A program made the translations under genes and the position numbers. Below the pieces are notes generated by a model. The model was not told the origin of the DNA and searched no databases. It saw only the letters and a list, made by a program, of their open reading frames with translations. From Streptomyces sp. RPA4-2 (GTDB taxonomy: Bacteria > Actinomycetota > Actinomycetes > Streptomycetales > Streptomycetaceae), in NCBI RefSeq assembly GCF_012273515.2, contig NZ_CP050975.2, forward strand, positions 8,990,001 through 9,054,000: a stretch of DNA of 64,000 nucleotides, read 5' to 3'. This document shows positions 1 through 64,000 of the stretch, one piece after another; positions within the stretch are counted from its first letter, which is position 1, and the number at the start of each line of letters is the position of its first letter.

Positions 1-619
1 CATGATGCTGGCGGGTGCCCCTCCGCCCGCACAGCACAGGGCGCCCCCGCCGTGCGCGGCATTCTGCCCCCTCCGCCGCGCACGGCCTCCCCGCCCCACA
101 ATCCCGGTGTCCCCAGTCCCAGTTGAGCCCAAGGGCTGCGAGGTATCGACCAGGTTCCCGGCGGTCACCTGGTTGCGCTGTCGCGCCCGGTCGAGCTGGT
201 CGACCGGTTGATCGAGTACGTGCCCTGAACGGCAGCGGGACATCCGCCTCTGCGTACCACCCTCGCGCTGTGGCTGGGAAAAGAGAATGGACGGGAAGGG
301 GAGGAGTGCGGGAGCGCCTCGGGGGATCGGGCGCCGGCTGGTCTGATTACGCGACGGTAGCGGTCTCCGTGCTCGCTGCCCGCGGCAGGCTTGCCGCGGG
401 GGCAGGAAGAGAAGGAGACGGAGCGGGGCTGTGTCAGTTCCCAAGGGGTCGTTTTTGAGGTGACTTCGGGAACCGTTTCGAGGCTGTTGGCAAGATCAAT
501 GTCAGTGGGCTTTGATGTCACCTTCGGTCTCGTGCCTCAGGGCTTCGTGTGCCCTTTCCCGGCGCGTTCTGACCTGTTGGGCCTCTGTGGCGTACGTTGA
601 TCCGAACGGGAGGGGATGC
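1..619. other. No convincing gene; orphan hairpin at 379-400
   Basis: I see no reading frame here with recognisable protein character. The frames that stay open on both strands are arginine/proline-rich, as expected of non-coding GC-rich DNA. A near-perfect hairpin lies at 379-400 (arms CCGCGGCA / TGCCGCGG, 4-base loop GGCT). It could be a terminator for a gene left of the window, but no T-run follows it. Confidence 0.5.
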
Positions 620-901
620 ATGACAACGTGGGGACTGATCGTCGAGACGACTGTGGGCGCGGGAGAGGGCAAGCACTCCGAGGCCCACGTGCTGACGTAT
701 GTGAATGGAACGCGCGACGAGGCGCTGGTGGAGCTGGAGATGCGTGCCAGGCGCTATAGGCCAGATCATCCTCTGAGTCCCAAGCGCCGCAGGTTGTTCC
801 GGGACGGCGACGGCTTCCTCCTGGTCATCGACGGCGCCCGGCAGTCCTATGGATCCCGGTTCACGGTCGCGGAGTTGCTGGAGGACGTTACCGTTCGATA
901 G
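620..901 (+). CDS. Small conserved-looking hypothetical protein (93 aa)
   Basis: The protein begins MTTWGLIVETTVG and ends in an acidic stretch (AELLEDVTVR). The ATG at 620 is preceded by GGGAGGGG at a suitable distance, which fixes the start; longer in-frame forms lack a ribosome site. There is no signal peptide, membrane segment or metal motif. A basic central patch (SPKRRRLFRDG) is followed by a short hydrophobic strand. It resembles small uncharacterised Streptomyces proteins I have seen, but I assign no function. No operon partner is visible. Confidence 0.65.
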   Translation: MTTWGLIVETTVGAGEGKHSEAHVLTYVNGTRDEALVELEMRARRYRPDHPLSPKRRRLFRDGDGFLLVIDGARQSYGSRFTVAELLEDVTVR

Positions 902-1046
902 CTGCGTCGAGGTCCGGCGCGCGGGGATTCGAACGCCTACACAAACACTGAGCCCGGCCGCCCGGCCCCCGGCTGCCCAATCCGCGTACGACACCCCCGG
1001 CCACCTTGCTGGGGGCTACGAACCTGAGTGCTTCGGCAGACAGCGC

Positions 1047-1214
1047 GGCACCGGCGCCCACAGCCCGCTTCCTTGGCCTGGGCAGGAGCCTGGCCTGGTG
1101 CCGTTCATGCCACAACGGACCTACTTCGGCGACGAGTTCAGCGACCAAATCGGCCGAAGGACCTGTGATCCTCCGGTCGTTGATGATTGCTGCACGAGAT
1201 ACGTTCCCCACCAC
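1047..1214 (-). pseudogene. Fragment of an IS5-type transposase N-terminus
   Basis: About 56 residues on the minus strand (start at 1214) contain LVAELVAEVGPLWHERHQ followed by RPRKRAVGAG. From memory this matches the N-terminal part of a group of Streptomyces IS5-family transposases. The similarity stops abruptly at about 1047, and the frame then runs on in unrelated sequence to 888. No inverted repeats or catalytic DDE region are present, so this is a remnant. The assignment rests on recall of the motif. Confidence 0.4.
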
Positions 1215-1349
1215 ACGACCATGATCAACGATCGAAAACCCGATGCCTCACCGCCTACCGTGCGCGAGCTCGTAAGGCGCCCCTCAACGGCTTCCGTCCG
1301 GGTGGAGGGAAACGGCTGTTCAGGCCGTGTGCGCGGGCTTGGTGTGGGG

Positions 1350-2409
1350 TCAGACATCCCCTTCAGCACTCTCGTTCCCGCCCCTCGCTGGTAATGGCGG
1401 TCGGGGCGGGAACGAAACCTCTCCGGGGAATTCGGGGCGCCTGCGGGTGTAGCTGCGCGTCGGCGGCGGCCTGCCTCCGCGCTTCGGGCGGGCGGTGCCC
1501 GCCGGATCGGACCGCTTTCCCTCGCAGGCTGGCGGGACCGGCCCGCCGTCGCGTTGCTGCTCGTCGGACGAACCGACACGTAGGTGATGGCAGCTCGTTG
1601 TGCGGGTTCCGAAGGGTTCTTGTGCGGTGTGGGCGTGCGGCGTCGAGGAGCAGTCTCCGGCATACCTGCCAAGCAGGGCCACGGTCTCCCGTAGCTGCGC
1701 GCACGCCCACTCATACTGCTCGGTGTTGGTGTGTGCCCGGAAGTTCGTCTCGATGATCTGGATCAGAGCGAGGTGAAGGTTGTACAGCCGCCGGCGGGTC
1801 CGCTCGGCGGCGGTGAACGGCCGGTGGCCGTAGCCGCGAGTGAAAGCCGTGGCGTTCCCGTAAGCGCTCGATTCACTTCCTGCGAAGCCGAACTCCATCA
1901 GCGGATCACCGTAGAACGCCCGCTCGTGGTCGATGATCGCCACTATCCGACCGTCGCGCACCATGCAGTTGCCGGGCCACAGGTCCCACTCGACGAACCG
2001 GGGCTCGGTCACCTCGTCGAGCGAATCCGCATGAGCGGCTGCGGCGTCGCGGATCACGTCGTAGCCGTGCGGGAGGACGACGCCGCGTCGCTCGCCGTCT
2101 CCCAGCAGCTCCTCGACCATCCGCAGGAAGGCCGCGCGCCACGTACTGTCGCCCGGCCCGGTCAGCGAGCCGAAAGCGGCGCCGACGATGGTGTTGAGTT
2201 CGCGGGTGATCGCGCCGAGCCCTTCGGCGTACGCGTCGCTCTCCGCCTTGGCCAGGGTGTCGCTGACGGTGTTGAGGTTGTCCGCGTCCACGTGCGTCAT
2301 GAAGAAGTAGTCGGCGTCGCACACCTCATGGGACCGATCGACGAAGTCGACCTCCGGCACGGGAACCTTCGTGCGCTCCCGGACCAGCCGCAACGCCTCC
2401 AGTTCGGCG
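1350..2409 (-). pseudogene. Aminoglycoside phosphotransferase-like protein, N-terminally truncated
   Basis: The minus-strand frame carries the APH/choline-kinase catalytic core: WDLWPGNCMV (Brenner-type Asp and Asn), then IIDHERAFYGDP, the metal-binding Asp. What is left begins at a segment (LRLVRERTKVPVPEV) that normally lies some 60-80 residues into the family, so the nucleotide-binding lobe is missing. Upstream the homology ends at about 2409, where a phosphatase fragment on the opposite strand begins. The last ~90 residues before the stop at 1350 are low-complexity and unlike the family, so the natural 3' end is probably lost too. Confidence 0.7.
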
Positions 2410-2411
2410 AG

Positions 2412-2579
2412 GAGCTACTCATCGCCTGGGTCAACCGCATCGAGCACGCCGAGGAAGGGGTTCGGGCGGTGGTGCGCTCTCTCTCCCGCACCCTGATCCA
2501 GGAGCGGGGCGGGATCATCAGCGACGACGCGACCCTCTTCCTGATTCGAGTGGCGCGAGGGTGCCGCCGACCACCTTGA
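2412..2579 (+). pseudogene. C-terminal remnant of an SpoIIE/RsbU-type PP2C phosphatase
   Basis: Fifty-five residues read LLIAWVNRIEHAEEGVRAVV and end RGGIISDDATLFLIRV. This is the closing part of the PP2C fold in actinobacterial SpoIIE-family phosphatases, where the SDDATL aspartates bind metal. Everything upstream is gone and is replaced by the opposite-strand phosphotransferase fragment. The junction near 2410 is an old deletion or inversion breakpoint. No start codon or ribosome site belongs to it. Confidence 0.6.
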
Positions 2580-2670
2580 ATGAGCCGATACCGCCCGACT
2601 GGTGGTGCGGCCGTTGGCGGTGACTCTGGCATGTCACGCGAGAAAACCGCGAGGGATCTATCGTCAAGGT

Positions 2671-2919
2671 ATGAGCGTGTTCATCAAGCTGGTGGAGAAC
2701 CGGCCCCCCAAGGAATACACGGAGCTGGCGGCTGCAGATATCTCCTACGACGACATCACCGAAGGTGAGTCGCCTGCCACGTACGAGTACGACCTGCTTC
2801 CGAGCGGCGCATTGCGGATCCTCAGGGTGACCAAAGGCGAAGCCGCTGTCGTCGAATCGATCTACGCTCCTGGACTCTGGTTCCGTGTCCAGGGGCAGTG
2901 GCGCGGTAATGCGGAATAG
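2671..2919 (+). CDS. Hypothetical protein (82 aa)
   Basis: ATG at 2671 opens MSVFIKLVENRPPKEY, an acidic soluble protein ending LWFRVQGQWRGNAE. No membrane segment or recognised motif is present. It reads like a small beta-rich protein (alternating hydrophobics in ALRILRVTKGEAAVVESIY). It converges with the DUF5994 gene, with a strong hairpin between the two. Function unknown. Confidence 0.6.
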   Translation: MSVFIKLVENRPPKEYTELAAADISYDDITEGESPATYEYDLLPSGALRILRVTKGEAAVVESIYAPGLWFRVQGQWRGNAE

Positions 2920-3093
2920 CAAGCACTCTGCCAGGTGCCGGGCGCTGCCGGCAGCTGGGCCCGGCCGTCGGTGCTTGAGGTCCGAGCAGAATGTGCTCAT
3001 GCTTCGCGTCAGCCGACGGAATCACGTCGGAAACTACCTGCAGGTGTACCGTGGATTGTGGGTTGCGCACTCTCACGTGTTGCGCCTGAAAGG

Positions 3094-3121
3094 ACGGCCC
3101 CGGCGGTTTCACCGGGGCCGT
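3094..3121. terminator. Hairpin terminator between convergent genes
   Basis: A perfect 10-bp stem (ACGGCCCCGG / CCGGGGCCGT) with an 8-base loop lies 9 bp beyond the stop of the minus-strand DUF5994 gene and about 175 bp beyond the plus-strand gene. It is followed by a short T-run (TTTC) on the plus strand. It probably ends transcription from one or both sides. Confidence 0.7.
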
Positions 3122-3129
3122 TTCGGGGA

Positions 3130-3678
3130 TCACGCAGAGCGTGCTGGCGCGGTCACACGGGCGCCATGGCCGCCCTCGGATTCCCAGACCGCTTCTCGGG
3201 CCTGGTCGGCTTCTATCACGAGCCGTTGGAATTCGGCCCTCTCCAGCAGATCACTCGCTATGTGGCTGCGCAGCGGACCGGTAGCCGCGGTCATCAGCCA
3301 GGCGGCGATGGCCCGATCCGTCTGCGGCGGAATCACCAGCAGGTCCCAGCGGCCGACGGTGTAGGAGAGCAGCAACAGCTTGTGGGGGTCTTGCTCGGCC
3401 TTGAACCAGCCGACGCTCACCACATGCCCATCAACGGGCACCTTCCGTGGGATGACCGGCCACAGGGTCGGGTTCACCGTGACATGCGTGATGCGCCCCC
3501 AAAGGGGATCCAGCACCGCTGTCAACGCAGGAAGTTCCGCCGCCAGGTCGCGGGAGCGGGGCCACCAGGCGCCGTCCAGAAGAGCACCAGGGGTGTCCGT
3601 TGAGGCGAGCGCGAGACGCAGCGGCAGCGAAAAGGTCCGCTCCTCGACCGCCGCCGTATACAGAATGGTCGCGGTCAT
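3130..3678 (-). CDS. DUF5994 family protein
   Basis: The 182-residue protein has the family's signature segments: DGAWWPRSRDLAAELPALTAVLDPLWGRI, then IPRKVPVDGHVVSVGWF, then EQDPHKLLLLSYTVGRWDLLVIPP. DUF5994 is a Streptomyces family of unknown function, often present in several copies. The ATG at 3678 follows a GGGGGCAGG-like site. A 24-bp perfect palindrome lies 16 bases upstream of the start and could be its operator. It is single-gene and convergent with a hypothetical gene. The protein looks full length. Confidence 0.85.
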   Translation of the reverse strand: MTATILYTAAVEERTFSLPLRLALASTDTPGALLDGAWWPRSRDLAAELPALTAVLDPLWGRITHVTVNPTLWPVIPRKVPVDGHVVSVGWFKAEQDPHKLLLLSYTVGRWDLLVIPPQTDRAIAAWLMTAATGPLRSHIASDLLERAEFQRLVIEADQAREAVWESEGGHGARVTAPARSA

Positions 3679-3693
3679 GACGCGGACCTGCCC

Positions 3694-3717
3694 CCGGGCC
3701 GGTGTACACCGGCCCGG
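3694..3717. promoter_or_regulatory. 24-bp perfect palindrome upstream of the DUF5994 gene
   Basis: The sequence is fully self-complementary around GGTGTACACC, extended by CCGGGCC / GGCCCGG arms. It lies 16-39 bases upstream of the DUF5994 start codon, where an operator or a 5'-leader stem would sit. No adjacent regulator gene is seen. The palindrome is observed; the regulatory role is inferred. Confidence 0.5.
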
Positions 3718-3941
3718 TGTTGTGAATCGCCGAGAACGACAGGAGCTTAGAAACTCTTATGCGAAATGTCCTCGGTAATTTCAGGATACTCCCGAATACA
3801 GCCCGCCGGGCGGTTTCGGGGTTACGGATATCAGGGCGTTTTGGCGGGTCTTCGAACTTGAGCGGTGTACTCGGCTGACGGGGCTGACCTGTCGTCACGA
3901 TGGTGACGGTCGTGGTGGTTGTCGGCATCCGAATGCAGAGC

Positions 3942-4004
3942 GCCCGTGGTCATACCTGATCATTTCTGTTCTCGACGCAGAACGATCACGCAGGAGCCAC
4001 GGGC
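3942..4004. other. Nested inverted-repeat segment of unknown role
   Basis: Outer arms GCCCGTGG / CCACGGGC enclose TGATC / GATCA arms, which enclose GTTCT / AGAAC around CGACGC. Three nested stems in 63 bases would fold into a long structured element. It lies in an otherwise gene-free interval (3679-4128) and may be the end of a lost mobile element or a small RNA. Nothing else in the interval is recognised. Confidence 0.4.
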
Positions 4005-4249
4005 TTGGTCAGTGCCTGTGTCTGATGCTGGCATGACAGGTTGGGTGTACGGTTTCAGTGTTGCTGTCGCCTGCGGCTATCCGGCACACGGACCGAGTGT
4101 TGTCAGTAGGGCCTGTCAGGATGCGGCCATGGAGTCTTCGAAGATCGTTGAAGCGTTGTGGGACCGCATGCAGGCCCGGGACTGGGAGGGGCTAGGCCGG
4201 TTCGTTTGGATCACTTCCGCTGGCCGAGGTTGTCGTTGATGATGTCCAT

Positions 4250-4444
4250 GTGACTAACCGCATCAGCGCTCTGATCTCGGCCTTCGGCATCCTTGCGAGC
4301 GTGATGCTGCTCGTTTTTGCCGTTCGTGAGTACCGCTCTGGGGCCTCGGTTCTCTGGCTCGTGGCTGGAGCCGTGATCTTCCTCAGCGCTTCGTACACGC
4401 TCGTGCGGGACGCACGGCGACTCCGCACTGGGCCGACCGCCTGA
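4250..4444 (+). CDS. Small two-helix membrane protein inside the IS5-type element
   Basis: The frame encodes 64 residues beginning at GTG 4250 (MTNRISALISAFGILASVML). There are two likely membrane helices (about residues 7-22 and 34-51) and a basic C-terminal tail (RDARRLR). It lies between the element's left repeat (4196) and the transposase start (4488), where IS5 elements normally carry only a short leader. It may be a passenger gene captured by the element. I see no motif that gives a function. Confidence 0.5.
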   Translation: MTNRISALISAFGILASVMLLVFAVREYRSGASVLWLVAGAVIFLSASYTLVRDARRLRTGPTA

Positions 4445-4840
4445 CAGCGGCGCCGTTCCAACCAGCACCGCCAGTCGTTGTTCGTGTGTGCCGTTGACTG
4501 ACGCGCAGTGGGCGCGAATCGAGCCGTTACTCCCAGATCGGAAACCACGGCGGGGTGGCCGGTGGCGGGATCACCGAGAATTGATCGACGCGATCGCCTG
4601 GAAGTTCCAGACGGGATCGCAGTGGATCCACCTCCCGGAGAAGTACGGCAACTGGCGAGGCGTCTACAACCGGCTGCGGATGTGGGCCATCGACGGCACA
4701 TGGGAGCGGGTGTTCACCGCGCTGGTCTCACAGGCCGACGCCGACGACGACCTCAACTGGGCTGTCTCGGTGGACTCCACCATCGTGCGCGCACACCAAC
4801 ACGCGGCCGGGGCCCGCAAAAAGTGCCCCTATGGTTTTCG

Positions 4841-6043
4841 TCAAGCCGTTGCTGTGGTGGGTGGTTGGTAGAAGGTGCCGTCGCGGAGCATGGCGAAGAG
4901 GACGTCGGTGCGGCGTCGGGCGAGGCAGATGATGGCTGCGACGTGGTGTTTTCCCTCGCGTCGTTTCCTGTCGTAGTAGGCGCGTGAGTCCGGCTGTGAC
5001 AGTGAGGCGAAGGCGGCGAGGTAGAAGGCACGTTTGAGTTGCCGGTTACCTCGCTTGGAAGGGTGTTCACTGCGGATGGACGACCCGGATCTGCGGGTGG
5101 CGGGGGCCAGTCCTGCGTAAGCGGCGAGGTGTCCGGCGGTTGCGAAGCCACTGCCGTCGCCGACGTCGACCAGGATGCGGGCGGCGGTCCTGACCCCGAT
5201 GCCGGGCATCGAGATCAGGACCTGCGAAAGAGGGTGGGCCTCCAGCAGCTCCTCGATCCTGGCGGCCAGGAGTTTCCGCTGGTCGAGTACCGCGGTCAGC
5301 GAGCCGGCAAGGCTGGGAATGATCAAGGCTGCGGCGTCGGTGCCGGGGACGATGACGGTCTGCTCGTCCAGGGCGGTGAAGATGTCCTCGACGAGACGTT
5401 CGGCCATGCGTGGTGCTTTGGGCCGCAACATCGTTATCAGCCGGCGCCTGCCGGCTTTCCTCAACTGGGCGGGCGATCCGTAGCGTTCCAGCAGGAACAG
5501 TACCGCCGGGTGATCCAGACGGGGCCCCAGAATCCGCTCGAGCGAGGGATGAATCTGGGTGAGGAGGCCGCGCATGCGGTTCTTGATCCGGGTCACCTCG
5601 CCGGCGAGGTCGTCGTCGAACCCAATGATCATGTTCAGCTCGGCGACCGTTTCGTCGTCCGGTGCCAGCTCGCGCAGGGTATGCGGCATGGTCCGGGCGG
5701 CGTCCGCGATGATCGCTGCGTCACGCGCGTCGGTCTTCGACTCGCCCGGATACAGGTCGGCGATCCGCCGCATCGTCAGCCCCGGCAGATAGGCGACACG
5801 GCAGCCCGAATCACGGGCAACGGCCAACGGCAGAGCACCGATCGAGGCTGGCTGGTCCACCACGACCAGTACTGTTCCGTGTCTGGCCTGCAGTTTAGTG
5901 AACAGCTCCCGCAGCCGCGTTTCACTGTTCGGCAGCGGCTTGTCGAACACTCTCTTGCCTGCCGGGGTGATAGCAGTGCCGTGATGCTCACCTTTGCCGA
6001 CGTCCAGACCGAGATAGACGTCGATTTCGCTCTCGTGGTGCAC
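4841..6043 (-). CDS. IS110-family transposase (DEDD recombinase)
   Basis: The 400-residue protein has the N-terminal DEDD (RuvC-like) domain: DVYLGLDVGKGEHHGTAI, VVVDQPASIGALP, then KTDARDAAIIADAAR. The C-terminal Transposase_20 domain reads SMPGIGVRTAARILVDVGD, AAYAGLAPATRRSGSS, KRGNRQLKRAFYLAAF, and contains the catalytic-serine region. IS110 enzymes act with a bridge RNA encoded in the element's non-coding end. It appears full length (family about 330-450 residues). It is the only intact gene of the nested structure and could still be active. Confidence 0.95.
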   Translation of the reverse strand: MHHESEIDVYLGLDVGKGEHHGTAITPAGKRVFDKPLPNSETRLRELFTKLQARHGTVLVVVDQPASIGALPLAVARDSGCRVAYLPGLTMRRIADLYPGESKTDARDAAIIADAARTMPHTLRELAPDDETVAELNMIIGFDDDLAGEVTRIKNRMRGLLTQIHPSLERILGPRLDHPAVLFLLERYGSPAQLRKAGRRRLITMLRPKAPRMAERLVEDIFTALDEQTVIVPGTDAAALIIPSLAGSLTAVLDQRKLLAARIEELLEAHPLSQVLISMPGIGVRTAARILVDVGDGSGFATAGHLAAYAGLAPATRRSGSSIRSEHPSKRGNRQLKRAFYLAAFASLSQPDSRAYYDRKRREGKHHVAAIICLARRRTDVLFAMLRDGTFYQPPTTATA

Positions 6044-6283
6044 AAACCCCTCCCCGACAGAACTTCCCCGGCCCCACCTGCGGCATCAGCGTGCTTAAGC
6101 ATCCACGTTACGAAGGCCTGCTTCACCTCGACGAGCGAGGCGAGCGGTCATGCCCCTGATCAGCGGTCTGCCAATGCCTCCCGGCTCGGGGACACCACTT
6201 TTTCGACCATGATCGACAAGGGGCCCAAGTCATACCGAACCGGAAGGCCGGGAGCCCCATTGCGGGACCACGAACAAGGTAAC
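6044..6283 (-). ncRNA. Candidate bridge RNA region of the IS110 element
   Basis: This 240-bp non-coding stretch lies between the transposase start and the element's right end, where IS110-group elements encode their bridge RNA. A second IS110 copy in this window (26035-26289) keeps several blocks: ACGTTA followed by AGGCCTGC, ATCAGCG, GACACCAC, TCGACA, GTCAT and the terminal GATAAC/GGTAAC. The bases between the blocks differ. Conserved blocks with variable loops are what a guide RNA would show. The exact RNA ends and loops are not determined. Confidence 0.6.
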
Positions 6284-7321
6284 GGGGCCCCAGCAGGCGA
6301 ACCGGCAGACCACGCCATCGGCCGGTCCCGCGGCGGACTGACCACAAAGATCCACCTGGCCTCCGATGCCCAATGCCGGCCACTGGCCTTCGTGCTCACC
6401 GCCGGACAGGCCGGTGACGCACCCGCCTTCGATCACGTCATGGCCCGCCTTCGCGTTCCTCGACGGCGAGGACGGCCCCGCACCAGGCCGGACGTGGTCC
6501 TGGCCGATAAGGCGTACTCCTCCCGCGCGATCCGCGAGCGCCTGCGCAAGCGCGGTATCCGGGCGGTCATCCCCGTTCCAGCCGATCAACGCGGTCACCG
6601 GCTGCGGCGCGGCAGCCGGGGCGGCAGGCCACCCGCCTTCGACCGCGAGGCATACAAGCAGCGCAACACCGTCGAACGCTGCATCAACCGCTTGAAACAG
6701 TGGCGGGGCATCGCCACCCGCTACGAGAAGACCGCGACCATCTACCTGGCCGGACTCCACATCGCGGGCATCTTCCTCTGGTCAGCGCGGTGATCCAAAC
6801 GAAACGGCCTAGGTGAGTTGCTGGCCGATGACCTGGTGGTGGAGTGGCCCGTGAGTGGAGAGCGGATCGTGGGTCGCGACAACTTCGTGAGCATCAACGC
6901 GGAGTACCCGGAGGGGTGGTCGATCCGGGTGCTGCGGATCGTGGCGGACGGCGCGGCAGTGGTCTCTGAGGTGGAGGTCCCGCACGACGCCATGGGGGTC
7001 CACCGCGTGGCGTCGTTCTGGACCGTTCGGGACGGAAAGATCGTTGGTGGGCGGGAGTACTGGACCGAGCTGGGTACGGACCTGTCGCCGGAATGGCGGG
7101 CTGCGTACGTGCAGCGGATGTAGACCCCTCGCGTTGGCCGTCCGTGCGCCTGTCGTAAGCCGGCTGCCGGTCCTACGGTGCCCGTTTGGGCAGGGACGGT
7201 GGCCCCCGACTGCGGCTGGTTGTGGTCGCGGAGCAGGATGCTGGACCGCGGTCGTGCCGGGGGTGCGGTGGGCCGTTAGCCTCGCCGTTTCGGTTGGGGT
7301 GCGGCTGAGGGTTGGGTAGAA

Positions 7322-7402
7322 ACGCAAAAGTGCCTTCCTGAGCTGGGACGATGGACCTTGTCTAGGGGTTCTGTCGTCGCCAGAGGAAGGCACTTTCTGC
7401 GT
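7322..7402 (+). promoter_or_regulatory. Leader hairpin covering the transposase ribosome site
   Basis: The left arm at 7322-7339 (ACGCAAAAGTGCCTTCCT) pairs with 7384-7402 over 18 bp with one bulged base. The right arm contains the AGGAAGG ribosome site and reaches into the GTG start at 7401. Transcripts entering from outside would fold the start site shut, a known way for insertion sequences to limit impinging expression. The pairing is observed; the role is inferred. Confidence 0.6.
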
Positions 7403-8807
7403 GAAGGATATCGGTTCGCGGCCCCGGCTAGTGGTGTCCACCGACGGGTCGGGGGTGGTCGGGCACGCCGGAGCACGTCTGCTGGCAGACCTCGCCGAAG
7501 CGACCGGGCTGACGGCCGCGTATACCACCGTGCTCCGGCCGCTTCGGCCGCGCGGCACCGGCCATGACCCAGGCCGGATCGCCACCGATCTCGCAGTGAT
7601 GCTCGCCGACGGCGGCGAAGCGATCGCGGATCTGGCCGTTCTGCGGGACCAGCGCGAGGTGTTCGGCCCGGTGGCCTCCAAGCCGACGGCTTGGAGGCTG
7701 CTGGCCGCCGTCGACGAACGCATACTGGACCGCCTGCGGTCGGCCCGCGCCGCAGCCCGAGAGGTGGCCTGGCTGCAGGCCGCCGAGACCCGCACCGCGA
7801 TACCCGCGGTGAAGACCGGCGGACGCGAACTGCCCGACCTGGTCCTGGACCTCGACGCCACCCTGGTCACCTGCCACTCCGAGAAAGACCGGGCCGCACC
7901 CACCTACAAAGGCGGCTTCGGGTTCCACCCGTTGCTGTGTTTCCTGGCCAACACCGGCGAGGCGATGTCCGGGCTGCTGCGGCCTGGCAACGCCGGAGCC
8001 AACACTGCCGCCGATCACATCACCGTGCTCGACCAGGCCCTCGCGCAGATCCCCGACACCCACCGGCACGGCACCGACATCCTGGTCCGCACCAACAGCG
8101 CGGGCAGCGCGAAGGCGTTCCTCACGCATCTTCGCGCCTTGCGTGACAACGGCCTTCACCTGCGTTTCTCGGTCGGATACGCGGTCACCGCACCGGTCCG
8201 CCGCGCGATCCGCGCCCTGCCCGAACAGGTCTGGCACCCCGCCCTGGACGCCGACGGGACCCTGCGTGAGTCCGCCGAGGTCGCCGAGCTGACGGGCATG
8301 GTCGACCTGAACGGATACCCGGCCGGCACCCGCATCATCGTGCGCCGCGAACGCCCGCACCCCGGCGCCCAGCTCTCCTTGTTCGACAGTGACGAGGGCC
8401 TGCGGCACCAGGTCTTCCTCACCGACACCCCGTACTCCGGCGGCGGCTCGGCCCAGTTCCTGGAGGTCCGCCACCGTGGACACGCCACCGTCGAGGACCA
8501 CATCCGTTGCGGCAAGACCACCGGCTTCGGACGCTTCCCATCCCGCCTGTTCTCCGTCAACGCCGCCTGGCTCGAGCTCAGCCTCGCGGCCATCGACCTT
8601 CTGGCCTGGACCCGCGTCCTGCTGCTGGACGGCGAGCCGGCTACCGCCGAACCCAAGAAACTCCGCTACCGGATCCTGCACGTCGCTGCCCGTCTCACCC
8701 GCGGCGGCCGTCGCCTCCACCTGCGGATCGCAGCAACCTGGCCCTGGCGACACCAACTCGCCGCCGCCTTCCACCGCCTGGCCGCCCTACCCCGCCCCGC
8801 CAACTGA
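7401..8807 (+). CDS. IS1380-family transposase
   Basis: The 468-residue protein has the IS1380 pattern: RPRLVVSTDGSGVVGHAGARLLADLAEATGL at the N-terminus, ELPDLVLDLDATLVTCHSEK (first catalytic Asp), then KGGFGFHPLLCFLANTGE, RTNSAGSAKAFL, and EDHIRCGKTTGFGRFPS near the catalytic Glu. The GTG start at 7401 follows AGGAAGG. The gene is intact and fills the element between its terminal repeats, so it may be functional. Confidence 0.93.
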   Translation: MKDIGSRPRLVVSTDGSGVVGHAGARLLADLAEATGLTAAYTTVLRPLRPRGTGHDPGRIATDLAVMLADGGEAIADLAVLRDQREVFGPVASKPTAWRLLAAVDERILDRLRSARAAAREVAWLQAAETRTAIPAVKTGGRELPDLVLDLDATLVTCHSEKDRAAPTYKGGFGFHPLLCFLANTGEAMSGLLRPGNAGANTAADHITVLDQALAQIPDTHRHGTDILVRTNSAGSAKAFLTHLRALRDNGLHLRFSVGYAVTAPVRRAIRALPEQVWHPALDADGTLRESAEVAELTGMVDLNGYPAGTRIIVRRERPHPGAQLSLFDSDEGLRHQVFLTDTPYSGGGSAQFLEVRHRGHATVEDHIRCGKTTGFGRFPSRLFSVNAAWLELSLAAIDLLAWTRVLLLDGEPATAEPKKLRYRILHVAARLTRGGRRLHLRIAATWPWRHQLAAAFHRLAALPRPAN

Positions 8808-9074
8808 CCAGCCGCCCCGCCCACCTACGACACGAAAGACCTTGGAGAACCCGACCAACGCGCCGGGACCCCACCATGCCCACCGCCCCAAACCGCCTCG
8901 ATCGACCCCCCAGCGTCACCTCAAGTGAAACAGCGAGGTTAACGCAAGTGCAGTACCCGAAAGTGCAGGTCGCGGGTACCCAGCCGCACCTATTACACGG
9001 CCGACCCCGGCTGACACTCACCGATCACCAGGGCCCAGCGACCTTCGTTCGCCGGGCCCTGCAAAGCCGGGTCA

Positions 9075-9554
9075 TCAGCCGTGTGATGCATCCACGGCGG
9101 GGAGCCGTTCGGTGCCGCCGCCGAAGGGGAGGAAGACGGTGCGGCTGGCGAGGAACCAGGCGCCGTCGACCTTGCGGAAGATGTCCTCGTAGTGGCCGAC
9201 GTTCGCCGGGAGCCGGGGCTCGATCATCCCGCCTGCGTAGCCGTCGACCCGGTACGTCGTCAGATACGAGACGGCCCGCGCTGTCGTCTCAGACTCCACC
9301 GTGACCAAGAGGTTCGTCATTAGACGACGCGACAGCCTGTCCACAGGGCGGGAGGCGAAGTAGGCGCGCAGGGCCTCACGCCCCTCAATGCGCCGGTCCC
9401 CGAAAGGCCAGTGCCAGACACCATCGGGCGTGAACAGCTCGGCCACCGAACTCGGGTCGCCGAGGTCAAGGCGGTGGATAAAGTCCACGATGATGCGCTC
9501 ACAGGCGCGTTCCGCGAGCATCCGCTCGACCGGGGGAGTGATCTCGTCGTCCAT
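9075..9554 (-). CDS. SnoaL-like / nuclear transport factor 2 family protein
   Basis: The 159-residue product starts at ATG 9554 behind a GGGGG site. It has the SnoaL_4 layout: a helical start (RACERIIVDFIHRLDLGD), AELFTPDGVWHWPFGDRRIEGREALRAYF, and a closing GHYEDIFRKVDGAWFLASRTV. Proteins of this fold act as dehydratases, isomerases or small hydroxylase subunits. Upstream in-frame sequence to 9908 is arginine-rich and not part of the protein. It stands alone, 136 bp from the IS1380 element. No catalytic residue is certain. Confidence 0.85.
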   Translation of the reverse strand: MDDEITPPVERMLAERACERIIVDFIHRLDLGDPSSVAELFTPDGVWHWPFGDRRIEGREALRAYFASRPVDRLSRRLMTNLLVTVESETTARAVSYLTTYRVDGYAGGMIEPRLPANVGHYEDIFRKVDGAWFLASRTVFLPFGGGTERLPAVDASHG

Positions 9555-10001
9555 GCCCCCTTCTATCAGTCCTAACAGGTTCCGGAGCAACGGCTTTTCC
9601 CCATCAGCACCGGCAGGGCACGCTCTTCGATCCCCACTCAGTTGCCCAGCGGACGAACTGAGGCGAAGAGCAGCCCTGGGGAATTTTTCACGCATCCGCA
9701 TCACCGTCCTGCTGCTCCGCCGCCGCGCCAGCCGCGGTCGCGGTGACGGCCGCCGGGGACCTGGCGCTGTACGCCGACCGGCACCGCATCGAGCTGGCCC
9801 CACGGCCCCGTCGCTCCTGCTCTCCGACTGCCGGGGCGCGGGCGGCTGGTGGACCAGGGGCCCGTTCCCGGAGATGGAGGCGTGTGGCTGCTGGACGGAC
9901 CGGCGCACGCTGCGCCTCCCGCTCCTGCCCGTCCGCGCCGCCTGGCCGGACGAACCCCCGTTCTGAAACAGCTGCGCCCGGCCGCAAGGGCCGGGGCGCA
10001 G
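9555..10001. other. No recognisable gene
   Basis: Several frames stay open across this stretch, but none shows family motifs or a credible ribosome site. Fragments such as AAGDLALYADRHRIELAPRP followed by a frame change suggest a decayed gene on the plus strand. I cannot name it. Confidence 0.4.
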
Positions 10002-11282
10002 CTAAGCGGAGGAACTATCCGTAGTCGGGGACGGAGTCGCTTCCGTCGTAGGCGCTGGGACAAGCCCGGTAGAGATGCGTGCCTTTCGCCATGGCAGGAG
10101 CAGCGCGCTTGCCATGCACAGCAGGCCGGCGATGAGCAGAGCGCCACGCACCCCCACTGCGGCGGCGATCAGGCCACCGGCGAACATGAAGACGGCCTGG
10201 CATGTCTTGGAGCCGACGGACCAGGAGGTGCCGACGCGGGACATGAACGCGTCCGGGGTGGCAGCCATGCGGTACGTGGTGAACGACGGGCCGAAGACCC
10301 CGGCTGAGAAGAGCAGTCCGAAGTCGGCGGCCACGATGACGAACACGCCGAGGGCACCGGAGGGCGCCAGTGGCAGAAGGATCGTCCAGAGCGTGCGTGC
10401 AACACCGGACAGCAGCAGAACGCGACGCTGTCCGAATCGCCGGGTGAGCAGCGGGGTCAGGCGCGAGCCCAGTACGCCGCCCAGGCACGGCAGTCCCAAG
10501 GCGAGTCCGTACTGCCACGGCGCCAGGCCGAGATCATCCAGCATCAAGACTGCCATCAGCGGTGACGTCATCATGATGGATCCGCCAAAAAGAAGCGCAT
10601 TGAAGAACAGCGGCCGCAGTCCCGGGTGCCGCAGGAGGTACTGCCAACCGGCAGCAATGTCACGACCCAGGTGAGAGGTGGCGGAGCGTTTCGGCGGCGT
10701 GGGTTCAGGCTCCCGGATGCGACGGATCCCAAGGGCCGACCCGAGGAAGGACAGCGCGTCGACCACCAGCGTCGCGGCCGCGCCCAGCACCCCGATCAGC
10801 AGCCCGCCGACGGGCGGGCCGGCGCTGACGGTGATCCAGTTGGTCGTCTCGAACAGGCTGTTGGCACGAAGGCGGTGCTCAGACAGGACAAGTGCCTTCA
10901 GGTTCGCCCCACTCGCCGCGTCGAACGCGACAGACGCCGCCGTCTGCAGAACGCCGACCGCACACAGTTGAGTGAAGGTGAGTCCGTCGAAAGCCATGGC
11001 GACGGGAACGCTTGCCAGTCCCGCGCAACGGACCAGATCGGCGGTGATCATGACCGGCCGCTTGTACTGGTGCTCGATACGCACCCCGAGCGGTAGAGCG
11101 ATCACCCCGCTGGCCACCGCGGACAACGCAGCGAGCACAGAGACCTGAAAGGCCGAGGAATCCAGTACCAGGAGGGCAATCAGCGGCAAGGCCCCCATGC
11201 CGACGGCGCTACCCGCCGCGCTGACCGCGTAAGCGACCCACAACCGCCGGAAGTCCTGCCCGAGCGCACTTTGCCGTACCAA
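10002..11282 (-). CDS. MFS transporter, EntS/DHA3-like exporter
   Basis: The 426-residue protein has about 11-12 membrane helices in the MFS_3 (enterobactin-exporter-like) arrangement: FRRLWVAYAVSAAGSAVGMGALPLIALLV in helix 1, the short basic loop GVRIEHQYKRPVMI between helices 2 and 3, and a long central loop (IREPEPTPPKRS). The start is TTG 11282, with GGAGG five bases upstream. The likely role is proton-driven efflux of a small hydrophobic compound or siderophore. No drug-resistance operon or regulator is next to it. The C-terminal tail is Pro/Thr-rich. Confidence 0.88.
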   Translation of the reverse strand: MVRQSALGQDFRRLWVAYAVSAAGSAVGMGALPLIALLVLDSSAFQVSVLAALSAVASGVIALPLGVRIEHQYKRPVMITADLVRCAGLASVPVAMAFDGLTFTQLCAVGVLQTAASVAFDAASGANLKALVLSEHRLRANSLFETTNWITVSAGPPVGGLLIGVLGAAATLVVDALSFLGSALGIRRIREPEPTPPKRSATSHLGRDIAAGWQYLLRHPGLRPLFFNALLFGGSIMMTSPLMAVLMLDDLGLAPWQYGLALGLPCLGGVLGSRLTPLLTRRFGQRRVLLLSGVARTLWTILLPLAPSGALGVFVIVAADFGLLFSAGVFGPSFTTYRMAATPDAFMSRVGTSWSVGSKTCQAVFMFAGGLIAAAVGVRGALLIAGLLCMASALLLPWRKARISTGLVPAPTTEATPSPTTDSSSA

Positions 11283-11515
11283 CCGAACCTCCGAGGCGTG
11301 AAAGCGGCCAGCGTAGTCACTCGGCCACGGGCCACCCCATGATCAAGCCATTATCAGGCGCACCTCAGAGCTGAGATCAAGAAAAGTACTCGATCGTCCC
11401 GATTGGCAATGGTTAGGGACAGAAGCTGTCGGCCTGGTGGGCTTCTCTGTCGGTTCTGCACAGGAATACGGCACCTGCGAGACAAGTGCACTCCACCAAT
11501 AGGAGGGGGAGTGAC

Positions 11516-12182
11516 ATGACGGACACGACGACAGCGACGGCAGACGCACAGCCGGCAGAGAGCAGCCCGCCAGTGTACCGGCGCTGCGAAGTGCCCGACC
11601 ATCTTCAGCACCTGCGTACAACCACAGAGCTGAAAGCCCAGCGCCTCAAGCCCGCCGACGGACAGCAGCCGGTCGCACTGCTGCGGGTCTACCGGCGCGG
11701 CACGGATGGGGCGAGTTCCCCCTCTACGGCCCGGCCGCCGCGGCTCCGATGCGGGCACTGTCGGCGCAGCAGCAGGCTGCGATGACGGCGCGGCGTACCT
11801 GTCCGAAATGCGGGCAGGTACGCCGGCACGTTGTGTACGGGCAGTGCATCGCGTGCAGGGCGCAAGAGCACGAGGAACGCCTGGCGTTGCTAGCCCGCAT
11901 CTGCTGGACGTGTCGTCGCGTCTCGGAAGCTGCGATCCCGAGGGACCAGGAGCCACGCTGGTGCCCGCCTGCAGCGTTGGAGGCGCAGCTCAGCAAGCGC
12001 GCCGCGAGCAGGTCGCCGGCCTTGAGGAGTGGGCCTGCACCGGTCTCGCCGATCCGGACACCGTCGTCCTCGACACCGTTATTCGGGCAGAAACGTTTCT
12101 GATCAGCGACTCCCTCTCAAGGGAAGGGCAGAGCCGATTCACTCCACTGAGGGACGCGGACGGCCGGTCGTCATCAGCCTGA
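11516..12182 (+). pseudogene. Frameshifted zinc-binding / 3'-5' exonuclease-like gene
   Basis: Three frames must be joined. The first starts at ATG 11516 behind GAGGGGGAG (MTDTTTATADAQ to ELKAQRLKPADGQQPVALLRVYRRG). The second, from about 11740, gives PMRALSAQQQAAMTARRTCPKCGQVRRHVVYGQCIACRA and ICWTCRRVSEAA, three CxxC knuckles. The third, from about 12000, gives GLEEWACTGLADPDTVVLDT, which resembles the start of a DEDD exonuclease domain. Streptomyces has similar proteins with a zinc-binding N-terminus (RRQRL type) and an exonuclease C-terminus. Two frameshifts and a lost C-terminus mean it is inactive. Confidence 0.55.
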
Positions 12183-12312
12183 GCACGATAGGTGTCGCAT
12201 TTGCAGGTCAACTGTCTTCATCCTCGTCCGGCTTCCTTGCGCAGATGTTCTCGGTCCGTTCTGCGGGTCGCGGGAAGCGGCGTTGTCGGTGGGCTCTGCC
12301 AGGGTGTGCGTC

Positions 12313-12816
12313 GTGGATGAACTGGTGGAGCGTGTCGACGATCAAGATCGTGTGCTGGGGGTGGTGGTCAGCCGCCGGCAGGCCACCCGGGAGGGTTGGC
12401 TGCACCGGGTCGCCGTGACGGTGTGTCGTGATGAGCGTGGGCGGATCCTCGTCCACCGGCGGTCGGAGCAGCTCTCGCGCTTCCCCGGGCTCTACGAGGT
12501 CATGGTCGGTGGCGCCGTGGATGTCGGTGAGTCCTATGAACAGGCCGCCGCGAGGGAACTGGCCGAAGAGCTGGGCATTCGTGTGCTGCCGCGCTTGCTG
12601 TTCACGTTCCTCAACCGCAGCGGCGTGAGCCCTCACTGGCTCGGCGTGCACGAAGCCGTTGTGCCGGACACGGTGGCCGCCGATCCTGATGAGGTCGCCT
12701 GGCATGGCTGGCTGACCGAGCCGGAGCTGCGTTCGGCCCTGCTGGAGTGGCGCTTCACCCCCGACAGCCACGAAGCCTTCAGCCGGCATCTCGCGTTCCG
12801 GACCGCGCGGTCCTGA
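12313..12816 (+). CDS. NUDIX hydrolase
   Basis: The Nudix box is complete: GGAVDVGESYEQAAARELAEELGI fits Gx5Ex7REUxEExGU. The start of the domain (VDELVERVDDQDRVLGVV, then WLHRVAVTVC) resembles the isopentenyl-diphosphate-isomerase-like Nudix group. Substrates cannot be read from sequence. I chose GTG 12313 because homologous proteins begin there (MDELVERVD) and AGG lies eight bases upstream; TTG 12283 and GTG 12304 are in-frame alternatives. It is followed after 79 bp by a nucleotidyltransferase-like gene on the same strand. Confidence 0.88.
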   Translation: MDELVERVDDQDRVLGVVVSRRQATREGWLHRVAVTVCRDERGRILVHRRSEQLSRFPGLYEVMVGGAVDVGESYEQAAARELAEELGIRVLPRLLFTFLNRSGVSPHWLGVHEAVVPDTVAADPDEVAWHGWLTEPELRSALLEWRFTPDSHEAFSRHLAFRTARS

Positions 12817-12895
12817 CATTGCCTGCCCCGCGGGCTGGGGCGCCTGCTCGAGGCCAACGCGTTGTGCGAGTGGCTGTTCGTGATAGGGAATACGG

Positions 12896-13492
12896 ATGCT
12901 TGGTCGACTCCCGCTCGTTGAGCAACTCGATGGCTTGCGGTCCGTGCTCTCCCAGAACGAGGTCCTGACCGACGTGATGACCAGGGCAGCGACGATGGAG
13001 CTGCCCGGCTGGTATGTAACGGCGGGCTGCCTGTTCCAGACGGTGTGGAACGTGGTCACCGGCAGGCCCCCGACCAGCGGTATCAAGGACTACGACATCT
13101 TCTACTTCGACGGCACCGACCTGTCCTGGGAGGCGGAGGATGCCGCGATCAAGGCAGGGCAGGAGGTGTTCGCCGGGCTGCCGGCCGAGGTGGAGATCCG
13201 CAACGAGGCCCGTGTGCATCTCTGGTACGAGCAGAAATTCGGGGTGCCCTGCCCGCCTCACGAGTCCACCGAGGCGGCGATCGACTCGTTCGCCGCGACG
13301 ACGTGCTGTCTGGGGGTGCGGCTGGAAGCCGACGGTGGGTGGCGTGTCTATGCGCCCCATGGGCTTTCCGACGTGTTCAACCTCGTGGTCCGGCCGAACC
13401 CAGTCCTTGCCCCGCGGGAGGTCTATGAGACCAAGGCGGCGCGCTGGAGGGACGAGTGGCCGGAGCTCACCGTGCTGCCGTGGCCGGGCTGA
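12896..13492 (+). CDS. Nucleotidyltransferase family protein (NTP_transf_6 / DUF925-like)
   Basis: The 198-residue protein contains WYVTAGCLFQTVWNVVTG and GIKDYDIFYFDGTDLSWEAED, the YDIFYFD aspartates being the metal ligands expected in this nucleotidyltransferase-fold family. Later it has FGVPCPPHESTEAAIDSF and the closing VFNLVVRPNPVLAPREVYETKAARW. The biochemical role of this family is unclear. ATG 12896 gives the usual length. It may share a transcript with the NUDIX gene just upstream. Confidence 0.85.
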   Translation: MLGRLPLVEQLDGLRSVLSQNEVLTDVMTRAATMELPGWYVTAGCLFQTVWNVVTGRPPTSGIKDYDIFYFDGTDLSWEAEDAAIKAGQEVFAGLPAEVEIRNEARVHLWYEQKFGVPCPPHESTEAAIDSFAATTCCLGVRLEADGGWRVYAPHGLSDVFNLVVRPNPVLAPREVYETKAARWRDEWPELTVLPWPG

Positions 13493-13660
13493 CACTCGGA
13501 TGCGGGTGATCATGCGGCGAGTTCCTCTCCGGCGGCCCAGATTGCAAAACGTGAGGTACGCGCCAAGAACGATGCGAATCTGACGACAGCCGTCGTGCTC
13601 AGTGGGTTCGGAAACCTTCTGGTCACGGATCAGGATTAGCGACAACTACCTCGCTCCGTC

Positions 13661-14098
13661 TCACGTCGGCATGACGGTGACGGTGTTCTGCCGGCCCAAC
13701 TCGGCTCGCAGCCGCCCGTTGTCGAGGGTGAGGACCTGGACGTGCTGGGCGAGCGTGTCGACGGACCGGCGAAGATCAGTGATCTCTTCGTGGCGGGCGC
13801 GACGTGCTTCGCGTAGTTCGCCCTGGAGCTCGCGGATGCGCTCGCGCAGAGTCGCGGGAACATCGGGACCGCTGGTGCGTTCGTCGACGCGCTGTCGGAA
13901 GGTCTCCAGCGCCTCGGTGGCCCGGTAGGCGCTCGCCCCAGAGATGCCCGCTTCGCGGGCGAGGGCGGCGACCGTGAGGCTGCCGTCGCCGTGGTGTGGC
14001 TCGCCGGCCAAGAGCGCTCGCCGCGGGCCTGCGTCTGCGGAGGTCCTTGCCTGGCTCGACGCGGTGGAGGCGGCGTGCGAAACCCGCTGCGGCAACAC
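13661..14098 (-). CDS. HTH and coiled-coil protein, possibly a recombinase accessory protein
   Basis: From GTG 14098 (GGGGG-type site upstream) the 145-residue product has a short helix-turn-helix (SLTVAALAREAGISGASAYRATEALETF, about residues 40-67). A long charged coiled coil follows (LRERIRELQGELREARRARHEEITDLRRS...). This layout resembles DUF6262-like proteins that accompany tyrosine recombinases in mobile elements, but no recombinase gene is adjacent. The N-terminal 35 residues are poorly supported. It may be the leftover of a degraded element, since the next 1.4 kb holds only fragments. Confidence 0.5.
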   Translation of the reverse strand: MLPQRVSHAASTASSQARTSADAGPRRALLAGEPHHGDGSLTVAALAREAGISGASAYRATEALETFRQRVDERTSGPDVPATLRERIRELQGELREARRARHEEITDLRRSVDTLAQHVQVLTLDNGRLRAELGRQNTVTVMPT

Positions 14099-14291
14099 GC
14101 GCCCCCCGCCAAAGCCGCGTAAGCCATGGCTGATGGATGCAGTGCCGCTGGAGCGACCGACCAGTACAAGCGCCGATGCGAACGCGTAACCGCATCGTAA
14201 TCCGCCACGACGCTGGCCGGTTGGAGTGCTGCGACGCCCTGCGTCGAAACTGTAGCAACGCCGACCGTTGTCGCTGGCGTGGCCAGCACGA

Positions 14292-14543
14292 AGCGGCGCC
14301 CACGCAGTTGTACTTGGCGATTTGGCCGCGGTGGAGGCTGCTGCTGGACAGCCTGAGGAGGCCTGCAGGTATGCCGTGCGGGCGCTCGATCAGCTTGAAC
14401 GGACCTGGTATGCGATGGGAATGGACCGGGTGCGGGAAGTGCGGCGTGTGTTGGCGCCGCACCAGAACGAGCGGCGCGTGCGAGTCCTACTAGACGACCG
14501 ACTGTATGGATGGTCGACGACTGTCAGCGCGCTGACTCGTTGA
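14292..14543 (+). pseudogene. C-terminal fragment of a TPR-type regulatory protein
   Basis: The frame reads LGDLAAVEAAAGQPEEACRYAVRALDQLERTWYAMGMDRVREVRRVLAPHQNERRVRVL. This is the last tetratricopeptide unit and tail found in Streptomyces XRE-type regulators with C-terminal TPRs. No N-terminal helix-turn-helix is present upstream, where unrelated sequence begins at about 14290. It is a fragment, not an expressed gene. Confidence 0.5.
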
Positions 14544-14552
14544 AGTTAAGGA

Positions 14553-14800
14553 TCAGTCCTGATAGCTCAAGGAGGGTTTCGACCCTGAAAGTTGGGAGCT
14601 TTTCAGCCTCCGGGTTCGCCACGGAATAGTTGCCCACGGGCCGCGGTGCACCAAAGCGGTGTGCATGCCTGCTGCCACTGCCGGTCGCAGATCGTTGTCT
14701 ACTCGATCACCGACGTAGAGGATTTCGTCGTTACGGAAGGGGACAGACTCGGCAACGCGCTGGAAGAACTCGGGAGCCGGCTTGCTGGCGCCCCACGGCA
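14553..14800 (-). pseudogene. C-terminal fragment of a HAD-family hydrolase
   Basis: Minus-strand residues KPAPEFFQRVAESVPFRNDEILYVGDRVDNDLRPAVAAGMHTALVHRGPW carry HAD motif III (the KPAPEFF lysine) and motif IV (VGDRVDND). The nucleophile motif DxD that should open the protein is missing, because the sequence changes at about 14800 to an unrelated transposase fragment on the other strand. The protein cannot be active. Confidence 0.65.
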
Positions 14801-14911
14801 AGGAGGTGGACCTGCCCGCCGAGCTGGACCGGCGCGAGAAGCGCCTGGCCAGGCTGCAGGCCGCCCGCGCGCAGATAGAGACCGAGGCCGCCGCCTGTCT
14901 CCCAAGGCGCT
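14797..14911 (+). pseudogene. Fragment resembling an IS1182-type transposase
   Basis: A short plus-strand frame reads KEVDLPAELDRREKRLARLQAARAQIETEAAA. This is like the basic helical linker (LPEELARREDRLAxIxxAKAxLE) found in the middle of IS1182-family transposases. It is bounded by a HAD fragment on one side and a TPR-like fragment on the other. Too short to be certain. Confidence 0.4.
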
Positions 14912-14937
14912 GGAGCTCTCCACCGCCTCGGTAGCCG

Positions 14938-15140
14938 GCCGGCGGTATCGCTCGGCAACGCCGCATGAGCGGGCCCTCCTGGGCGTCGTTCACGCGCGGT
15001 GTCTCGCTGCGACCGGGCAGGATCAGGCAGCCGCGACGACGCTACTGCGCGCCGAGGACGACCTGCGCAGTGCGCACGACGGCATTGGACACAGCCAAGC
15101 CACCCAGCTCATCAACGAACTCCTCAACAACCCCTCTCCA
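14938..15140 (+). pseudogene. Second TPR-like regulator fragment
   Basis: The frame reads RRYRSATPHERALLGVVHARCLAATGQDQAAATTLLRAEDDLRSA, a helix-turn-helix repeat pattern like the TPR arrays of Streptomyces regulators. It has no start codon of its own. Another 300 bp follow to 15480 without recognisable coding content (a Thr/Pro-rich open frame). Confidence 0.35.
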
Positions 15141-15542
15141 ACCGAGCGCGGCCAGACGGAGGTCGGTGACGGTCACCGTCAACGACCCCTGGTCACGTCG
15201 CACCGCCACCCAGTACAAGTCCTACGCGGACACCGCCGTGCCACACCGCCATGAAGTCAACGGCGGCCAGACGGAGTTGCCGGCCTGCGCCGACACCTCG
15301 GCGACTACGCCCGGCTGCGGGCAGATGGGCGGCGGACCACCAGTGGCACGGTCTGCAAGATCCGAACCGGTCTCTCCTGGCGCGATCCACCAAAACGACA
15401 CAGTCGTGGCATACGGATCACAGGCTTGGAACTGTCCCTGTCGGCGGCACCCGGTGAAAGCCGCGATGCCGGCCCCTCACATGATCTCCCGGGGGATAAA
15501 GTCGGCGCTGGCGTACCGGTGGTCGGCTGAGGGGATTTGGCG

Positions 15543-18476
15543 GTGGGTGGAGGGGCCCTTAAAGATGGCGGTCGGCTCCCGGCGCTGTCTGCGCCGCAGT
15601 TCGTAGGCCGGGACGGTGAGCTGGACACGCTCGGATCGGCGCTCGAACGTACCCCCGCGGTCGTCCTGATCGACGGCGAAGCGGGCATCGGCAAGACCCG
15701 GCTGCTGCGCGAGTTCCTGGCGTCGCAGGCGGAGCGGGGGCGACGCGCCTTGGTCGGTGCCTGCCTGGAATTGAGGGTGCCGTACACGCTCGGGGCGGTG
15801 GTTGACGCGGTGCGCGACGGCGTCGACAACGTTGTCGGGCTGCGGCTGAGCGGTCTGGGCGGTGCGCTGCGGCCGTTGTTCCCCGAGTGGGCCGATGACC
15901 TGCCTCCGGCTCCGGAGGCTCTGGAGGACGCCACCGCCGCCCGGCACCGGCTGTTCCGTGCGTTCGTCGAGGTCCTCGACCGGCTCGACGTCGCCCTCCT
16001 CGCGCTGGAGGACGTCCACTGGGCTGACGAGGCGACCCTCGAGTTCCTGCAGTTCCTCGTCTCCCGCCGGCCGCAGCCGGTGAGCTTGGTGCTCACCTTC
16101 CGGCGGGACGAAGTGCCGTCGGCTTCCCCGCTCTTGAGGCTGGCCTCGCGGCTGCCCTCCGACGCCCATCTGGTCAGGCTGACGCCGGGACCGTTGGACG
16201 TCGCCGACACCGCCTCGTTCGTCTCGTCGATGCTGGACGGCGGGTATGTCTCGAACGAGTTCGCGGCGTTTCTGCACGCGCGCACCGAGGGCGTACCGCT
16301 TGCCGTGGAGGAATCGCTGCGGCTGATGCACGACCGCGCCGATCTGATCCGCCAGGACGGCGGCTGGGCGCGACGGCGGCTGGATCGCATCGAGGTCCCG
16401 CCGACGATCCGCGACGCCATGCTCGAACGCGTACAGCGGCTCCACCCCGACAGCCGCACCGTCCTCTACGCGGCCGCAGTGCTCTCCGGGCCGGCCGACT
16501 TCGTGACCCTGCGTGCGGTCACCGGTCTGCCGGAGGAGCGGTTCGCAGCGCAGGCGGCCGAGGCGCTCGGCAACGGCCTGCTGCGCGAGGCCAGGCCCGG
16601 TCAGTGGTCGTTCCGGCATTCGCTGGCGTGTGACGCCGTGTACGACGCCATCTCGACCGGGGAGCGGCGGGCCATGCACCTGCGGGCGGGCCGGACGCTG
16701 GAGCGGTGGCCGCTGCCCCCGGTGGCACAGTTGGCGCGGCACTTCCGACTGGCCGGTGTCAGCGAGGCCGCGTGCCGGTACACCGACGAGGCGGCCGACC
16801 TCTGCGTCCAGTCCGGGGACATGGCCACCTCGGCGCTGCTGCTGCACAGTCTGGTCGCCACCGTCCCGCTCCCTGCCGGCATCCTGGTACGACTGGTGAC
16901 GAAGATCCAGTTTCAGGCGCTGTCCGGATCCGACCCGTACTCGGCGATCATCGAAGCGTTGCGTTCGGCTCTCACCGGCCAGGCCCTCGCGCCGGGGGGA
17001 CAGGCGTCCGTCCGTTTCCAAGTCGGCCGGGTTCTCATGGTGGCGGGCGAGATCGAGGCGGGCCGCCGCGAGATCCTCACGGCGCTGCCCGATCTGTCGC
17101 CGGGGTCCCCGGAGACGGCCCGCGCCCGCGTCCTGCTGGCCCTGCCACTGGGGAACGCGCGGCCGGTCTCGGAGCACCTGCGATGGCTCCAGGAGGCGCC
17201 GCCGCTGACGCAGTCGATGGCGTCCCTCGACCGACTGCGCCTGTCCGTGGAACGCGCGTTCGCGCTGCTCATGCTGGGCGAGGAGGCCGGATGGGCAGCG
17301 GCCCGCGAAATCCCGGACGACGTCCTGGATCCGCGGGAAGCGTCCATCGTCGCGATAGGGCATACGAACGTCGGTGAGGAGGCGACGCGGTGGGGACGGT
17401 ACGACGAGGCCAGTGCACGGCTGGCCAAGGCCCGGATCCTCGCCGAGCGCCATCAGCTCGTGGACTACCTCGACAGCATCGCCTCCTCCCGGGCCCACCT
17501 CGACTGGTTCACCGGCGCCTGGTCGGGACTCGCCGAACGGACCGAGCGTCTGGTCGACGACGACAACGGGGTACGGCTCAAGGACCGGTGCGAGGCGGCG
17601 CTCGTCGCGGGCTTGCTGCAGGCCGCGGCGGGAGACCGGGAGGCAGCGAAGGAGCGGCTGCGTTTTGCCGGAGGAGACGACCAGCAGCGTATCGAGGCCG
17701 CGGCCGCACTGGCCCAGGTGTGCCTGCGCGACGGCGATGTCGACGAGGCGCTGCGTCTGACGGACCAGCTCGCCGAGATCGTCGTCGGCGGCGGCCTGTG
17801 GTCACGCGCCGTCGAGTTCGCCCCGGCGCGCGCCGCGGCCCTGGTCGCCGCCGGCCGGCTCGGGCCTGCCGCGGACGTGGTGAACGCTCTTGAAGGGGCG
17901 TTGGGCGACAGAGACGCGGCGGCGCCACAGGCTTCCTTGATCCTGTGCCGTGCGATCCTGGCGGAAGCCGACGGCCGCATCGCGGATGCCGCCACGCTGT
18001 TCTTCCGTGCGGCTGCCGCGTGGGAGGCACTGCCACGCCCGTACGACGCTCTGCTCGCCCGGGAGAGCTCCGCCCGCTGCCTGCTTGTGGAAGGTCGGGA
18101 CGAAGCCGGGTTGTCTCTGCTGTCGGCCGTCGCGCAGGCGCTGTCGGAGCTTGGTGCTCACAACGACGCCGACCGGATCGGCCGGTTTTTGGCCGGGCGG
18201 GGAGGAGATGTCGTCGCGGTGGCGCGCGGCCGGGGGCGTCCCGGCTACGGCAACCAGCTCTCGCCGCGCGAGCTGGAAGTGGTCCGGCTGCTGGCCAATG
18301 GGCTGACCAACCGTCAGATCGCTGACGTACTGGTGGTGTCGGCGCAGACGATCGCCAGTCAGGTGAAGTCGGCGATGCGCAAAATGGACGTGAGCTCGCG
18401 CACGGCCCTCGCGGTCAGGGTCGTCGAGTCGGGCCTCGTAGGCGAGTTGAACCAACGGACTTCGAGCGACGAGTGA
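15543..18476 (+). CDS. LuxR-family LAL transcriptional regulator with AAA ATPase domain
   Basis: The 977-residue protein begins with FVGRDGELDTLGSALE, followed by a Walker A (GEAGIGKTRLL, about residue 45) and a Walker B with the sensor residues (VALLALEDVHWADEATLEFL). A long helical middle follows. A LuxR-type DNA-binding domain closes it (from about residue 906: LSPRELEVVRLLANGLTNRQIADVLVVSAQTIASQVKSAMRKM). Start GTG 15543 has GAGGGGA seven bases upstream; TTG 15537 is too close to that site. LAL proteins often activate nearby pathways. The next gene, after 613 bp, encodes a secreted protease, a plausible but unproven target. Confidence 0.93.
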   Translation: MGGGALKDGGRLPALSAPQFVGRDGELDTLGSALERTPAVVLIDGEAGIGKTRLLREFLASQAERGRRALVGACLELRVPYTLGAVVDAVRDGVDNVVGLRLSGLGGALRPLFPEWADDLPPAPEALEDATAARHRLFRAFVEVLDRLDVALLALEDVHWADEATLEFLQFLVSRRPQPVSLVLTFRRDEVPSASPLLRLASRLPSDAHLVRLTPGPLDVADTASFVSSMLDGGYVSNEFAAFLHARTEGVPLAVEESLRLMHDRADLIRQDGGWARRRLDRIEVPPTIRDAMLERVQRLHPDSRTVLYAAAVLSGPADFVTLRAVTGLPEERFAAQAAEALGNGLLREARPGQWSFRHSLACDAVYDAISTGERRAMHLRAGRTLERWPLPPVAQLARHFRLAGVSEAACRYTDEAADLCVQSGDMATSALLLHSLVATVPLPAGILVRLVTKIQFQALSGSDPYSAIIEALRSALTGQALAPGGQASVRFQVGRVLMVAGEIEAGRREILTALPDLSPGSPETARARVLLALPLGNARPVSEHLRWLQEAPPLTQSMASLDRLRLSVERAFALLMLGEEAGWAAAREIPDDVLDPREASIVAIGHTNVGEEATRWGRYDEASARLAKARILAERHQLVDYLDSIASSRAHLDWFTGAWSGLAERTERLVDDDNGVRLKDRCEAALVAGLLQAAAGDREAAKERLRFAGGDDQQRIEAAAALAQVCLRDGDVDEALRLTDQLAEIVVGGGLWSRAVEFAPARAAALVAAGRLGPAADVVNALEGALGDRDAAAPQASLILCRAILAEADGRIADAATLFFRAAAAWEALPRPYDALLARESSARCLLVEGRDEAGLSLLSAVAQALSELGAHNDADRIGRFLAGRGGDVVAVARGRGRPGYGNQLSPRELEVVRLLANGLTNRQIADVLVVSAQTIASQVKSAMRKMDVSSRTALAVRVVESGLVGELNQRTSSDE

Positions 18477-18586
18477 ATTCCGCAGAGCGCTCGCAGGACG
18501 AAGAAAAGTCGAGGAACGGGCGGCTGGATTAAATCCCGCATCTGACCGATCGCACGGACAGTCGGCCCTCCCGCACACTCGTCGCC

Positions 18587-18760
18587 ATGCTGCCCGCTGA
18601 GCCGCCGACGCCCCTGCCGGAAGAGGACCCGTCCGAACCGGAACTCCGTTCTCAAGCCGAACCGGTGCCGGCCGGACCGCCGCCGGACCCAGCGGGCGCC
18701 GCCACTGCTCACAGCGGGGAGGCCGGCGCCGACGACGTCGCCGAGTACGAACCGCTCTAG
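18587..18760 (+). CDS. Small acidic Pro/Glu-rich frame (57 aa)
   Basis: ATG 18587 opens MLPAEPPTPLPEEDPSEPEL, a highly acidic, proline-rich peptide ending EYEPL. Its stop codon (TAG) overlaps the first base of the small inverted-repeat element at 18760, so the natural 3' end may have been cut off. There is no strong ribosome site. It may not be translated. Confidence 0.3.
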   Translation: MLPAEPPTPLPEEDPSEPELRSQAEPVPAGPPPDPAGAATAHSGEAGADDVAEYEPL

Positions 18761-18932
18761 GGCCTGCCTGACGATTCCCGTCTGCCCCGCGACGCCATGC
18801 ACGCACTCGTACCGGACCGGGCACACACCCGAGTACGCCCGGTACGAGGGTCTGAGCCCGGCACGCCGAGCGCACGCACCTGACGCCGCGGGGCCGCTCT
18901 CCGGGCGACGACGGGGATTGTCAGACAGGCCC
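18760..18932. repeat. MITE-like element, copy 1 (173 bp)
   Basis: Terminal inverted repeats GGGCCTGCCTGACGATTCCC at the left and, reverse-complemented, GGGCCTGTCTGACAATCCCC at the right (17 of 20), enclose about 130 bp without a gene. Inside lie CCCGAGTACGCCCGGTACGA and CTGACGCCGCG. Both blocks recur, with few changes, in the element at 31907-32074, so the two are one family. It lies between the LAL regulator and the protease. Confidence 0.7.
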
Positions 18933-19089
18933 TGGCACGGAAGCCCATGGCGCCGGGCGCCGAGTGATCCAGTCCGCAGGAGGGGGTTGGCGTTCTCGTA
19001 TGCGCGGGGCCCGATCGCCCGCGCGCCGCAGGCCAACACGTCGAAATCTCCCCAAATTTCCCGCTGTTCCTCTCACAGGAGGCTCATAG

Positions 19090-22000
19090 ATGAGGTCAAG
19101 CGCACGAAAGGGCACCGGCAGACGCTGGGGCGCGGTGACCGTCGGTCTGACCGTCTTCGGCATGCTCGTGCCGTCGACGACGACCCACGCCGCCGAGCCG
19201 GTCCGGCAGACGCCGCCATCCGGTGTCGCACAGACGAACAACCCGAAAGCGGTCGCCAACGTAGACCTGGCGCGGATCGTCTCCGCGTCCGGCGGGTCCG
19301 TCCCCGTCACGCTGATCACCGGCGACAAACTGCACGTCGGTGTCGACGACGACGGCAAACCGGTCGTTCGCGATACCGAGAGCGCGCCACGGCCCGACGG
19401 ACTGCCGGTCGTGTTCCACACCCTCACCCGCCAGGGCAAGTTGTACGTCGTGCCGGACGATGCCCTCGCGCTGGTCGGCAAGGGGATGCTGGACTGGAGT
19501 CTGTTCGACCTGAGCCAACTGGTGACGCTCGTCGAGGCAGGCAAGGGCGACACGGTGCCGGTGCTCGTCACCTACACCGACACGGCCGCGGCCGACAAGA
19601 CGCGGAAGGTCGCCGGGGCCTCCGGCGGGCGGACCCTTCCGAGCATCAACGGCCGCTCGTTGAACATCGCCGACGACGGGCGGTGGTGGCAGGAGGTGCG
19701 GGGCAAGACGGCCTCCACGCCGGCCGCCGCCCGCTCCGCCGGTTCCCTGACAGGGGTCAAGAAGGTCTGGCTCAACGGCCTGGCCCACGTCGACCTCGAG
19801 CAGTCGGTACCGCAGATCGGCGCGCCGGTCGCCTGGGAACGCGGCTACGACGGCACCGGCGTGACCGTGGCGGTGCTGGACACCGGCATCGATGCCACCC
19901 ACCCGGACGTGTCCGCGAGCATCGCCGGACAGGTCGACTTCACCGGTAGCCCCACGGGCGCCAAGGACGGGCACGGGCACGGCACCCACGTGGCGTCCAC
20001 GGTCCTGGGCAGCGGAGCCGCTTCCAAAGGGCTGCGCAAGGGCGTCGCGCCCGGCGCCAAACTGCTGGTGGGCAAGGTTTGCGACGACAGCGGGCAGTGC
20101 CCCGACGACGGAATCATCGCGGCCATGGACTGGGCTGCCCACTCGGGAGCCAAGATCGTCAACATGAGCCTGGGAGGTGACCCCACCGACGGAACGGACC
20201 CGATGAGCCAGGCGCTCAACGAGCTCAGCCGCGCCACCGGGACCCTGTTCGTGGTCGCGGCCGGCAACTCCGGCTTGACTCCGCAGAAGGTAGTCGCCCC
20301 GGGCTCGGCCGACGACGCCCTGACCGTGGCGGCTGTCGACAAGTCCGACGAGATGGCGTCCTTCTCCAACCGCGGACCCCGTATCGGGGACGGCGCCGCC
20401 AAGCCTGACATCGCGGCTCCGGGCGTCGACATCGTCGCGGCCCGCGCCGCCGGTACGACCATGGGCACTCCGGTCGACCAGTACTACACCACGGCCAGCG
20501 GAACCTCGATGGCCACGCCCCACGTGGCCGGCGCCGCGGCCATCGTCGCCCAGCAGCATCCGGAGCTGACCGGTCAGCAGATCAAGGCGCTGCTGATGAG
20601 TACTGCCACCGATCTGGGGCACGACCTGTACGCCCAGGGCGCCGGCCGGGTGGACCTCGCGACCGCGACCGATCCGCAGGTCATCCCGAAGGGGAACCTG
20701 AACTTCGGCCGCCTGGCCTACCCGCAGTCGCCGGTGACGAAGAAGATCACGTACACCAACCACGCTGACAAGGCGATCACGCTGCATCTCGAGGCGCCGG
20801 TCTCCTTCGCCGACGGCCGGCCCGCCGTGGCAGGCATGTTCACCCTCGGCACGGACAAGGTCATTGTTCCCGCCAACGGGTCCGCCGAGGTGTCGGTGAC
20901 ACTCGACGGCGGCGTGCTCGGCACCGACGGTGCCTACGGCGGTTACAACGGGCTGCTCAAAGCCCGGGACGATTCCGGCAAGATTCAGCTGAGCTCGGGC
21001 ATTCACACCTTCGTCGAAGCCGAGAAGTTCCCGTTGACCCTGCACGTAGTCCCTCCGACCGGTGCCACCGACGTGCATTACGGCAGCGCCACGTTCACGC
21101 CGGTCGACGACCAAGTACACCTGCACGCGGGCCCGACCTACGCAACCGGCGCCGACACCGTGACCGAACAGCTCTTCCGCGGTGTCTACGCGGCGCAGAT
21201 ACCGGTCACCTGGCGCAACGCGGCCGGTGAGTGGCAGCAGGCAGAGCCGATGGCACCGGAGGTCAGCCTCACCAAGGCCACGACGGTCAGCCTGGACCTG
21301 CGCAAGGCCAAGCCGCTGAGCGTGCAGTACCCGGAATCGACTGAAACCTACATGACGTCCGATTCCGTCAACCGGGTCTCGGCGACCGGGCAATGGACAA
21401 CGGGTACGGTGGTCTCGCTCGGCTACAGGGTCAGCGAATCGAACTGGTGGGTGCTGCCTACGGGCAAGGTGAGCATCGGCACCCTCACCCACGACTTCTA
21501 CAGCTCGCGGACAACCCCGGTCGTCACCCTGCGGACCACCGGCCGCGGTGTCCCCACCAGCCTGTCCGCCCGCTACGGGACCCCTGACGCCGCTTTGAGC
21601 GAGACGCAGATGTGGCTGAAGGACGACGGTGATCCAAGCTTCCGCGAAGCCTCGATCCCGGTTCCCCGGCTGCCGATCAAGGGACACCTCCCGGTGGTCG
21701 AGGCGGGCACCGGTTCCGCCGCCGAGCTTGCGAACGTCGACGCCCGGGGCAAGCTCGTGCTTCTGACGCCGACTGACATCTGCCAGGCGACCTGTGACTT
21801 CACAAGGCTCCGGGACGAGCGGGTTGCGGCCGCTGCCGCCGCCGGCGCCGTCGGCGTGCTGGTCGCCGCACCGGATCTCACCTCGCTGGGCCGTCCCACG
21901 GAGCTCGACCAGTGCCCGGACGGGCCGAAGAGCTGCCCGGCCATCCAGTCCTACGGCCCTCTGCCCATCGTGACGCTGCCCTACGACCGGGCCGAAAGCC

Positions 22001-22752
22001 TGGTCAAGCGGATCAGATCCGAACGGTCGCCTGTCGAGCTCAGTGTCGGCGGCAGCGTCGTGCCGAAGGTGTACGCCGCCAGGTACCACGACGAGGGACA
22101 GATCAAGCCGGACAGCTACCGGGTCGCCAAGGACGATCTCGACCAAGTCGACCTCCACTTCCACGCGGCACAGCCCGGCGACGTCCACCAGCTGGCCTGG
22201 ATGCAGTTCCTCCGCAACACCCCCATCGCGTCACAGGTCACTCTGCCCAGCCTGCCCACGCGGCAGACGCTCACCACGTTCGTCAAGCGGCAGAACGACG
22301 CGATCAGCCGGTTCACCGCATCGTGGGCCGATCGCGGAGCGGACTCCTTCCTGACGCACAACCGCTCTGAGGCGAACGACCTGGTCCTCACCGGCAAGGA
22401 CGACATCCACTGGAACGCGGGGCCCTCCGTACCAGGGGCCATTCCCCAGGTGCAGACCAAGTCCGGCTTCTCGGTCGGAGCCGGACCGTGCTCGGGCTGC
22501 CGACAGGGCGACACGTTCTACCCGACCATCTACCTGACAGACAGCAGCGGTGGCCGCCAGGCCCTGATCGGCATCGTCAACGACGAATTGATCACGCACG
22601 ACTTCGCCGATATCCCGGCGTGCGGGCCCACTCCGTCGTCCACGTCGCCGAACCTCGACTACACCTGCGACCTCGCTCTGCTGAACGCGTCCGGTCACGA
22701 GATCGAGCGCCGCACGGAGCATCTCCCCGACGAGAGCTACATCAGCCAGTGA
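19090..22752 (+). CDS. Secreted S8 (subtilisin-like) serine peptidase
   Basis: The 1220-residue protein has a signal peptide (RRWGAVTVGLTVFGMLVPSTTTHA, cut near residue 34). An inhibitor-like pro-region follows, then the subtilisin catalytic set: Asp264 in VAVLDTGID, His297 in HGHGTHVAS, Asn393 in AAGNSG and Ser473 in SGTSMATPHVAG. A protease-associated-like insert lies in the C-terminal half (about residues 870-980). Two Cys pairs near the C-terminus fit an extracellular protein. The ATG follows AGGAGG. A lipoprotein gene starts 32 bp downstream, and the pair is closed by a terminator, so they form an operon. Confidence 0.93.
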   Translation: MRSSARKGTGRRWGAVTVGLTVFGMLVPSTTTHAAEPVRQTPPSGVAQTNNPKAVANVDLARIVSASGGSVPVTLITGDKLHVGVDDDGKPVVRDTESAPRPDGLPVVFHTLTRQGKLYVVPDDALALVGKGMLDWSLFDLSQLVTLVEAGKGDTVPVLVTYTDTAAADKTRKVAGASGGRTLPSINGRSLNIADDGRWWQEVRGKTASTPAAARSAGSLTGVKKVWLNGLAHVDLEQSVPQIGAPVAWERGYDGTGVTVAVLDTGIDATHPDVSASIAGQVDFTGSPTGAKDGHGHGTHVASTVLGSGAASKGLRKGVAPGAKLLVGKVCDDSGQCPDDGIIAAMDWAAHSGAKIVNMSLGGDPTDGTDPMSQALNELSRATGTLFVVAAGNSGLTPQKVVAPGSADDALTVAAVDKSDEMASFSNRGPRIGDGAAKPDIAAPGVDIVAARAAGTTMGTPVDQYYTTASGTSMATPHVAGAAAIVAQQHPELTGQQIKALLMSTATDLGHDLYAQGAGRVDLATATDPQVIPKGNLNFGRLAYPQSPVTKKITYTNHADKAITLHLEAPVSFADGRPAVAGMFTLGTDKVIVPANGSAEVSVTLDGGVLGTDGAYGGYNGLLKARDDSGKIQLSSGIHTFVEAEKFPLTLHVVPPTGATDVHYGSATFTPVDDQVHLHAGPTYATGADTVTEQLFRGVYAAQIPVTWRNAAGEWQQAEPMAPEVSLTKATTVSLDLRKAKPLSVQYPESTETYMTSDSVNRVSATGQWTTGTVVSLGYRVSESNWWVLPTGKVSIGTLTHDFYSSRTTPVVTLRTTGRGVPTSLSARYGTPDAALSETQMWLKDDGDPSFREASIPVPRLPIKGHLPVVEAGTGSAAELANVDARGKLVLLTPTDICQATCDFTRLRDERVAAAAAAGAVGVLVAAPDLTSLGRPTELDQCPDGPKSCPAIQSYGPLPIVTLPYDRAESLVKRIRSERSPVELSVGGSVVPKVYAARYHDEGQIKPDSYRVAKDDLDQVDLHFHAAQPGDVHQLAWMQFLRNTPIASQVTLPSLPTRQTLTTFVKRQNDAISRFTASWADRGADSFLTHNRSEANDLVLTGKDDIHWNAGPSVPGAIPQVQTKSGFSVGAGPCSGCRQGDTFYPTIYLTDSSGGRQALIGIVNDELITHDFADIPACGPTPSSTSPNLDYTCDLALLNASGHEIERRTEHLPDESYISQ

Positions 22753-22784
22753 CGGCACTCGAACCCGCTAAGGAGACCAACACG

Positions 22785-23393
22785 ATGAACACCGGTGTGC
22801 CTTCGGCACGGCGCCGCAGAGGATCCCTCATGGTGCTCGTATCCGCGGTGATGCTGGCGCTGGCCGGCTGCAACGGTGGTGACCTCATCGCCTACGACCT
22901 GCCGGCGAAGTCGGCCCGGTACACGTTCGAGGCGAAGACCAACGACGTCAAGACGGTCTGGGAGTACACCTCGGCCGAAGCGACCAAGGGTGACGCCCCC
23001 AAGGTGAGCCCGTGCATGGGTGACGTGACCGGCAGCAACAAGGCAGCCTGCCGCCCGGAACCGCTGATCTTCCTGCGCTACGACTTCGATCTGGCCCTGG
23101 ACAACACCGTCAAGGCCGGGGAGAACCACGACATCACCGTCGTCGGTTACTACCAGCCACGCCTCACCGCCCTGCCCAAGGTGACCTCCCTGAAGGCTGA
23201 GACCACCTTCGACGGGGGCAGCACCTGGCACCCGGCAACCACCAGAGCCACTGGGAAGAACACCTTCACCACGACGATCAAGAACCCCCGGCGGAACCAG
23301 GCCCCCAAGGGCATCGGACTGAGAATCAGCGCGACCGACAGCCAGGGCAACACCGTCAGGCAGACCATGCCCACGGCGTACACGCTGCGTTGA
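22785..23393 (+). CDS. Lipoprotein resembling the C-terminal domain of S8 peptidases
   Basis: ATG 22785 follows AAGGAGA. The N-terminus RRRRGSLMVLVSAVMLALAGC is a lipoprotein signal with lipobox LAGC (Cys about residue 28), so the protein should be anchored outside the membrane. The C-terminal part (TTFDGGSTWHPATTRATGKNTFTTTIKNP ... LRISATDSQGNTVRQTMPTAYTLR) is the kind of beta-domain that usually ends large Streptomyces S8 peptidases. Here it is a separate gene directly behind such a peptidase, which suggests the two act together at the cell surface. Confidence 0.75.
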   Translation: MNTGVPSARRRRGSLMVLVSAVMLALAGCNGGDLIAYDLPAKSARYTFEAKTNDVKTVWEYTSAEATKGDAPKVSPCMGDVTGSNKAACRPEPLIFLRYDFDLALDNTVKAGENHDITVVGYYQPRLTALPKVTSLKAETTFDGGSTWHPATTRATGKNTFTTTIKNPRRNQAPKGIGLRISATDSQGNTVRQTMPTAYTLR

Positions 23394-23418
23394 CGGCAGC
23401 CGCCGCACACGCCTGACA

Positions 23419-23449
23419 GGACGGGGCGAGACCAAGTCTCGCCCCGTCC
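23419..23449 (+). terminator. Strong hairpin terminator of the peptidase-lipoprotein operon
   Basis: A perfect 13-bp stem (GGACGGGGCGAGA / TCTCGCCCCGTCC) with loop CCAAG begins 26 bp after the lipoprotein stop. No long T-run follows, which is common in Streptomyces terminators. Confidence 0.8.
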
Positions 23450-24202
23450 GCCTGTCCCCGCCCGGGCTCCCCGGATGAGCGCAAGCCACGCACGCGCCTC
23501 GGGGTGCTCTCTGTGACGGGTGCTGGCGGCCAGTGAGCGCCGCGATGATCCGCGCGTACTCGACGGTGTCGCGGACGGGACGGTGCTGTGGGCGTGGCGG
23601 GTGTGGTGAGGACGCGGAGCGCGGCGGGCGGCGGCTTCTTCGCCATCAAGAGGTGGGCTACCAGGACATGAGAGGACAGATCGTGTGCGCGGGGCCGGGC
23701 TGCCCGGCTCCCCTTCACCAGCCGGCCCGCGGTTCGCGGGGCAGGGCGGATCAGGCAGCCGTCAGAGATGAACTGACAGGCTGCGGCGGCCGGTTGGTCA
23801 CCGGCCGGGCGCATGTAGCTGACGGGCGCGGTCGGGGTGCCGTCGTAGCACCGGAACCGCTCGCCCTGGAGTTGGCCGGGGAGGATGTCCGGTGACGATT
23901 CTTGTGGTCCCGTCTGGCGGCCTGGTGATGCATCGGCGGATTCGCGGCGTCGCAGCAACAAGTGCGTCGCGACGCCGATGATGGAGCGCGTTTCCACCCG
24001 CGAGTCGGTCTTCCTCTCATACGACGAGTTCGCTGTTTTATGCGAACTGCTACAGACGTCTCATGAGCGGGCGCCAGTCAGGGTTCTCACCGCAACAGGT
24101 TGACTCTGGGCGGTCGAGGGTCAGAGTTCTTGATTCCGGTTACTCCGTGGCTCCGCCGCCGCGTCGAGAACTCGGGAGCGCCTGGGGCCGGGTCCCCGGA
24201 CA
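23450..24202. other. No recognisable gene
   Basis: Both strands keep frames open, but none shows a family motif, ribosome site or convincing composition. A minus-strand stretch (ERFRCYDGTPTAPVSYMRPAGDQP, around 23790-23870) has a more protein-like look and may be a fragment of a lost gene. I cannot name it. Confidence 0.4.
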
Positions 24203-25171
24203 ATGATCGTCATGACGTCCCTCCACTCCAACCCACTCTTTACCCGGCTCGCCGATGCCGAACGGATCCTCGTCGCGGGCGCGGGTGGCGGCTTCGACAT
24301 CTACTCCGGCCTGCCGTTGGCGCTCTCCCTCCTGCATCAGGGCAAGCAGGTATATCTCGCGAACCTCTCCTTCAGCGCACTCGCCGGTCTCCCGATCGAT
24401 GACTGGGTCGCCCCCGACCTGGCCGCCGTCACTCCCGACTCCGCTTTGCACCAGGGCTATTTCCCGGAGCGGACCCTCGCTCAGTGGCTGCGCCAGCACG
24501 GCTACCCGTTCACCGTGTACGCCTTCCCGCAGACCGGGGTGCGCCCGCTGCGCGCCGCCTACCAAGCACTGATCGAGCTGCACTGCGTCGACGCTGTGGT
24601 GCTGGTCGACGGCGGTACGGACATTTTGATGCGCGGCGATGAAGCCGGGCTCGGCACTCCGGAGGAGGACCTGACGAGCGTGGCGGCGCTGGCCGCGCTG
24701 GACGGCATACCGACCCGGCTCGTCGTGTCAGTCGGCTTCGGTGTAGACGCGTACCACGGCGTAAACCATATGCAGGTATTGGAGAATATTGCCGCGCTGG
24801 AGCGCGACGGCGCGTACCTCGGTGCGTTCTCGATACCGCGCGCCACCCGTGAGGGCGCTCTCTACCTTGACGCGGTGACGCACGCTCAGCACCACACCCC
24901 GGAGCGCCCCAGCATCGTGAACGGTTCAATCGCGGCAGCCGTGCGCGGCTCGTTCGGCGATGTCCGGTTCACTGACCGAACCCGGGGCAGCGAGTTGTTC
25001 GTGAACCCGCTGATGTCCCTGTACTTCGCCTTCGACCTCCCGGGCCTGGCAGCCCGCTGCCTCTACCTGGATCGGATCGAGGACACCCATCTGATGCGCC
25101 AAGTCCACTCGCGGATTGCCGAGTTCCGCGAATCCATAGTCACTCGCCCACCCCGTCGCTTTCCGCATTAG
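24203..25171 (+). CDS. DUF1152 family protein
   Basis: The 322-residue protein has the DUF1152 signature at its N-terminus, ILVAGAGGGFDIYSGLPLALSLLHQGKQVYLANLSFS. This is a glycine-rich nucleotide-binding-like turn followed by ANLSFS. Further segments are DAVVLVDGGTDILMRGDEAGLGTPEEDLTS and GSELFVNPLMSLYFAFDL. The family is widespread, cytosolic and uncharacterised; the fold looks Rossmann-like. ATG 24203 or ATG 24212 could be the start, and neither has a strong ribosome site. Length is normal. Confidence 0.88.
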   Translation: MIVMTSLHSNPLFTRLADAERILVAGAGGGFDIYSGLPLALSLLHQGKQVYLANLSFSALAGLPIDDWVAPDLAAVTPDSALHQGYFPERTLAQWLRQHGYPFTVYAFPQTGVRPLRAAYQALIELHCVDAVVLVDGGTDILMRGDEAGLGTPEEDLTSVAALAALDGIPTRLVVSVGFGVDAYHGVNHMQVLENIAALERDGAYLGAFSIPRATREGALYLDAVTHAQHHTPERPSIVNGSIAAAVRGSFGDVRFTDRTRGSELFVNPLMSLYFAFDLPGLAARCLYLDRIEDTHLMRQVHSRIAEFRESIVTRPPRRFPH

Positions 25172-25234
25172 GATCTGCCCGGCCGATCATGGGCTGTGGG
25201 ACGATGTCGTCTATGACTTGCATCCGAAGGGGCC

Positions 25235-25645
25235 GTGCCTCGTAGATCACCAGCCTCGCTTCGGCCGCGGAAACGCGGCTGGGGAAGCCCCTGGGTGCGG
25301 TATCGCGATATCCCAGGTCTGTCGGGCGCGGCGAATGCTGCCGTCCGTGTGCTCGAACGGGAACGATTGTCTCCGGGCATCGTGGCGGTGGCACTGAGCG
25401 TGTGGTCCGTGCGTGTTCACGGCACGAAGCGCCGGTGGAGGCAGTGGGAGGCTGAATTCACCTGCCCGTACTGCGGTGAGGGTTGGGCCCGGGACAAGCT
25501 GCAAGAGGCTCTGTTCATGCTTCCACCGAGGGCCGCCGGCGAACTCCGTGTGCAGGTAGCGTGCCTGGACGCGATGCTCCTCGGGCGAACGCATCACGAG
25601 CCAACGGCAGAGCCGGGGTTGGCTTGGTGGCATCGCAGGTGCTGA
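25235..25645 (+). CDS. Hypothetical protein with a CPYC motif
   Basis: The last 75 residues (RRWRQWEAEFTCPYCGEGWARDKLQEALFMLPPRAAGELRVQVACLDAMLLGRT ... WWHRRC) look like a small Streptomyces family with one CxxC pair and a closing WWxRRC, possibly a zinc site. The N-terminal 55 residues are Arg-rich and the start is uncertain; a later GTG near 25400 is possible. It lies just before the IS110 remnant. Function unknown. Confidence 0.5.
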   Translation: MPRRSPASLRPRKRGWGSPWVRYRDIPGLSGAANAAVRVLERERLSPGIVAVALSVWSVRVHGTKRRWRQWEAEFTCPYCGEGWARDKLQEALFMLPPRAAGELRVQVACLDAMLLGRTHHEPTAEPGLAWWHRRC

Positions 25646-25729
25646 CCGCACCCAAGTCGCCCACTGGATCGTTGGCTCTTGTGTGACTGGTCGAGGGGAT
25701 CTGACAGAGGCGGAGCGGCGACGTCTGGA

Positions 25730-26289
25730 GCGCGGGTAGAGATCGGCGATCCGCCGCATGGCAAGCCCGCGCAGGTAGGCGACCTTGCAGCCGGTGTCCC
25801 GGGCGACCGTCAGCGGCAGGGCTCCGATGGAGGCGGGCTGGTCCACGACGACGTGCACGGAGCCGAACTTCGCGGCCGGCTTGTCGAAGACGGCTCGCAG
25901 TTTCGGCTCGCTGTTGGGCAGCTGCTTGTCGAAGACCTTCTTGCCGGCCCGGGTGAGCCCGTGCCCGTGATGCGCACTCTTGCCGACCTCCAGGCCGAGG
26001 AAGACGCCCATCTCGTCGATGTCGTACAACCCATCCTCCCGAACGGGGCTCGTGCAGTGCTGGCCAGGGCGATGGCGCCGTATGCGTGCATCTACGTTAT
26101 GCAGGCCTGCCGCCTCGAGTTGCCGGGCATTGCGCCCGGCCAGGCGGTAGTCGGACCTCTTATCAGCGTCTCCCACGGCACCCCTCGGGCCCGGTGACAC
26201 CACCCCCAGGTCATCCGCTCGACAGGGGGGAACAGTCATGCCGGGCCCGGAGGCCGGCGGTCCTCTTGCAGGACCGCGAAAAAGATAAC
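25730..26289 (-). mobile_element. Truncated IS110-family element (second copy)
   Basis: Minus-strand frame from about 26012: MGVFLGLEVGKSAHHGHGLTRAGKKVFDKQLPNSEPKLRAVF, then VVVDQPASIGALPLTVARDTGCKVAYLRGLAMRRIADLYP. This is the first ~90 residues of the DEDD domain, close to the intact copy at 4841-6043. It breaks off at about 25735, and the serine-containing C-terminal half is missing. The upstream end is retained and finishes GATAAC followed by GGGGG, matching the other copy's GGTAAC followed by GGGG. It is defective. Confidence 0.8.
26035..26289 (-). ncRNA. Candidate bridge RNA region of the truncated IS110 copy
   Basis: About 255 bp of non-coding DNA lie between the transposase fragment and the element end. 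Shared blocks with 6044-6283 include ACGTTA followed by CAGGCCTGC, ATCAGCG, GTGACACCAC, CTCGACA, GTCATGCCG and the end GATAAC. Intervening bases differ. It may still be transcribed, although its transposase is gone. Confidence 0.5.
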
Positions 26290-26407
26290 GGGGGCGCAGA
26301 CGTGTCCGAAGAACAGGCTGCCCGGCGCGTCCAGGTCGTTGGACCTGATGGGCGGCATTGCGCGGCCGCCGCCCGATCTTCGACGCAACACTTTCAGGAC
26401 TGCGAAC

Positions 26408-27070
26408 TCAATGGTCGGCGCCCAGACTGCCGTCACCGACTGCAAGCCGGCTTTCCAGGCCCGTGATGATCGTGTCCAGCGCCAGGCGGAAGACCTCGAC
26501 TTCGTCGTGGCTCGGCCCGGTGAGTCCGTCTTCGCCGAGAGCGGGGGGCTTGAGGCTGGACCACTGGCGGAGCGCGCCGTTGAGCTCGGCGCTGAGGACT
26601 CCGGTGATGACGGCGCACACGAGGGCGGCGATCTGCGGGAACTCGGAGTGCGGCACCCCGGCGGCATCCAGGATCGCGGCGAGCGAAACCCAGAACGGAT
26701 CTTCGGGTTGGATGAAGTCAGCCTGGTGGCTGAACGAATACGCCATGAGCTTGGGGTGGCGGTGTGCCAGCGTCCGGAAGTCCGTGGCGAGCAGGCGCAT
26801 GCGCTCCTGCCACGGAGCGTCCTCCAGTGTCACGGTGCGGAACTGGGCGCCGACCATTCTGGCTACGCCGCGCAGTAGGGCGTCCTTGTTCGGTACGTGG
26901 TGGTACAGCGACATCGGGTTCGCATCAAGGACGGTCGCGAGTTTGCGCATGGTGAGCGCCTCGACCCCATCCGTATCGATGAGCTGCACGGCGGCAGCGT
27001 AGATGCCGGCCTCGGTCAGAGGCACCTCTCTCTTCCTCGTTCCTCGCGGGGGACGCTTCGCCTTTTCCAT
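26408..27070 (-). CDS. TetR-family regulator, divergent from the P450 gene
   Basis: From ATG 27070 the 220-residue protein has a basic lead ([24 protein letters not shown]). The TetR helix-turn-helix follows ([28 protein letters not shown], residues about 41-68), then a TetR_C_1-type ligand domain ([22 protein letters not shown] ... [14 protein letters not shown]). It faces the P450 fusion gene across 197 bp containing four related palindromes. One of them overlaps its own start codon, so it probably represses itself and the P450 operon. The inducer is likely a P450 substrate. Confidence 0.93.
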
Positions 27071-27103
27071 ACTTCGTACGGTACCAGTTTCGTACGTCGT
27101 ACG
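27068..27103. promoter_or_regulatory. Operator pair at the tetR start
   Basis: Two 13-bp palindromic units, CATACTTCGTACG (27068-27080, overlapping the tetR ATG) and CGTACGTCGTACG (27091-27103), have centres 23 bp apart. They share the pattern C(A/G)TAC-n3-GTA(C/T)G with the pair at 27169-27204 and enclose GGTACCA as that pair does. Likely autorepression sites. Confidence 0.7.
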
Positions 27104-27168
27104 GAAGCAGGTGTGATCGCGCAACGGTCCAGGTGGTGGAGTCATCGCCCGGCTTGGGGTCGACTTTC

Positions 27169-27204
27169 CATACGCCGTATGGTACCAATTCCATACGGCG
27201 TATG
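27169..27204. promoter_or_regulatory. Operator pair upstream of the P450 gene
   Basis: CATACGCCGTATG (27169-27181) and CATACGGCGTATG (27192-27204) are palindromes with centres again 23 bp apart, and GGTACCA lies at the same position between them. They sit 64-99 bp upstream of the P450 start, fitting repression of its promoter by the divergent TetR protein. Confidence 0.75.
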
Positions 27205-27267
27205 TTTCCGTCGTTCGCCCGGTTTCCGCCGGCGCCCCTGCCCCCTCCCTGCACAAAGGAGCAAGCC

Positions 27268-30200
27268 ATGTCCACACAGCCCGAGACCGGCCTGCGACCC
27301 ATCCGGTCTCCGCGCGGGGTCCCGTTCTTCGGACACACGCCGCAGATACCCAGCACCAACCCGGTGGAGTACTTCGGCGAGCTGTCCAAGCAGTTTCCCG
27401 AGGGTCTCTATGGCATGGAGATCGCCGGCATCGAACAGGTCTTCGTCTGGGACCCGGACCTGGTGGCCGAGGTCTGCGACGAGACGCGGTTCTACAAGCA
27501 GATCGAGAAGACGCCGCTGAACCATGTCCGGGACTTCACGGGTGCGGGCCTGTTCACGGCCCACCAGCACGAGGAGGAATGGGGCATGGCGCACCGGATC
27601 CTCCTGCCGGCGTTCAGCCAGCGAGCCATGAAGGCCTACTACGGGCAAATGCTGGAGATCGCCCAGAACCTGGCGGGCAAGTGGGGGAGCAAGGAGGGCC
27701 AGCCGGTCAACATCACCGACGACTACACCCGGCTCACCCTGGACACGATCGCCCTGTCAGGGTTCGGCTACCGGTTCGACTCCTTCGCCAAGGAGGATCT
27801 GCACCCCTTCCTCAACGCGCTGCTGCAGGCGCTCGTGGAGTCGCTGCGGCGCTCGCAGGAACTGCCGATGATGACCAAGCTCCGCAAGGCGGACGACAAG
27901 AAATACCGCGAGAACGTCCAGCTGATGCGGGACCTGGTCGGAAATGTGATCAAGGAGCGCCGCGAGGGCAGGGGCACGGGCGAGGACGACCTGCTGGGGC
28001 TGATGCTGCAGGCCACGGACCCCGAGACCGGCAAGGGGCTGGATGACGACAACGTCCGTGACCAGGTGGTCACCTTCCTGATCGCCGGTCACGAGACCAC
28101 CAGCGGCCTGCTCTCGTTCGCCACGTACTCGCTGATGCGCAACCCGCACGTCCTGGCCCAAGCCTACGCCGAGGTGGACCGGCTGATGCCGGGCAACACG
28201 GTCCCGGACTACGACACGATCATGCAGATGGATGTGATCCCGCGGATTCTGGAGGAGACCCTGCGCCTGTGGGCCCCCATCCCCCTGATCGGCAAGTCCC
28301 CGCTGGAGGACACCGTCATCGGCGGCTGCTACGGGCTGAAGAAGGGAACAAGGGTCAACATCCTCGAAGGCCCGCTGCACACCCATCCCAAGGCGTGGGA
28401 GCGGCCGCAGGAGTTCGACATCAACCGGTGGCTGCCGGAGAACCGGGTCGACCACCACCCGCATGCCTACAAGCCGTTCGGCAACGGCGTGCGGGCCTGC
28501 ATCGGACGGCAGTTCGCGCTCACCGAGGCGCGCCTGGCCCTCGCGCTGGTGCTGCAGAAGTTCAAGTTCTCCGACCCCAGCGACTACAAGATGGACGTTC
28601 GGGAGGCGCTGACGCGCAAGCCCGGGGACTTCACACTGGTCGTGCGCGCCCGCCAGGAGCACGAGCGCACCGTCTTCGGCGCCGCGGACCTGCAGACCGA
28701 CGACACGCGGCAGCAGGTCGCGGTCAGCGGTGTCGGGGTGAACCTGACCGTCGCCTACGGCTCCAGCCTCGGCTCGTGCGAGGACCTGGCGCGCACCATC
28801 GCCGACCGCGGCGAACGCTCGGGGTTCGGCACCACCCTGGTCGGCCTGGACGAGCTGGGCGACAACCTCCCCACCGAGGGACTGCTCGTCGTCGTGGCCT
28901 CCAGCTACAACGGCAAGGCCCCGGACAACGCGCAGCGCTTCGACGACCTGCTCGCCGCCGGCCTCCCGGAGGGCTCACTGTCGAACGTGCGGTTCGCACT
29001 GCTGGGTGCCGGCAACACCCAGTGGGTGGCCACCTACCAGGGCTTTCCCAAGCGGATTGAGGCGGGCCTGCTGGCCGCCGGCGCCACCCGCGTCATCGAG
29101 CGCGGCATCGCCGATGCCGCCGGTGACTTCGACGGCATGGCCAGCCGATGGATGAACACCCTGTGGACGACCCTGGCCGAGGAGTACGCCGCCGACGCCT
29201 CCGAAACCACCGGGCCGCGCTTCCAGGTCCAGCTGCTCACCGAAGCCGACGTGCGCCCCGCGATCGTCTCAGAACAGGCCTACCCCCTCACTGTCGTGGC
29301 CAACGACGAACTCGTCAGCGACGCGACCGGCCTGTGGGACTTCAGCATCGAGCCCCCGCGCCCGGCCGCGAAGTCCATCACCGTCGAGCTCCCCGACGGA
29401 GTCACCTACGACACCGGCAACCACTTGGCCGTCTTCGCCAAGAACGAGCCGCAGCTGGTCAACCGCGCCCTCGCACGGCTCGGCGTCGACCGCGACCAGG
29501 TCCTGCGCCTGGACCAGCCCGCAGGCGGCCGCACCCACCTTCCGGTGGGCACCCCTGTCACCGCAGGGCTGCTCTTCACCGAGTTCGTGGAGCTGCAGGA
29601 CGTGGCCACCCGCTCCCAGATACAGGCGCTGGCCGAGCACACCCAGTGCCCGTGGACCCGGCCCCAGTTGCAGGCATATACGGCCGACACGGCCGAGGCC
29701 GAGGAGCGCTACCAGACCGAGGTCCTGGGCAAGCGCGTCTCCGTGCTCAACCTCTTGGAGCGCTTCCCCGCGGTCGAACTGCCGCTGGCGGTCGCTCTGG
29801 AGATGATGGGCCCGATCCGCCCCCGCTTCTACTCCATCTCCTCCTCCCCACTGGCCGACCCCCGGCACGTGCGCCTGACCGTCGGCCTCCTGGAAGGACC
29901 GGCCCTGTCGGGCGATGGCCGATACCGCGGCACCTGCTCCTCCTACATCGTAAGCCTCAATCCCGGCGACGTCGTCTACGGCTATGTGCGCGTGCCCTCC
30001 CCGACTTTCGCCCCGCCTGCCGACCCCGCCACGCCGCTGATCCTCATCGGCCCCGGAACCGGCATCGCGCCGCTGCGCGGTTTCCTGGAGGAGCGAGCCC
30101 ACCAGCACGAAAACGGCACCCAGGTGGGCCTGTCCCAGGTCTTCGTCGGCTGCCGCCACCCCGAGCACGACTACTTCTACCGCCAGGAGATGCAGGACTG

Positions 30201-30489
30201 GGAGCAGGCCGGGATCGCCCAGGTGCACACCGCCTTCTCCGCAGTGGCCGGCCACCCGGCCCGCTTCGTCCAGGACGCCATCGCAGGCGCCGCCGACACC
30301 GTGTGGCAGGCCATCCAGAACGGCGCATACGTCTATGTCTGCGGGGACGGCCGCCGCATGGCACCCGCCGTGCGCGAGGCGCTCGCGGCTATCTACCGCA
30401 GGCACACCGGCAGCGACGACGAGACCGCCCAGCAGTGGCTCGCCCAGCTCGAAGCCGACGAGCGCTACCAGCAGGACGTCTTCGCCTAG
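27268..30489 (+). CDS. Self-sufficient cytochrome P450 / NADPH-P450 reductase fusion (CYP102, BM3 type)
   Basis: The 1073-residue protein joins a P450 domain to an FMN/FAD reductase. The P450 has I-helix AGHETTS with Thr277, ExxR in [11 protein letters not shown], and heme loop [10 protein letters not shown] with Cys411. The reductase has a flavodoxin ([12 protein letters not shown]), FAD binding ([11 protein letters not shown]), NADPH binding ([12 protein letters not shown]) and [11 protein letters not shown]. It acts in the cytosol, hydroxylating with O2 and NADPH without partner proteins. Phe90 fits BM3 Phe87, but the BM3 residues that hold fatty-acid carboxylates (Arg47, Tyr51) appear replaced by Ile and Phe, so the substrate may differ. 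ATG follows AAAGGA. An alcohol dehydrogenase follows in the operon. Confidence 0.95.
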
Positions 30490-30622
30490 GCCCCCAGACG
30501 CCGGGAGGCCTGCGGTCCTCCTGACACCCGCACTCCTCCCGGCCACCACTCACCCGCGAGGCACCCCACGGCACCCACCGGCCCGAACCGCCTGAGTGCC
30601 GCTCACAGAAAGCAGAGCCCCC

Positions 30623-31669
30623 ATGGACACCATGCTCGCCGGACGCTTCCACCTGGACAGCAAGAAGTTCGCCGTGGAGGAAGTACCCATCCCCGTTCCC
30701 GGCCCGGGCGAGGTCCTCATCGAGGTCAAGGCCGCAGGCGTCTGCCTCTCGGACGTCCACCTGATCGACGGTTCCCTCGTCCCCCTCTTCGCCACTTCCG
30801 ACACGGTCACCGTCGGCCACGAGGTCGCCGGAGTGATCCACACCCTCGGCCCCGACCTCAAGCGCGGCCTGACCGTCGGCACCCGCGTCACCCTGGAGGC
30901 GGGCAAGACCTGCGGACAGTGCGCGGGCTGCGTGCGCCGCCGCCCCTGTACCCAGATGCTCACCGCCGGCATCGACTACGACGGTGGCTGGGCCCAGTAC
31001 ACCGTCGCTCGCGAGGACACCCTCATCCCCATCGCCGACAGCCTGCCCTTCGACCAGGCCGCGATCATCCCCGACGCGGTCTCCACCCCCTACGCGGCCG
31101 TCGTCGCCACCGCGGGGGTGCGCCCCGCACAGTCCGTCGGCATCTGGGGCGTGGGCGGTGTCGGCGCGCACAACGTCCGCGTCGCCCGCCTGGCCGGCGC
31201 GGCGCCGATCATCGCCGTCGACCCGCTGCCCGGCGCCCGGGAGCGTGCCCTGGCCTTCGGTGCGGATTTCGCCCTGGACCCGGCCGCCCCCGACTTCGCA
31301 GACCAGGTCCACGCGGCCACCGGCGGACGGGGCCTCGACTTCGCCTTCGACTGCGCCGGCGTGCCGGCGGTCCGTGAGCAGGCCGCCGCCACGCTGGGCC
31401 TGAACGGGGTCCTCATCCTGGTCGGCATCAGCCCCAGGCCGATCACCATCAGCGAGGGCCTGACCTTCAACTACCTGGGCAAGCAGGTCCGCGGCCACTA
31501 CGGCGGCACTCCCGAATCCGTCACCGAGCTGGTCCGGCTGGCCGAGGTCGGCCGTCTCGACCTGGCCCCGTCCATCACCGACCACATCCCGCTCGCCGAG
31601 GCCGCTGCCGCGGTCAACCGCCTGGAGAACAAGATCGGCGATCCGATCCGCCTCATCCTCGTCCCCTGA
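30623..31669 (+). CDS. Zinc-dependent medium-chain alcohol dehydrogenase
   Basis: The 348-residue MDR protein carries the catalytic zinc ligands in GVCLSDVHLIDG and GHEVAG, a structural zinc cluster (CGQCAGCVRRRPC), and the Rossmann turn GVGGVGAHNVRVARLAG. It would oxidise an alcohol with NAD(P)+, most simply the product of the P450 encoded 134 bp upstream. ATG 30623 gives MDTMLAGRF; a start at M4 is also possible. A strong terminator follows. Substrate not determinable. Confidence 0.92.
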   Translation: MDTMLAGRFHLDSKKFAVEEVPIPVPGPGEVLIEVKAAGVCLSDVHLIDGSLVPLFATSDTVTVGHEVAGVIHTLGPDLKRGLTVGTRVTLEAGKTCGQCAGCVRRRPCTQMLTAGIDYDGGWAQYTVAREDTLIPIADSLPFDQAAIIPDAVSTPYAAVVATAGVRPAQSVGIWGVGGVGAHNVRVARLAGAAPIIAVDPLPGARERALAFGADFALDPAAPDFADQVHAATGGRGLDFAFDCAGVPAVREQAAATLGLNGVLILVGISPRPITISEGLTFNYLGKQVRGHYGGTPESVTELVRLAEVGRLDLAPSITDHIPLAEAAAAVNRLENKIGDPIRLILVP

Positions 31670-31714
31670 TGCCCGAACAGAAAGTTCACCAAGACCACCT
31701 CCGGCAGGGGTGAG

Positions 31715-31755
31715 TGGGCGCCGGTGCTTGAGGGAGCACCGGCGCCCACATTTTT
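31715..31755 (+). terminator. Rho-independent terminator after the alcohol dehydrogenase
   Basis: A perfect 14-bp stem (TGGGCGCCGGTGCT / AGCACCGGCGCCCA) with a 6-base loop is followed by CA and five Ts. It lies 45 bp after the stop and closes the P450-dehydrogenase operon. Confidence 0.9.
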
Positions 31756-31906
31756 CGGTGTTCGTGTATCGGGCACACCGCCTCGGGGGCGAGTGCAGAG
31801 CGAGCCCGCCAGGGAACCTTTTGTACCCGTCCGGATGTATGCCGACTGGTGCTGCATCGTCGGCCGGGCGAGCCTGCGAAGAACCTCGCGATCGGATCCG
31901 GTGTGC

Positions 31907-32074
31907 CTAAGGGCTGTCCCGTAATCCCCGGCGGGCGCACGACGACAGCTACGGCACCTCGCCGCGTTGTCGGATCGCCCGAATACGCCCAGTATGAGGA
32001 CGACCCTCCGCCTTGCGATGCACCGCATCTGACGCCGCGCGCTGATCCACCGGGGATTACGGGACAGCCCTTAG
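31907..32074. repeat. MITE-like element, copy 2 (168 bp)
   Basis: Perfect 25-bp terminal inverted repeats start CTAAGGGCTGTCCCGTAATC. The interior has no gene but contains CCCGAATACGCCCAGTATGA and CTGACGCCGCG, matching copy 1 at 18760-18932. It sits 11 bp beyond the stop of the phosphatase gene. Mobilisation would need an IS5-type transposase in trans. Confidence 0.8.
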
Positions 32075-32085
32075 CAGGTTGGCGC

Positions 32086-34320
32086 TCACAGAGCCCCCGG
32101 AAGGCTGTCCAACCCCAGCGCTTCCGCTTCCGAGAAGAGGTCCGGCGCACCCAGGCCGCACTCCGCCCAGACCGTCTTGCCTCGTCGGGCATGACGCGTT
32201 CCCCAGCGCTCGGCGAGTTGGGCGACGAGGAACAGGCCTCGCCCGCCCTCGTCGAAGACACGGGCCCGCCGCAGGTGCGGAGTCGTGCTGCCGGCGTCCG
32301 CGACCTCGCACATGAGCGTGCGGTCGTGGATGAGACGCAGCTGGATGGGGGGCCGACCGTAACGGATGGCGTTGGTGACCAGTTCGCTGACCACAAGTTC
32401 CGTGGTGAAGACGAGTTCCTCCAGTCCCCAGGTGCTGAGCTGCTCGCAGACGCACGCTCTGGCCCGGGCGACCTCGGCAGGGTCGGCATCCACATCCCAC
32501 GTGGCGACCTGACGGTCCCCGAGGACGTGGGTGCGGGCCAGGAGGAGAGCCACATCGTCGTGGGGTCGCTCTGCCGGCAGCAGCGCTTCGAAGATGGCGT
32601 CGCAGCTCGCCTCCAGGGAGGTGGAGGGCTGCGCGAGGGCCTGGCACAGCCGGGTGATGCCTGCCTCGACGTCGTGGTCGAGGGCCTCGACCAGGCCGTC
32701 GGTGTAGAGGGCGATGAGGCTGCCCCCGGGCAGATCGATCTCCACCGTCTCGAACGGCAGGCCGCCCACTCCGAGAGGTGGGCCGGCCGGCAGCTCGAGG
32801 ATGCTGGCGGTTCCGTCCCGAGTCATCACGACGGGCGGCACGTGGCCTGCGCGGGCGAGGGTGCAGCAGCCGGCAACGGGATCGTATACGGCGTACAGAC
32901 AGGTGGCCCCGAGGTCTCCCGCGGCTTCGGTGTCCGTCTCGACGGTGGCTTCGGCAGAGACTTCGCCGGACAGACGGATGACGACGTCGTCCAGGTGGGT
33001 AAGGAGTTCGTCGGGTGGCAGATCGAGGTCGGCGAGGGTGCGTACAGCGGTCCGCAGCCGGCCCATGGTGGCGGCGGCCTGGATGCCGTGGCCGACCACG
33101 TCGCCGACCACGAGTGCGACCCTGGCACCGGAGAGCGGGATGACGTCGTACCAGTCGCCGCCCACGCCGAGCTGGGCGGCAGCGGGCAGGTAGCGGGAGG
33201 CGACCTCGACGGCAGACTGCTCGGGTGTGCCGCGTGGGAGCAGGCTGCGCTGGAGGGCGAGGGCCGTGGCGCGCGCATGCGTGTATCGGCGGGCGTTGTC
33301 GACGGCCACCGCAGCCCTGGCCGCGATCTCCTGGGCGAGAAGCAGGTCCTCGTCCCCGTAGGCGTCGGGCCTGTGCCGGAGGAACTGCGCGACGCCCAGC
33401 GTGGTGCCACGCGCGCACAGCGGTATCAGCAGCATGGATGTGGACGGGGCGGGGTGGTGCCGTGAGGGCTGCCCGGTGACCAGGACCTGCGCCTGTGGGG
33501 AGCCGTCCGGATACCTGTGGAGCTGCTCTGGCCGAACCAACGGTTCACCGGAGTTCGCTTCCAGGCAGGTCGTCTCGGGGAATCCGTCCGTCACCGACCG
33601 CTGGGCGGCCCGGCGGAGCATGCGGGTGCCCAGCGCCGAAGGCTCGTCTCCGGAGGGCGTGTCGAGGAGGTCGACGGTGACGGCATCGGCGAGACACTCC
33701 GTGGCCAGGTCCGCCAACTCCTGGGCGGTGCGCACAATGTCCAGGGTCGTCCCGACGCGCATGCTTGCCTCGTTCACCACCGACAGACGCCACTGCACCT
33801 GGCGGTCCCGCTCGTCCTGGAAGGCCAGGACGCCCCTCTCCGATGTACGGTCCGTGTATTCGGTCGCCAGCGTGATCAACTTGCGTGCCGCGCCGCTGAT
33901 CGTCTCAGCATCGCTGGTGAGCAGGGGCAGCTCTTCGAGCAGCTTGTCCAGGATGAGGCCCTGCGCGAGCCGGACGGCGCGCAGCAGCGTTGTGACCGGC
34001 TTCCCATGTTGAGCCAGCCGGCGCGCGCGCTCCGCGTCGGCAGCCGGCAGATGGATCCGCCGTGGCTCAACGTCGTGCGCGATGCCGAAAAGTAGGGCGC
34101 GGACGTGCTCGGCGACGTTCTCCCCCGTCATCCGTGCGATGTCCGGTTCGTCCCACAGCTCGGGGACCTCGCGTCGCAGGCACTGCACTACGTCGTGGAC
34201 CAGCTCGTCCGCTCGCGGGCTGAGTTCATGCGCGGCACGTGACAGAAGACTGTCCGCGGTGAAGTCCACTGTCACGACGTTACGCCGCCCTGGGGGATCG
34301 CGAACGTCAGCTGGCCGCAT
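32086..34320 (-). CDS. SpoIIE/RsbU-type PP2C phosphatase with GAF and RsbW-like ATPase domains
   Basis: The 744-residue protein has an N-terminal helical RsbR-like domain and a GAF domain (MRVGTTLDIVRTAQELADLATECLADAVTVDLLD ... FLRHRPDAYGDEDLLLAQEIAARAAVAVDNARR). The PP2C domain follows (GVGGDWYDVIPLSGARVALVVGDVVGHG, then LIALYTDGLVE, then HDDVALLLART), and a HATPase_c_2 domain closes it (VVSELVTNAIRYG ... GRGLFLVAQLAERWGTR). Such proteins control anti-sigma-factor antagonists in stress signalling. GTG starts 15-17 codons in (behind AGGGCGGCG) may be the true start. It separates two catabolic operons and shares no obvious role with them. Confidence 0.92.
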   Translation of the reverse strand: MRPADVRDPPGRRNVVTVDFTADSLLSRAAHELSPRADELVHDVVQCLRREVPELWDEPDIARMTGENVAEHVRALLFGIAHDVEPRRIHLPAADAERARRLAQHGKPVTTLLRAVRLAQGLILDKLLEELPLLTSDAETISGAARKLITLATEYTDRTSERGVLAFQDERDRQVQWRLSVVNEASMRVGTTLDIVRTAQELADLATECLADAVTVDLLDTPSGDEPSALGTRMLRRAAQRSVTDGFPETTCLEANSGEPLVRPEQLHRYPDGSPQAQVLVTGQPSRHHPAPSTSMLLIPLCARGTTLGVAQFLRHRPDAYGDEDLLLAQEIAARAAVAVDNARRYTHARATALALQRSLLPRGTPEQSAVEVASRYLPAAAQLGVGGDWYDVIPLSGARVALVVGDVVGHGIQAAATMGRLRTAVRTLADLDLPPDELLTHLDDVVIRLSGEVSAEATVETDTEAAGDLGATCLYAVYDPVAGCCTLARAGHVPPVVMTRDGTASILELPAGPPLGVGGLPFETVEIDLPGGSLIALYTDGLVEALDHDVEAGITRLCQALAQPSTSLEASCDAIFEALLPAERPHDDVALLLARTHVLGDRQVATWDVDADPAEVARARACVCEQLSTWGLEELVFTTELVVSELVTNAIRYGRPPIQLRLIHDRTLMCEVADAGSTTPHLRRARVFDEGGRGLFLVAQLAERWGTRHARRGKTVWAECGLGAPDLFSEAEALGLDSLPGAL

Positions 34321-34452
34321 CCGGTGGCGTGGTGGCCGGGGGAAACGGGTTACGGGCTGGTCGTGGTCGAGGGTCCGCGCGGCGATGGGCGGGCGGGATG
34401 GCGCCGACGGCCTTGCCGGTGGTCACGGGGCCTGGCGCAGTCGGTGCTCGGG

Positions 34453-35088
34453 TCAATCGAGGCCGGGCAGTGGCCGCCGGGTCACCTGGTGGGCGTCGTC
34501 CGCCGGGACGCCCAGCATGCGCAGGACCATCTCGGCCAGGTCCGAGGCGGCTTCGTCCCCGTCGAGGTCGGGGCGGGCCAGTCGCAGCGCCACGAGGGAC
34601 ATCAGCGTGCCGCCCAGGGCGGACAGGGCGGTCGTCGCGTTGCGGCAGGTGAAGCGACCCGAGGCGATGCCGTTCTCCAGGTCGCGCAGAGCTCGCGGGG
34701 CGAGTCCGCGATCGGAGTGGATGTAGGCCAGGCCGCGGTCGCGCAGGATCCGCATGAGCTCAGGGTGGGAGTCGGCCATGCGGGCGGTGAGCCGGAAACC
34801 CGCGGCGACGAGCTCGGCCGGGTCGGCGATGTCCTGTACCCGCTCGTCGATGACCTGCCCGAACTCGTCCAGGGCGTCGGTCACCGCGGCGTCGAACAGC
34901 TCCGTCTTGGACTCGAAGTGGTTGTAGAAGGAGCCGAAACCGACGTCCGCACGCTCGGCGATGGCCTGGATGCTGGCGCTGGTGTCGCCGGTCTCGGCGA
35001 GGATCTGCCGGGCCGCGCGGACTAGCGCGTGACGGGTCTCGGCACGGCGCCGCTCGAAGCGGTTCTTGGGCGGGGCTGACGTCGGCAT
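34453..35088 (-). CDS. TetR-family regulator of the ring-cleavage operon
   Basis: The 211-residue protein has a TetR helix-turn-helix (SIQAIAERADVGFGSFYNHFESKTELFDAAV, about residues 38-69) after a basic lead (RFERRRAETRHALVRAARQIL). The C-terminal ligand domain is helical and ends NATTALSALGGTLMSLVALRLA. It is transcribed away from the VOC dioxygenase operon across 136 bp holding two copies of a 14-bp repeat, so it most likely represses that operon. Confidence 0.92.
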   Translation of the reverse strand: MPTSAPPKNRFERRRAETRHALVRAARQILAETGDTSASIQAIAERADVGFGSFYNHFESKTELFDAAVTDALDEFGQVIDERVQDIADPAELVAAGFRLTARMADSHPELMRILRDRGLAYIHSDRGLAPRALRDLENGIASGRFTCRNATTALSALGGTLMSLVALRLARPDLDGDEAASDLAEMVLRMLGVPADDAHQVTRRPLPGLD

Positions 35089-35128
35089 ACGCCGAGTGTA
35101 ACCGCCATCGCGATGAGTCTGCCATTAC

Positions 35129-35197
35129 TGATGAGATCCTCAATTATTTGCCTCGTTCTATTGACGATGGGTATCGCCAAAGTTGATGATTTCCTCA
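35129..35197. promoter_or_regulatory. Direct repeats between tetR and the dioxygenase operon
   Basis: TGATGAGATCCTCA (35129-35142) and TGATGATTTCCTCA (35184-35197) match at 12 of 14 positions and are each partly palindromic (TGA...TCA). They lie 55 bp apart in the 136-bp divergent intergenic region, which is locally AT-rich as a promoter would be. Likely operators. Confidence 0.6.
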
Positions 35198-35224
35198 TTA
35201 CAGCAGTGTTGCTTGGAGGACACC

Positions 35225-36370
35225 ATGTCCCACACCCCCGTTAACAGGGCCGATCCCCGGACGCCCCACCAAGACCTCCACAGTGAGCAGGGCGCCCTGC
35301 GCGGAGAGCACCCAGGACGTTCCCGGAACCCCGTGATCAAGGCGGCGGATCTGGCCTGGCTCGAGTTCGAGAAGCCGGACCTGGACCGGGCCGAGGTCTT
35401 CGCACGTGACTTCGGGTTCGCTATCGCCGCCCGCACCGAGCGGGAGCTGTGGCTGCGCGGTACCTTCGCAGGCTCACCCTGCATGGTCATTCGGCGGGGG
35501 CGTGCGTCCCGGTTCATCGGGCCGGCGTTCCGGGCGGCCGAGCGCGCCGACCTCGACCGGCTGGCACGCGCCACCGGCAGTACCGTCCGGGACATCGGCG
35601 TACCGGGCGGGGGCCAGGAGGTAGCCCTGCTCGACCCCTCGGGCCTGCCGGTCCGGGTCGTGCACTGCGCCGAGCAGCTGCCCGCGCTGCCCGAGCAGGA
35701 GCCGCTGATCCTCAACTTCGGTACCGACCATCGCCGTACGAACACCACCCAGCGGCCGCCCCGTGAGCCGTCCCGTATCCAGCGGCTGGGCCATGTAGTG
35801 CTGGAATCACGGGTGTTCGCCCGGACCCTGGACTGGTACCTGGACACCCTCGGGATGATCGTGTCCGACTTCCTGTTCCTCGACGGGCAGCGCGGGCGCG
35901 GGCCGACGATGGCGTTCATCCGGTGCGACCAGGGCAGCGCGGCGGTCGATCACCACACGCTGGCCCTGCACCTGGGGCCCGGAACCGGCTACGTCCACTC
36001 GGCCTACCAGGTCACCGACCTCGACTCGATCGCCGCCGGCGGGGAGTACCTGGCCGAACGCGGCTACCAGCGCAGCTGGGGCATCGGCCGGCACATCCAG
36101 GGCAGCCAGCTGTTCGACTACTGGCGCGATCCCGACCACTTCATGCTGGAGCACTTCGCCGACGGCGACCTCTTCTCCTGCGACCTGGAGCCCGGCTGGG
36201 CACCGATGTCGGCGAGCGGCCTGGCCCAGTGGGGCCCGCCGGTCACCCGCGACTTCCTGGGCGCCAGCCCGTCCCCCGCCAAGCTGCGCGAGGTCATGAC
36301 GGCCCTGCGCGGTGACAACGAACTCGACCCCGCACGCCTGCTGGGCCTGATGAAAGCGATGAGCTCATGA
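35225..36370 (+). CDS. VOC-superfamily (glyoxalase/extradiol dioxygenase-like) protein
   Basis: The 381-residue protein has two VOC modules. The second has LGHVVLESRVFARTLDWYLDTLGMIVSDFLFL, then DHHTLALHLGPGTGYVHSAYQVTDLDSI, then DYWRDPDHFMLEHFADGD. His in LGHVV and DHHTL and Glu in MLEHF fit the 2-His-1-Glu iron site of type I extradiol dioxygenases. The N-terminal ~35 residues are extra. ATG 35225 follows GGAGGA. Its stop overlaps the next gene (ATGA). In context with an FAD hydroxylase and an FAH hydrolase it probably opens a catechol ring; the substrate is unknown. Confidence 0.88.
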   Translation: MSHTPVNRADPRTPHQDLHSEQGALRGEHPGRSRNPVIKAADLAWLEFEKPDLDRAEVFARDFGFAIAARTERELWLRGTFAGSPCMVIRRGRASRFIGPAFRAAERADLDRLARATGSTVRDIGVPGGGQEVALLDPSGLPVRVVHCAEQLPALPEQEPLILNFGTDHRRTNTTQRPPREPSRIQRLGHVVLESRVFARTLDWYLDTLGMIVSDFLFLDGQRGRGPTMAFIRCDQGSAAVDHHTLALHLGPGTGYVHSAYQVTDLDSIAAGGEYLAERGYQRSWGIGRHIQGSQLFDYWRDPDHFMLEHFADGDLFSCDLEPGWAPMSASGLAQWGPPVTRDFLGASPSPAKLREVMTALRGDNELDPARLLGLMKAMSS

Positions 36371-37341
36371 GCACCAACGTTCTGCGCACCACCGGGGGCG
36401 CCTCCCGCTCGAGCGAAGCCGAGAGTGGGGGAGGCTGGTGGGTCGTCCGGGACGAACGCGCCGTCCGCATCCAGACCAAGGCCAGCACCACCGCCGAACT
36501 GCTCGCCGACCGGGACGCGGTCCGCGAAGCCGCCGCTTCCACTGAGAACGGCACGCCCGTCGCCGACCTGGTGACACTGCCACCGGTCACCACCCCGTGC
36601 CGGGTCGTCGCGCAGATGGTCAACTACCGCAGCCACGCCAAGGATTCAGGATTCACCGGCGACATCCCGCCCACCTTCTTCCGCAAGGCGTCCGGTTCGG
36701 TCAGCGGCCCCCACGATGCGATCATCCGTCCCGCGCATGTGAAGTTCCTCGACTACGAGGTGGAACTCGGCCTCGTCATGGGCGCGACCCTGCCGGTGGG
36801 TACCGTCGTCGAGGAGCAGGACCTGCCGCGCTACGTCGCCGGCCTCGTCCTGACCAACGACGTCAGCGCCCGCGACGTCCAGCTCACCAAGACCCAGTTC
36901 TACGAGAGCAAGTCCTACCCGACCTTCACACCGACGGGTCCGTACCTGACCCTGCTGGAGCCCGAGGACTTCGCCCATCTGCTGAACCTGCGGCTGCGGC
37001 TGTCGGTCAACGGCGTGTCGCGCCAAGACCGCACGCTGGCCGACATGATCGTGCGGCCCGCGCAGGCGCTCACCCTGCTCGCCCGCTTCCAGACCCTCGA
37101 CCCGGGCGACCTGCTGCTGACCGGCACTCCCGGCGGCACGGCCCTGAAGGCCCCGCCCAAGGCGGCCGAGAAGATCGCCGCGCTGCTGCCGCCCGCACTG
37201 AAGTGGAAGGCGTTCTTCAAGGGCCAGGCCAAGAACCCCAAGTACCTGCGCAGCGGTGACCTCATCACCGCCACGATCGCCACCCCGGACGGCCACATCG
37301 ACCTCGGCGAGCAGCGGACCCCCGTCACGGACGCACCATGA
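36367..37341 (+). CDS. Fumarylacetoacetate hydrolase (FAH) family protein
   Basis: The 324-residue protein shows VVAQMVNYRSHAKDSGF, the metal-binding FLDYEVELGLVMG (ExE), LTNDVSARDVQ, and the C-terminal LLLTGTPGGTAL. FAH enzymes cleave C-C bonds or hydrolyse acylpyruvates, a step after ring cleavage. ATG overlaps the preceding stop by 4 bp, and the next gene overlaps its end, so translation is coupled. Residues about 12-23 (SRSSEAESGGGW) are encoded by an inserted palindromic repeat (36401-36434) and are probably not part of the ancestral protein. Confidence 0.9.
   Translation: MSTNVLRTTGGASRSSEAESGGGWWVVRDERAVRIQTKASTTAELLADRDAVREAAASTENGTPVADLVTLPPVTTPCRVVAQMVNYRSHAKDSGFTGDIPPTFFRKASGSVSGPHDAIIRPAHVKFLDYEVELGLVMGATLPVGTVVEEQDLPRYVAGLVLTNDVSARDVQLTKTQFYESKSYPTFTPTGPYLTLLEPEDFAHLLNLRLRLSVNGVSRQDRTLADMIVRPAQALTLLARFQTLDPGDLLLTGTPGGTALKAPPKAAEKIAALLPPALKWKAFFKGQAKNPKYLRSGDLITATIATPDGHIDLGEQRTPVTDAP
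36401..36434. repeat. Palindromic Streptomyces-type repeat inside the FAH gene
   Basis: The arms CCTCCC and GGGAGG, with CTC/GAG pairs inside, enclose CGAGCGAAGCC. From memory the core CTCGAGCGAAGCCGAGAG resembles a palindromic repeat common between Streptomyces genes. Here it is read in frame and adds about 11 residues without a stop. Confidence 0.6.
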
Positions 37342-38960
37342 AAGGCACAGTCCGCAGAGCGGTGGTGATCATCGGTGCCGGACCCGTCGGGGTGATGGCC
37401 GCCCTGCTGCTCGCCCGGCACGGAGTGCGCAGCGTCGTTCTCGAACGGCACCGTGACGTCTACCCGCTGCCGCGCGCCGTCGTCGTGGACGACGAGATCC
37501 GCCGGATCCTGCAGAGCGTAGGTGTGCACGAGGAGTTCGCCTCCCTCACCCGCCCGGCGCCCGGCCTGCGGCTGCTGGACGCCCGGCGCCGCGTGATCAG
37601 CGAGTTCCCACGGTCCCTGCGCGGGCACCACGGCTTCCCGCAGACCAGCATGTTCGACCAGCCGGATCTCGAACGCCTGCTGCGCGACGCCCTGGCGCGA
37701 CGCCCCGAGTGCGAGCTGTGGGGCGGGGTGGAGGTCGTGTCCGTCACCCAGTCCGTCGCACGGGACACCAACGGACCGAACGATCCCACGGGTCCGGTCC
37801 GGGTCGCCTTCCGGCGCGACGGCAGCGACGACGAAGAGCACCTGTGGGCCGATGCCGTCCTCGGCTGCGACGGTGCGGGCAGCGTCACCCGTGACGCCAT
37901 CGGCACCCTCTGGGAGGACCTGCACTTCGAGGAGAGCTGGCGGGTCATCGACGTGCGCACCAGCCGCCCGGTGCGCACCTGGGAAGGCGTCGAGCAGATC
38001 TGTTGCCCCGACCGGCCGGCCACCTTCATGCGCGTCGGCGAGGACCGCTACCGCTGGGAGTTCCGGCTGGCCGAGGACCAGAACCTGGACGGCCCGGACG
38101 GATGGGAGCGCCTGCGCGAGCTGGTCGCCCCCTGGGTGGACCTGCCGTCCGACGCCTCGCAGGGCGACGACTTCGAGGTGATACGGCAGGCGCAGTACAC
38201 CTTCCGAGCCCGCCTCGCCGACCGGTGGCGCAAAGGGCGCGTCTTCCTGCTGGGCGATGCCGCCCACCTCACCCCGCCCTTCGTCGGGCAGGGCCTGTGC
38301 ACCGGCCTGCGCGATGCCTACAACCTCACCTGGAAACTCGCACGCGTCCTCCAACAAGGCGCACCCGAGGGGCTGCTGGACACTTACGAACGCGAGCGCA
38401 AGCCACACGCCCGCCATGTGATCCGCATGGCGGTCGCCATGGGCTGGGCCATGACCGGCGGACAGGACCGCAGCGCGGCGCTCCGCCGGGCCGTCGTGGG
38501 GACGGCCTGCCGCATTCCCGGCGTGACCGCGGCGGTGAGCCGCGACCTAAGCCCGGCCCTGACGGCCGGCCCACTCGTACGCCGCCGCCCCAGACTGACC
38601 GGCCGCGTGCTCGCCGGCACCTTCTGCCCACAGCCCTGGGTACGGCAGGACGGCAGGCGAGTGCGCCTCGATGACCTCCTCGGGAAGTCCTTCGCCGTCC
38701 TCACCGCAGGACCAGCCACCGCGCAGATGACGGCCGTGGCCACGGCACTGGGCGCCCCGATGATCCGCGCCGACGACCTTGGCGACGACGGCACCTTGGC
38801 CGGCTGGCTGGCACACGGCCGAGTCGACGCCGTCCTGCTGCGCCCAGACCGCATTGTGATGGACACCGTCCCGGCCGGCACCGGCGACTTCACGGACACC
38901 GCCGCCTGGGCATCCCTGCTGCATACGGCCCGCCTTACCGCTGACGCCCGGCTTGCCTGA
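37338..38960 (+). CDS. FAD-dependent aromatic hydroxylase, MhpA-like
   Basis: The 540-residue class A flavoprotein monooxygenase has the dinucleotide motif VVIIGAGPVGVMAALLLARHG (residues 9-29), the DG motif (LGCDGAGSVTR) and the GD motif (FLLGDAAHLTPPFVGQGLCTGLRDAYNLTWKLA, Asp about 307). A C-terminal thioredoxin-like domain follows (CPQPWVRQDGRRVRLDDLLGKSFAVL). It resembles MhpA, which hydroxylates 3-(3-hydroxyphenyl)propionate to the catechol with NADH and O2. Its ATG overlaps the FAH stop (ATGA). Together the genes fit hydroxylation, ring cleavage and hydrolysis. Confidence 0.92.
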   Translation: MKGTVRRAVVIIGAGPVGVMAALLLARHGVRSVVLERHRDVYPLPRAVVVDDEIRRILQSVGVHEEFASLTRPAPGLRLLDARRRVISEFPRSLRGHHGFPQTSMFDQPDLERLLRDALARRPECELWGGVEVVSVTQSVARDTNGPNDPTGPVRVAFRRDGSDDEEHLWADAVLGCDGAGSVTRDAIGTLWEDLHFEESWRVIDVRTSRPVRTWEGVEQICCPDRPATFMRVGEDRYRWEFRLAEDQNLDGPDGWERLRELVAPWVDLPSDASQGDDFEVIRQAQYTFRARLADRWRKGRVFLLGDAAHLTPPFVGQGLCTGLRDAYNLTWKLARVLQQGAPEGLLDTYERERKPHARHVIRMAVAMGWAMTGGQDRSAALRRAVVGTACRIPGVTAAVSRDLSPALTAGPLVRRRPRLTGRVLAGTFCPQPWVRQDGRRVRLDDLLGKSFAVLTAGPATAQMTAVATALGAPMIRADDLGDDGTLAGWLAHGRVDAVLLRPDRIVMDTVPAGTGDFTDTAAWASLLHTARLTADARLA

Positions 38961-38976
38961 CGAGGAGCACCACTCC

Positions 38977-40983
38977 ATGACCACCCCGCACCCCGCGCCG
39001 TACAAGGAACCCTTCTTCACCCCCGACCCGAAGTCGGCCGCCCGCAGTCGCATCGCGGACTTCGCCCGATGGGCGGCCCGGCACCAAAACGCCGAAGGGA
39101 TCCAGGACCCCACGGACTACCGAGCCCTGCACCACTGGTCCGTCACTGACCTCGAAGGATTCTGGGCCGCGGTGTGGGACTACTTCGACATCGACGCGAC
39201 GACTCCGTACGAGCGGGTGCTGGCCGAGGAGACCATGCCCGGCGCCCGCTGGTTCCCCGGAACCACCCTCAACTACGCCCATCACGCGCTGCGCAACCTG
39301 CGGCCGGACGCTCCCGCGATCACCGCCCTGGACGAGACCGGAGTCGGCTATGAGATCACGGGCCGCGAGCTGCGCGCCCGGGTCGCTTCCGTCGCTGCCG
39401 GCCTGCGCGACCTGGGCGTCGGACAGGGCGACCGGGTGGTGGGCTATCTGCCCAACACCCCCCACGCCATCGTCGCCTTCCTCGCCACCGCAAGCCTGGG
39501 CGCGGTGTGGTCGGTGTGCGGGCAGGACTATGCGCCCAAGGCCGCCGCGGATCGCTTCGCCCAGCTCGAACCGACAGTGCTCATCGCCGCGGACGGCTAT
39601 CTCTTCAACGGCACCACACACGACCGCTGCGCCCCATCGCTCGAACTCGCCGCCGCCCTGCCGACGCTGAAGGCCACGGTGCTCGTGGACCACGTGGGCC
39701 TCGCCTGGCCCAAGAGGGTCGGCTCGGGGCTGATGCTCCCCTGGGAGGACCTGGCCACCCGCGCCGAGGACCTCACCATCGCCCCCGTGTCCTTCGACCA
39801 CCCTCTGTGGGTGGTGTTCTCCTCCGGCACCACCGGACTGCCCAAGGGCATCGTCCACGGGCACGGCGGAGTCCTGCTCGAACACCTCAAGACCCTCGGC
39901 CTGCACACCGATCTCGGCACCGGGGACCGCCTGCTGTGGTACACGACCACCCACTGGATGATGTGGAACCTGGTCGTCTCCACCCTGCTGACCGGCGCCA
40001 CCACCTGCACTTACGACGGCAGCCCCGCGCCGCAGGCGCGTCCGGACGTCCTTTGGGAGCTGGCGGCCCGCCACAAAGTCACCGTCTTCGGGACCAGTCC
40101 GCAGTATCTGCTGACCATGGCCAAGATAGGCATCGAACCCTCCGTGCACGACCTATCGGCCATCCGCGTCGTCGGCTGCACCGGCTCCGCGCTGCCCGCA
40201 TCCGCCTACCCCTGGGTCCGCGACCACGTGGGTGCCGACGTCCAACTGGCCTCGACCAGCGGTGGCACGGACATCGTCTCCGGCTTCGCCGGCAGCGCAT
40301 CCACGACCCCCGTCTGGGCGGGGGAACTGTCCGCCCCCAGCCTCGGCGTGGCGCTGGCCGCCTATGACACGACGGGCGCCCCCGTCCTCGACCAGCTCGG
40401 CGAACTGGTCGTCACCCGGCCCATGCCTTCCATGCCGCTCTACTTCTGGAACGATTCCGACGGCAGCCGCTACCGCGACGCCTACTTCGGCGCCTACCCC
40501 AGTGTGTGGCGGCACGGCGACTGGATCACGCTCACCTCGCACGGCTCGGTGATCGTCCACGGCCGCTCCGACGCCACCCTCAACCGCAACGGCGTGCGCC
40601 TGGGCAGCGCCGACATCCACGACGCCGTCGAACGCCTCCCCGAGATCACCGAGGCCCTCGTCATCGGCGCGGAGGAACCCGACGGCGGCTACTGGATGCC
40701 GCTCTTCGTGGTCCTCGCCGCCGGGGCCCGCCTGGACGATTCCCTGCGGGAGCGGATCCGCGAGGCGATCCGCGCCGACGCCTCGCCCCGCCACGTCCCC
40801 GACGAGATCATCGCTGTATCGGCGATCCCGCACACGAAGACAGGCAAGAAACTCGAGGTCCCCGTCAAACGTCTGCTCCAGGGTGCCCCCGCCGAACAGG
40901 TCCTGAATCCCGCCGCGGTCGACAACCCCGACCTGATCGCATACTTCGCCTGCCTTGGCGCGGAGCGCAAGAACCGTCCATGA
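38977..40983 (+). CDS. Acetoacetate-CoA ligase
   Basis: The 668-residue acyl-CoA synthetase has the AMP-binding P-loop VFSSGTTGLPKGIVHGHGG (from about residue 281), THWMMWNLVVSTLLTGAT, STSGGTDIVSGF, and a C-terminal part with LNRNGVRLGSADIHDAVE and HTKTGKKLEVPVKRLLQG (catalytic Lys). This is the acetoacetate-CoA ligase subgroup, which activates acetoacetate with ATP and CoA. ATG 38977 follows GAGGAG, 16 bp after the hydroxylase. It would recover a keto acid released by the FAH enzyme, or activate a related one. Confidence 0.93.
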   Translation: MTTPHPAPYKEPFFTPDPKSAARSRIADFARWAARHQNAEGIQDPTDYRALHHWSVTDLEGFWAAVWDYFDIDATTPYERVLAEETMPGARWFPGTTLNYAHHALRNLRPDAPAITALDETGVGYEITGRELRARVASVAAGLRDLGVGQGDRVVGYLPNTPHAIVAFLATASLGAVWSVCGQDYAPKAAADRFAQLEPTVLIAADGYLFNGTTHDRCAPSLELAAALPTLKATVLVDHVGLAWPKRVGSGLMLPWEDLATRAEDLTIAPVSFDHPLWVVFSSGTTGLPKGIVHGHGGVLLEHLKTLGLHTDLGTGDRLLWYTTTHWMMWNLVVSTLLTGATTCTYDGSPAPQARPDVLWELAARHKVTVFGTSPQYLLTMAKIGIEPSVHDLSAIRVVGCTGSALPASAYPWVRDHVGADVQLASTSGGTDIVSGFAGSASTTPVWAGELSAPSLGVALAAYDTTGAPVLDQLGELVVTRPMPSMPLYFWNDSDGSRYRDAYFGAYPSVWRHGDWITLTSHGSVIVHGRSDATLNRNGVRLGSADIHDAVERLPEITEALVIGAEEPDGGYWMPLFVVLAAGARLDDSLRERIREAIRADASPRHVPDEIIAVSAIPHTKTGKKLEVPVKRLLQGAPAEQVLNPAAVDNPDLIAYFACLGAERKNRP

Positions 40984-41164
40984 GCCGTACATCGCCGGTC
41001 GGGCATCACACGCCCGCGTGGCAGCACCAGGGGTCCCTTGTGCCCGCGCTCCGCCAAGCCCTGCCCGCCGCGTAGTGCGGGGGCGATCAAAGCGCCCCGG
41101 TACCGCGCCATCCACACATGCCAAGCACCATCCCTGCAACCGAAGCAAGAGAGAAATCGTGAGC

Positions 41165-41782
41165 ATGACCGACCGCGAACCGCAGGCCCTCGACGTCCTC
41201 GACGACGCCGGACGAAAGGTGTTGTTCACCGAGGCCCGCACCGCGAACACCTTCACCGACGCGGCTGTGGGCGACGAAGAACTCGCCTTGATCTGGGAGC
41301 TCGCCCGCTGGTCGCCGAGCGCCGCCAACGGCCAGCCTCTGCGCGTGCTCTTCGTGCGCACCCGCGAGGGAAAGGAACGACTCGTCCGGCATCTCGATGA
41401 GGGCAACAGGGCTAAAACGCTCAGTGCGCCGGCCGTGGCGATCCTCGCCTACGACATCGACTTCCACGAGCAGATGCCGACAGTCTTCCCCGCCCGTGGC
41501 GACATACTGCGAGCGGCGTTCGCCGACCAGATCGACACGCGTGCGAGCATCGCGGCGTACAACTCGGCGCTGCAAACCGGCGTCTTCCTGCTCGCGGTAC
41601 GCGCGGCGGGGCTTGCAGCCGGTCCCATGGCGGGCTTCGACAAGGCCGGCGTAGACGGAGAGTTCTTCGCCGGTAGCAGTTGGCGCTCGCATCTGGTGGT
41701 CAACATCGGTCACCCCGGCGCCGACCCGTGGTTTCCGCGGCTGCCCCGCGTCCCTGTCGAGGTCGCCGTCGCCTACGCCTGA
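41165..41782 (+). CDS. Nitroreductase-family protein, malonic semialdehyde reductase (RutE)-like
   Basis: The 205-residue protein has the RutE/HadB-type nitroreductase pattern: LFTEARTANTFTDAAVGDEELALIWELARWSPSAANGQPLRVLFV, then KTLSAPAVAILAYDIDFHEQMP, then GFDKAGVDGEFF. Such FMN enzymes use NAD(P)H to reduce malonic semialdehyde or similar small carbonyls. GTG 41159, two codons upstream, sits better behind AGAGAG and may be the real start. It follows the ligase after 181 bp and probably closes the catabolic operon. Confidence 0.87.
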   Translation: MTDREPQALDVLDDAGRKVLFTEARTANTFTDAAVGDEELALIWELARWSPSAANGQPLRVLFVRTREGKERLVRHLDEGNRAKTLSAPAVAILAYDIDFHEQMPTVFPARGDILRAAFADQIDTRASIAAYNSALQTGVFLLAVRAAGLAAGPMAGFDKAGVDGEFFAGSSWRSHLVVNIGHPGADPWFPRLPRVPVEVAVAYA

Positions 41783-42165
41783 CAGCACTCGCGCTGCTTG
41801 GTAGGGGAGAGGCGCCAAAACGTAGGCATCGGCGCCCTTCCGATTAGCGGGAGCCCAATTTCTCCAAAAGGGTCGTGATGGATGCTGACCGCCGCTTGAT
41901 GACCGAGTGGCTGGGACGGCGGCGCCCGAATAGGCTGCAGGGCCGACTATCACTGGGCTCGCTGACGCCGGTGCCGTGATCCCACCGGTGGTCGTTCAGG
42001 GCTGTGCGATGGGTCGCCACTGCCGACGTCATGAACCGTGCCGAAGGAGGCCCCCGGTGCGGCAACGACGCTGCCGCCGCACCGCTGGTCGCTGGGAGGC
42101 CACTCACTCACCCCGCGACACCGGTTCTGTTAGCCTCCGTGCCCTGTGGCTGGCACACTGAATTT
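41783..42165. other. No recognisable gene
   Basis: I see no motif-bearing frame and no clear terminator beyond a weak GGCGCC-flanked stem near 41812-41838. The interval probably holds the 3' end of the catabolic transcript and the promoter of the next gene. Confidence 0.4.
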
Positions 42166-42870
42166 GTGGTTCCGCTGACGGCCGCTGTAGTGCAGGATGC
42201 GTCCCCATCGATTCCAGGTGCCGGGGTTATCTCGGTTTGCGCGCTGCTCTTTACGGTCGCATCCTTCTGGTGGATCAACGCTAGGCAAGGTCACCTCAAG
42301 TCCTGGGAACCTCGCTCCTTCGCTGCGGTTGTCCACTGCTCCATGGCTCGCCTGAGGCTTCCACTCGTCCTCCATAACACTGGTGCCAAGCCGATAGTTG
42401 TGCAGGATCTGAGGTTGAGCTTCCCTGAGGAGCCGGCCTCTCATCTGCCGCTTCTGTGGATGTCGTCGCCCTCCCGTCTCCAACCCGGACCAGAGGACGA
42501 GACAAAATTGCCGGCCGGATTCGCCGTGGCCGGAAGGGAAGCACAACAACTCATTGTCGAGTTTGAGGCGCCGTTCTCCGGATTTGTACCGGAGCCCCGT
42601 GATTACAAAGTCCACCTTGAGGCGCGAGTCGGCCACCGCAGAGGATGGCGCATCCTTCTGACGTTTACCCTAAGAGCCGCCAACATTGTCGACCCCGACC
42701 GATACACCGTCTACAGCAATGCGACCCTCGAACTGACGAAGGAAGACAAAAAGAAAGCAGACGCAGCAATCCTGAAGCTACTAGATGATCAAGATGGTCC
42801 CTCTGCTCGGGGCGACAGAGAGCAGAGGGACTTCCGGGGCAGGGATGGTGACAACGACATGAACCCCTGA
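42166..42870 (+). CDS. Hypothetical protein with one N-terminal membrane helix
   Basis: From GTG 42166 the product is 234 residues: a hydrophobic segment (GAGVISVCALLFTVASFWW, about residues 16-34), then a soluble part with an immunoglobulin-like strand pattern (RLRLPLVLHNTGAKPIVVQDLRLSFPEE), and a charged Lys-rich tail. The frame is open from 42004, so a longer form is possible; no start has a good ribosome site. The base composition is less GC-rich than its neighbours, which suggests recent transfer. I do not recognise the family. Confidence 0.55.
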   Translation: MVPLTAAVVQDASPSIPGAGVISVCALLFTVASFWWINARQGHLKSWEPRSFAAVVHCSMARLRLPLVLHNTGAKPIVVQDLRLSFPEEPASHLPLLWMSSPSRLQPGPEDETKLPAGFAVAGREAQQLIVEFEAPFSGFVPEPRDYKVHLEARVGHRRGWRILLTFTLRAANIVDPDRYTVYSNATLELTKEDKKKADAAILKLLDDQDGPSARGDREQRDFRGRDGDNDMNP

Positions 42871-43009
42871 ACAGCACGGCTGCGACGCGACGACTTTGCC
42901 GACTCGGCAGCACCTCATGGGCGGGGTGGAGAGCATCATCCTCCTCCCGCAAACAGGCCGCAGGTTTTGAGTCGCTCAATGAAATGCAGCAGCTCCGCGA
43001 CCGTCGGCC

Positions 43010-43669
43010 ATGTGGAAGTACTTGAGGAACCGGTTAACCTTGCGCGCAAACTTCGAGGGGAAAAACAGCCACCATGAAAACAAGCCAAGTAGGAATAGTA
43101 AGATCACGCCGGAGCGTGAGAGTGAGCTGTACGAAGCCGTACTTGATCTGCTCCGGGAGGTCGGCTATCACGCCCTGACCATGGACGCCATTGCTGAGCG
43201 TACCCACTCCAGCAAAGCCACCCTCTATCGACGCGGTACCAAGAACGAGCTGATCATCAACGCCCTTCGGCACCAGAAGTCGTACGATATGGCCGAAATC
43301 AATACTGGTACTCTGCGCGGCGACCTCCAAGCTATCGTCCTCCGCCAGGACGACTCTCAAATGGAGCGCAACTCACAGCTGATGCGGAGTCTTGCGGTAG
43401 CAGCGCACGCAAATATCGAACTCTTGCACTCTTTCCGGGAGTATCAACTCGTGCTGGAACTCGAGGAAATGCGGCGGGCGCTACAGCGGGCCGTTGACCG
43501 AGGCGAAATCCTGGCCGACAACCTCGCGATCGACTACATCCCACACCTGTTGATCGGCTGCTTCGCGGCCCGGACATTGATCGACCACCTGCCGCCCACC
43601 CAGGCATTTCTCACACCATTCATCGATGCCGCGATCCTGCCTGCTCTCAGTACACGCCCTCTCACCTGA
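43010..43669 (+). CDS. TetR-family regulator
   Basis: The 219-residue protein has ITPERESELYEAVLDLLREVGYHALTMDAIAERTHSSKATLYRRGTKNELIINAL, a TetR helix-turn-helix at about residues 55-85. The motif reads LYRRGTKNEL where relatives have LYRQW-GSKxEL. The C-terminal domain (LLIGCFAARTLIDHLPPTQAFLTPFIDAAILPAL) is of the TetR_C type. The N-terminal 30 residues look unlike the family (MWKYLRNRLTLRANFEG), so the start may lie further in. No target gene is evident nearby. GC content is lower than in the surrounding genes. Confidence 0.8.
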   Translation: MWKYLRNRLTLRANFEGKNSHHENKPSRNSKITPERESELYEAVLDLLREVGYHALTMDAIAERTHSSKATLYRRGTKNELIINALRHQKSYDMAEINTGTLRGDLQAIVLRQDDSQMERNSQLMRSLAVAAHANIELLHSFREYQLVLELEEMRRALQRAVDRGEILADNLAIDYIPHLLIGCFAARTLIDHLPPTQAFLTPFIDAAILPALSTRPLT

Positions 43670-43929
43670 AGCAACTGGCACAGCTGCACCCGTCGTTCGA
43701 CCCGTGACGTCACCTGCGGCCGCAGCGCAGAACACTGCGCAGTCGTTCACCTGTTACGGGGCGCGCGTCCCGTTGTGCACGGGGTGTTGAGGAGCTCATT
43801 GATGTGCTGTTCGGTGTGGCTCGTTGCCGGCCGCAAGGGGACTCGATGGGCCTTCTTTCCAGCACTCGACCAACCCGGCGCGTGGACCGCCACGCAGAAG
43901 GCAGCCTCACGCGGGGAACGTGACGGTGG

Positions 43930-44349
43930 CTACCGGTTTGCCTCGGCCGCCTCCACAGCGGACTTGATGCCTTGCAACGCCTCCATAAGTCGCCGGTCGA
44001 CCTGAGTGCCTTCAACCCGCTCGGTGTGCAGTTCCACGGACAACTGTGAGTGGTTCTCGTCGTCTCCGGCAGCGACGTGCAACTGGCCACGGTAGTCGTG
44101 CGGACCTGGTGCACCCCATTCCAGCGACTTGCCCTCTTCCGCAACACGGATCCAGGCCTCGCTCTTGACGTCCTGCTCTGGCTCGGAGGCCGGTTCGATG
44201 TGGGCGGTAACCGTGACCCGGTCTCCGTCGTGCGGCTTGGCGGAGGTCATCCCGGGCATGTAGGCGGGAAGGTTCTGCACATCGGCGAGGTAGCTGAACA
44301 GCCTGGCTGGAGCCACCGCCACGCTGATCGAAGTGTCGTAGTCACCCAT
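43930..44349 (-). CDS. SRPBCC family (polyketide cyclase / START-like) protein
   Basis: The 139-residue protein begins MGDYDTSISVAVAPARLFSYLADVQNLPAYMPGMTSA, the typical opening strand and helices of the SRPBCC fold. It continues with WGAPGPHDYRGQLHVAAGDDENHSQLSVELHT and a C-terminal helix (MEALQGIKSAVEAAEAN). Such proteins bind hydrophobic ligands in a cavity. It stands alone. Confidence 0.85.
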   Translation of the reverse strand: MGDYDTSISVAVAPARLFSYLADVQNLPAYMPGMTSAKPHDGDRVTVTAHIEPASEPEQDVKSEAWIRVAEEGKSLEWGAPGPHDYRGQLHVAAGDDENHSQLSVELHTERVEGTQVDRRLMEALQGIKSAVEAAEANR

Positions 44350-44401
44350 GAGGTGTGGCTACCCGTGACAAGTTGGGATAAAACACCCCATATCACCATC
44401 G

Positions 44402-44560
44402 GTGATCGCCGACCTCACCCTTCCCTGGAACCCCGATTCGTCGAAAGACACGTCAATCGCGTCAAGGTGCTCAAGCGCCACATGTTCGGCCGCGCTGCTA
44501 TCGCTTTCCTGGCGGAAGCGGGTCCCGCTGGTTGTCGTTGGTTCAGAGAAGTCACCAGCC
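44402..44560 (+). pseudogene. C-terminal fragment of an ISL3-family transposase, frameshifted
   Basis: Two frames together spell the ISL3 tail: ADLTLPWN in one, then VERHVNRVKVLKRHMFGRAAIAFL in the next, with LSWRKRVPLV back in the first. The family ending is LTLPWNSGxxEGHVNRxKxLKRQMFGRAGxxLLRKRVLL. Only this tail survives, and it contains frameshifts. The remaining sequence to 45120 holds nothing I recognise. Confidence 0.6.
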
Positions 44561-45135
44561 CGAAACCGATCACACCGCTCCACACGGGTCGGGGCGTCAC
44601 GAACCTCCACGACAGCCCCGAGCCACACCAGCTGTGGGATCTGAAATTTCGCTGCACAGTCTCAGGACTGGCTGCACTTGTCCACCCGACATCAGACCAA
44701 CTGCTCAGTACCGACACCCATTCAGGGCCGGTGGCCGAGAGACGCTCACCCTTGGCTCCCCAAACGGCATCGTGGCCTTGTGGGCCGTTCCTCGGGTTGG
44801 GGTAGCGCCATGAACAGTCTCGCTGTGACCGTCAGTGTTCGCCAGACGAGTGGCCAGTTCCTCGAGGACCTGCCGTTGGGCTGCTGTCTCGGTCGACGTG
44901 CTGAGGGCTGCTGCGCCGTGGCGGACACTCCAGTGGCGCAAGGGACAGAGGCACTACTCCGGCACGAATTGGCCGTCCACGACGCGACACCAGCCAACTT
45001 GAGTGCCGGAGCGGGGCCAGTTGAAGTTGCCACACACACCCGCTGCGAGAACGCCGTCGGTAGGGGCGCCCCGGTCGCGCCAGCAGCCGATCCGCAGCAC
45101 AGCAGGAGTCTTTCGGTGATCCGTCAACCGTTTGC

Positions 45136-45759
45136 TCAGACGGGAAGTTCGCTGATGCTGAGGGCGAAGTCCAGGTTCCCCACTCCGTGGTTGGCGAGGC
45201 CCACCGTGACCACGCCCGCTCCTTCCAGCCAGTGCGCCATTTTCAGGCCGCCGACGTCCAGCGGGCGCAGCCCGAGGCTCTCGATGAACGCCTCCACGCG
45301 TGCCTTGGCCTGCGCATTGTCGCCGGCGAGGAAGACGTCGGGCCGACCCTTCTCCAGGACCTGACGGAAGATGGTGTTGAACGCCTTCACCACGCCGGCG
45401 CTGGCCGGGGCGGCCTTGGCGACTTCCTGCGCGATCGAGGTCTCCCCGTGGTGGGCCAGCCCGTCGAACGTGGAGTTGAAGGGATTGCTGATGTCGACGA
45501 TGACCTTGCCCGCGAGAGCGTCGCCGTACTGGGCGACTACCGGCACGACACCGTCGTACAGCAGGGCCACTATGACGATGTCCCCGGCCGGGGCGGTGCC
45601 CCATACTCCCGTCGTGGTGCCGCCGCCGAGAGCCGTGGCCAGGTCCGCGGCCTTGGACTGATCGCGGCCCATGACCTCGACGGTGTTGCCGCCCGCTACC
45701 GCCCGCGCGCCGATGGTGCGGGCCATGTTCCCGGTGCCGATGATGCTGATGCTGCTCAT
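45136..45759 (-). CDS. NADPH-dependent F420 reductase-like / NAD(P)-binding protein
   Basis: The 207-residue protein opens MSSISIIGTGNMARTIGARAVAGGNTVEVMGRD, a Rossmann GxGxxA turn with the next strand ending in Arg as for NADP. It has KVIVDISNPF and VVKAFNTIFRQVLEKG, the signature of the F420-dependent NADP reductase family (FNO-like fold). Function in Streptomyces members is mostly unproven. Its paralogue at 58580-59212 is closely similar. It lies 33 bp downstream of an SDR gene, in one operon. Confidence 0.87.
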   Translation of the reverse strand: MSSISIIGTGNMARTIGARAVAGGNTVEVMGRDQSKAADLATALGGGTTTGVWGTAPAGDIVIVALLYDGVVPVVAQYGDALAGKVIVDISNPFNSTFDGLAHHGETSIAQEVAKAAPASAGVVKAFNTIFRQVLEKGRPDVFLAGDNAQAKARVEAFIESLGLRPLDVGGLKMAHWLEGAGVVTVGLANHGVGNLDFALSISELPV

Positions 45760-45792
45760 GAGAAGTCCTGTCCTCGTCGTGGGTTGTTCGGT

Positions 45793-46527
45793 TCAGATGG
45801 CGGTGGTGCCGCCGTCGGCGACGAGTTCCATGCCGTTGACGTAGCTGGAGTCGTCGGAGGCGAGGAAGAGGGCGGCGGTGGCGATCTCGTCGGGGCGGCC
45901 CATCTGGCCGCGGGGGATGAGGGACTCGAACTGGCGCTTGGTGGCCTCGTCGAAGAGTTCTGCCTGCTTGGCGGTGGCGACCTGGCCGGGGGTCAGGACG
46001 TTGACGCGGATACGGCGGTCCTTGAGTTCGTTGAGCCAGATTCGGGCCCAGGCCTGCTGGACGGCCTTGCTGCCGGCGTAGACGCTCCAGCCGGGGAAGG
46101 CGCCGAGGGAGGCGTTGGAGCCGGTCATGAGGATGGAGCCGCCGTCGTTGAAGAGCGGAAGGGCCTTCTGGACGGTGAACAGGGTGCCGCGGGCGTTGAG
46201 CCCGAACCAGGTGTCGAACTGGGTCTCGGTGATCTCGCCGAGCGGGGCGGGCTCGCCCCCTCCGGCGCTGGCCCACAGCACGTCGAGGCTGCCCTTCTCC
46301 CGCTTGACGGTGTCGTACAGGCGGTCCAGGTCGTCCAGGTCGGAGGCGTCGCCCTGAACACCGGTGACGTTGCGGCCTATCTGCTGCACGGCCTCGTCCA
46401 GGGCCTCCTGGCGGCGGCCGGTGATGAAGACGTGCGCTCCCTCGTCGACGAACAGCTTCGCCCCGGCCAGCGCCATGCCGCTGGTGCCGCCGGTGATAAC
46501 TGCCACCTTGCCGTCGAGCTTCCCCAT
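45793..46527 (-). CDS. Short-chain dehydrogenase/reductase (SDR)
   Basis: The 244-residue classical SDR has the cofactor turn TGGTSGMALAGAK near residue 12, the NAG-equivalent ASAGG, a catalytic Ser (TGSNAS), the YxxxK motif (YAGSKAVQQ) and the C-terminal NGMELVADGG. NNAG is replaced by WASAGGG. The ATG at 46527 has GGGAG five bases upstream; the GTG at 46533 does not. Substrate unknown. It is transcribed away from the TetR gene at 46671 and is probably its target. Confidence 0.92.
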   Translation of the reverse strand: MGKLDGKVAVITGGTSGMALAGAKLFVDEGAHVFITGRRQEALDEAVQQIGRNVTGVQGDASDLDDLDRLYDTVKREKGSLDVLWASAGGGEPAPLGEITETQFDTWFGLNARGTLFTVQKALPLFNDGGSILMTGSNASLGAFPGWSVYAGSKAVQQAWARIWLNELKDRRIRVNVLTPGQVATAKQAELFDEATKRQFESLIPRGQMGRPDEIATAALFLASDDSSYVNGMELVADGGTTAI

Positions 46528-46576
46528 CGTCACTCCCTTGAGTCGGTGGTGCCGTGTGCACCTGGGATGACGGTGT

Positions 46577-46639
46577 TATGTACACCGCCCTGTGTGCTTA
46601 CGGTATGGGGTGGGCGGCCGGGACGCAACTATGTACACC
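46577..46639. promoter_or_regulatory. TATGTACACC direct repeats between SDR and TetR genes
   Basis: The 10-mer TATGTACACC occurs at 46577-46586 and again at 46630-46639, 53 bp apart, in the 143-bp divergent region. GTGTGC occurs near the first. They are candidate TetR-binding sites controlling both directions. Confidence 0.5.
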
Positions 46640-46670
46640 AGTCGTTACCCAGCGGCGGTACGATGGAGCC

Positions 46671-47282
46671 ATGACGGAGTTGGAGAAGGGCCCCACGGGC
46701 CGCCGCCGCGGCCGGGGCGCCCGCGAGCGCATCATCAGCGCGTCCCAGCAGCTGTTCCGCGAGCAGGGCATCAACCGCACCGGCATGGACCAGCTCTGTG
46801 CGGCGGCCACGGTGTCCAAGCGCACGGCCTACCAGCACTTCACCGGCAAGGACGAACTCGTCGCCGAGTACCTGCGCCGGTTCGACCCCTCCGTTCTGTC
46901 CGGCGTGTTCGACCGCACCGATCTCACGCCGCGCGAACGGCTCCTCGCCGCCTTCGACATCCCTGCCACCACGCCCATGTGCCCCTACATCGCCGCCGCC
47001 GTCGAACTCCACGACCCCGAGCACCCCGCGTCCCAGTACGCACGCGACTACAAGAAAGCCGTCGCCGCGCGGCTCGCCGACACCGCCCGCGAAGCCGGCG
47101 CCGCCGACCCTGAACAGCTCGGCGAGCAACTTGCGCTGCTCATCGACGGCGCAGCGGCACGCACCCGGGTCCTCAACGCCGACGCCTTCCCCGCCGCCGC
47201 CGCCATCGCGGCCGTCCTCATCGACAACGCCATCCCGGCCCCAGCCGGCGATGACCGGCGGCGGGAGGAAGTGTCGAGTTGA
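46671..47282 (+). CDS. TetR-family regulator
   Basis: The 203-residue protein has GARERIISASQQLFREQGINRTGMDQLCAAATVSKRTAYQHFTGKDELVAEYL, a complete TetR helix-turn-helix (residues about 20-68). The C-terminal part (MCPYIAAAVELHDPEHPASQYARDYKKAVAARLADTAREAGA) fits regulators of SDR or oxidoreductase genes. ATG 46671 gives MTELEKG; an ATG at 46662 is in frame. The stop overlaps a short downstream frame. Confidence 0.9.
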   Translation: MTELEKGPTGRRRGRGARERIISASQQLFREQGINRTGMDQLCAAATVSKRTAYQHFTGKDELVAEYLRRFDPSVLSGVFDRTDLTPRERLLAAFDIPATTPMCPYIAAAVELHDPEHPASQYARDYKKAVAARLADTAREAGAADPEQLGEQLALLIDGAAARTRVLNADAFPAAAAIAAVLIDNAIPAPAGDDRRREEVSS

Positions 47283-47524
47283 CTTGGCACTCCGCGGCCG
47301 GGCTGGACGCGCTGCCGGTCGCGTGGCTGCGCCGGCTGGTACGCGACACCAGCCGCCCGGCACCTGGCCCGGACCTGCGGGCGTTTACGGAACTGGCCGC
47401 CCGCTTTCTGAAGGCCGCAGCAGAAGCCGCTGGGGAGACCGGCGACCCCCGGAGGTTTCAGGAGTTCGAGGACGTCATCCCGGCCCAGGGCGCTGACACG
47501 CCGCCGGTTCGAACAGACGGCTGA
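47279..47524 (+). CDS. Short downstream frame, hypothetical (81 aa)
   Basis: A TTG at 47279 overlaps the TetR stop codon and opens MTWHSAAGLDALPVAWLRRLVRDTSRPAPGP, continuing as a mixed helix (LRAFTELAARFLKAAAEAAG). The overlap suggests translational coupling, but the codon is weak and I know no relative. A long hairpin follows 55 bp after the stop. Confidence 0.35.
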   Translation: MTWHSAAGLDALPVAWLRRLVRDTSRPAPGPDLRAFTELAARFLKAAAEAAGETGDPRRFQEFEDVIPAQGADTPPVRTDG

Positions 47525-47579
47525 TCACACGCGTCCGTACGCGGTGGCGCGTGAAAAACTCGTACGCAACTGGCGGGTT

Positions 47580-47632
47580 CTGAAGATGTGGGTGGCCCGC
47601 CAGCGACGCTGGCGAGCCACCCACATCTTCAG
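47580..47632. repeat. Long near-perfect hairpin (26-bp arms, 1-base loop)
   Basis: The arm from 47580 (CTGAAGATGTGGGTGGCCCG...) pairs with its complement ending at 47632 with 25 of 26 matches and a single A between them. It lies 16 bp outside the left end of the Tn3-type transposon. As a terminator it would be unusually long; it could also be a remnant of a mobile element. Confidence 0.7.
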
Positions 47633-47648
47633 AAAAACGAGCCGGAGA

Positions 47649-47713
47649 GGGGTATCGCCGAGGTGAACCCAAAAGGGGCCATGGGATGATCTTGAAGCTG
47701 TGAGGGCCCGGCC
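47649..47713 (+). repeat. Left terminal inverted repeat of the Tn3-type transposon
   Basis: It begins GGGGTATCGCCGAGGTGAAC and ends in GGCCCGGCC. It pairs with 53996-54060 with three mismatches in 65 bp. It is longer than the usual 38-40 bp, although the outer 40 bp alone would suffice. Confidence 0.85.
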
Positions 47714-47778
47714 CGTCACCCGTCGGCTCAGTGTCGTTGGTGGTGATGTTGACTGTGGTCTGGGGCCTGGGGTGGGTT

Positions 47779-47928
47779 GTGACCTCGATCGAACGGACCG
47801 CTTATCCGCAGTTCAAGCGGCTGATCACCGCGCATGAGCTGCATCTGTTCTTCTCACCGACTCGCGAGGAGCTGGAGTGGGCCGCCGACCGTACGGACAG
47901 CGATGAGCATCTGCTGGCACTGGCCGGC
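47779..47928 (+). pseudogene. tnpA: N-terminal fragment of a Tn3-family transposase (DUF4158)
   Basis: From GTG 47779 the frame reads VTSIERTAYPQFKRLITAHELHLFFSPTREELEWAADRTDSDEHLLALA. This is the opening of the DUF4158 domain of actinobacterial Tn3-type transposases. After about 50 of nearly 1000 residues the sequence changes to unrelated DNA. The catalytic DDE domain is absent from the whole element. Confidence 0.8.
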
Positions 47929-48419
47929 CACGGGAAGCCCCAGGCGTATCCGGAGGCCGTCGAAACAACGCGATCGGTCACGTCCCGTGGTGGCCGGAGG
48001 AAGCACCCGGCCCGGTGGCGGGCCGGCAGGAGTGGGAGCGCGGCGCTCTCAACGCGCTTGCTCGAAGCCGGGGTTGGCAGCCCGAGTGGCCGGCCCGGCG
48101 GACCGGTTTCGCCGCCCAGCGCGACGTCCTGTGAGTTCTCCAGAATCTTGCTGAGGTCCTTCACCACCGCCAGCGCCGTCAGCATGAGTCTCCTCGACTT
48201 CGACCAGGCCGCAGAATGGTCGGACAAAACGAGGACACTTCAGGAATTCCGAAGCTACGTCACAGGTTGGCCGAGCACGCCAACGAGGGAGAAACCCCAG
48301 GCCAGGGACTCTGGGCCCCAGCAGGAGTCACGGGAACTCACGGGATGTCGCACAGAGCCCCGTGAGTTCAGAGAAACTGAAGCCTGTTCAGTGGGAACTC
48401 GGGGGTCGGTCCGTGTGCA
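47929..48419. other. No recognisable gene
   Basis: The frame from the tnpA fragment stays open to 48492, but its sequence (Ser/Arg/Thr-rich) carries no motif and looks non-coding. It lies between the transposase stump and a hypothetical gene within the transposon. Confidence 0.4.
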
Positions 48420-48779
48420 TCAGGTGGGGTCGCCCGTGGGTTCGGCGGGAACGCGGGGGTGTGCTTCGGTCGTGACCTCGGCATCGATCTGAGCTACTTC
48501 TTCGTCGCCGCCGTATTCGAGGAAGGCGTACTCGTCATCGAGTTCGGCGAGCCGTGCTGTCAGGGGCAGCTCGTGCCCGTAGCGCTGGTTGATCCGGAAA
48601 GTGAGCTCCCAAGGTTTCAGCTCACCGGCCATCATGCGTCGTGCGAGCTCTCGCGCGGCGGCTTCTCGGCCGGCCTCACTGGCAATCGGATAGAGAATGA
48701 GGCCGAGCTCATCGAGCGCTTCGGGGAGCAAGTCGTGCACATCGTAGTCCGCCTCTGCGCGTGTGCAGGCTGCCAGCAC
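48420..48779 (-). CDS. Hypothetical acidic protein, possibly N-terminally truncated
   Basis: From GTG 48779 the 119-residue product reads VLAACTRAEADYDVHDLLPEALDELGLILYPIASEAGREAAARELARRMMAGELKPWELTFRINQRYGHELPLTARLAELDDEYAFLEYGGDEE. It is helical and acidic, with no signal peptide or membrane segment, like the small cytosolic proteins encoded beside toxins or transport genes. The frame continues upstream into the azlC remnant on the other strand, so the original N-terminus may be missing. Function unknown. Confidence 0.5.
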   Translation of the reverse strand: MLAACTRAEADYDVHDLLPEALDELGLILYPIASEAGREAAARELARRMMAGELKPWELTFRINQRYGHELPLTARLAELDDEYAFLEYGGDEEVAQIDAEVTTEAHPRVPAEPTGDPT

Positions 48780-48799
48780 CCTAACGACGTGGGGAGCGA

Positions 48800-49155
48800 T
48801 TGAGGTCGGCGGCTGGCCTGGGGGCGTGCGTGGTGCTCGCGCTCGCCCAACCCGACCTGCCCCGGCAGCGCGCCGCGTACTGGGCCTGCGGGGTCGGAGT
48901 ACTGGTCTGCTGGCCGAGCGGCGCGCTCGTCGGCGCGCTGGCGGCAACCTCATTCACGACACCGACGCGCTGGGGCTGGACGCCGTGTTCCCCGCGGTGA
49001 TCCTGCCGGCCCTGCGGGAGCGGGGTGTGCGGCGGGCGACGCTGACCGGGGCGGCGATCGCGCTGGCCACCACCCCCTTCCTGCCGGCCGGGCTGCCGGA
49101 GCTGCTGGCGCTCGCCGGGATGGCGCTCAACCCGATCACCGCGGAGGCCATCTGA
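48800..49155 (+). pseudogene. azlC: AzlC-type branched-chain amino acid exporter subunit, truncated and frameshifted
   Basis: The C-terminal half of an AzlC permease is spread over two frames. First comes LGACVVLALAQPDLPRQRAAYWACGVGVLVCWPSGALVGALA. Then, after a shift near 48945, come NLIHDTDALGLDAVFPAVILPALRERGVRRATLTGAAIALATTPFLPAGLPELLALAGMA. The first ~100 residues are missing. AzlC works with AzlD in amino-acid export; the azlD gene follows with a 1-bp overlap and is intact. Confidence 0.8.
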
Positions 49156-49478
49156 TGCCGTACCCCTTCGCCATGCTGGCCGCGCTGCTGGCACTGGCCG
49201 CCGGTACCTTCGCGTTCCGCCTGGTCGGGCCGTTGCTGTGGGCCAGAGTCGCCTTGCCGCCGCGCGCCGAGGACTTGCTCAAGACCGCGGCCATCGTGCT
49301 GCTGGCCGCGCTGGTGGCGACCGCGTCGCTGACAACGGGGCACGGCGCGGCGGGGATCGCCCGGCCGGCCGGAGTGGTGGTCGGCGGGCTGCTGGCGGCG
49401 CGCAAGGCACCCTTCCTGCTGGTGGTGCTGGCCGCAGCGGCCACCACGGCGCTGCTGCGCCTCGCCCGCGTCAACTGA
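49155..49478 (+). CDS. azlD: AzlD-type branched-chain amino acid transport protein
   Basis: The 107-residue membrane protein (MPYPFAMLAALLALAAGTFAFRLVGPLLW ... EDLLKTAAIVLLAALVATASL ... AAGIARPAGVVVGGLLAARKAPFLLVVLAAAATTALLR) has four hydrophobic segments and the RLxGP motif of AzlD. ATG overlaps the azlC stop (TGATG). Since its partner azlC is broken here, it is probably without function unless a second AzlC exists elsewhere. Confidence 0.88.
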   Translation: MPYPFAMLAALLALAAGTFAFRLVGPLLWARVALPPRAEDLLKTAAIVLLAALVATASLTTGHGAAGIARPAGVVVGGLLAARKAPFLLVVLAAAATTALLRLARVN

Positions 49479-49571
49479 CCCGCCGGCGCCGGGCACACGA
49501 GGAACGTACGCGGCCGTCGATGACCGGGAACCTGCCCCGGCGCGGCCCTCCGCACGGCCGGGGGCACCGGT

Positions 49572-50909
49572 TCAGGTCGGCCGGCCGGCCGGGGCACCGA
49601 GGGTGGTGTCATCCACAGGCTTATCGGGGCTCGGGTACGCCGCCTTCGGTCCGGGGACCGTCACCAGCGTCGTGCCCAGCGCCAGGCCCAGCGCGGGGAG
49701 CAGCGGGAACCGGCCGTCGTACGCGAAGCCGTGCACGGCGAAGCGGCTCAAAGCGGCGACGCTCACCGCCAGGCCGAACCAGAGCGCCCAGGACCGGCGC
49801 GGGCCGGCGTCCGGCCGTGTCCGCTCGTAAAGGAGCGTCAGCCAGTGTTCCAGCGGCCGCAGCGCCAGCAGCACCCCCGCCATGGCAACGCCGAGCACCA
49901 GCAGCCACGGCGCCCGTAGTTCCCACCATGCCGCGGACCCGAACGCGGGCTCGGGCGCGAGCCCGGTCAGATAGAACACGGCGGCGACGACCAGCACCGG
50001 CAGCATGTGCCAGAGGTAGAGCGTCATACTGGCGCCGCCCACCGGGCGCACCAGCCGCCATACCCGCGCCCGGTCCAGAAGCCGCCGCATCGCGGGCCCG
50101 GCCAGCAGGCACAGGCCGATCTCGGCCACCACCCACGCCAGCATGGCCGCCGACGGCGGATCGGTGTTGCCGGGGCTCTGCCCGGTCACCAGGATCAGGC
50201 TGACCGGGAAAGGCCCGACGGTGATCAGCGCGGCGAAGGCGAGTCCGCCTGCCGCCGCCATCACGGCCGGCACCGGCCGACGCCCCGTCAGCAGGCCGTC
50301 GCGCCAGCAGAAGCCCAACTGATAGGCCACACCCCACACGAGCACATAGTTGAGCAGTCCGACGTACGGCGTCCGCGCTGTCTCCACCAGGGTGTCGGCT
50401 GCCAGCGCCACAGCGCCCATCGCCAGCGGGACGAGGGCTCCCCAGCGTCGGTGCGCCGCGTGCAGCGCCGGAGTCAGGGCGCTCAGGAGCAGATACACCG
50501 GAAGGAACCAGAACTGCATCCCCATCGCCCAGCCCACCAGCGCGAGGGTGTCCGGGTCCACGCCGACAGCCGAGCAGATCCCGACGGCCAGCAGCACCAG
50601 CGCGCTGTACACGGCCGCCGGAAGAAGCAGCCGCAGAGCCCGCCGTCTCACCCACCCGCCGGCCGTACCGCCTGAAGCGCGGACCCGCGACCAGGAGCCG
50701 CCCGCGGCGTGGCCCCCGGCCAGGAAGAACAGCGGCATGATCTGGAATCCCAGGGTCAGCCACTGGGTCCAGTGGATGGTCGCCAGCAGTTCCGGCGCGG
50801 TGATCTCCCCACCGGGCCCCCGCACCAGAGCGGTGATCAGCCAGTGGCCGAGTACGACCAGGACGATCGCCCACGCACGCAAGAAGTCGACGTACCGGTC
50901 TCTGCTCAT
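49572..50909 (-). CDS. Acyltransferase family membrane protein (Acyl_transf_3)
   Basis: The 445-residue protein begins RDRYVDFLRAWAIVLVVLGHWLITALV, containing the conserved Arg/His pair of acyltransferase-3 proteins. It has about ten membrane helices (for example IMPLFFLAGGHAAGGS, MQFWFLPVYLLLSALTP, VGGASMTLYLWHMLPVLVVAAVFYL). Such enzymes O-acylate sugars or other extracytoplasmic molecules. Length is normal and the gene is intact. It is cargo of the Tn3-type transposon. Confidence 0.9.
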   Translation of the reverse strand: MSRDRYVDFLRAWAIVLVVLGHWLITALVRGPGGEITAPELLATIHWTQWLTLGFQIMPLFFLAGGHAAGGSWSRVRASGGTAGGWVRRRALRLLLPAAVYSALVLLAVGICSAVGVDPDTLALVGWAMGMQFWFLPVYLLLSALTPALHAAHRRWGALVPLAMGAVALAADTLVETARTPYVGLLNYVLVWGVAYQLGFCWRDGLLTGRRPVPAVMAAAGGLAFAALITVGPFPVSLILVTGQSPGNTDPPSAAMLAWVVAEIGLCLLAGPAMRRLLDRARVWRLVRPVGGASMTLYLWHMLPVLVVAAVFYLTGLAPEPAFGSAAWWELRAPWLLVLGVAMAGVLLALRPLEHWLTLLYERTRPDAGPRRSWALWFGLAVSVAALSRFAVHGFAYDGRFPLLPALGLALGTTLVTVPGPKAAYPSPDKPVDDTTLGAPAGRPT

Positions 50910-51238
50910 ACGGCGTCATGCTGCCGCAGCGCGGGCGCGCCGCACAACCTCTCCGAGGCGGCCACGCGGATCCGGCCGCGGGGAGGGTGGCACCACGCCA
51001 ATTTTGGGCATGACCCTGCCAACGGAAGGGGTCGCCCCGGCATGCTTCGTAGCGGGTCCATCCGGCCCTCAACCCCAGGGCCGCCAACCGCGCCTGCGAT
51101 CGTAAGTCCGGGGCTGTCTAGGCCGGCGACGAGCGCATCACAGGCCGCGCTGACAACATCGCTTGCGGGAATCTCGCCCACGCTCCAGAGAGTGGCGCGG
51201 TCCTGCAGTTCGCTGGCTGCTGCTTCGGGCGACGGCAT
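50906..51238 (-). pseudogene. Fragment of an uncharacterised protein
   Basis: ATG 51238 opens MPSPEAAASELQDRATLWSVGEIPASDVVSAACDALVAGLDSPGLTIA, which looks like the N-terminus of a small helical Streptomyces protein. After residue 48 the composition changes to Gly/Pro/Arg-rich and the frame runs to the start of the acyltransferase. The join at about 51095 is probably a deletion scar. Confidence 0.4.
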
Positions 51239-51281
51239 CCGCCTATGATCCCTTCACTCTCGGGTCCTGGTCGAACAGGTT

Positions 51282-52871
51282 TCACCGGTGCTGCAGCTCG
51301 GCAGCTTGTTCCAGCAGGGCCCGCGCGGAGTCTGCGTAACGCATCGCGGTCTTCTCATCGAGCCCGAAGACCTCGGCGAGGTGAAGCGGATCAGGGCCTT
51401 GGATTATGGCCTCTTCGAGGCGCCGGTCGACGCGGAGCCTCTCCAGGGTCGCGGTCTGCCCGCGCATCGGCGCGCTGATCCAGTGGTTGCTGGCGCGGCT
51501 GGTCTTGGTGGCGGTCTGGTTGTTGATCAGCAGGTGGAGGTTCGCGGTGTTAGGCCACCGTTTCCTTCGGTGTTCCAGCCAGTCCAGCAGCAGTTTCAGA
51601 GTGAGATCGTCGAGCGGGCGGACGCGTCCGGCGATGGTCATCCGCCGGTTCCCGATGTCGACGTCGTCGAGCTTGAGGGTGCCGATCTGCGCGACCCGGG
51701 CGGCATGGACCGCCACGAGGGCGAGGGCGAGGACGAGGCGTGCTGCCGGCGTAGTGGCCGCCGCGACCGATCGGTTGACCTGTTCGGGGATGAGCGGTTG
51801 GAGCACGGCGTACTGGTACTGCCCGACTTTGATCCGGCTGGTGGGATTGCGGAAGATGAGGCTGGCCCGCTTGGCCCACGTAAACAGCGAACGGAGGGCG
51901 ACAAGCTGTTCATGACGGTGACGGCCGTGCAAGGTCTTGAGATAAGCGAGGACCTCGTCGCGGGTCACTTCCCGCAGGTGGTCGCATCGGTCTGACCACT
52001 CCAGCAGTGCCGGGCGGACCCGGTTGAGGTAGAGCCAGACCGTGCCTGGTTGCCGTGGGAGGCTGCGAGGGCCGCCATCGTGCAGGGTCCGGGTCCACCT
52101 TTCGACCTCTGCGCGGATGCCGGGCGCGAGGCCCTCCAGCCTCGCGGCGAGCCAGCGTTCGAAGGACGGTTCGCTGTCGTCCTCGAAGATCCCCATCTCC
52201 TCCAGGACCGTGGTGGTGTGGCCGACCGGCAGATCGAGCGCCCGGAGCGGGGTGAACACCTCGCTGTGCCGGATGAGGTCGCCCTCGACGTAGCCGGTGA
52301 GGACAACGGCCAGGCCGCGGTTGACGGCGAAGCGGATAGTGCCTCCCCAACCCCGGGCTTCGGCGAGTCGGTAGGCGAGGTATTTCGCCCAAGCCAGCCA
52401 CGGGTTGGACAAGTCAACGGTCTTCGGGTCGAATCGTTGGTAGTTCCGGCTGACCTGCGCGAAGAGCGGTAGCTGAGTCGATCGGGGACTCGGGCGCCAA
52501 GCGGGAGACGGCGGCGGCTTTCGAGGGGCTCCCACTCGGCCGCCGTGACGCGCGGGACTCAGCGCGGAGCCCCTCCGGTAGTGCAGGCCCGCGAGGAAGA
52601 GCTGATGGTGCTGGACCGCTTGGAGCCATGGAGTCATCACCTCGCCGCTGACGGTGGCCTTGCCCGTGGTGGTCTTCACGTTGAGGCGGGCTTGGCAGGA
52701 GCACAAACGGCAGTAGTCGCGCTTGAGTGGTTGGTTCCGATGACAGCCGGCACATACGCCTGCCTCATGATTCCGGCTGAAAAAGTAGCAGGCGGGGCAG
52801 AACTGACCACGGCAATTTCCCCAGGCCAGGCAGCTCTCGCAGGAGTGGGCGGACTTGCGCAACGGGGTCAC
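51282..52871 (-). CDS. Tyrosine-recombinase-like protein with N-terminal zinc-knuckle cluster
   Basis: The 529-residue protein starts (GTG 52871) with five closely spaced CxxC-type motifs: CESC, CRGQFCPAC, CAGC and CRLCSC within residues 11-60, probably binding zinc. A core-binding domain follows (SDRCDHLREVTRDEVLAYLKTLHGRHRHEQLVALRSLFTWAKRASLI). The recombinase fold has Arg in VHAARVAQIGTLKLDDVDI and a candidate Tyr in EKTAMRYADSARALL. The usual HxxR box is not obvious. It starts 4 bp after the XRE gene, so it is the last gene of a three-gene operon. Confidence 0.75.
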   Translation of the reverse strand: MTPLRKSAHSCESCLAWGNCRGQFCPACYFFSRNHEAGVCAGCHRNQPLKRDYCRLCSCQARLNVKTTTGKATVSGEVMTPWLQAVQHHQLFLAGLHYRRGSALSPARHGGRVGAPRKPPPSPAWRPSPRSTQLPLFAQVSRNYQRFDPKTVDLSNPWLAWAKYLAYRLAEARGWGGTIRFAVNRGLAVVLTGYVEGDLIRHSEVFTPLRALDLPVGHTTTVLEEMGIFEDDSEPSFERWLAARLEGLAPGIRAEVERWTRTLHDGGPRSLPRQPGTVWLYLNRVRPALLEWSDRCDHLREVTRDEVLAYLKTLHGRHRHEQLVALRSLFTWAKRASLIFRNPTSRIKVGQYQYAVLQPLIPEQVNRSVAAATTPAARLVLALALVAVHAARVAQIGTLKLDDVDIGNRRMTIAGRVRPLDDLTLKLLLDWLEHRRKRWPNTANLHLLINNQTATKTSRASNHWISAPMRGQTATLERLRVDRRLEEAIIQGPDPLHLAEVFGLDEKTAMRYADSARALLEQAAELQHR

Positions 52872-52875
52872 CTAT

Positions 52876-53205
52876 TCACTCCGGCGGCAGCGATCGACCG
52901 TCGCGCCGCTTAGGGATCACCTTCGGCGCGACAGTCCCTGCACCGACCGCTGCTCGTTCTCTCTCCTCTTGCCCCGGGCTGCTGACCTTCTCTGGCTCGG
53001 GAATCAGCAGGTCGCCGATCTCGCAGCCGAGGACCACGCAGATGACGTCCAGGTCCTCCAGCTTGAGAGAGACGAGCTGGCCGGACCAAAGCCCGGACAT
53101 CTTCCCGGCCGAGATCACCAGGCCGCGCTCCGCGAGGTTTCGCTGGAGCTCGGACGCCTTCCAGATGCCCTTGTTCGCGGCGGTCAGCCGCAGGTTCCAC
53201 CTCAT
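52876..53205 (-). CDS. XRE-family helix-turn-helix protein between two recombinases
   Basis: The 109-residue protein opens MRWNLRLTAANKGIWKASELQRNLAERGLVISAGKMSGLWSGQLVSLKLEDLDVICVVLGCEIGDLLIPEPE, a Cro/C1-type DNA-binding domain. Its ATG overlaps the stop of the upstream recombinase (ATGA), and its stop lies 4 bp before the next gene. It may be a regulator or a directionality partner of the recombinases. The tail is charged and disordered. Confidence 0.85.
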   Translation of the reverse strand: MRWNLRLTAANKGIWKASELQRNLAERGLVISAGKMSGLWSGQLVSLKLEDLDVICVVLGCEIGDLLIPEPEKVSSPGQEERERAAVGAGTVAPKVIPKRRDGRSLPPE

Positions 53206-53846
53206 CGGACCAGTCCTTCCAGCCGCTTCGCGGCCCGTTCCATTCTGGCGACCCAGGCATCCTCGACCCGGGTCTGCTGCACGTGGATATAGCGCATCGT
53301 CGTGGCGATCCAGGAGTGTCCCAAGACCTCCTGGATCGCGAGCAAGTCCAAGCCATTTCGGTAGAGTTGGGACGCGCAGAAGTGCCGAAGGACGTGCGGG
53401 GTCAGCTTCTCCCCCCACCCCGGCAGATGCGCTTTGGTCGCGTTCTTGAGGCCGTCGCGCAGTGAGTCGTCGCCGACCCGGCGCGAGGAACCGCCGGTGT
53501 TCTTGCGCTCGGAGGGAAACAGCGGGGCGCCGGGGCGGGTGTGGTCGTCGTCGAACTGGCCCCAGACGTCCTCGATGAACCACCGAAGGGTCCGGTCGGC
53601 GCCGTTGATCAGCGGCACCATCCGCTCGCGCGGACCCGAGCCGCCGGCGCCCTTGCCGTGGCGAACGTGGAGTTTGCCGAAGCGGCCCAGGTCCCATTTG
53701 ATGTCGTCCAGGTCGAGCCCGCATGCCTCGCTCACCCGCAGGCCGACCTGGGACAACAGCTTCGAGGCGGTGTAGTTCCTGGCGGTTGGGGCGAACTTGC
53801 GGCAGGTCGCTAGTTCGCCGCCCCAGCCGGTGAACAGTGTCCCGAC
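53202..53846 (-). pseudogene. Tyrosine recombinase, catalytic half only
   Basis: The catalytic residues are all present: Arg in SQVGLRVSEACGLDLDD, HxxR in TPHVLRHFCASQL, His in EVLGHSWIATT and Tyr in MRYIHVQQ. The reading frame opens only at 53846, behind a TAG stop, with LFTGWGGELATCRKFAPTARNYTASKLL. The N-terminal core-binding domain (about 150 residues) is missing. It is the first gene of a recombinase-XRE-recombinase operon near the right end of the transposon; translation could begin only at an internal TTG. Confidence 0.8.
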
Positions 53847-53995
53847 CTAGGAGTCCGGGGCCTACCGCACTGGGACGACGTCCGTAGCCCTACGATCCGA
53901 AGGCGCGGGTGACCAGGGGAGCAGCGAAGGCCTCCGGCGTTTCCCAGGCCGGAAGCCCCTTGGTTTTGAAGGCATCAAGCCTGTTCGCCGAGTTA

Positions 53996-54060
53996 GGCCG
54001 GGCCTTCACAGCTTCAAGATCATTCCATGGCCCCTTTTGGGCTCACCTCGGCGATACCCC
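53996..54060 (-). repeat. Right terminal inverted repeat of the Tn3-type transposon
   Basis: Read in reverse it begins GGGGTATCGCCGAGGTGAGC. It matches the left repeat at 62 of 65 positions and is followed directly by the duplicated GGAGA. The 360 bp from here to 54430 hold no gene I recognise. Confidence 0.85.
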
Positions 54061-54431
54061 GGAGACTTGCCGCCCCCTCATCCACTCCACCGCGGCGCTC
54101 TCCTCGCGGGGCAGGACGGCGTTGACTCCCGACGCTACGAACGGCAGACCGTCGGTGAACGGCTCTGCTCCGACGGCAGCGTGATCAGCCGACTTGAGCC
54201 GCGTCCGCAGCACGTACTTCCAGTCGGTCTCAGGTGCTTCGGGGTCCCCTCAGACAACTGCCGGCCGAAGAACAGAACCGGCTCAGAGGTCAGCCACAAC
54301 AGCACGACTCCGTCAGGCCATTTCACTCTTCAGCATGATCTGGCGCGGAACCCTGGGCGTTCACGCGCGGGAGGAAGTGCTTCTTAACGCTGCTGTGACC
54401 GGCGCGGGTGCACGGGTCTGCGGTATTGGCC

Positions 54432-54860
54432 TCAGGCGGGATTTTTCTGGTTTTCGATGTATTCCTTGATGGCGGCGAGCGGGGCGTCCCCGCACGAGGC
54501 GGCGAAGTAGGACGGCGACCAGAAGTGCTCACCCCACAGATACTTGCGGATGTGGCCGGGGAACTCCTGCCGCAGGCGACGGGCGGAGACACCCTTGAGG
54601 GAGCCTACGAGCCGGGAGATGGCGACCTTGGGCGGGTAGTGCACGAGCAGGTGGACGTGATCGGGTTCGCCGTTGAACTCCCGCAGCTCCGCGCCGAAGT
54701 CGGTGCACACGTCGCGCATGACCTCTTCGCAGCGCCGAAGGATCTCGTCGGTGAATGGTCCGCGCCGATATTTGGGGGTGAAGACCAAATGCGCATGGAG
54801 GGTGTGGACGACGCTACGACCCCTGCGGATATCGGGGTTTGGCTCTCAGCGTGGTGACAT
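54432..54860 (-). pseudogene. tnpA: IS200/IS605 transposase TnpA with an early stop codon
   Basis: From ATG 54860 the sequence reads M-S-P-R-stop-E-P-N-P-D-I-R-R-G-R-S-V-V-H. The TGA at 54846-54848 most likely replaced TGG (Trp). The rest is a normal Y1 transposase: VFTPKYRRGPFTDEILRRCEEVMRDVC, the HUH motif in DHVHLLVHYPP, WGEHFWSPSYF, and the catalytic Tyr in AIKEYIENQ. A shorter product from TTG 54788 would lack the first strand. Confidence 0.8.
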
Positions 54861-55751
54861 GGATCAATGTTGCGGTTACGTCCATGAAGATCGTGACGCA
54901 GGTCAAACTCATGCCGGATGCCGTGCAGGCATCCGCGCTTGAGCGCACCCTGAGCACGGTCAATGACGCCGCGAACTGGGTGTCGGAGGTGGCGTTCGAG
55001 CACGGCGTGCCGCGTGAGTACGAGCTGCGCAAGCACACCTACGCCGAACTCAAAGCCCGTGGGCTGGGAGCGCAGGCCGCGCAGCACGTCACCAAGAAGG
55101 TGCGCGACTCGTACACCACGCTCAAGGCCAGCATCCGTGCCGGGAACCTCGGCAAGGAAGGCTCCAGGCGTCGCCGCAAGGCCGAGTCCAAGCCGATCGC
55201 GTTCCGGCCCCAGGCCGCGCAGCCGTATGACGACCGGTGTTTGAGCCGGCAGTACGGTCAGCGGACCGTGTCCATCTGGACCGTGGACGGCCGGGTCAAG
55301 AACGTCTCATTCGTGTGCTCCCCGGACACGCTCAAGGTGCTCCAGGCGCACCGGCAGGGCGAATCCGACCTGGTCGAGCGCGACGGCGTGTTCTACCTCG
55401 TCGCCACCTGTGACGTGCCCGAGGCGCAGCAGTACGAGCCGGACGGCTTCATCGGCGTGGACCTCGGCATCGGGAACATCGCCACCGCCTCCACCGGCTA
55501 CCTCGCCGCCGGGCGGGGACTCAACCGGTACCGCAAGCGACAGCTTGCCCTGCGGGCCAAGCTCCAGAAGAAGCGCACCAAGAGCGCCAAGCGGCGGCTC
55601 AAGGCCCGTGCCCGCACAGAGGCGCGGCACGCCGCCAACCAGAATCACATCATCTCCAAGACGATCGTGACCGAGGCTGAATGAGGTTCCCCCTGCCGGT
55701 CGGACAGCTTGATACTGGGACGGATGGTCCCGGAGGAAGCAGTCACAGGTA

Positions 55752-56057
55752 GTGAGCGGCAAGAGCAACATGAGTAAGCGGTACACGGCCGAGTTCAAGC
55801 GGGACGCGGTCGCCTTGGCGTTGTCCTCGGAGAAGACGGTCACCGAGGTCGCGAGGGATCTGGGTGTGAGTCCGGAAGGGCTGCGGGGGTGGGTGAAGCA
55901 GGCGAAGGTCGACCGCGGTGAGGGGCCTGCCGGGGCTTTGACCACTGCGGAGCGTGAGGAGCTGGTCCGGCTGCGGCGGAAGGTTCGCGAGCAGGAGGCC
56001 ACGATCGAGGTTCTGGGAAAAGCGACCGCCTTCTTCGCTCGGGACAAGATGAGGTAG
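55752..56057 (+). CDS. IS3-family transposase OrfA
   Basis: The 101-residue protein has a helix-turn-helix (RYTAEFKRDAVALALSSEKTVTEVARDLGVSPEGLRGWVKQAK) and a leucine-zipper-like tail (REELVRLRRKVREQEATIEVLGKATAFFA). It binds the element's ends. OrfB starts 6 bp after its stop in the -1 phase, so a fused OrfAB by frameshifting is possible, although I see no classic slippery run. GTG 55752 or ATG 55770 may be the start. Confidence 0.9.
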   Translation: MSGKSNMSKRYTAEFKRDAVALALSSEKTVTEVARDLGVSPEGLRGWVKQAKVDRGEGPAGALTTAEREELVRLRRKVREQEATIEVLGKATAFFARDKMR

Positions 56058-56062
56058 ACACC

Positions 56063-56971
56063 GTGGCACGGTGTCGTTTCATCGATGCGGAGAAGGCATC
56101 GGAGGGTAATCCTGCAGGTCACAGCGTTGCTTTTCTGTGCCGTGTGCTGGGAGTGCCCCGTTCCACCTACTACGCGCACAGGGCGTCACGGCGGGCCCGG
56201 ACGGTGCGGGAGCGGGCCGAGGAGGTGCTGGTGGGCGAGATCCGGGTGCTTCACGCCGGATCTCGCGGTGCCTACGGGGCCCCGCGGGTCCACGCCGCCC
56301 TGCGGCGGGCCGGGCGGGTGGTGAACTCCAAGAAGGTCGAGCGGCTGATGCGCAAGCATCGGATCGTCGGGATCACCCGCCGCCGGCGGCGGGGCCTGAC
56401 CCGGCAGGCGAAGCGGGCGGTGTTCGCGCTCGACCTGATCGGCCGGGATTTCACGGCGCCCCGGCCCGGGATGCGGCTCGTCGGCGACATGACTGAACTC
56501 AGTACGCTGGAAGGGAAGTTGTATCTGGCGACCTGTATCGATCTCGCGACGCGGGAGGTGGTCGGCTGGGCGATGGCCGACCATCATCGCGCCGAACTGC
56601 CGGTCGCCGCCTTGCGGATGGCGGCCGGGCGTGGCGGCCTGGAGCAGGGTTGCGTCATGCATACGGATCGCGGCAGCGAGTACACGAGTGACGAATTCCG
56701 CAGCGAAATACGCAAGTTGCGCATGAGGCAGTCGATGGGGCGTGTCGGCTCTTGTTACGATAATGCCGCCGCGGAAAGCTGGTTCGCCATCCTGAAAGCG
56801 GAGATCGGGACGACCATGTGGGAGACCCGCGAGGCCGCCCGGGCCGACGTTTTCCGCTACGTCGAGGTCGAGTACAACCGCAGCCGGCTCCGTCGGCACC
56901 CCGACTACGGGTACGTCACCCCGCTCGAAACGAGATCCTTGCTCAGGCAGAACCTCGTCCCGGCAGCGTAA
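56063..56971 (+). CDS. IS3-family transposase OrfB (DDE integrase core)
   Basis: The 302-residue protein has VLGVPRSTYYAHRA, RGAYGAPRVHAALR, and the rve core: Asp in RLVGDMTELSTLEGKLYLA, Asp in VMHTDRGSEYTSDEF, and Glu in CYDNAAAESWFAILKAEI. It closes with YVEVEYNRSRLRRHPDYGYVTPLE. It is complete and probably functional together with OrfA. Confidence 0.95.
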   Translation: MARCRFIDAEKASEGNPAGHSVAFLCRVLGVPRSTYYAHRASRRARTVRERAEEVLVGEIRVLHAGSRGAYGAPRVHAALRRAGRVVNSKKVERLMRKHRIVGITRRRRRGLTRQAKRAVFALDLIGRDFTAPRPGMRLVGDMTELSTLEGKLYLATCIDLATREVVGWAMADHHRAELPVAALRMAAGRGGLEQGCVMHTDRGSEYTSDEFRSEIRKLRMRQSMGRVGSCYDNAAAESWFAILKAEIGTTMWETREAARADVFRYVEVEYNRSRLRRHPDYGYVTPLETRSLLRQNLVPAA

Positions 56972-57481
56972 ACACCCGCTGTCCAGTTCGCGGGGGGAAC
57001 TTCAGAACGCACCGGACGCGGCGTGTGACTCGAAGAACTCAAGGGCATCCGCAACCGGGTACGGCTCCGCAAGCCCCAACGGGTCGCACTCCACTCCTGG
57101 GCATTCGCCCAGCTCGGAGATTTCATCGTCTACAAGGCCAAGCGGGCCGGGGTGCCCCTGGTCTTCGTTGATCCCGCATACACGTCGCAGACGTGCGCCG
57201 AGTGCGGCCACATCGACAAGCGAAACCGGGTCGACCAGGGGCTTTTCATCTGCCGGGGGTGCGGGGTCGTTGCCCACGCCGACCGGAATGCTTCCCACAA
57301 CATCGCCACCCGTGGCGAAAGCGTGTGGAACGCGGGGCGTGAGTCACGCGTCCCTGCCACCCCATCAGGGTGTCTGGACGGAGGAGTCCACCCCAGCAGC
57401 CAGCTGGGCACTACCTCCAAGCCCGGCCCTTCAAGGCCAGGTCAAGTTGACCGCATGATGAACGGGGGGCCGTCGAACTGC

Positions 57482-58399
57482 TCAAGCGTGCCTTGTGACG
57501 GCATCGCCTCCAAGCTGCCACATCTCGTAGTTCCCACATTCTGCCGTGATCTCGGCCGTCGACTGGGCCGCGGTGACGAAGTCATCCACTACCGGCGTGG
57601 TGTGCGATGCCGCCACCGCGAGGCACACCTGGTCGGGTGCCAGATCCGGGATGGGCACATAGACGACGTCCGGATGCGAGTAGAACACCGACGCCGAACG
57701 GGCCAGGAAGGAGATGCCCCGGCCGGCCGCGACATGCTCGAGCGTCTCGTCCACCCCGCGTACCGGGTACCCGGCATTGGGGAGCGGGCGCTTGGTGGGC
57801 TGCGTGCTCGGGTCACCGTGCCAGACCAGCGGTTCGCCGGCCAGGTCGGTCTCGGTGACCTCCTCCTTGCCGGCAAGCCGGTGTCCGGCGGGCAGCACCG
57901 CTATCCGTGGCTCGGTGTACAGCGGGGTGACGCGCAGGCCGGCCTCGTCGATGGGCAGCCGCACATAGCCGACGTCGATGCGGCCGTCGAGCAGCATCGC
58001 AGCCTGGTTGTCCCCTTCGATCCGCTGCACGTCCACGACCACGTCCGGGTGCCGGGCCTCGAACGCACGGGCCGCCGGGGTGACTGCAATGCCGGCCCGG
58101 AAACCGACCATCAGCCGCCGCTTGCCGCTGGCGGCCGCGGACACCCGGCGGCGGACCGCGTGGGTTGAGGCGAGCAGCGGACCGGCGTCGGCCAGTAGTT
58201 GTCGGCCCGCATCTGTCAGCTCTACGCCGTGGCGATCCCTGGTGAACAGCGAGGCGCCGAGATCCTGCTCGAGCGCGCGGATCTGCCGGCTGAGCACCGG
58301 CTGCGCGATATGCAGCTGATCGGCGGCGCGGCCGAAGTGCAACTGGTCGGCCACGGCGGCGAAGTAACGCAATTTGCGCAGATCCAGATCCAGATCCAT
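57482..58399 (-). CDS. LysR-family transcriptional regulator
   Basis: The 305-residue protein from ATG 58399 (GGAGG six bases upstream) has LRKLRYFAAVADQLHFGRAADQLHIAQPVLSRQIRALEQDLGASLFTRDRHGVELTDAG, the LysR helix-turn-helix, and a periplasmic-binding-protein-like effector domain. It is divergent from an F420-reductase-like operon, with a perfect 9-bp inverted repeat between them, and presumably controls it. The inducer is unknown. The gene ends 25 bp from the degenerate IS605 element. Confidence 0.93.
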   Translation of the reverse strand: MDLDLDLRKLRYFAAVADQLHFGRAADQLHIAQPVLSRQIRALEQDLGASLFTRDRHGVELTDAGRQLLADAGPLLASTHAVRRRVSAAASGKRRLMVGFRAGIAVTPAARAFEARHPDVVVDVQRIEGDNQAAMLLDGRIDVGYVRLPIDEAGLRVTPLYTEPRIAVLPAGHRLAGKEEVTETDLAGEPLVWHGDPSTQPTKRPLPNAGYPVRGVDETLEHVAAGRGISFLARSASVFYSHPDVVYVPIPDLAPDQVCLAVAASHTTPVVDDFVTAAQSTAEITAECGNYEMWQLGGDAVTRHA

Positions 58400-58413
58400 A
58401 GAACCTCCAACCC

Positions 58414-58436
58414 GGTGATACCTCCAGGGTATCACC
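58414..58436. promoter_or_regulatory. Inverted repeat upstream of the LysR gene
   Basis: GGTGATACC and GGTATCACC form perfect 9-bp arms around TCCAG, 15 bp upstream of the LysR start and 144 bp upstream of the divergent operon. The ATAC...GTAT core fits the T-N11-A pattern of LysR boxes. Confidence 0.7.
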
Positions 58437-58579
58437 GCGACTTCAATAGGTCTTGGACGCCACTCAGAACCGATGGCAGCATGAAAAGCAGGCGCTTAAG
58501 GGCGTCGAAGTGAATTCGGCGCAAGAATTCGACACGGGAATTTGACGGCAGGGCCGAAGCCCGGAAAGCAGGAACACCG

Positions 58580-59212
58580 ATGAGCAGCATCAGCATTATC
58601 GGACTGGGAAACATGGCCCGTGCTTTGGCCGGCCGGGCGCTCGCCGGCGGTAACGCCGTCGAGATCATCGGCCGCGATCAGGCCAAGGCCAAGGAATTGG
58701 CCGCCACGCTCGACGGCGCCACGCTCGGGACGGTCGGGGCCGCCCCGAGCGGGGACATCGTGATCCTCGCCGCGCCGTACGCCGGCGCGGCGGCGGTGGT
58801 GAGGGAGTACGGGGACGCGCTGCGCGGCAAGATCATCGTCGACCTCACCAACCCCGTAGCCCCCGACCTGCAGGGCTTCGTCGTCCCCGACGACAGTTCC
58901 GGCGCACAGGAGATCGCCAAGGCGGCTCCCGACGACGCGCATGTCGTCAAGGCGTTCAACACTGTGTTCTCCCACGTTCTGGCGGCCGGCCCGGCCGAGG
59001 ACCGCCCTCTGGACGTGTTCATCGCGGGCGACGACGCGCAGGCGAAGGCACGCGTGTCAGCGTTCGTCGAGAGCCTGGGGCTGCGCCCCTGGGACATCGG
59101 GGAACTGTTCATGGCGCGGGCACTGGAGAACGTCGGCCTGCTGGAGCTGGGCCTCATGAACCACTCCGTCAAGCACGCCAATTTCTCCCTCGGCATCAGC
59201 CTTCTCGGCTGA
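58580..59212 (+). CDS. NADPH-dependent F420 reductase-like protein
   Basis: The 210-residue protein (MSSISIIGLGNMARALAGRALAGGNAVEIIGRDQAKAKELAATL) has the same start, GRDQ pattern and KAFNTVFSHVL segment as the product of 45136-45759; over their lengths the two are clearly paralogues. It has KIIVDLTNPVAPDL and a C-terminal LENVGLLELGLMNHSVKHANFSLGI. Likely role: hydride transfer between NADP and F420 or a flavin, or an NADP-dependent reductase. It is first in the LysR-linked operon. Confidence 0.87.
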   Translation: MSSISIIGLGNMARALAGRALAGGNAVEIIGRDQAKAKELAATLDGATLGTVGAAPSGDIVILAAPYAGAAAVVREYGDALRGKIIVDLTNPVAPDLQGFVVPDDSSGAQEIAKAAPDDAHVVKAFNTVFSHVLAAGPAEDRPLDVFIAGDDAQAKARVSAFVESLGLRPWDIGELFMARALENVGLLELGLMNHSVKHANFSLGISLLG

Positions 59213-59304
59213 GCGCACCCCTACCACTACCTCTCGTGCCGCATTACGCCAGTTCACTTACGGCACGGGAAGACCCTGCACCTACACTCACAAGGACAGT
59301 TTTG

Positions 59305-60240
59305 ATGCGCGTATTCGTCGCTGGGGGGACCGGCCATTCCGGTTCGTACATCATCCCCGAGCTCATCGCCGCCGGGCACGAGGTCACCGGCCTGGCCCGG
59401 TCGGACGCGGCCGCCGCGGCCCTGTCCGCGCTCGGCGCTAAGGTGCGTCGCGGCGACCTTCAGGATCTCGACGGGCTCAAGGAGGCAGCCGCGGACTCCG
59501 ACGGCGTCATCCACGTCGCGCACAGGCAGGATCTGCTGCCCTCCGGCGGGCTCGACGCCGTGGCCGCCGCTGAGCTTCCGATCATGCTCGCGTACGGCGA
59601 GGCACTCGCGGGAACCGGAAAGCCGCTGGTCACCGCGGGAAGCATCGGCTCGCCCGGGAACCTGGGGCGGCCGGCCACCGAGGAGGACCCTGCCCTCCCC
59701 GTCGGCGAGGAACACAAGGGCACCCTGAGGGTCCGCAACGTCGTGGAAAGGGCCGTTGTCGACCTCGCCGAGCAGGGGGTGCGATCTTCGGTCGTGCGGA
59801 TCGCCAACATCGCGCACAGCACGACCGATCGTGCCGGCTTCCTCCCCACGCTGATCGCGCTCGCGAAGGAAAAGGGGTTCGTCGGCTACCACGGCGACGG
59901 TGCGAACCTGTGGAACGCCGTGCACATCCGTGATGCCGCCACCCTGTTCCGCCTGGCGCTGGAGAAGGGGTCAGCCGGCAGATACTGGCACGCGGTTGGG
60001 GACGGGGGCATCCCGTTCCGCGAGATCGCCGAGGCCATCGCCTGCCGTCTGGGCCTGACCGCAGTGAGCGTTCCCAACGATTCCCTGATGACGCCGGGGT
60101 ACTTCGGGTTCCTCACGAATATCGTCACGCAGAGCTACCCGGCGTCCAACCTCATCACCCGTCGGACTCTCGGCTGGGAACCCGGCCGGCCCGGCCTGCT
60201 CGCCGATCTGGACAACGGCCATTATTTCCCCGCCGTCTGA
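59305..60240 (+). CDS. NAD(P)-binding, epimerase-like (extended SDR) protein
   Basis: The 311-residue protein has the extended-SDR opening MRVFVAGGTGHSGSYIIPELIAAGHEVTGLARSDAAAAAL and VIHVAHRQDLL. The usual YxxxK is not evident, so it is more like the atypical SDR group related to NmrA or isoflavone reductases. It continues with SSVVRIANIAHSTTDRAGFLP and GDGANLWNAVHIRDAATLFRLALE. ATG 59305 lies 92 bp after the first gene. Reaction unknown. Confidence 0.87.
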   Translation: MRVFVAGGTGHSGSYIIPELIAAGHEVTGLARSDAAAAALSALGAKVRRGDLQDLDGLKEAAADSDGVIHVAHRQDLLPSGGLDAVAAAELPIMLAYGEALAGTGKPLVTAGSIGSPGNLGRPATEEDPALPVGEEHKGTLRVRNVVERAVVDLAEQGVRSSVVRIANIAHSTTDRAGFLPTLIALAKEKGFVGYHGDGANLWNAVHIRDAATLFRLALEKGSAGRYWHAVGDGGIPFREIAEAIACRLGLTAVSVPNDSLMTPGYFGFLTNIVTQSYPASNLITRRTLGWEPGRPGLLADLDNGHYFPAV

Positions 60241-60309
60241 CGGCGCGAACCCGGATCGTAACGAGCTCGGCAACCGGCAAGTTCGGCTCCTCTGAAGGGC
60301 GTTGAGATT

Positions 60310-60978
60310 ATGACGACTGTGGGATTCATCGGAAGCGGAAGCATCGGCAGGACCATCGCGCGACTCGCTGTCGGGGCCGGGCACCAGGTGGTGCTCAGCA
60401 ACTCGCGCGGTCCCGAAACGCTCGTGGACATGGCCGAGGAACTGGGGCCACGGGCGTCCGCGGCGACGAGCGAAGAGGCCGCGGCGGTGGGTGAGATTGT
60501 CGTGGTCACGGTGCCGGTCAGCGCCTTCCCCCACGTGCCCGCCGCGCCACTGGCCGGGAAGACGGTCATCGACACCTGCAACTACGGCCCCGAGCGTGAC
60601 GGGCACATCCCCGAGCTCGACAGCAAGTCCCTCACCTCAAGCGAGCTGCTTCTGCGGTACGTCCCGGACGCCCTGCTCGTAAAGGCGTTCAACAACATTT
60701 TCTTCAAGCACCTGCTGTCACTCGCCCGCCCGGCAGAGGCGGCCGACCGGTCCTACTTGCCGATCGCCGGGGACTCCGCACCGGCGAAGGCGGCGGTGAA
60801 GGAATTCATCGACTCCATCGGGTACAGCGTGGTAGACGCGGGAGCGCTGGCCGACAGCTGGCGGCAGGCAACGGGTACGCCGGTGTGGGGAACACCGTAC
60901 GGGCCGTACTCGAACGAGAAGGGCCAGCCGGTCGGCAGGGACGCCATCCGCGCGGCACTGGCCACCGCAACGCGGTAA
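60310..60978 (+). CDS. NADPH-dependent F420 reductase-like / NAD(P)-binding protein
   Basis: The 222-residue protein has MTTVGFIGSGSIGRTIARLAVGAGHQVVLSNSRGPETL (GxGxxG and an NSR motif that reads the NADP phosphate), then TVIDTCNYGPERDGHI and LVKAFNNIFFKHLLSLARP, the family hallmark. It shares the fold with the operon's first gene but is more distant. It ends the operon, 42 bp before a strong hairpin terminator. Confidence 0.87.
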   Translation: MTTVGFIGSGSIGRTIARLAVGAGHQVVLSNSRGPETLVDMAEELGPRASAATSEEAAAVGEIVVVTVPVSAFPHVPAAPLAGKTVIDTCNYGPERDGHIPELDSKSLTSSELLLRYVPDALLVKAFNNIFFKHLLSLARPAEAADRSYLPIAGDSAPAKAAVKEFIDSIGYSVVDAGALADSWRQATGTPVWGTPYGPYSNEKGQPVGRDAIRAALATATR

Positions 60979-61020
60979 CCGTCAACTGTCGCGGACGGTG
61001 ATGTGGTCCGGCCGTGCCAT

Positions 61021-61050
61021 GCCCCCGCCCGGGGGATACCGGGCGGGGGC
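61021..61050 (+). terminator. Hairpin terminator after the F420-reductase-like operon
   Basis: A perfect 12-bp stem (GCCCCCGCCCGG / CCGGGCGGGGGC) with loop GGGATA lies 42 bp after the stop at 60978. There is no T-run, as is common in Streptomyces. Confidence 0.75.
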
Positions 61051-61054
61051 GCGG

Positions 61055-61255
61055 CGCTGACCGCCTGGCAGGCCCTGCTCGAGCATGGCGGTCTCACCTC
61101 CGGCTGGGCCGGCCTGGTCAACGGTCGGCGGCGCGGTCGGCGGCTACGCCATCGGGCTCCCACCGCGAAGGCGCATACGGCACCGCCATCGCGAGCCCGC
61201 GCAACATAGACCGAGTACGCGGCCTCGGTGCCCACGACGTCCTCGACTACACCCG
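61055..61255 (+). pseudogene. Quinone oxidoreductase (MDR) fragment with frameshifts
   Basis: Three frames must be joined: LTAWQALLEHGGLTSGWAGLVNG, then VGGAVGGYAIGL, then SHREGAYGTAIASPRNIDRVRGLGAHDVLDYT. Together they match the NADPH-binding part of quinone-reductase-type MDR proteins (TAWQALLEHGGL, GGAVGGYAVGLAKxxGAxVIATASxRNxDxVRxLGADEVIDYT). Both ends are missing. The 400 bp that follow hold nothing recognisable. Confidence 0.65.
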
Positions 61256-61671
61256 CCTGATGGGCTGGGCTGGGGCGGAGCGGAACCACGGGGCAGGGCG
61301 TCAGCAGTCCTACGCGGTGGCAGGTTGCTCTGCGCTTCCTGTCAACGGGCTTCGGGAGGCTGCCTGTTCGGGCCGATCGTGGGCATTTGGGCTACTGCAT
61401 TTGAAGGCAGGCGCTCCCATGAGTGAGAGCGGAACGGTTCGTGAGCGGCCCGCCCGATACCGAGGGACCGACCTGATCAGCAGGCCAGCGACACTGATCC
61501 CCTCGGCATCGAGACGATGGTGCGCCACGCCCAGCGAGGCCGGGAAAAGATCCCCACTGACTGATCGCCGCATCGCGCGGCGAACGAGGCGAGGCGCGGC
61601 CAGCTCAGCTCCAGCTGGAAGCCTGACCTTGCGATGACGGCTCCAACCGGCACGCCCGGCAGTTGTTTCTT

Positions 61672-61968
61672 CTACGGCCTAGCGGGTGGGAGGACGCCCT
61701 TCATGCCGTCACCATCGCCGGTCGTGTCTGCGGTTTTCTTCGCTTTCACGAAGGTGTACAGCGGCTTGCCGTCGTAGGCCCACTGCATGGTGCCGTCGTT
61801 CCGTGTGATCTGGGTCCATTTCTTCATCGGTTCGCCGTGGTGTGGTTCGGCAGCGAGCGGCGGCCACTGCATGGTCTCGCCGGTGTAGAGACTCCTGCCG
61901 TCGTGGTGCCTGTCGGGCGTGTGGAGGGTCATCCCGTCATGGTCGACCGACGTGCGGTCCTTCTCTAC
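61672..61968 (-). pseudogene. C-terminal half of a secreted COG4315-type repeat protein
   Basis: The minus-strand frame contains two Yx(F/W/Y)xxD-like units, GMTLHTPDRHHDGRSLYTGETMQWPPLAA and GTMQWAYDGKPLYTFVKAKKTADTTGDGDGMKGVLPP. They are typical of secreted lipoproteins of the COG4315 family. The N-terminal half, signal peptide and lipobox are missing; upstream sequence is unrelated. The frame runs open to 62460, but that part has no protein-like features. Confidence 0.7.
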
Positions 61969-62434
61969 TGCGGTGCGGAGCCGTCCTGTTGTCTGAGCCG
62001 TATCGAGCGGGTCGACGGATGAGCCGGGTGCGCCCCGTTTGTTGCTGGACGTCTTCGTCGAAATCCTGCGGAGCGGCTCGCGGGCGTTCCGGCTCGAGGG
62101 TGGCGGTGAGCACTTGGTGACGGCTTTCCAGCAGGGCATCTTCGGCGAACGAGTGCACGCGGACGCCGTTGAGGACGCGTGGTCGAAAGCGCTTCGGCTC
62201 TGACGACGTGCCGGGATCGCGGACTGCTGCAGAAGCCGCGGTGTGGTGCCGTCCGGGTGACGTGCTGGGCGGGCTCGCCTGTGCCGCCAGACGGGTGCTG
62301 TGGGCCCGTTACGGAGCAGGTTGGCCGGCGAAGGTGCGTTGTGTGCTCTGTTCGGGGGAGGCCGGGTTGCCCTACGGTGCGGTGCGCGAGGTGATGAGGG
62401 GATCGGCCGGCGGTGTCGGAGGAGAGGTGGCGGT

Positions 62435-62644
62435 GTGCGGAGCGTTCTGCGAACGGGCAAAGTGATGTCGTTCGACCCCGCGCAGGGGTTGGGGGTGATC
62501 GCTCCGTGCGGCAGTGAGGAGCATGTCCCGTTCCACGCGCAGGCTGTCAGATTCGTGGAGTTCGTGGCAGCAGGGCAGTTCGTCGTCTACGCGATCGAGC
62601 GGGCGGATGCGGCGGTACGGGCCGTGGAGGTACGCCCCGCCTAG
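62435..62644 (+). CDS. Cold-shock-domain-like protein
   Basis: From GTG 62435 (GGAGGAG nine bases upstream) the 69-residue product reads VRSVLRTGKVMSFDPAQGLGVIAPCGSEEHVPFHAQAVRFVEFVAAGQFVVYAIERADAAVRAVEV. The GKVMSFDxxxGxGxI opening, the vPFH equivalent of the RNP2 motif (VFVH), and a strand rich in Val fit the cold-shock OB fold. Several aromatic residues of RNP1 are replaced (GLGVI for GFGFI), so RNA binding may be altered. Confidence 0.75.
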   Translation: MRSVLRTGKVMSFDPAQGLGVIAPCGSEEHVPFHAQAVRFVEFVAAGQFVVYAIERADAAVRAVEVRPA

Positions 62645-63041
62645 GTGTGCCGGGGGCTGCGGAGGTGGTGGGGGGCCCCGGAAGGCCGGGCGTGGCATCC
62701 AGGACCCCGAGCGACGCTTTCGGATGGACGAAAACGCACGCATCATCTGTCCAACGCGGCAGGGCTCGCTGAGGACACGCAGCAGGCCTGGCTGACGCAG
62801 CGGGCATGACATCGGATGCCAGTGCAGCGGGCGAACCATGCCTTTCCTCTTCGCACCGGAACGCCTGCCTCCCACTGTGTGCCGTGGTCCTGCCTGCCGC
62901 GGTAGGGCTGCTGGGGGCGGCTGTCCGTCCACATGCGTCTACCGGTTCGGTCAGGTGATCTTGGCGTTGATCAGGTGGTCTTACCGTGTGCAGGCAGGGC
63001 AGCTGTAGTGAAAGGCCCCCGATATCGCTGTAGGACGTGCT
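62645..63041. other. No recognisable gene
   Basis: About 400 bp between the cold-shock-like gene and the ANTAR gene. It holds no motif-bearing frame on either strand. Confidence 0.45.
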
Positions 63042-63395
63042 GTGACCCTGCCCCGTGACCGATGTACCCAGCCGTGCCCGCCGGAGGGCGAGCGGGAGGG
63101 GAGCCTTGCGCGTCTGAAGGCGGAGAACGCGCAGCTTCGCCAGGCTGTTGAATCCCACGCGGCCGTGGACCAGGCCATCGGTGTCCTGATCGCCTTGCAC
63201 CGGTGCTCCGCCGTCGGCGGGTGGGAGATCCTGCGCGAAGTGTCGCAGCACACCAACACCAGACTGAGGGACGTTGCCGACACGATCATCGGTTGGACGC
63301 AGGGTCACCCGCTGCCGGACATTGTCCGTGTCGCGCTGGAGGACGCCGGGCGCAGACGGCAGCCGGGCGCCGGCGCTTTGCCTGGGCACGAGTGA
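63042..63395 (+). CDS. ANTAR-domain RNA-binding regulator
   Basis: The 117-residue protein has a charged coiled-coil start (LARLKAENAQLRQAVESHAAVDQAIGVLIALHRC) and the ANTAR helix bundle ending AWEILREVSQHTNTRLRDVADTIIGWTQG (here GWEIL), with VSQ and the R-D-A helix. ANTAR proteins relieve transcription termination by binding twin hairpins in nascent RNA. It lacks an attached GAF or receiver domain, so it is a stand-alone form. GTG 63042 follows AGGA. Confidence 0.87.
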   Translation: MTLPRDRCTQPCPPEGEREGSLARLKAENAQLRQAVESHAAVDQAIGVLIALHRCSAVGGWEILREVSQHTNTRLRDVADTIIGWTQGHPLPDIVRVALEDAGRRRQPGAGALPGHE

Positions 63396-63456
63396 GGGGA
63401 CTTAAGTGCACCGTGGTGACTCGCATGGCGACGATGGCAGTGCGTCGGGGCTGCGT

Positions 63457-63864
63457 TCAGGCGGCCTGTGGCAGGGGCATGCGGACACAGATCTGTTTGC
63501 CGTGTTGGGTGGGGGTGATGGTGAGGGGGCCGCAGATGGTGCGGACGATCTCGAGTCCGAAGCCGCCCGGGCGGTCCGGGTCCCACTCGCGGGCGGTAAG
63601 GCTTCCGGATGCTTTGTCCCACACCGTGATCTCGACTCCGTGCCCGCCGCGGTAGGCGAGGTTCATCCCGCAGGTGCCCTCGGCGTGGCGGACGGCGTTG
63701 GTGACGAGCTCGCTGACGACGAGCTGCGCGCCGCTGACGGTGTCGGCCGGTATTCGGGCCAGGCGCTCGGTCCCGACCCGGGCGAGGAACGCCTTCGTCG
63801 TGAGGCGGGCCGTTTTGACGCAGGACGGGGTGCCGTCGTAGACCTCGTCCACCTGTAATTCCAT
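63457..63864 (-). CDS. ATP-binding anti-sigma-type protein (HATPase_c_2, RsbW-like)
   Basis: The 135-residue protein has the GHKL fold: LVVSELVTNAVRHAEG (N-box), VEITVWDKASG (G1), and RPGGFGLEIVRTICG (G2). It matches the HATPase_c_2 group that Streptomyces has in many copies, some of which phosphorylate anti-sigma antagonists. ATG 63864 follows GGGGAGAA. The phosphatase at 32086 carries a similar domain, but no partner gene is adjacent. Confidence 0.92.
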   Translation of the reverse strand: MELQVDEVYDGTPSCVKTARLTTKAFLARVGTERLARIPADTVSGAQLVVSELVTNAVRHAEGTCGMNLAYRGGHGVEITVWDKASGSLTAREWDPDRPGGFGLEIVRTICGPLTITPTQHGKQICVRMPLPQAA

Positions 63865-64000
63865 CGGTTCTCCCCTGGCACGCAGGGCGGCGGCACCGTC
63901 GGCTTCCTTACGTCCGTCCCGGCGTGCTGATGCGTTGGTCGGTTATGCCTTCCGGGTACCCCCAAAATCGGCTCCGACGGGCACAACCATGCCAGTACCA

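Follow-up and report, generated by a model that had tools for sequence, protein, structure and literature searches.

Tyrosine recombinases are known components of some relatives of Tn3, and in Tn4430 (TnpI) and Tn4651 (TnpS/T) they form the resolution system of the transposon itself. The ends of Tn3-family transposons are also targets of other elements: IS4321 and IS5075, of the IS1111/IS110 group, insert within the terminal repeats of Tn21-type members by means of a DEDD transposase guided by RNA. In Van Houdt et al. 2012 (PMC3414803), Tn554 and Tn554-related transposons of actinobacteria are described as carrying a typical tyrosine recombinase (about 350 aa) beside a long one, and Tn554 as site-directed and free of target duplication. 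PMC10214605 presents strand-biased circularizing elements (SEs), GInts and RIT elements as integrative elements that carry two or three genes for recombinases; among these, the SEs have inverted-repeat ends and a preferred target and leave, at one end, a 6-bp footprint that varies.

The window, i.e., the whole stretch of 64,000 nucleotides analysed here, contains a unit at 47649-54060 with the outline of a Tn3-type transposon. Its terminal inverted repeats (47649-47713 on the plus strand, 53996-54060 on the minus strand) agree at 62 of 65 bases, are long and start with GGGG, as the Tn3 family requires, and copies of GGAGA lie directly outside them at 47644-47648 and 54061-54065; the complete outline proposed in the preliminary description was thus seen again. 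A 27-bp end piece (up to three mismatches) has two occurrences in the window, compared with none in 100 shuffles, and the 65-bp arm matched only the two arms in the whole 9.86-Mb genome. The inner sequence of the right end (53903-53995) is shared with locus L044, which is 91% identical over 53903-54066. An empty site was found in a genome of the same genus (G193, locus L241), where the left flank of the unit (46502-47648) aligns to 357-1505 and the right flank, from 54061, aligns from 1501, with one GGAGA common to both flanks. In two further genomes (L244 and L240) the right-flank match begins at the same base, with the left flank altered or short. As the empty site carries a single GGAGA, the unit is an insertion with a 5-bp duplication, and a single transposition event, delimited by the two ends, brought 47649-54060 here, as had originally been claimed. 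Neither of the findings that had been named as contradicting such an event was encountered: the ends have proved to be something other than unrelated repeats, and the empty site has no tandem GGAGA.

The genes that would move and resolve such a transposon survive only as remnants. Codons 1-64 of tnpA lie at 47731-47922 (plus strand) and are 91% identical to the TnpA of L040, with a DUF4158 match (E 7e-4) below the gathering score; an intact TnpA of about 1000 aa is absent from the unit. The transposase N-terminus reported at the left end was therefore correctly recognized, as was the loss of the remainder, although the resolvase, which had been considered absent too, is not wholly missing: 47923-47966 (plus strand), fused to the truncated tnpA, looks like the C-terminal codons of a serine resolvase gene when compared by eye with L032, L033 and L052, with 82% identity to L052 over 47906-47966. 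This remnant is all that was found of a resolution system within the unit. A search for full-length elements with the same ends, as had been suggested, returned relatives (L033, L040) with an intact transposase; the TnpA proteins of same-end relatives measure 1084-1089 aa and contain both DDE_Tnp_Tn3 and DUF4158. L033 also encodes a serine resolvase (Pfam PF00239) and is flanked by a matching 5-bp duplication, TAGAA (by eye), and L032 encodes a resolvase 87% identical to that of L033. The shell is like Tn3-family transposons with a serine resolvase in its GGGG-type repeats, its 5-bp duplication and its DUF4158-start TnpA, with intact relatives in the same genus, but differs from them in lacking a usable TnpA or resolvase and in enclosing other elements. 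Because its own transposase and resolvase are remnants, presumably either an outside TnpA moved the unit or its genes decayed once it was in place.

The interior contains pieces of elements that also occur elsewhere. The stretch 48003-48354 (plus strand) is the right-hand end of one recombinase element, 96.6% identical to L051 (9938-10289) and 71-75% to L050, L052 and L053; its left part holds the 3' terminus of an epimerase-type cargo gene, and it closes with the conserved right terminus GAACTCACGGGATGTCGCACA at 48334-48354 (plus strand). Directly abutting it is the left terminus of a second element, GAGCC followed by CCGTGAGTTC, at 48355-48369 (plus strand). The fourth gene of this second element, a 171-aa hypothetical protein in L050, is split on the minus strand into a 3' part (48420-48784) and a 5' part (51104-51238), and 48355-48784 is 88.6% identical to L050. 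Between the two parts lies a 2.3-kb block (48785-51103) that has no match in L050-L053, L050 being continuous at the corresponding point (6447/6448). The block holds azlD (49155-49478, plus strand), an acyltransferase gene (49572-50909, minus strand) and a short 5'-truncated azlC fragment whose Pfam match (E 0.0043) is below the cut-off. There follow, all on the minus strand, a long tyrosine recombinase gene (51282-52871; 529 aa, full length relative to L050, 79.8% DNA identity to it), an intact gene for a 109-aa XRE-type (HTH_26) protein (52876-53205) and a truncated short tyrosine recombinase gene (53205-53848). The long recombinase has a Cys-rich N-terminus (by eye) and matches Phage_integrase only below the cut-off. 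The short one lacks residues 1-136 and contains two in-frame TAG codons; its DNA alignment to L050 stops at 53848, and the protein match reaches 53870. Thus azlD, the acyltransferase, the XRE-type gene and the two recombinase genes of the earlier inventory stand, whereas its azlC is a fragment and its short recombinase is broken. A core recombination site had been suggested near 53850; that position is the truncation point within the short recombinase gene, and the site-specific junction sits at 48354/48355, where the right end of one element meets the left end of another. A near-identical long recombinase (P0035, 98%) was observed in another genome, and a 1-kb query across the joints of the unit gave partial matches only, in 17 of 198 other genomes.

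The recombinase operon also exists as an independent element, both on plasmids and in the genomes of many actinobacteria; an intact copy lies in NZ_CP108865.1. Its gene order is short tyrosine recombinase, XRE-type protein, long tyrosine recombinase and optional further genes (359 and 532 aa for the recombinases of L050), and it is bounded by GANNN-CCGTGRGTTC on the left and the terminus given above on the right. Right-end copies were located by the exact pattern, and the end is conserved up to unrelated, distinct flanking DNA. It was found at 20 other places, in 17 of 294 other genomes of the same genus searched, giving 17 distinct informative flanks, and in four plasmid copies as well. Among 13 loci with a right end but few or no recombinase genes, a plausible left end was recognized only in L080 and L082, and none of nine short contigs showed the terminal overlap of an excised circle.

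In gene layout, the element is like the Tn554 type, as it likewise pairs adjacent typical and long tyrosine recombinases. However, the long partner is about 530 aa, against 611-828 aa in PMC3414803, an XRE/HTH_26 protein lies between the recombinases and may stand in place of the TnpC of Tn554, and the target is a Tn3 tip or a group II intron, not the Tn554 attachment site. SCP1, listed in that paper, was absent among the matches listed (60 of 114 and 45 of 89). SEs, GInts and RIT elements have gene sets other than that of the element; for the intA-tfp-intB-srap set of the SEs this was judged by annotation only, and in place of the variable 6-bp footprint of the SEs the element has the conserved right end described above.

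Intact copies of the element are located next to Tn3-family transposons of several lineages, at a point 2 bp beyond the tip. A Tn3-type tip was present 2 bp outside 40 of 44 distinct left ends, against a background of 4.8%, and the tips belong to at least six types; 36 of 88 loci yielded no left end under our model. The rule as written before later loci were collected was 6-8 bp followed by GGGG or GGCC, and 16 of the 19 distinct left ends that were new after it was set obey it (the misses are L099, L103 and L141). As inspection of the first left ends gave rise to the tip criterion, a binomial value is descriptive only. In the control, 39 distinct right flanks gave tip scores of 0, 0, 2, 7, 3 and 2 at offsets 0-5; the value at offset 3 (7/39) is above the 4.8% background and appears by eye to reflect host sequence with chance GG runs. 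The tip types are true Tn3 ends, forming inverted pairs with matching 5-bp duplications in L217, L218, L220 and L221 (by eye); none was seen in L219. A Tn3 transposase domain was detected in L217-L219 and L081 and a resolvase domain in L052, and the distance from the tip inward to TnpA or resolvase is 56-165 bp in L052, L081, L102, L111, L119, L137 and L157, and 83 bp in L101. A homologue of TnpA or TnpR was found in 14 of the 43 left-hand 3-kb flanks, compared with 9 of the 43 on the right (the right flank of L098 being counted twice); as gene content differs so little between the sides, the targeting claim rests on tip position and not on gene density. The left end within the window itself has no Tn3 tip beside it. 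For some sister elements the location is a group II intron instead of a Tn3 tip; this assignment rests on L140 and L164, and Rfam returned nothing above the gathering score for the continuous intron-like copies L263 and L266. Taken together, the comparisons suggest that this double-recombinase family appears to insert 2 bp outside many Tn3-type ends, and no description of such targeting was found in a literature search.

The adjacency of tip and element is by itself symmetric, and it might have arisen because Tn3 transposons prefer sites beside the left end of the element, which would then not choose tips at all. Among 27 tip-adjacent loci and 12 loci extended to about 12-25 kb, no occupied tip was seen to belong to a complete Tn3 transposon flanked by a clean duplication, which fits this reading. 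Only L046 among the 27 had a far end with a matching tip above shuffles; the far end of L152 exceeded shuffles, but its partner is without a terminal tip. After extension L128 was a weak candidate and L052 was slightly above shuffles, and L053 on its own extension (L225) showed no far end. As no clean duplication was obtained, the far-end test speaks neither for nor against an order of insertion, and most Tn3 copies adjoining elements look like remnants. We regard such a preference of Tn3 as improbable, since several unrelated tip types would all need to strike the same base, and since some sister elements, located in group II introns, have intron-like sequence on either side. An unoccupied junction points the same way: the 4,923 bp to the right of the L052 element are 99.6% identical to plasmid NZ_CP108542.1, where, with the element absent, a tip of the same type plus TC passes straight into TCCGCAGAGCG. 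The two are not a simple before/after pair, as identity between the Tn3 sequences on the left of the junction is only 78%, against 99.6% for the host side, and the 2 bp agree in their first base but not in the other (TA vs TC). For L050, joining the 2 bp on the element's left to its right flank gives GGCACACAACC, and NZ_CP108498.1 has uninterrupted GGCGTACAACC, an agreement over 2 bp that chance would give in 1 of 16 cases; for L053 and NZ_CP108499.1 one of the 2 bp agrees. That the tip is simply part of the recombinase element, the apparent rule being a conserved end, would explain the nearly constant distance between tip and element arm. This is very hard to reconcile with tips of at least six sequences, several with TnpA or resolvase just inside, with the ordinary Tn3 inverted pairs that the same tips form elsewhere, and with the tipless left end in the window.

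The preliminary description had left open whether the recombinases replaced a resolvase, in the manner of TnpI or TnpS/T, or represent a second element inside the transposon. Their location between Tn3 ends, and the tyrosine resolvases of other Tn3 relatives, would suit a system that resolves cointegrates of the unit, yet we give this almost no credence, because the operon has its own ends and free-standing copies, the relatives with the same Tn3 ends (L033, L032) carry serine resolvases, a serine resolvase remnant is fused to tnpA' here, and the short recombinase is broken. The two recombinases, together with the XRE gene, are what is left of a separate mobile element and no substitute resolvase. 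Tn4430 and Tn4651, which likewise have tyrosine recombinases within Tn3-type ends, are consequently not an apt comparison, as their recombinases serve their own transposon. The shell holds remnants of two tandem copies, or of one permuted circle, of this independent element. A single excised circle that entered the shell opened elsewhere would account for a joint at 48354/48355 of exactly a right end plus a left end with zero extra bases and, since L051 carries its epimerase cargo between the short recombinase and the right end, a permuted cargo-bearing element would give the same gene order. We consider the single circle possible but rather doubtful. The sequence left of the joint is 96.6% identical to L051, while the pieces to its right are closer to L050 (79.8-91.7%) than to L051 (70.5-88.6%, with no match for 48355-48784), and these differing closest relatives point to two different elements; moreover, an opening of the circle inside the short recombinase gene would require an unrelated second event.

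We therefore interpret the locus as a decayed, non-autonomous Tn3 unit that encloses remnants of an independent element whose intact copies lie outside Tn3 tips, and we assign a probability of about 0.82 to this reading including the mechanism proposed as follows. The element most likely excises as a circle whose joined ends would resemble 48334-48369. Its recombinases may take a Tn3 tip and the neighbouring bases as the target half-site, with a crossover about 2 bp outside the tip, which would keep the Tn3 repeat intact and leave no target duplication, so that each new Tn3 insertion could become a fresh target. Enclosure in the shell could have come about if the copies had Tn3 ends on both sides at the time of its move, or by rearrangement at a later stage. 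That this is a double tyrosine-recombinase family specialised on mobile-element ends, with most located copies 2 bp beyond tips of unrelated Tn3 lineages and others in domain VI of group II introns, seems to us on balance more probable than not; tips with little in common beyond their outermost bases would then be read under one general rule, perhaps aided by Tn3 transposase bound to its end.

The ends of other transposons offer harmless and constantly renewed targets, and IS4321/IS5075 in Tn21-type ends are the best-known case of their use, with an RNA-guided transposase. The element described here differs in using tyrosine recombinases, in lying 2 bp outside the repeat and in adjoining several tip types. 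If the reading is true, tyrosine recombinases of one family that accept many different Tn3 tips would represent a second solution, with a mechanism of its own, and a usable test system for how one tyrosine recombinase reads dissimilar targets. A recombinase adjoining Tn3 ends should accordingly not be taken automatically for a resolvase, and the family would, if so confirmed in its habits, help to account for the recombinase genes near Tn3 ends in actinobacterial genomes and plasmids.

The recombinase element within the Tn3-type unit of the window belongs to a family in which most located left ends lie beside the tips (outer ends) of Tn3-type transposons. Genome contigs scanned with an alignment of the short tyrosine recombinase (A3) yielded 128 relatives; the 80 that were retained correspond to 79 loci in Streptomyces, Kitasatospora, Actinacidiphila, Nocardia, Nonomuraea, Pseudonocardia and other Actinomycetota; for the long recombinase, 1,206 relatives at E <= 0.001 were found among 8,000 scored candidates. 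Left ends were searched in 88 oriented loci (79 + 9) using the subterminal motif and the arm, with at most two candidates per locus. This yielded 55 candidates from 52 loci and none from the other 36; 46 candidates had the form arm-NNN-TC-NN and nine another form. L107, a stretch of N, was dropped and the duplicates L084 and L108 were counted once, which left 44 distinct left ends; in 40 of these GGGG, GGCC or CGG[CG] starts exactly 2 bp outside the element, the misses being L099, L103, L141 and L154. The background rate of this criterion in the same loci is 4.8%, and on 39 distinct right flanks it scored 0, 0, 2, 7, 3 and 2 times at offsets 0 to 5. Of the 19 left ends that had not been seen previously, 16 fitted the rule as noted beforehand. 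Since TnpA or resolvase homologues lay within 3 kb in 14/43 left and 9/43 right flanks, the rule rests on the position of the tip. Tip-like left ends found by eye in L088, L096 and L101 were excluded from the 44-end count. On the contig of L098, a further left end, at offset 4955, lies at a different Tn3-type tip, which suggests that Tn3 ends are used repeatedly in one region.

Several tip types can be assigned to genuine Tn3 ends. The window's own ends belong to type A (GGGGTATCGCCGAGG), and behind A-like tips TnpA starts 83 bp inside in L101 and 115 bp inside in L111. The CGGGTGTGAGTAGT and GGCCCTGTTCTCG types were also seen by eye as inverted pairs with the 5-bp duplications TACGT, GCGCC, GACAC and GTCAC, and Tn3 transposase domains were found in their loci L217, L218 and L219, the last without a 5-bp duplication visible by eye. 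A distant Tn3 transposase lies 88 bp inside the L081 tip (GGGGGCTGAGG), TnpA is matched at 28% identity beside the L149 tip (GGGGTCCCGG), and the L114 and L130 tips (CGGCCTCGG) have weak resolvase matches (27-29%); gene support was absent here for other types, among them GGGGTGCCGGTAAGAA and GGCCCCGG.

Unoccupied junctions bear on which insertion came first. The host sequence to the right of the element in L052 recurs in NZ_CP108542.1 (99.6% over 4,923 bp), where a same-type tip is directly joined to it, reading tip-TC-TCCGCAGAGCG versus tip-TA-element-TCCGCAGAGCG in L052. Because the Tn3 parts of the two differ (78% identity), the NZ_CP108542.1 site represents an unoccupied junction and not a strict ancestor. 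In L050, the 2 bp plus right flank give GGCACACAACC, where the tnpA gene of NZ_CP108498.1, which is uninterrupted, has GGCGTACAACC; L053 and NZ_CP108499.1 agreed only loosely. For the flank of L051, the fourth compared, no unoccupied site was found, and far-end tests on occupied tips were uninformative.

The recombinases of the unit originate from a separate element. Window segments 48154-48784 and 51104-53848 recurred without the azlD/acyltransferase block on one Streptomyces plasmid in a BLAST analysis of plasmids and fetched loci, and other plasmids carried parts of them. The copy in L050 (NZ_CP108865.1) encodes a short recombinase (359 aa), an XRE-type protein (109 aa), a long recombinase (532 aa) and a 171-aa protein. 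In the window, 48785-51103 interrupts the gene for the 171-aa protein, at a point where L050 runs on unbroken apart from a 2-bp overlap; the short recombinase gene breaks off at 53848 and contains two TAG codons. The ends of the element are well defined: beyond the right end, GAACTCACGGGATGTCGCACA, the four plasmid copies and the window continue into unrelated DNA, and exact matches to the final 20 bases of this end number 21, spread over 18 of 295 genomes and including the window. Of the other 20 matches, two duplicate the flank of another copy and one offers only a single base of flank, so that 17 distinct flanks remain. Two right ends, L061 and L064 (genomes G075 and G175), share the right flank GCGTAGTCGGAGCAG while their element interiors differ, possibly because one preferred site was used on two occasions. 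The window's own genome also contains a second, diverged right end (G000:C1:8901749-8901885, L094), with no recombinase genes within the 8 kb fetched around it.

Among the plasmid copies and the exact genome matches, a left end (GAGCC-CCGTGAGTTC) directly follows a right end only in the window (48354/48355). The left side of this joint is 96.6% identical to L051 and its right side is closest to L050; we read the joint as two tandem elements, the rival explanation being one permuted circle. Seven assembly contigs of 3.2-3.6 kb (L126, L132, L142, L143, L150, L156 and L161) each consist almost entirely of one element, which would be expected of multi-copy repeats, and none has a terminal overlap indicating a circle. 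We infer both that the element moves via a circular intermediate and the route by which it came inside the Tn3 shell.

The unit itself (47649-54060) reached its present place by insertion. Its 65-bp arms (47649-47713 and 53996-54060) match at 62 positions, with GGAGA on both outer sides. In the same-genus genome G193 (locus L241), the window's left flank 46502-47648 (91%) stops at 1505 and its right flank starts at 1501. As the two flanks share a single GGAGA there, the sequence between them is an insertion with a 5-bp duplication, and the real transposition event claimed in the preliminary description is confirmed. The proposed search with the 65-bp end matched 73 of 295 same-genus genomes, the window's own included, and the single 9.86-Mb contig on which the window occupies 8,990,001-9,054,000 contains no match beyond the two arms. 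Just outside the left end, a strong 28-bp inverted repeat (47578-47634), also present in altered form at L241, is possibly a transcription terminator; right of the unit (54432-56971), IS200/IS605-like and IS3-like transposase reading frames were recognized by eye.

The expected relatives with the same ends and a DUF4158/DDE transposase do exist: L033 and L040 encode full Tn3 transposases of 1084 and 1089 aa with both domains. The ends of L033 lie about 7.45 kb apart, flanked on both sides by TAGAA, and it encodes a serine resolvase (PF00239, E 1.2e-24) with a close relative in L032 (87%). In the window, TnpA codons 1-64 (47731-47922) directly abut bases resembling the last resolvase codons; thus, an internal deletion joined tnpA' to 'tnpR. 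A mini derivative with the same type of fusion as the window's left part occurs in L046 (5377-6061, reverse orientation), and another short derivative, L221, measures 0.9 kb, the two spanning 0.7-0.9 kb.

Some sister elements appear to lie within group II introns, in what resembles domain VI. In L139, L140, L164 and L170, TC is replaced and the left end adjoins domain V-like sequence, with Rfam support for a group II intron in L140 and L164 only (seven loci searched). When the L164 flanks were joined, two stable hairpins resembling domains V and VI were restored (z -4.9), and sequences continuous across this junction were found in L266 (same genome, 79%) and L263 (the genome of L151, 81%), neither of which scored in Rfam. 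L168 shares this end form and has ambiguous flanks. A more distant recombinase-HTH-long protein set on Nocardioides pNOCA01 (L260, 3371-6631) probably uses another target, because Tad pilus genes flank it.

According to the sections available of PMC3414803, actinobacterial Tn554-related transposons pair a typical recombinase with a long one (611-828 aa), and their targets are left open there; the long partner in L050 is shorter (532 aa). The available part of PMC10214605 sorts prokaryotic elements that carry tyrosine recombinases into five groups and gives a footprint of 6 bp for both SEs and Tn554-related elements, and 'Tn3' is absent from that of PMC8138268. Literature searches covering few subscription journals listed no account of this targeting, whether under elements of this kind, under tyrosine recombinases combined with Tn3 ends or under elements in intron domain VI. 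When 74 short recombinases were placed on a tree, the 33 rows labelled as Tn3-tip fell in both the Streptomyces branch and the mainly Streptosporangiaceae branch, and the four rows labelled as intron (L168 included) in two places of the latter. We infer that the recombinases themselves recognize the tips beside which the element is positioned.
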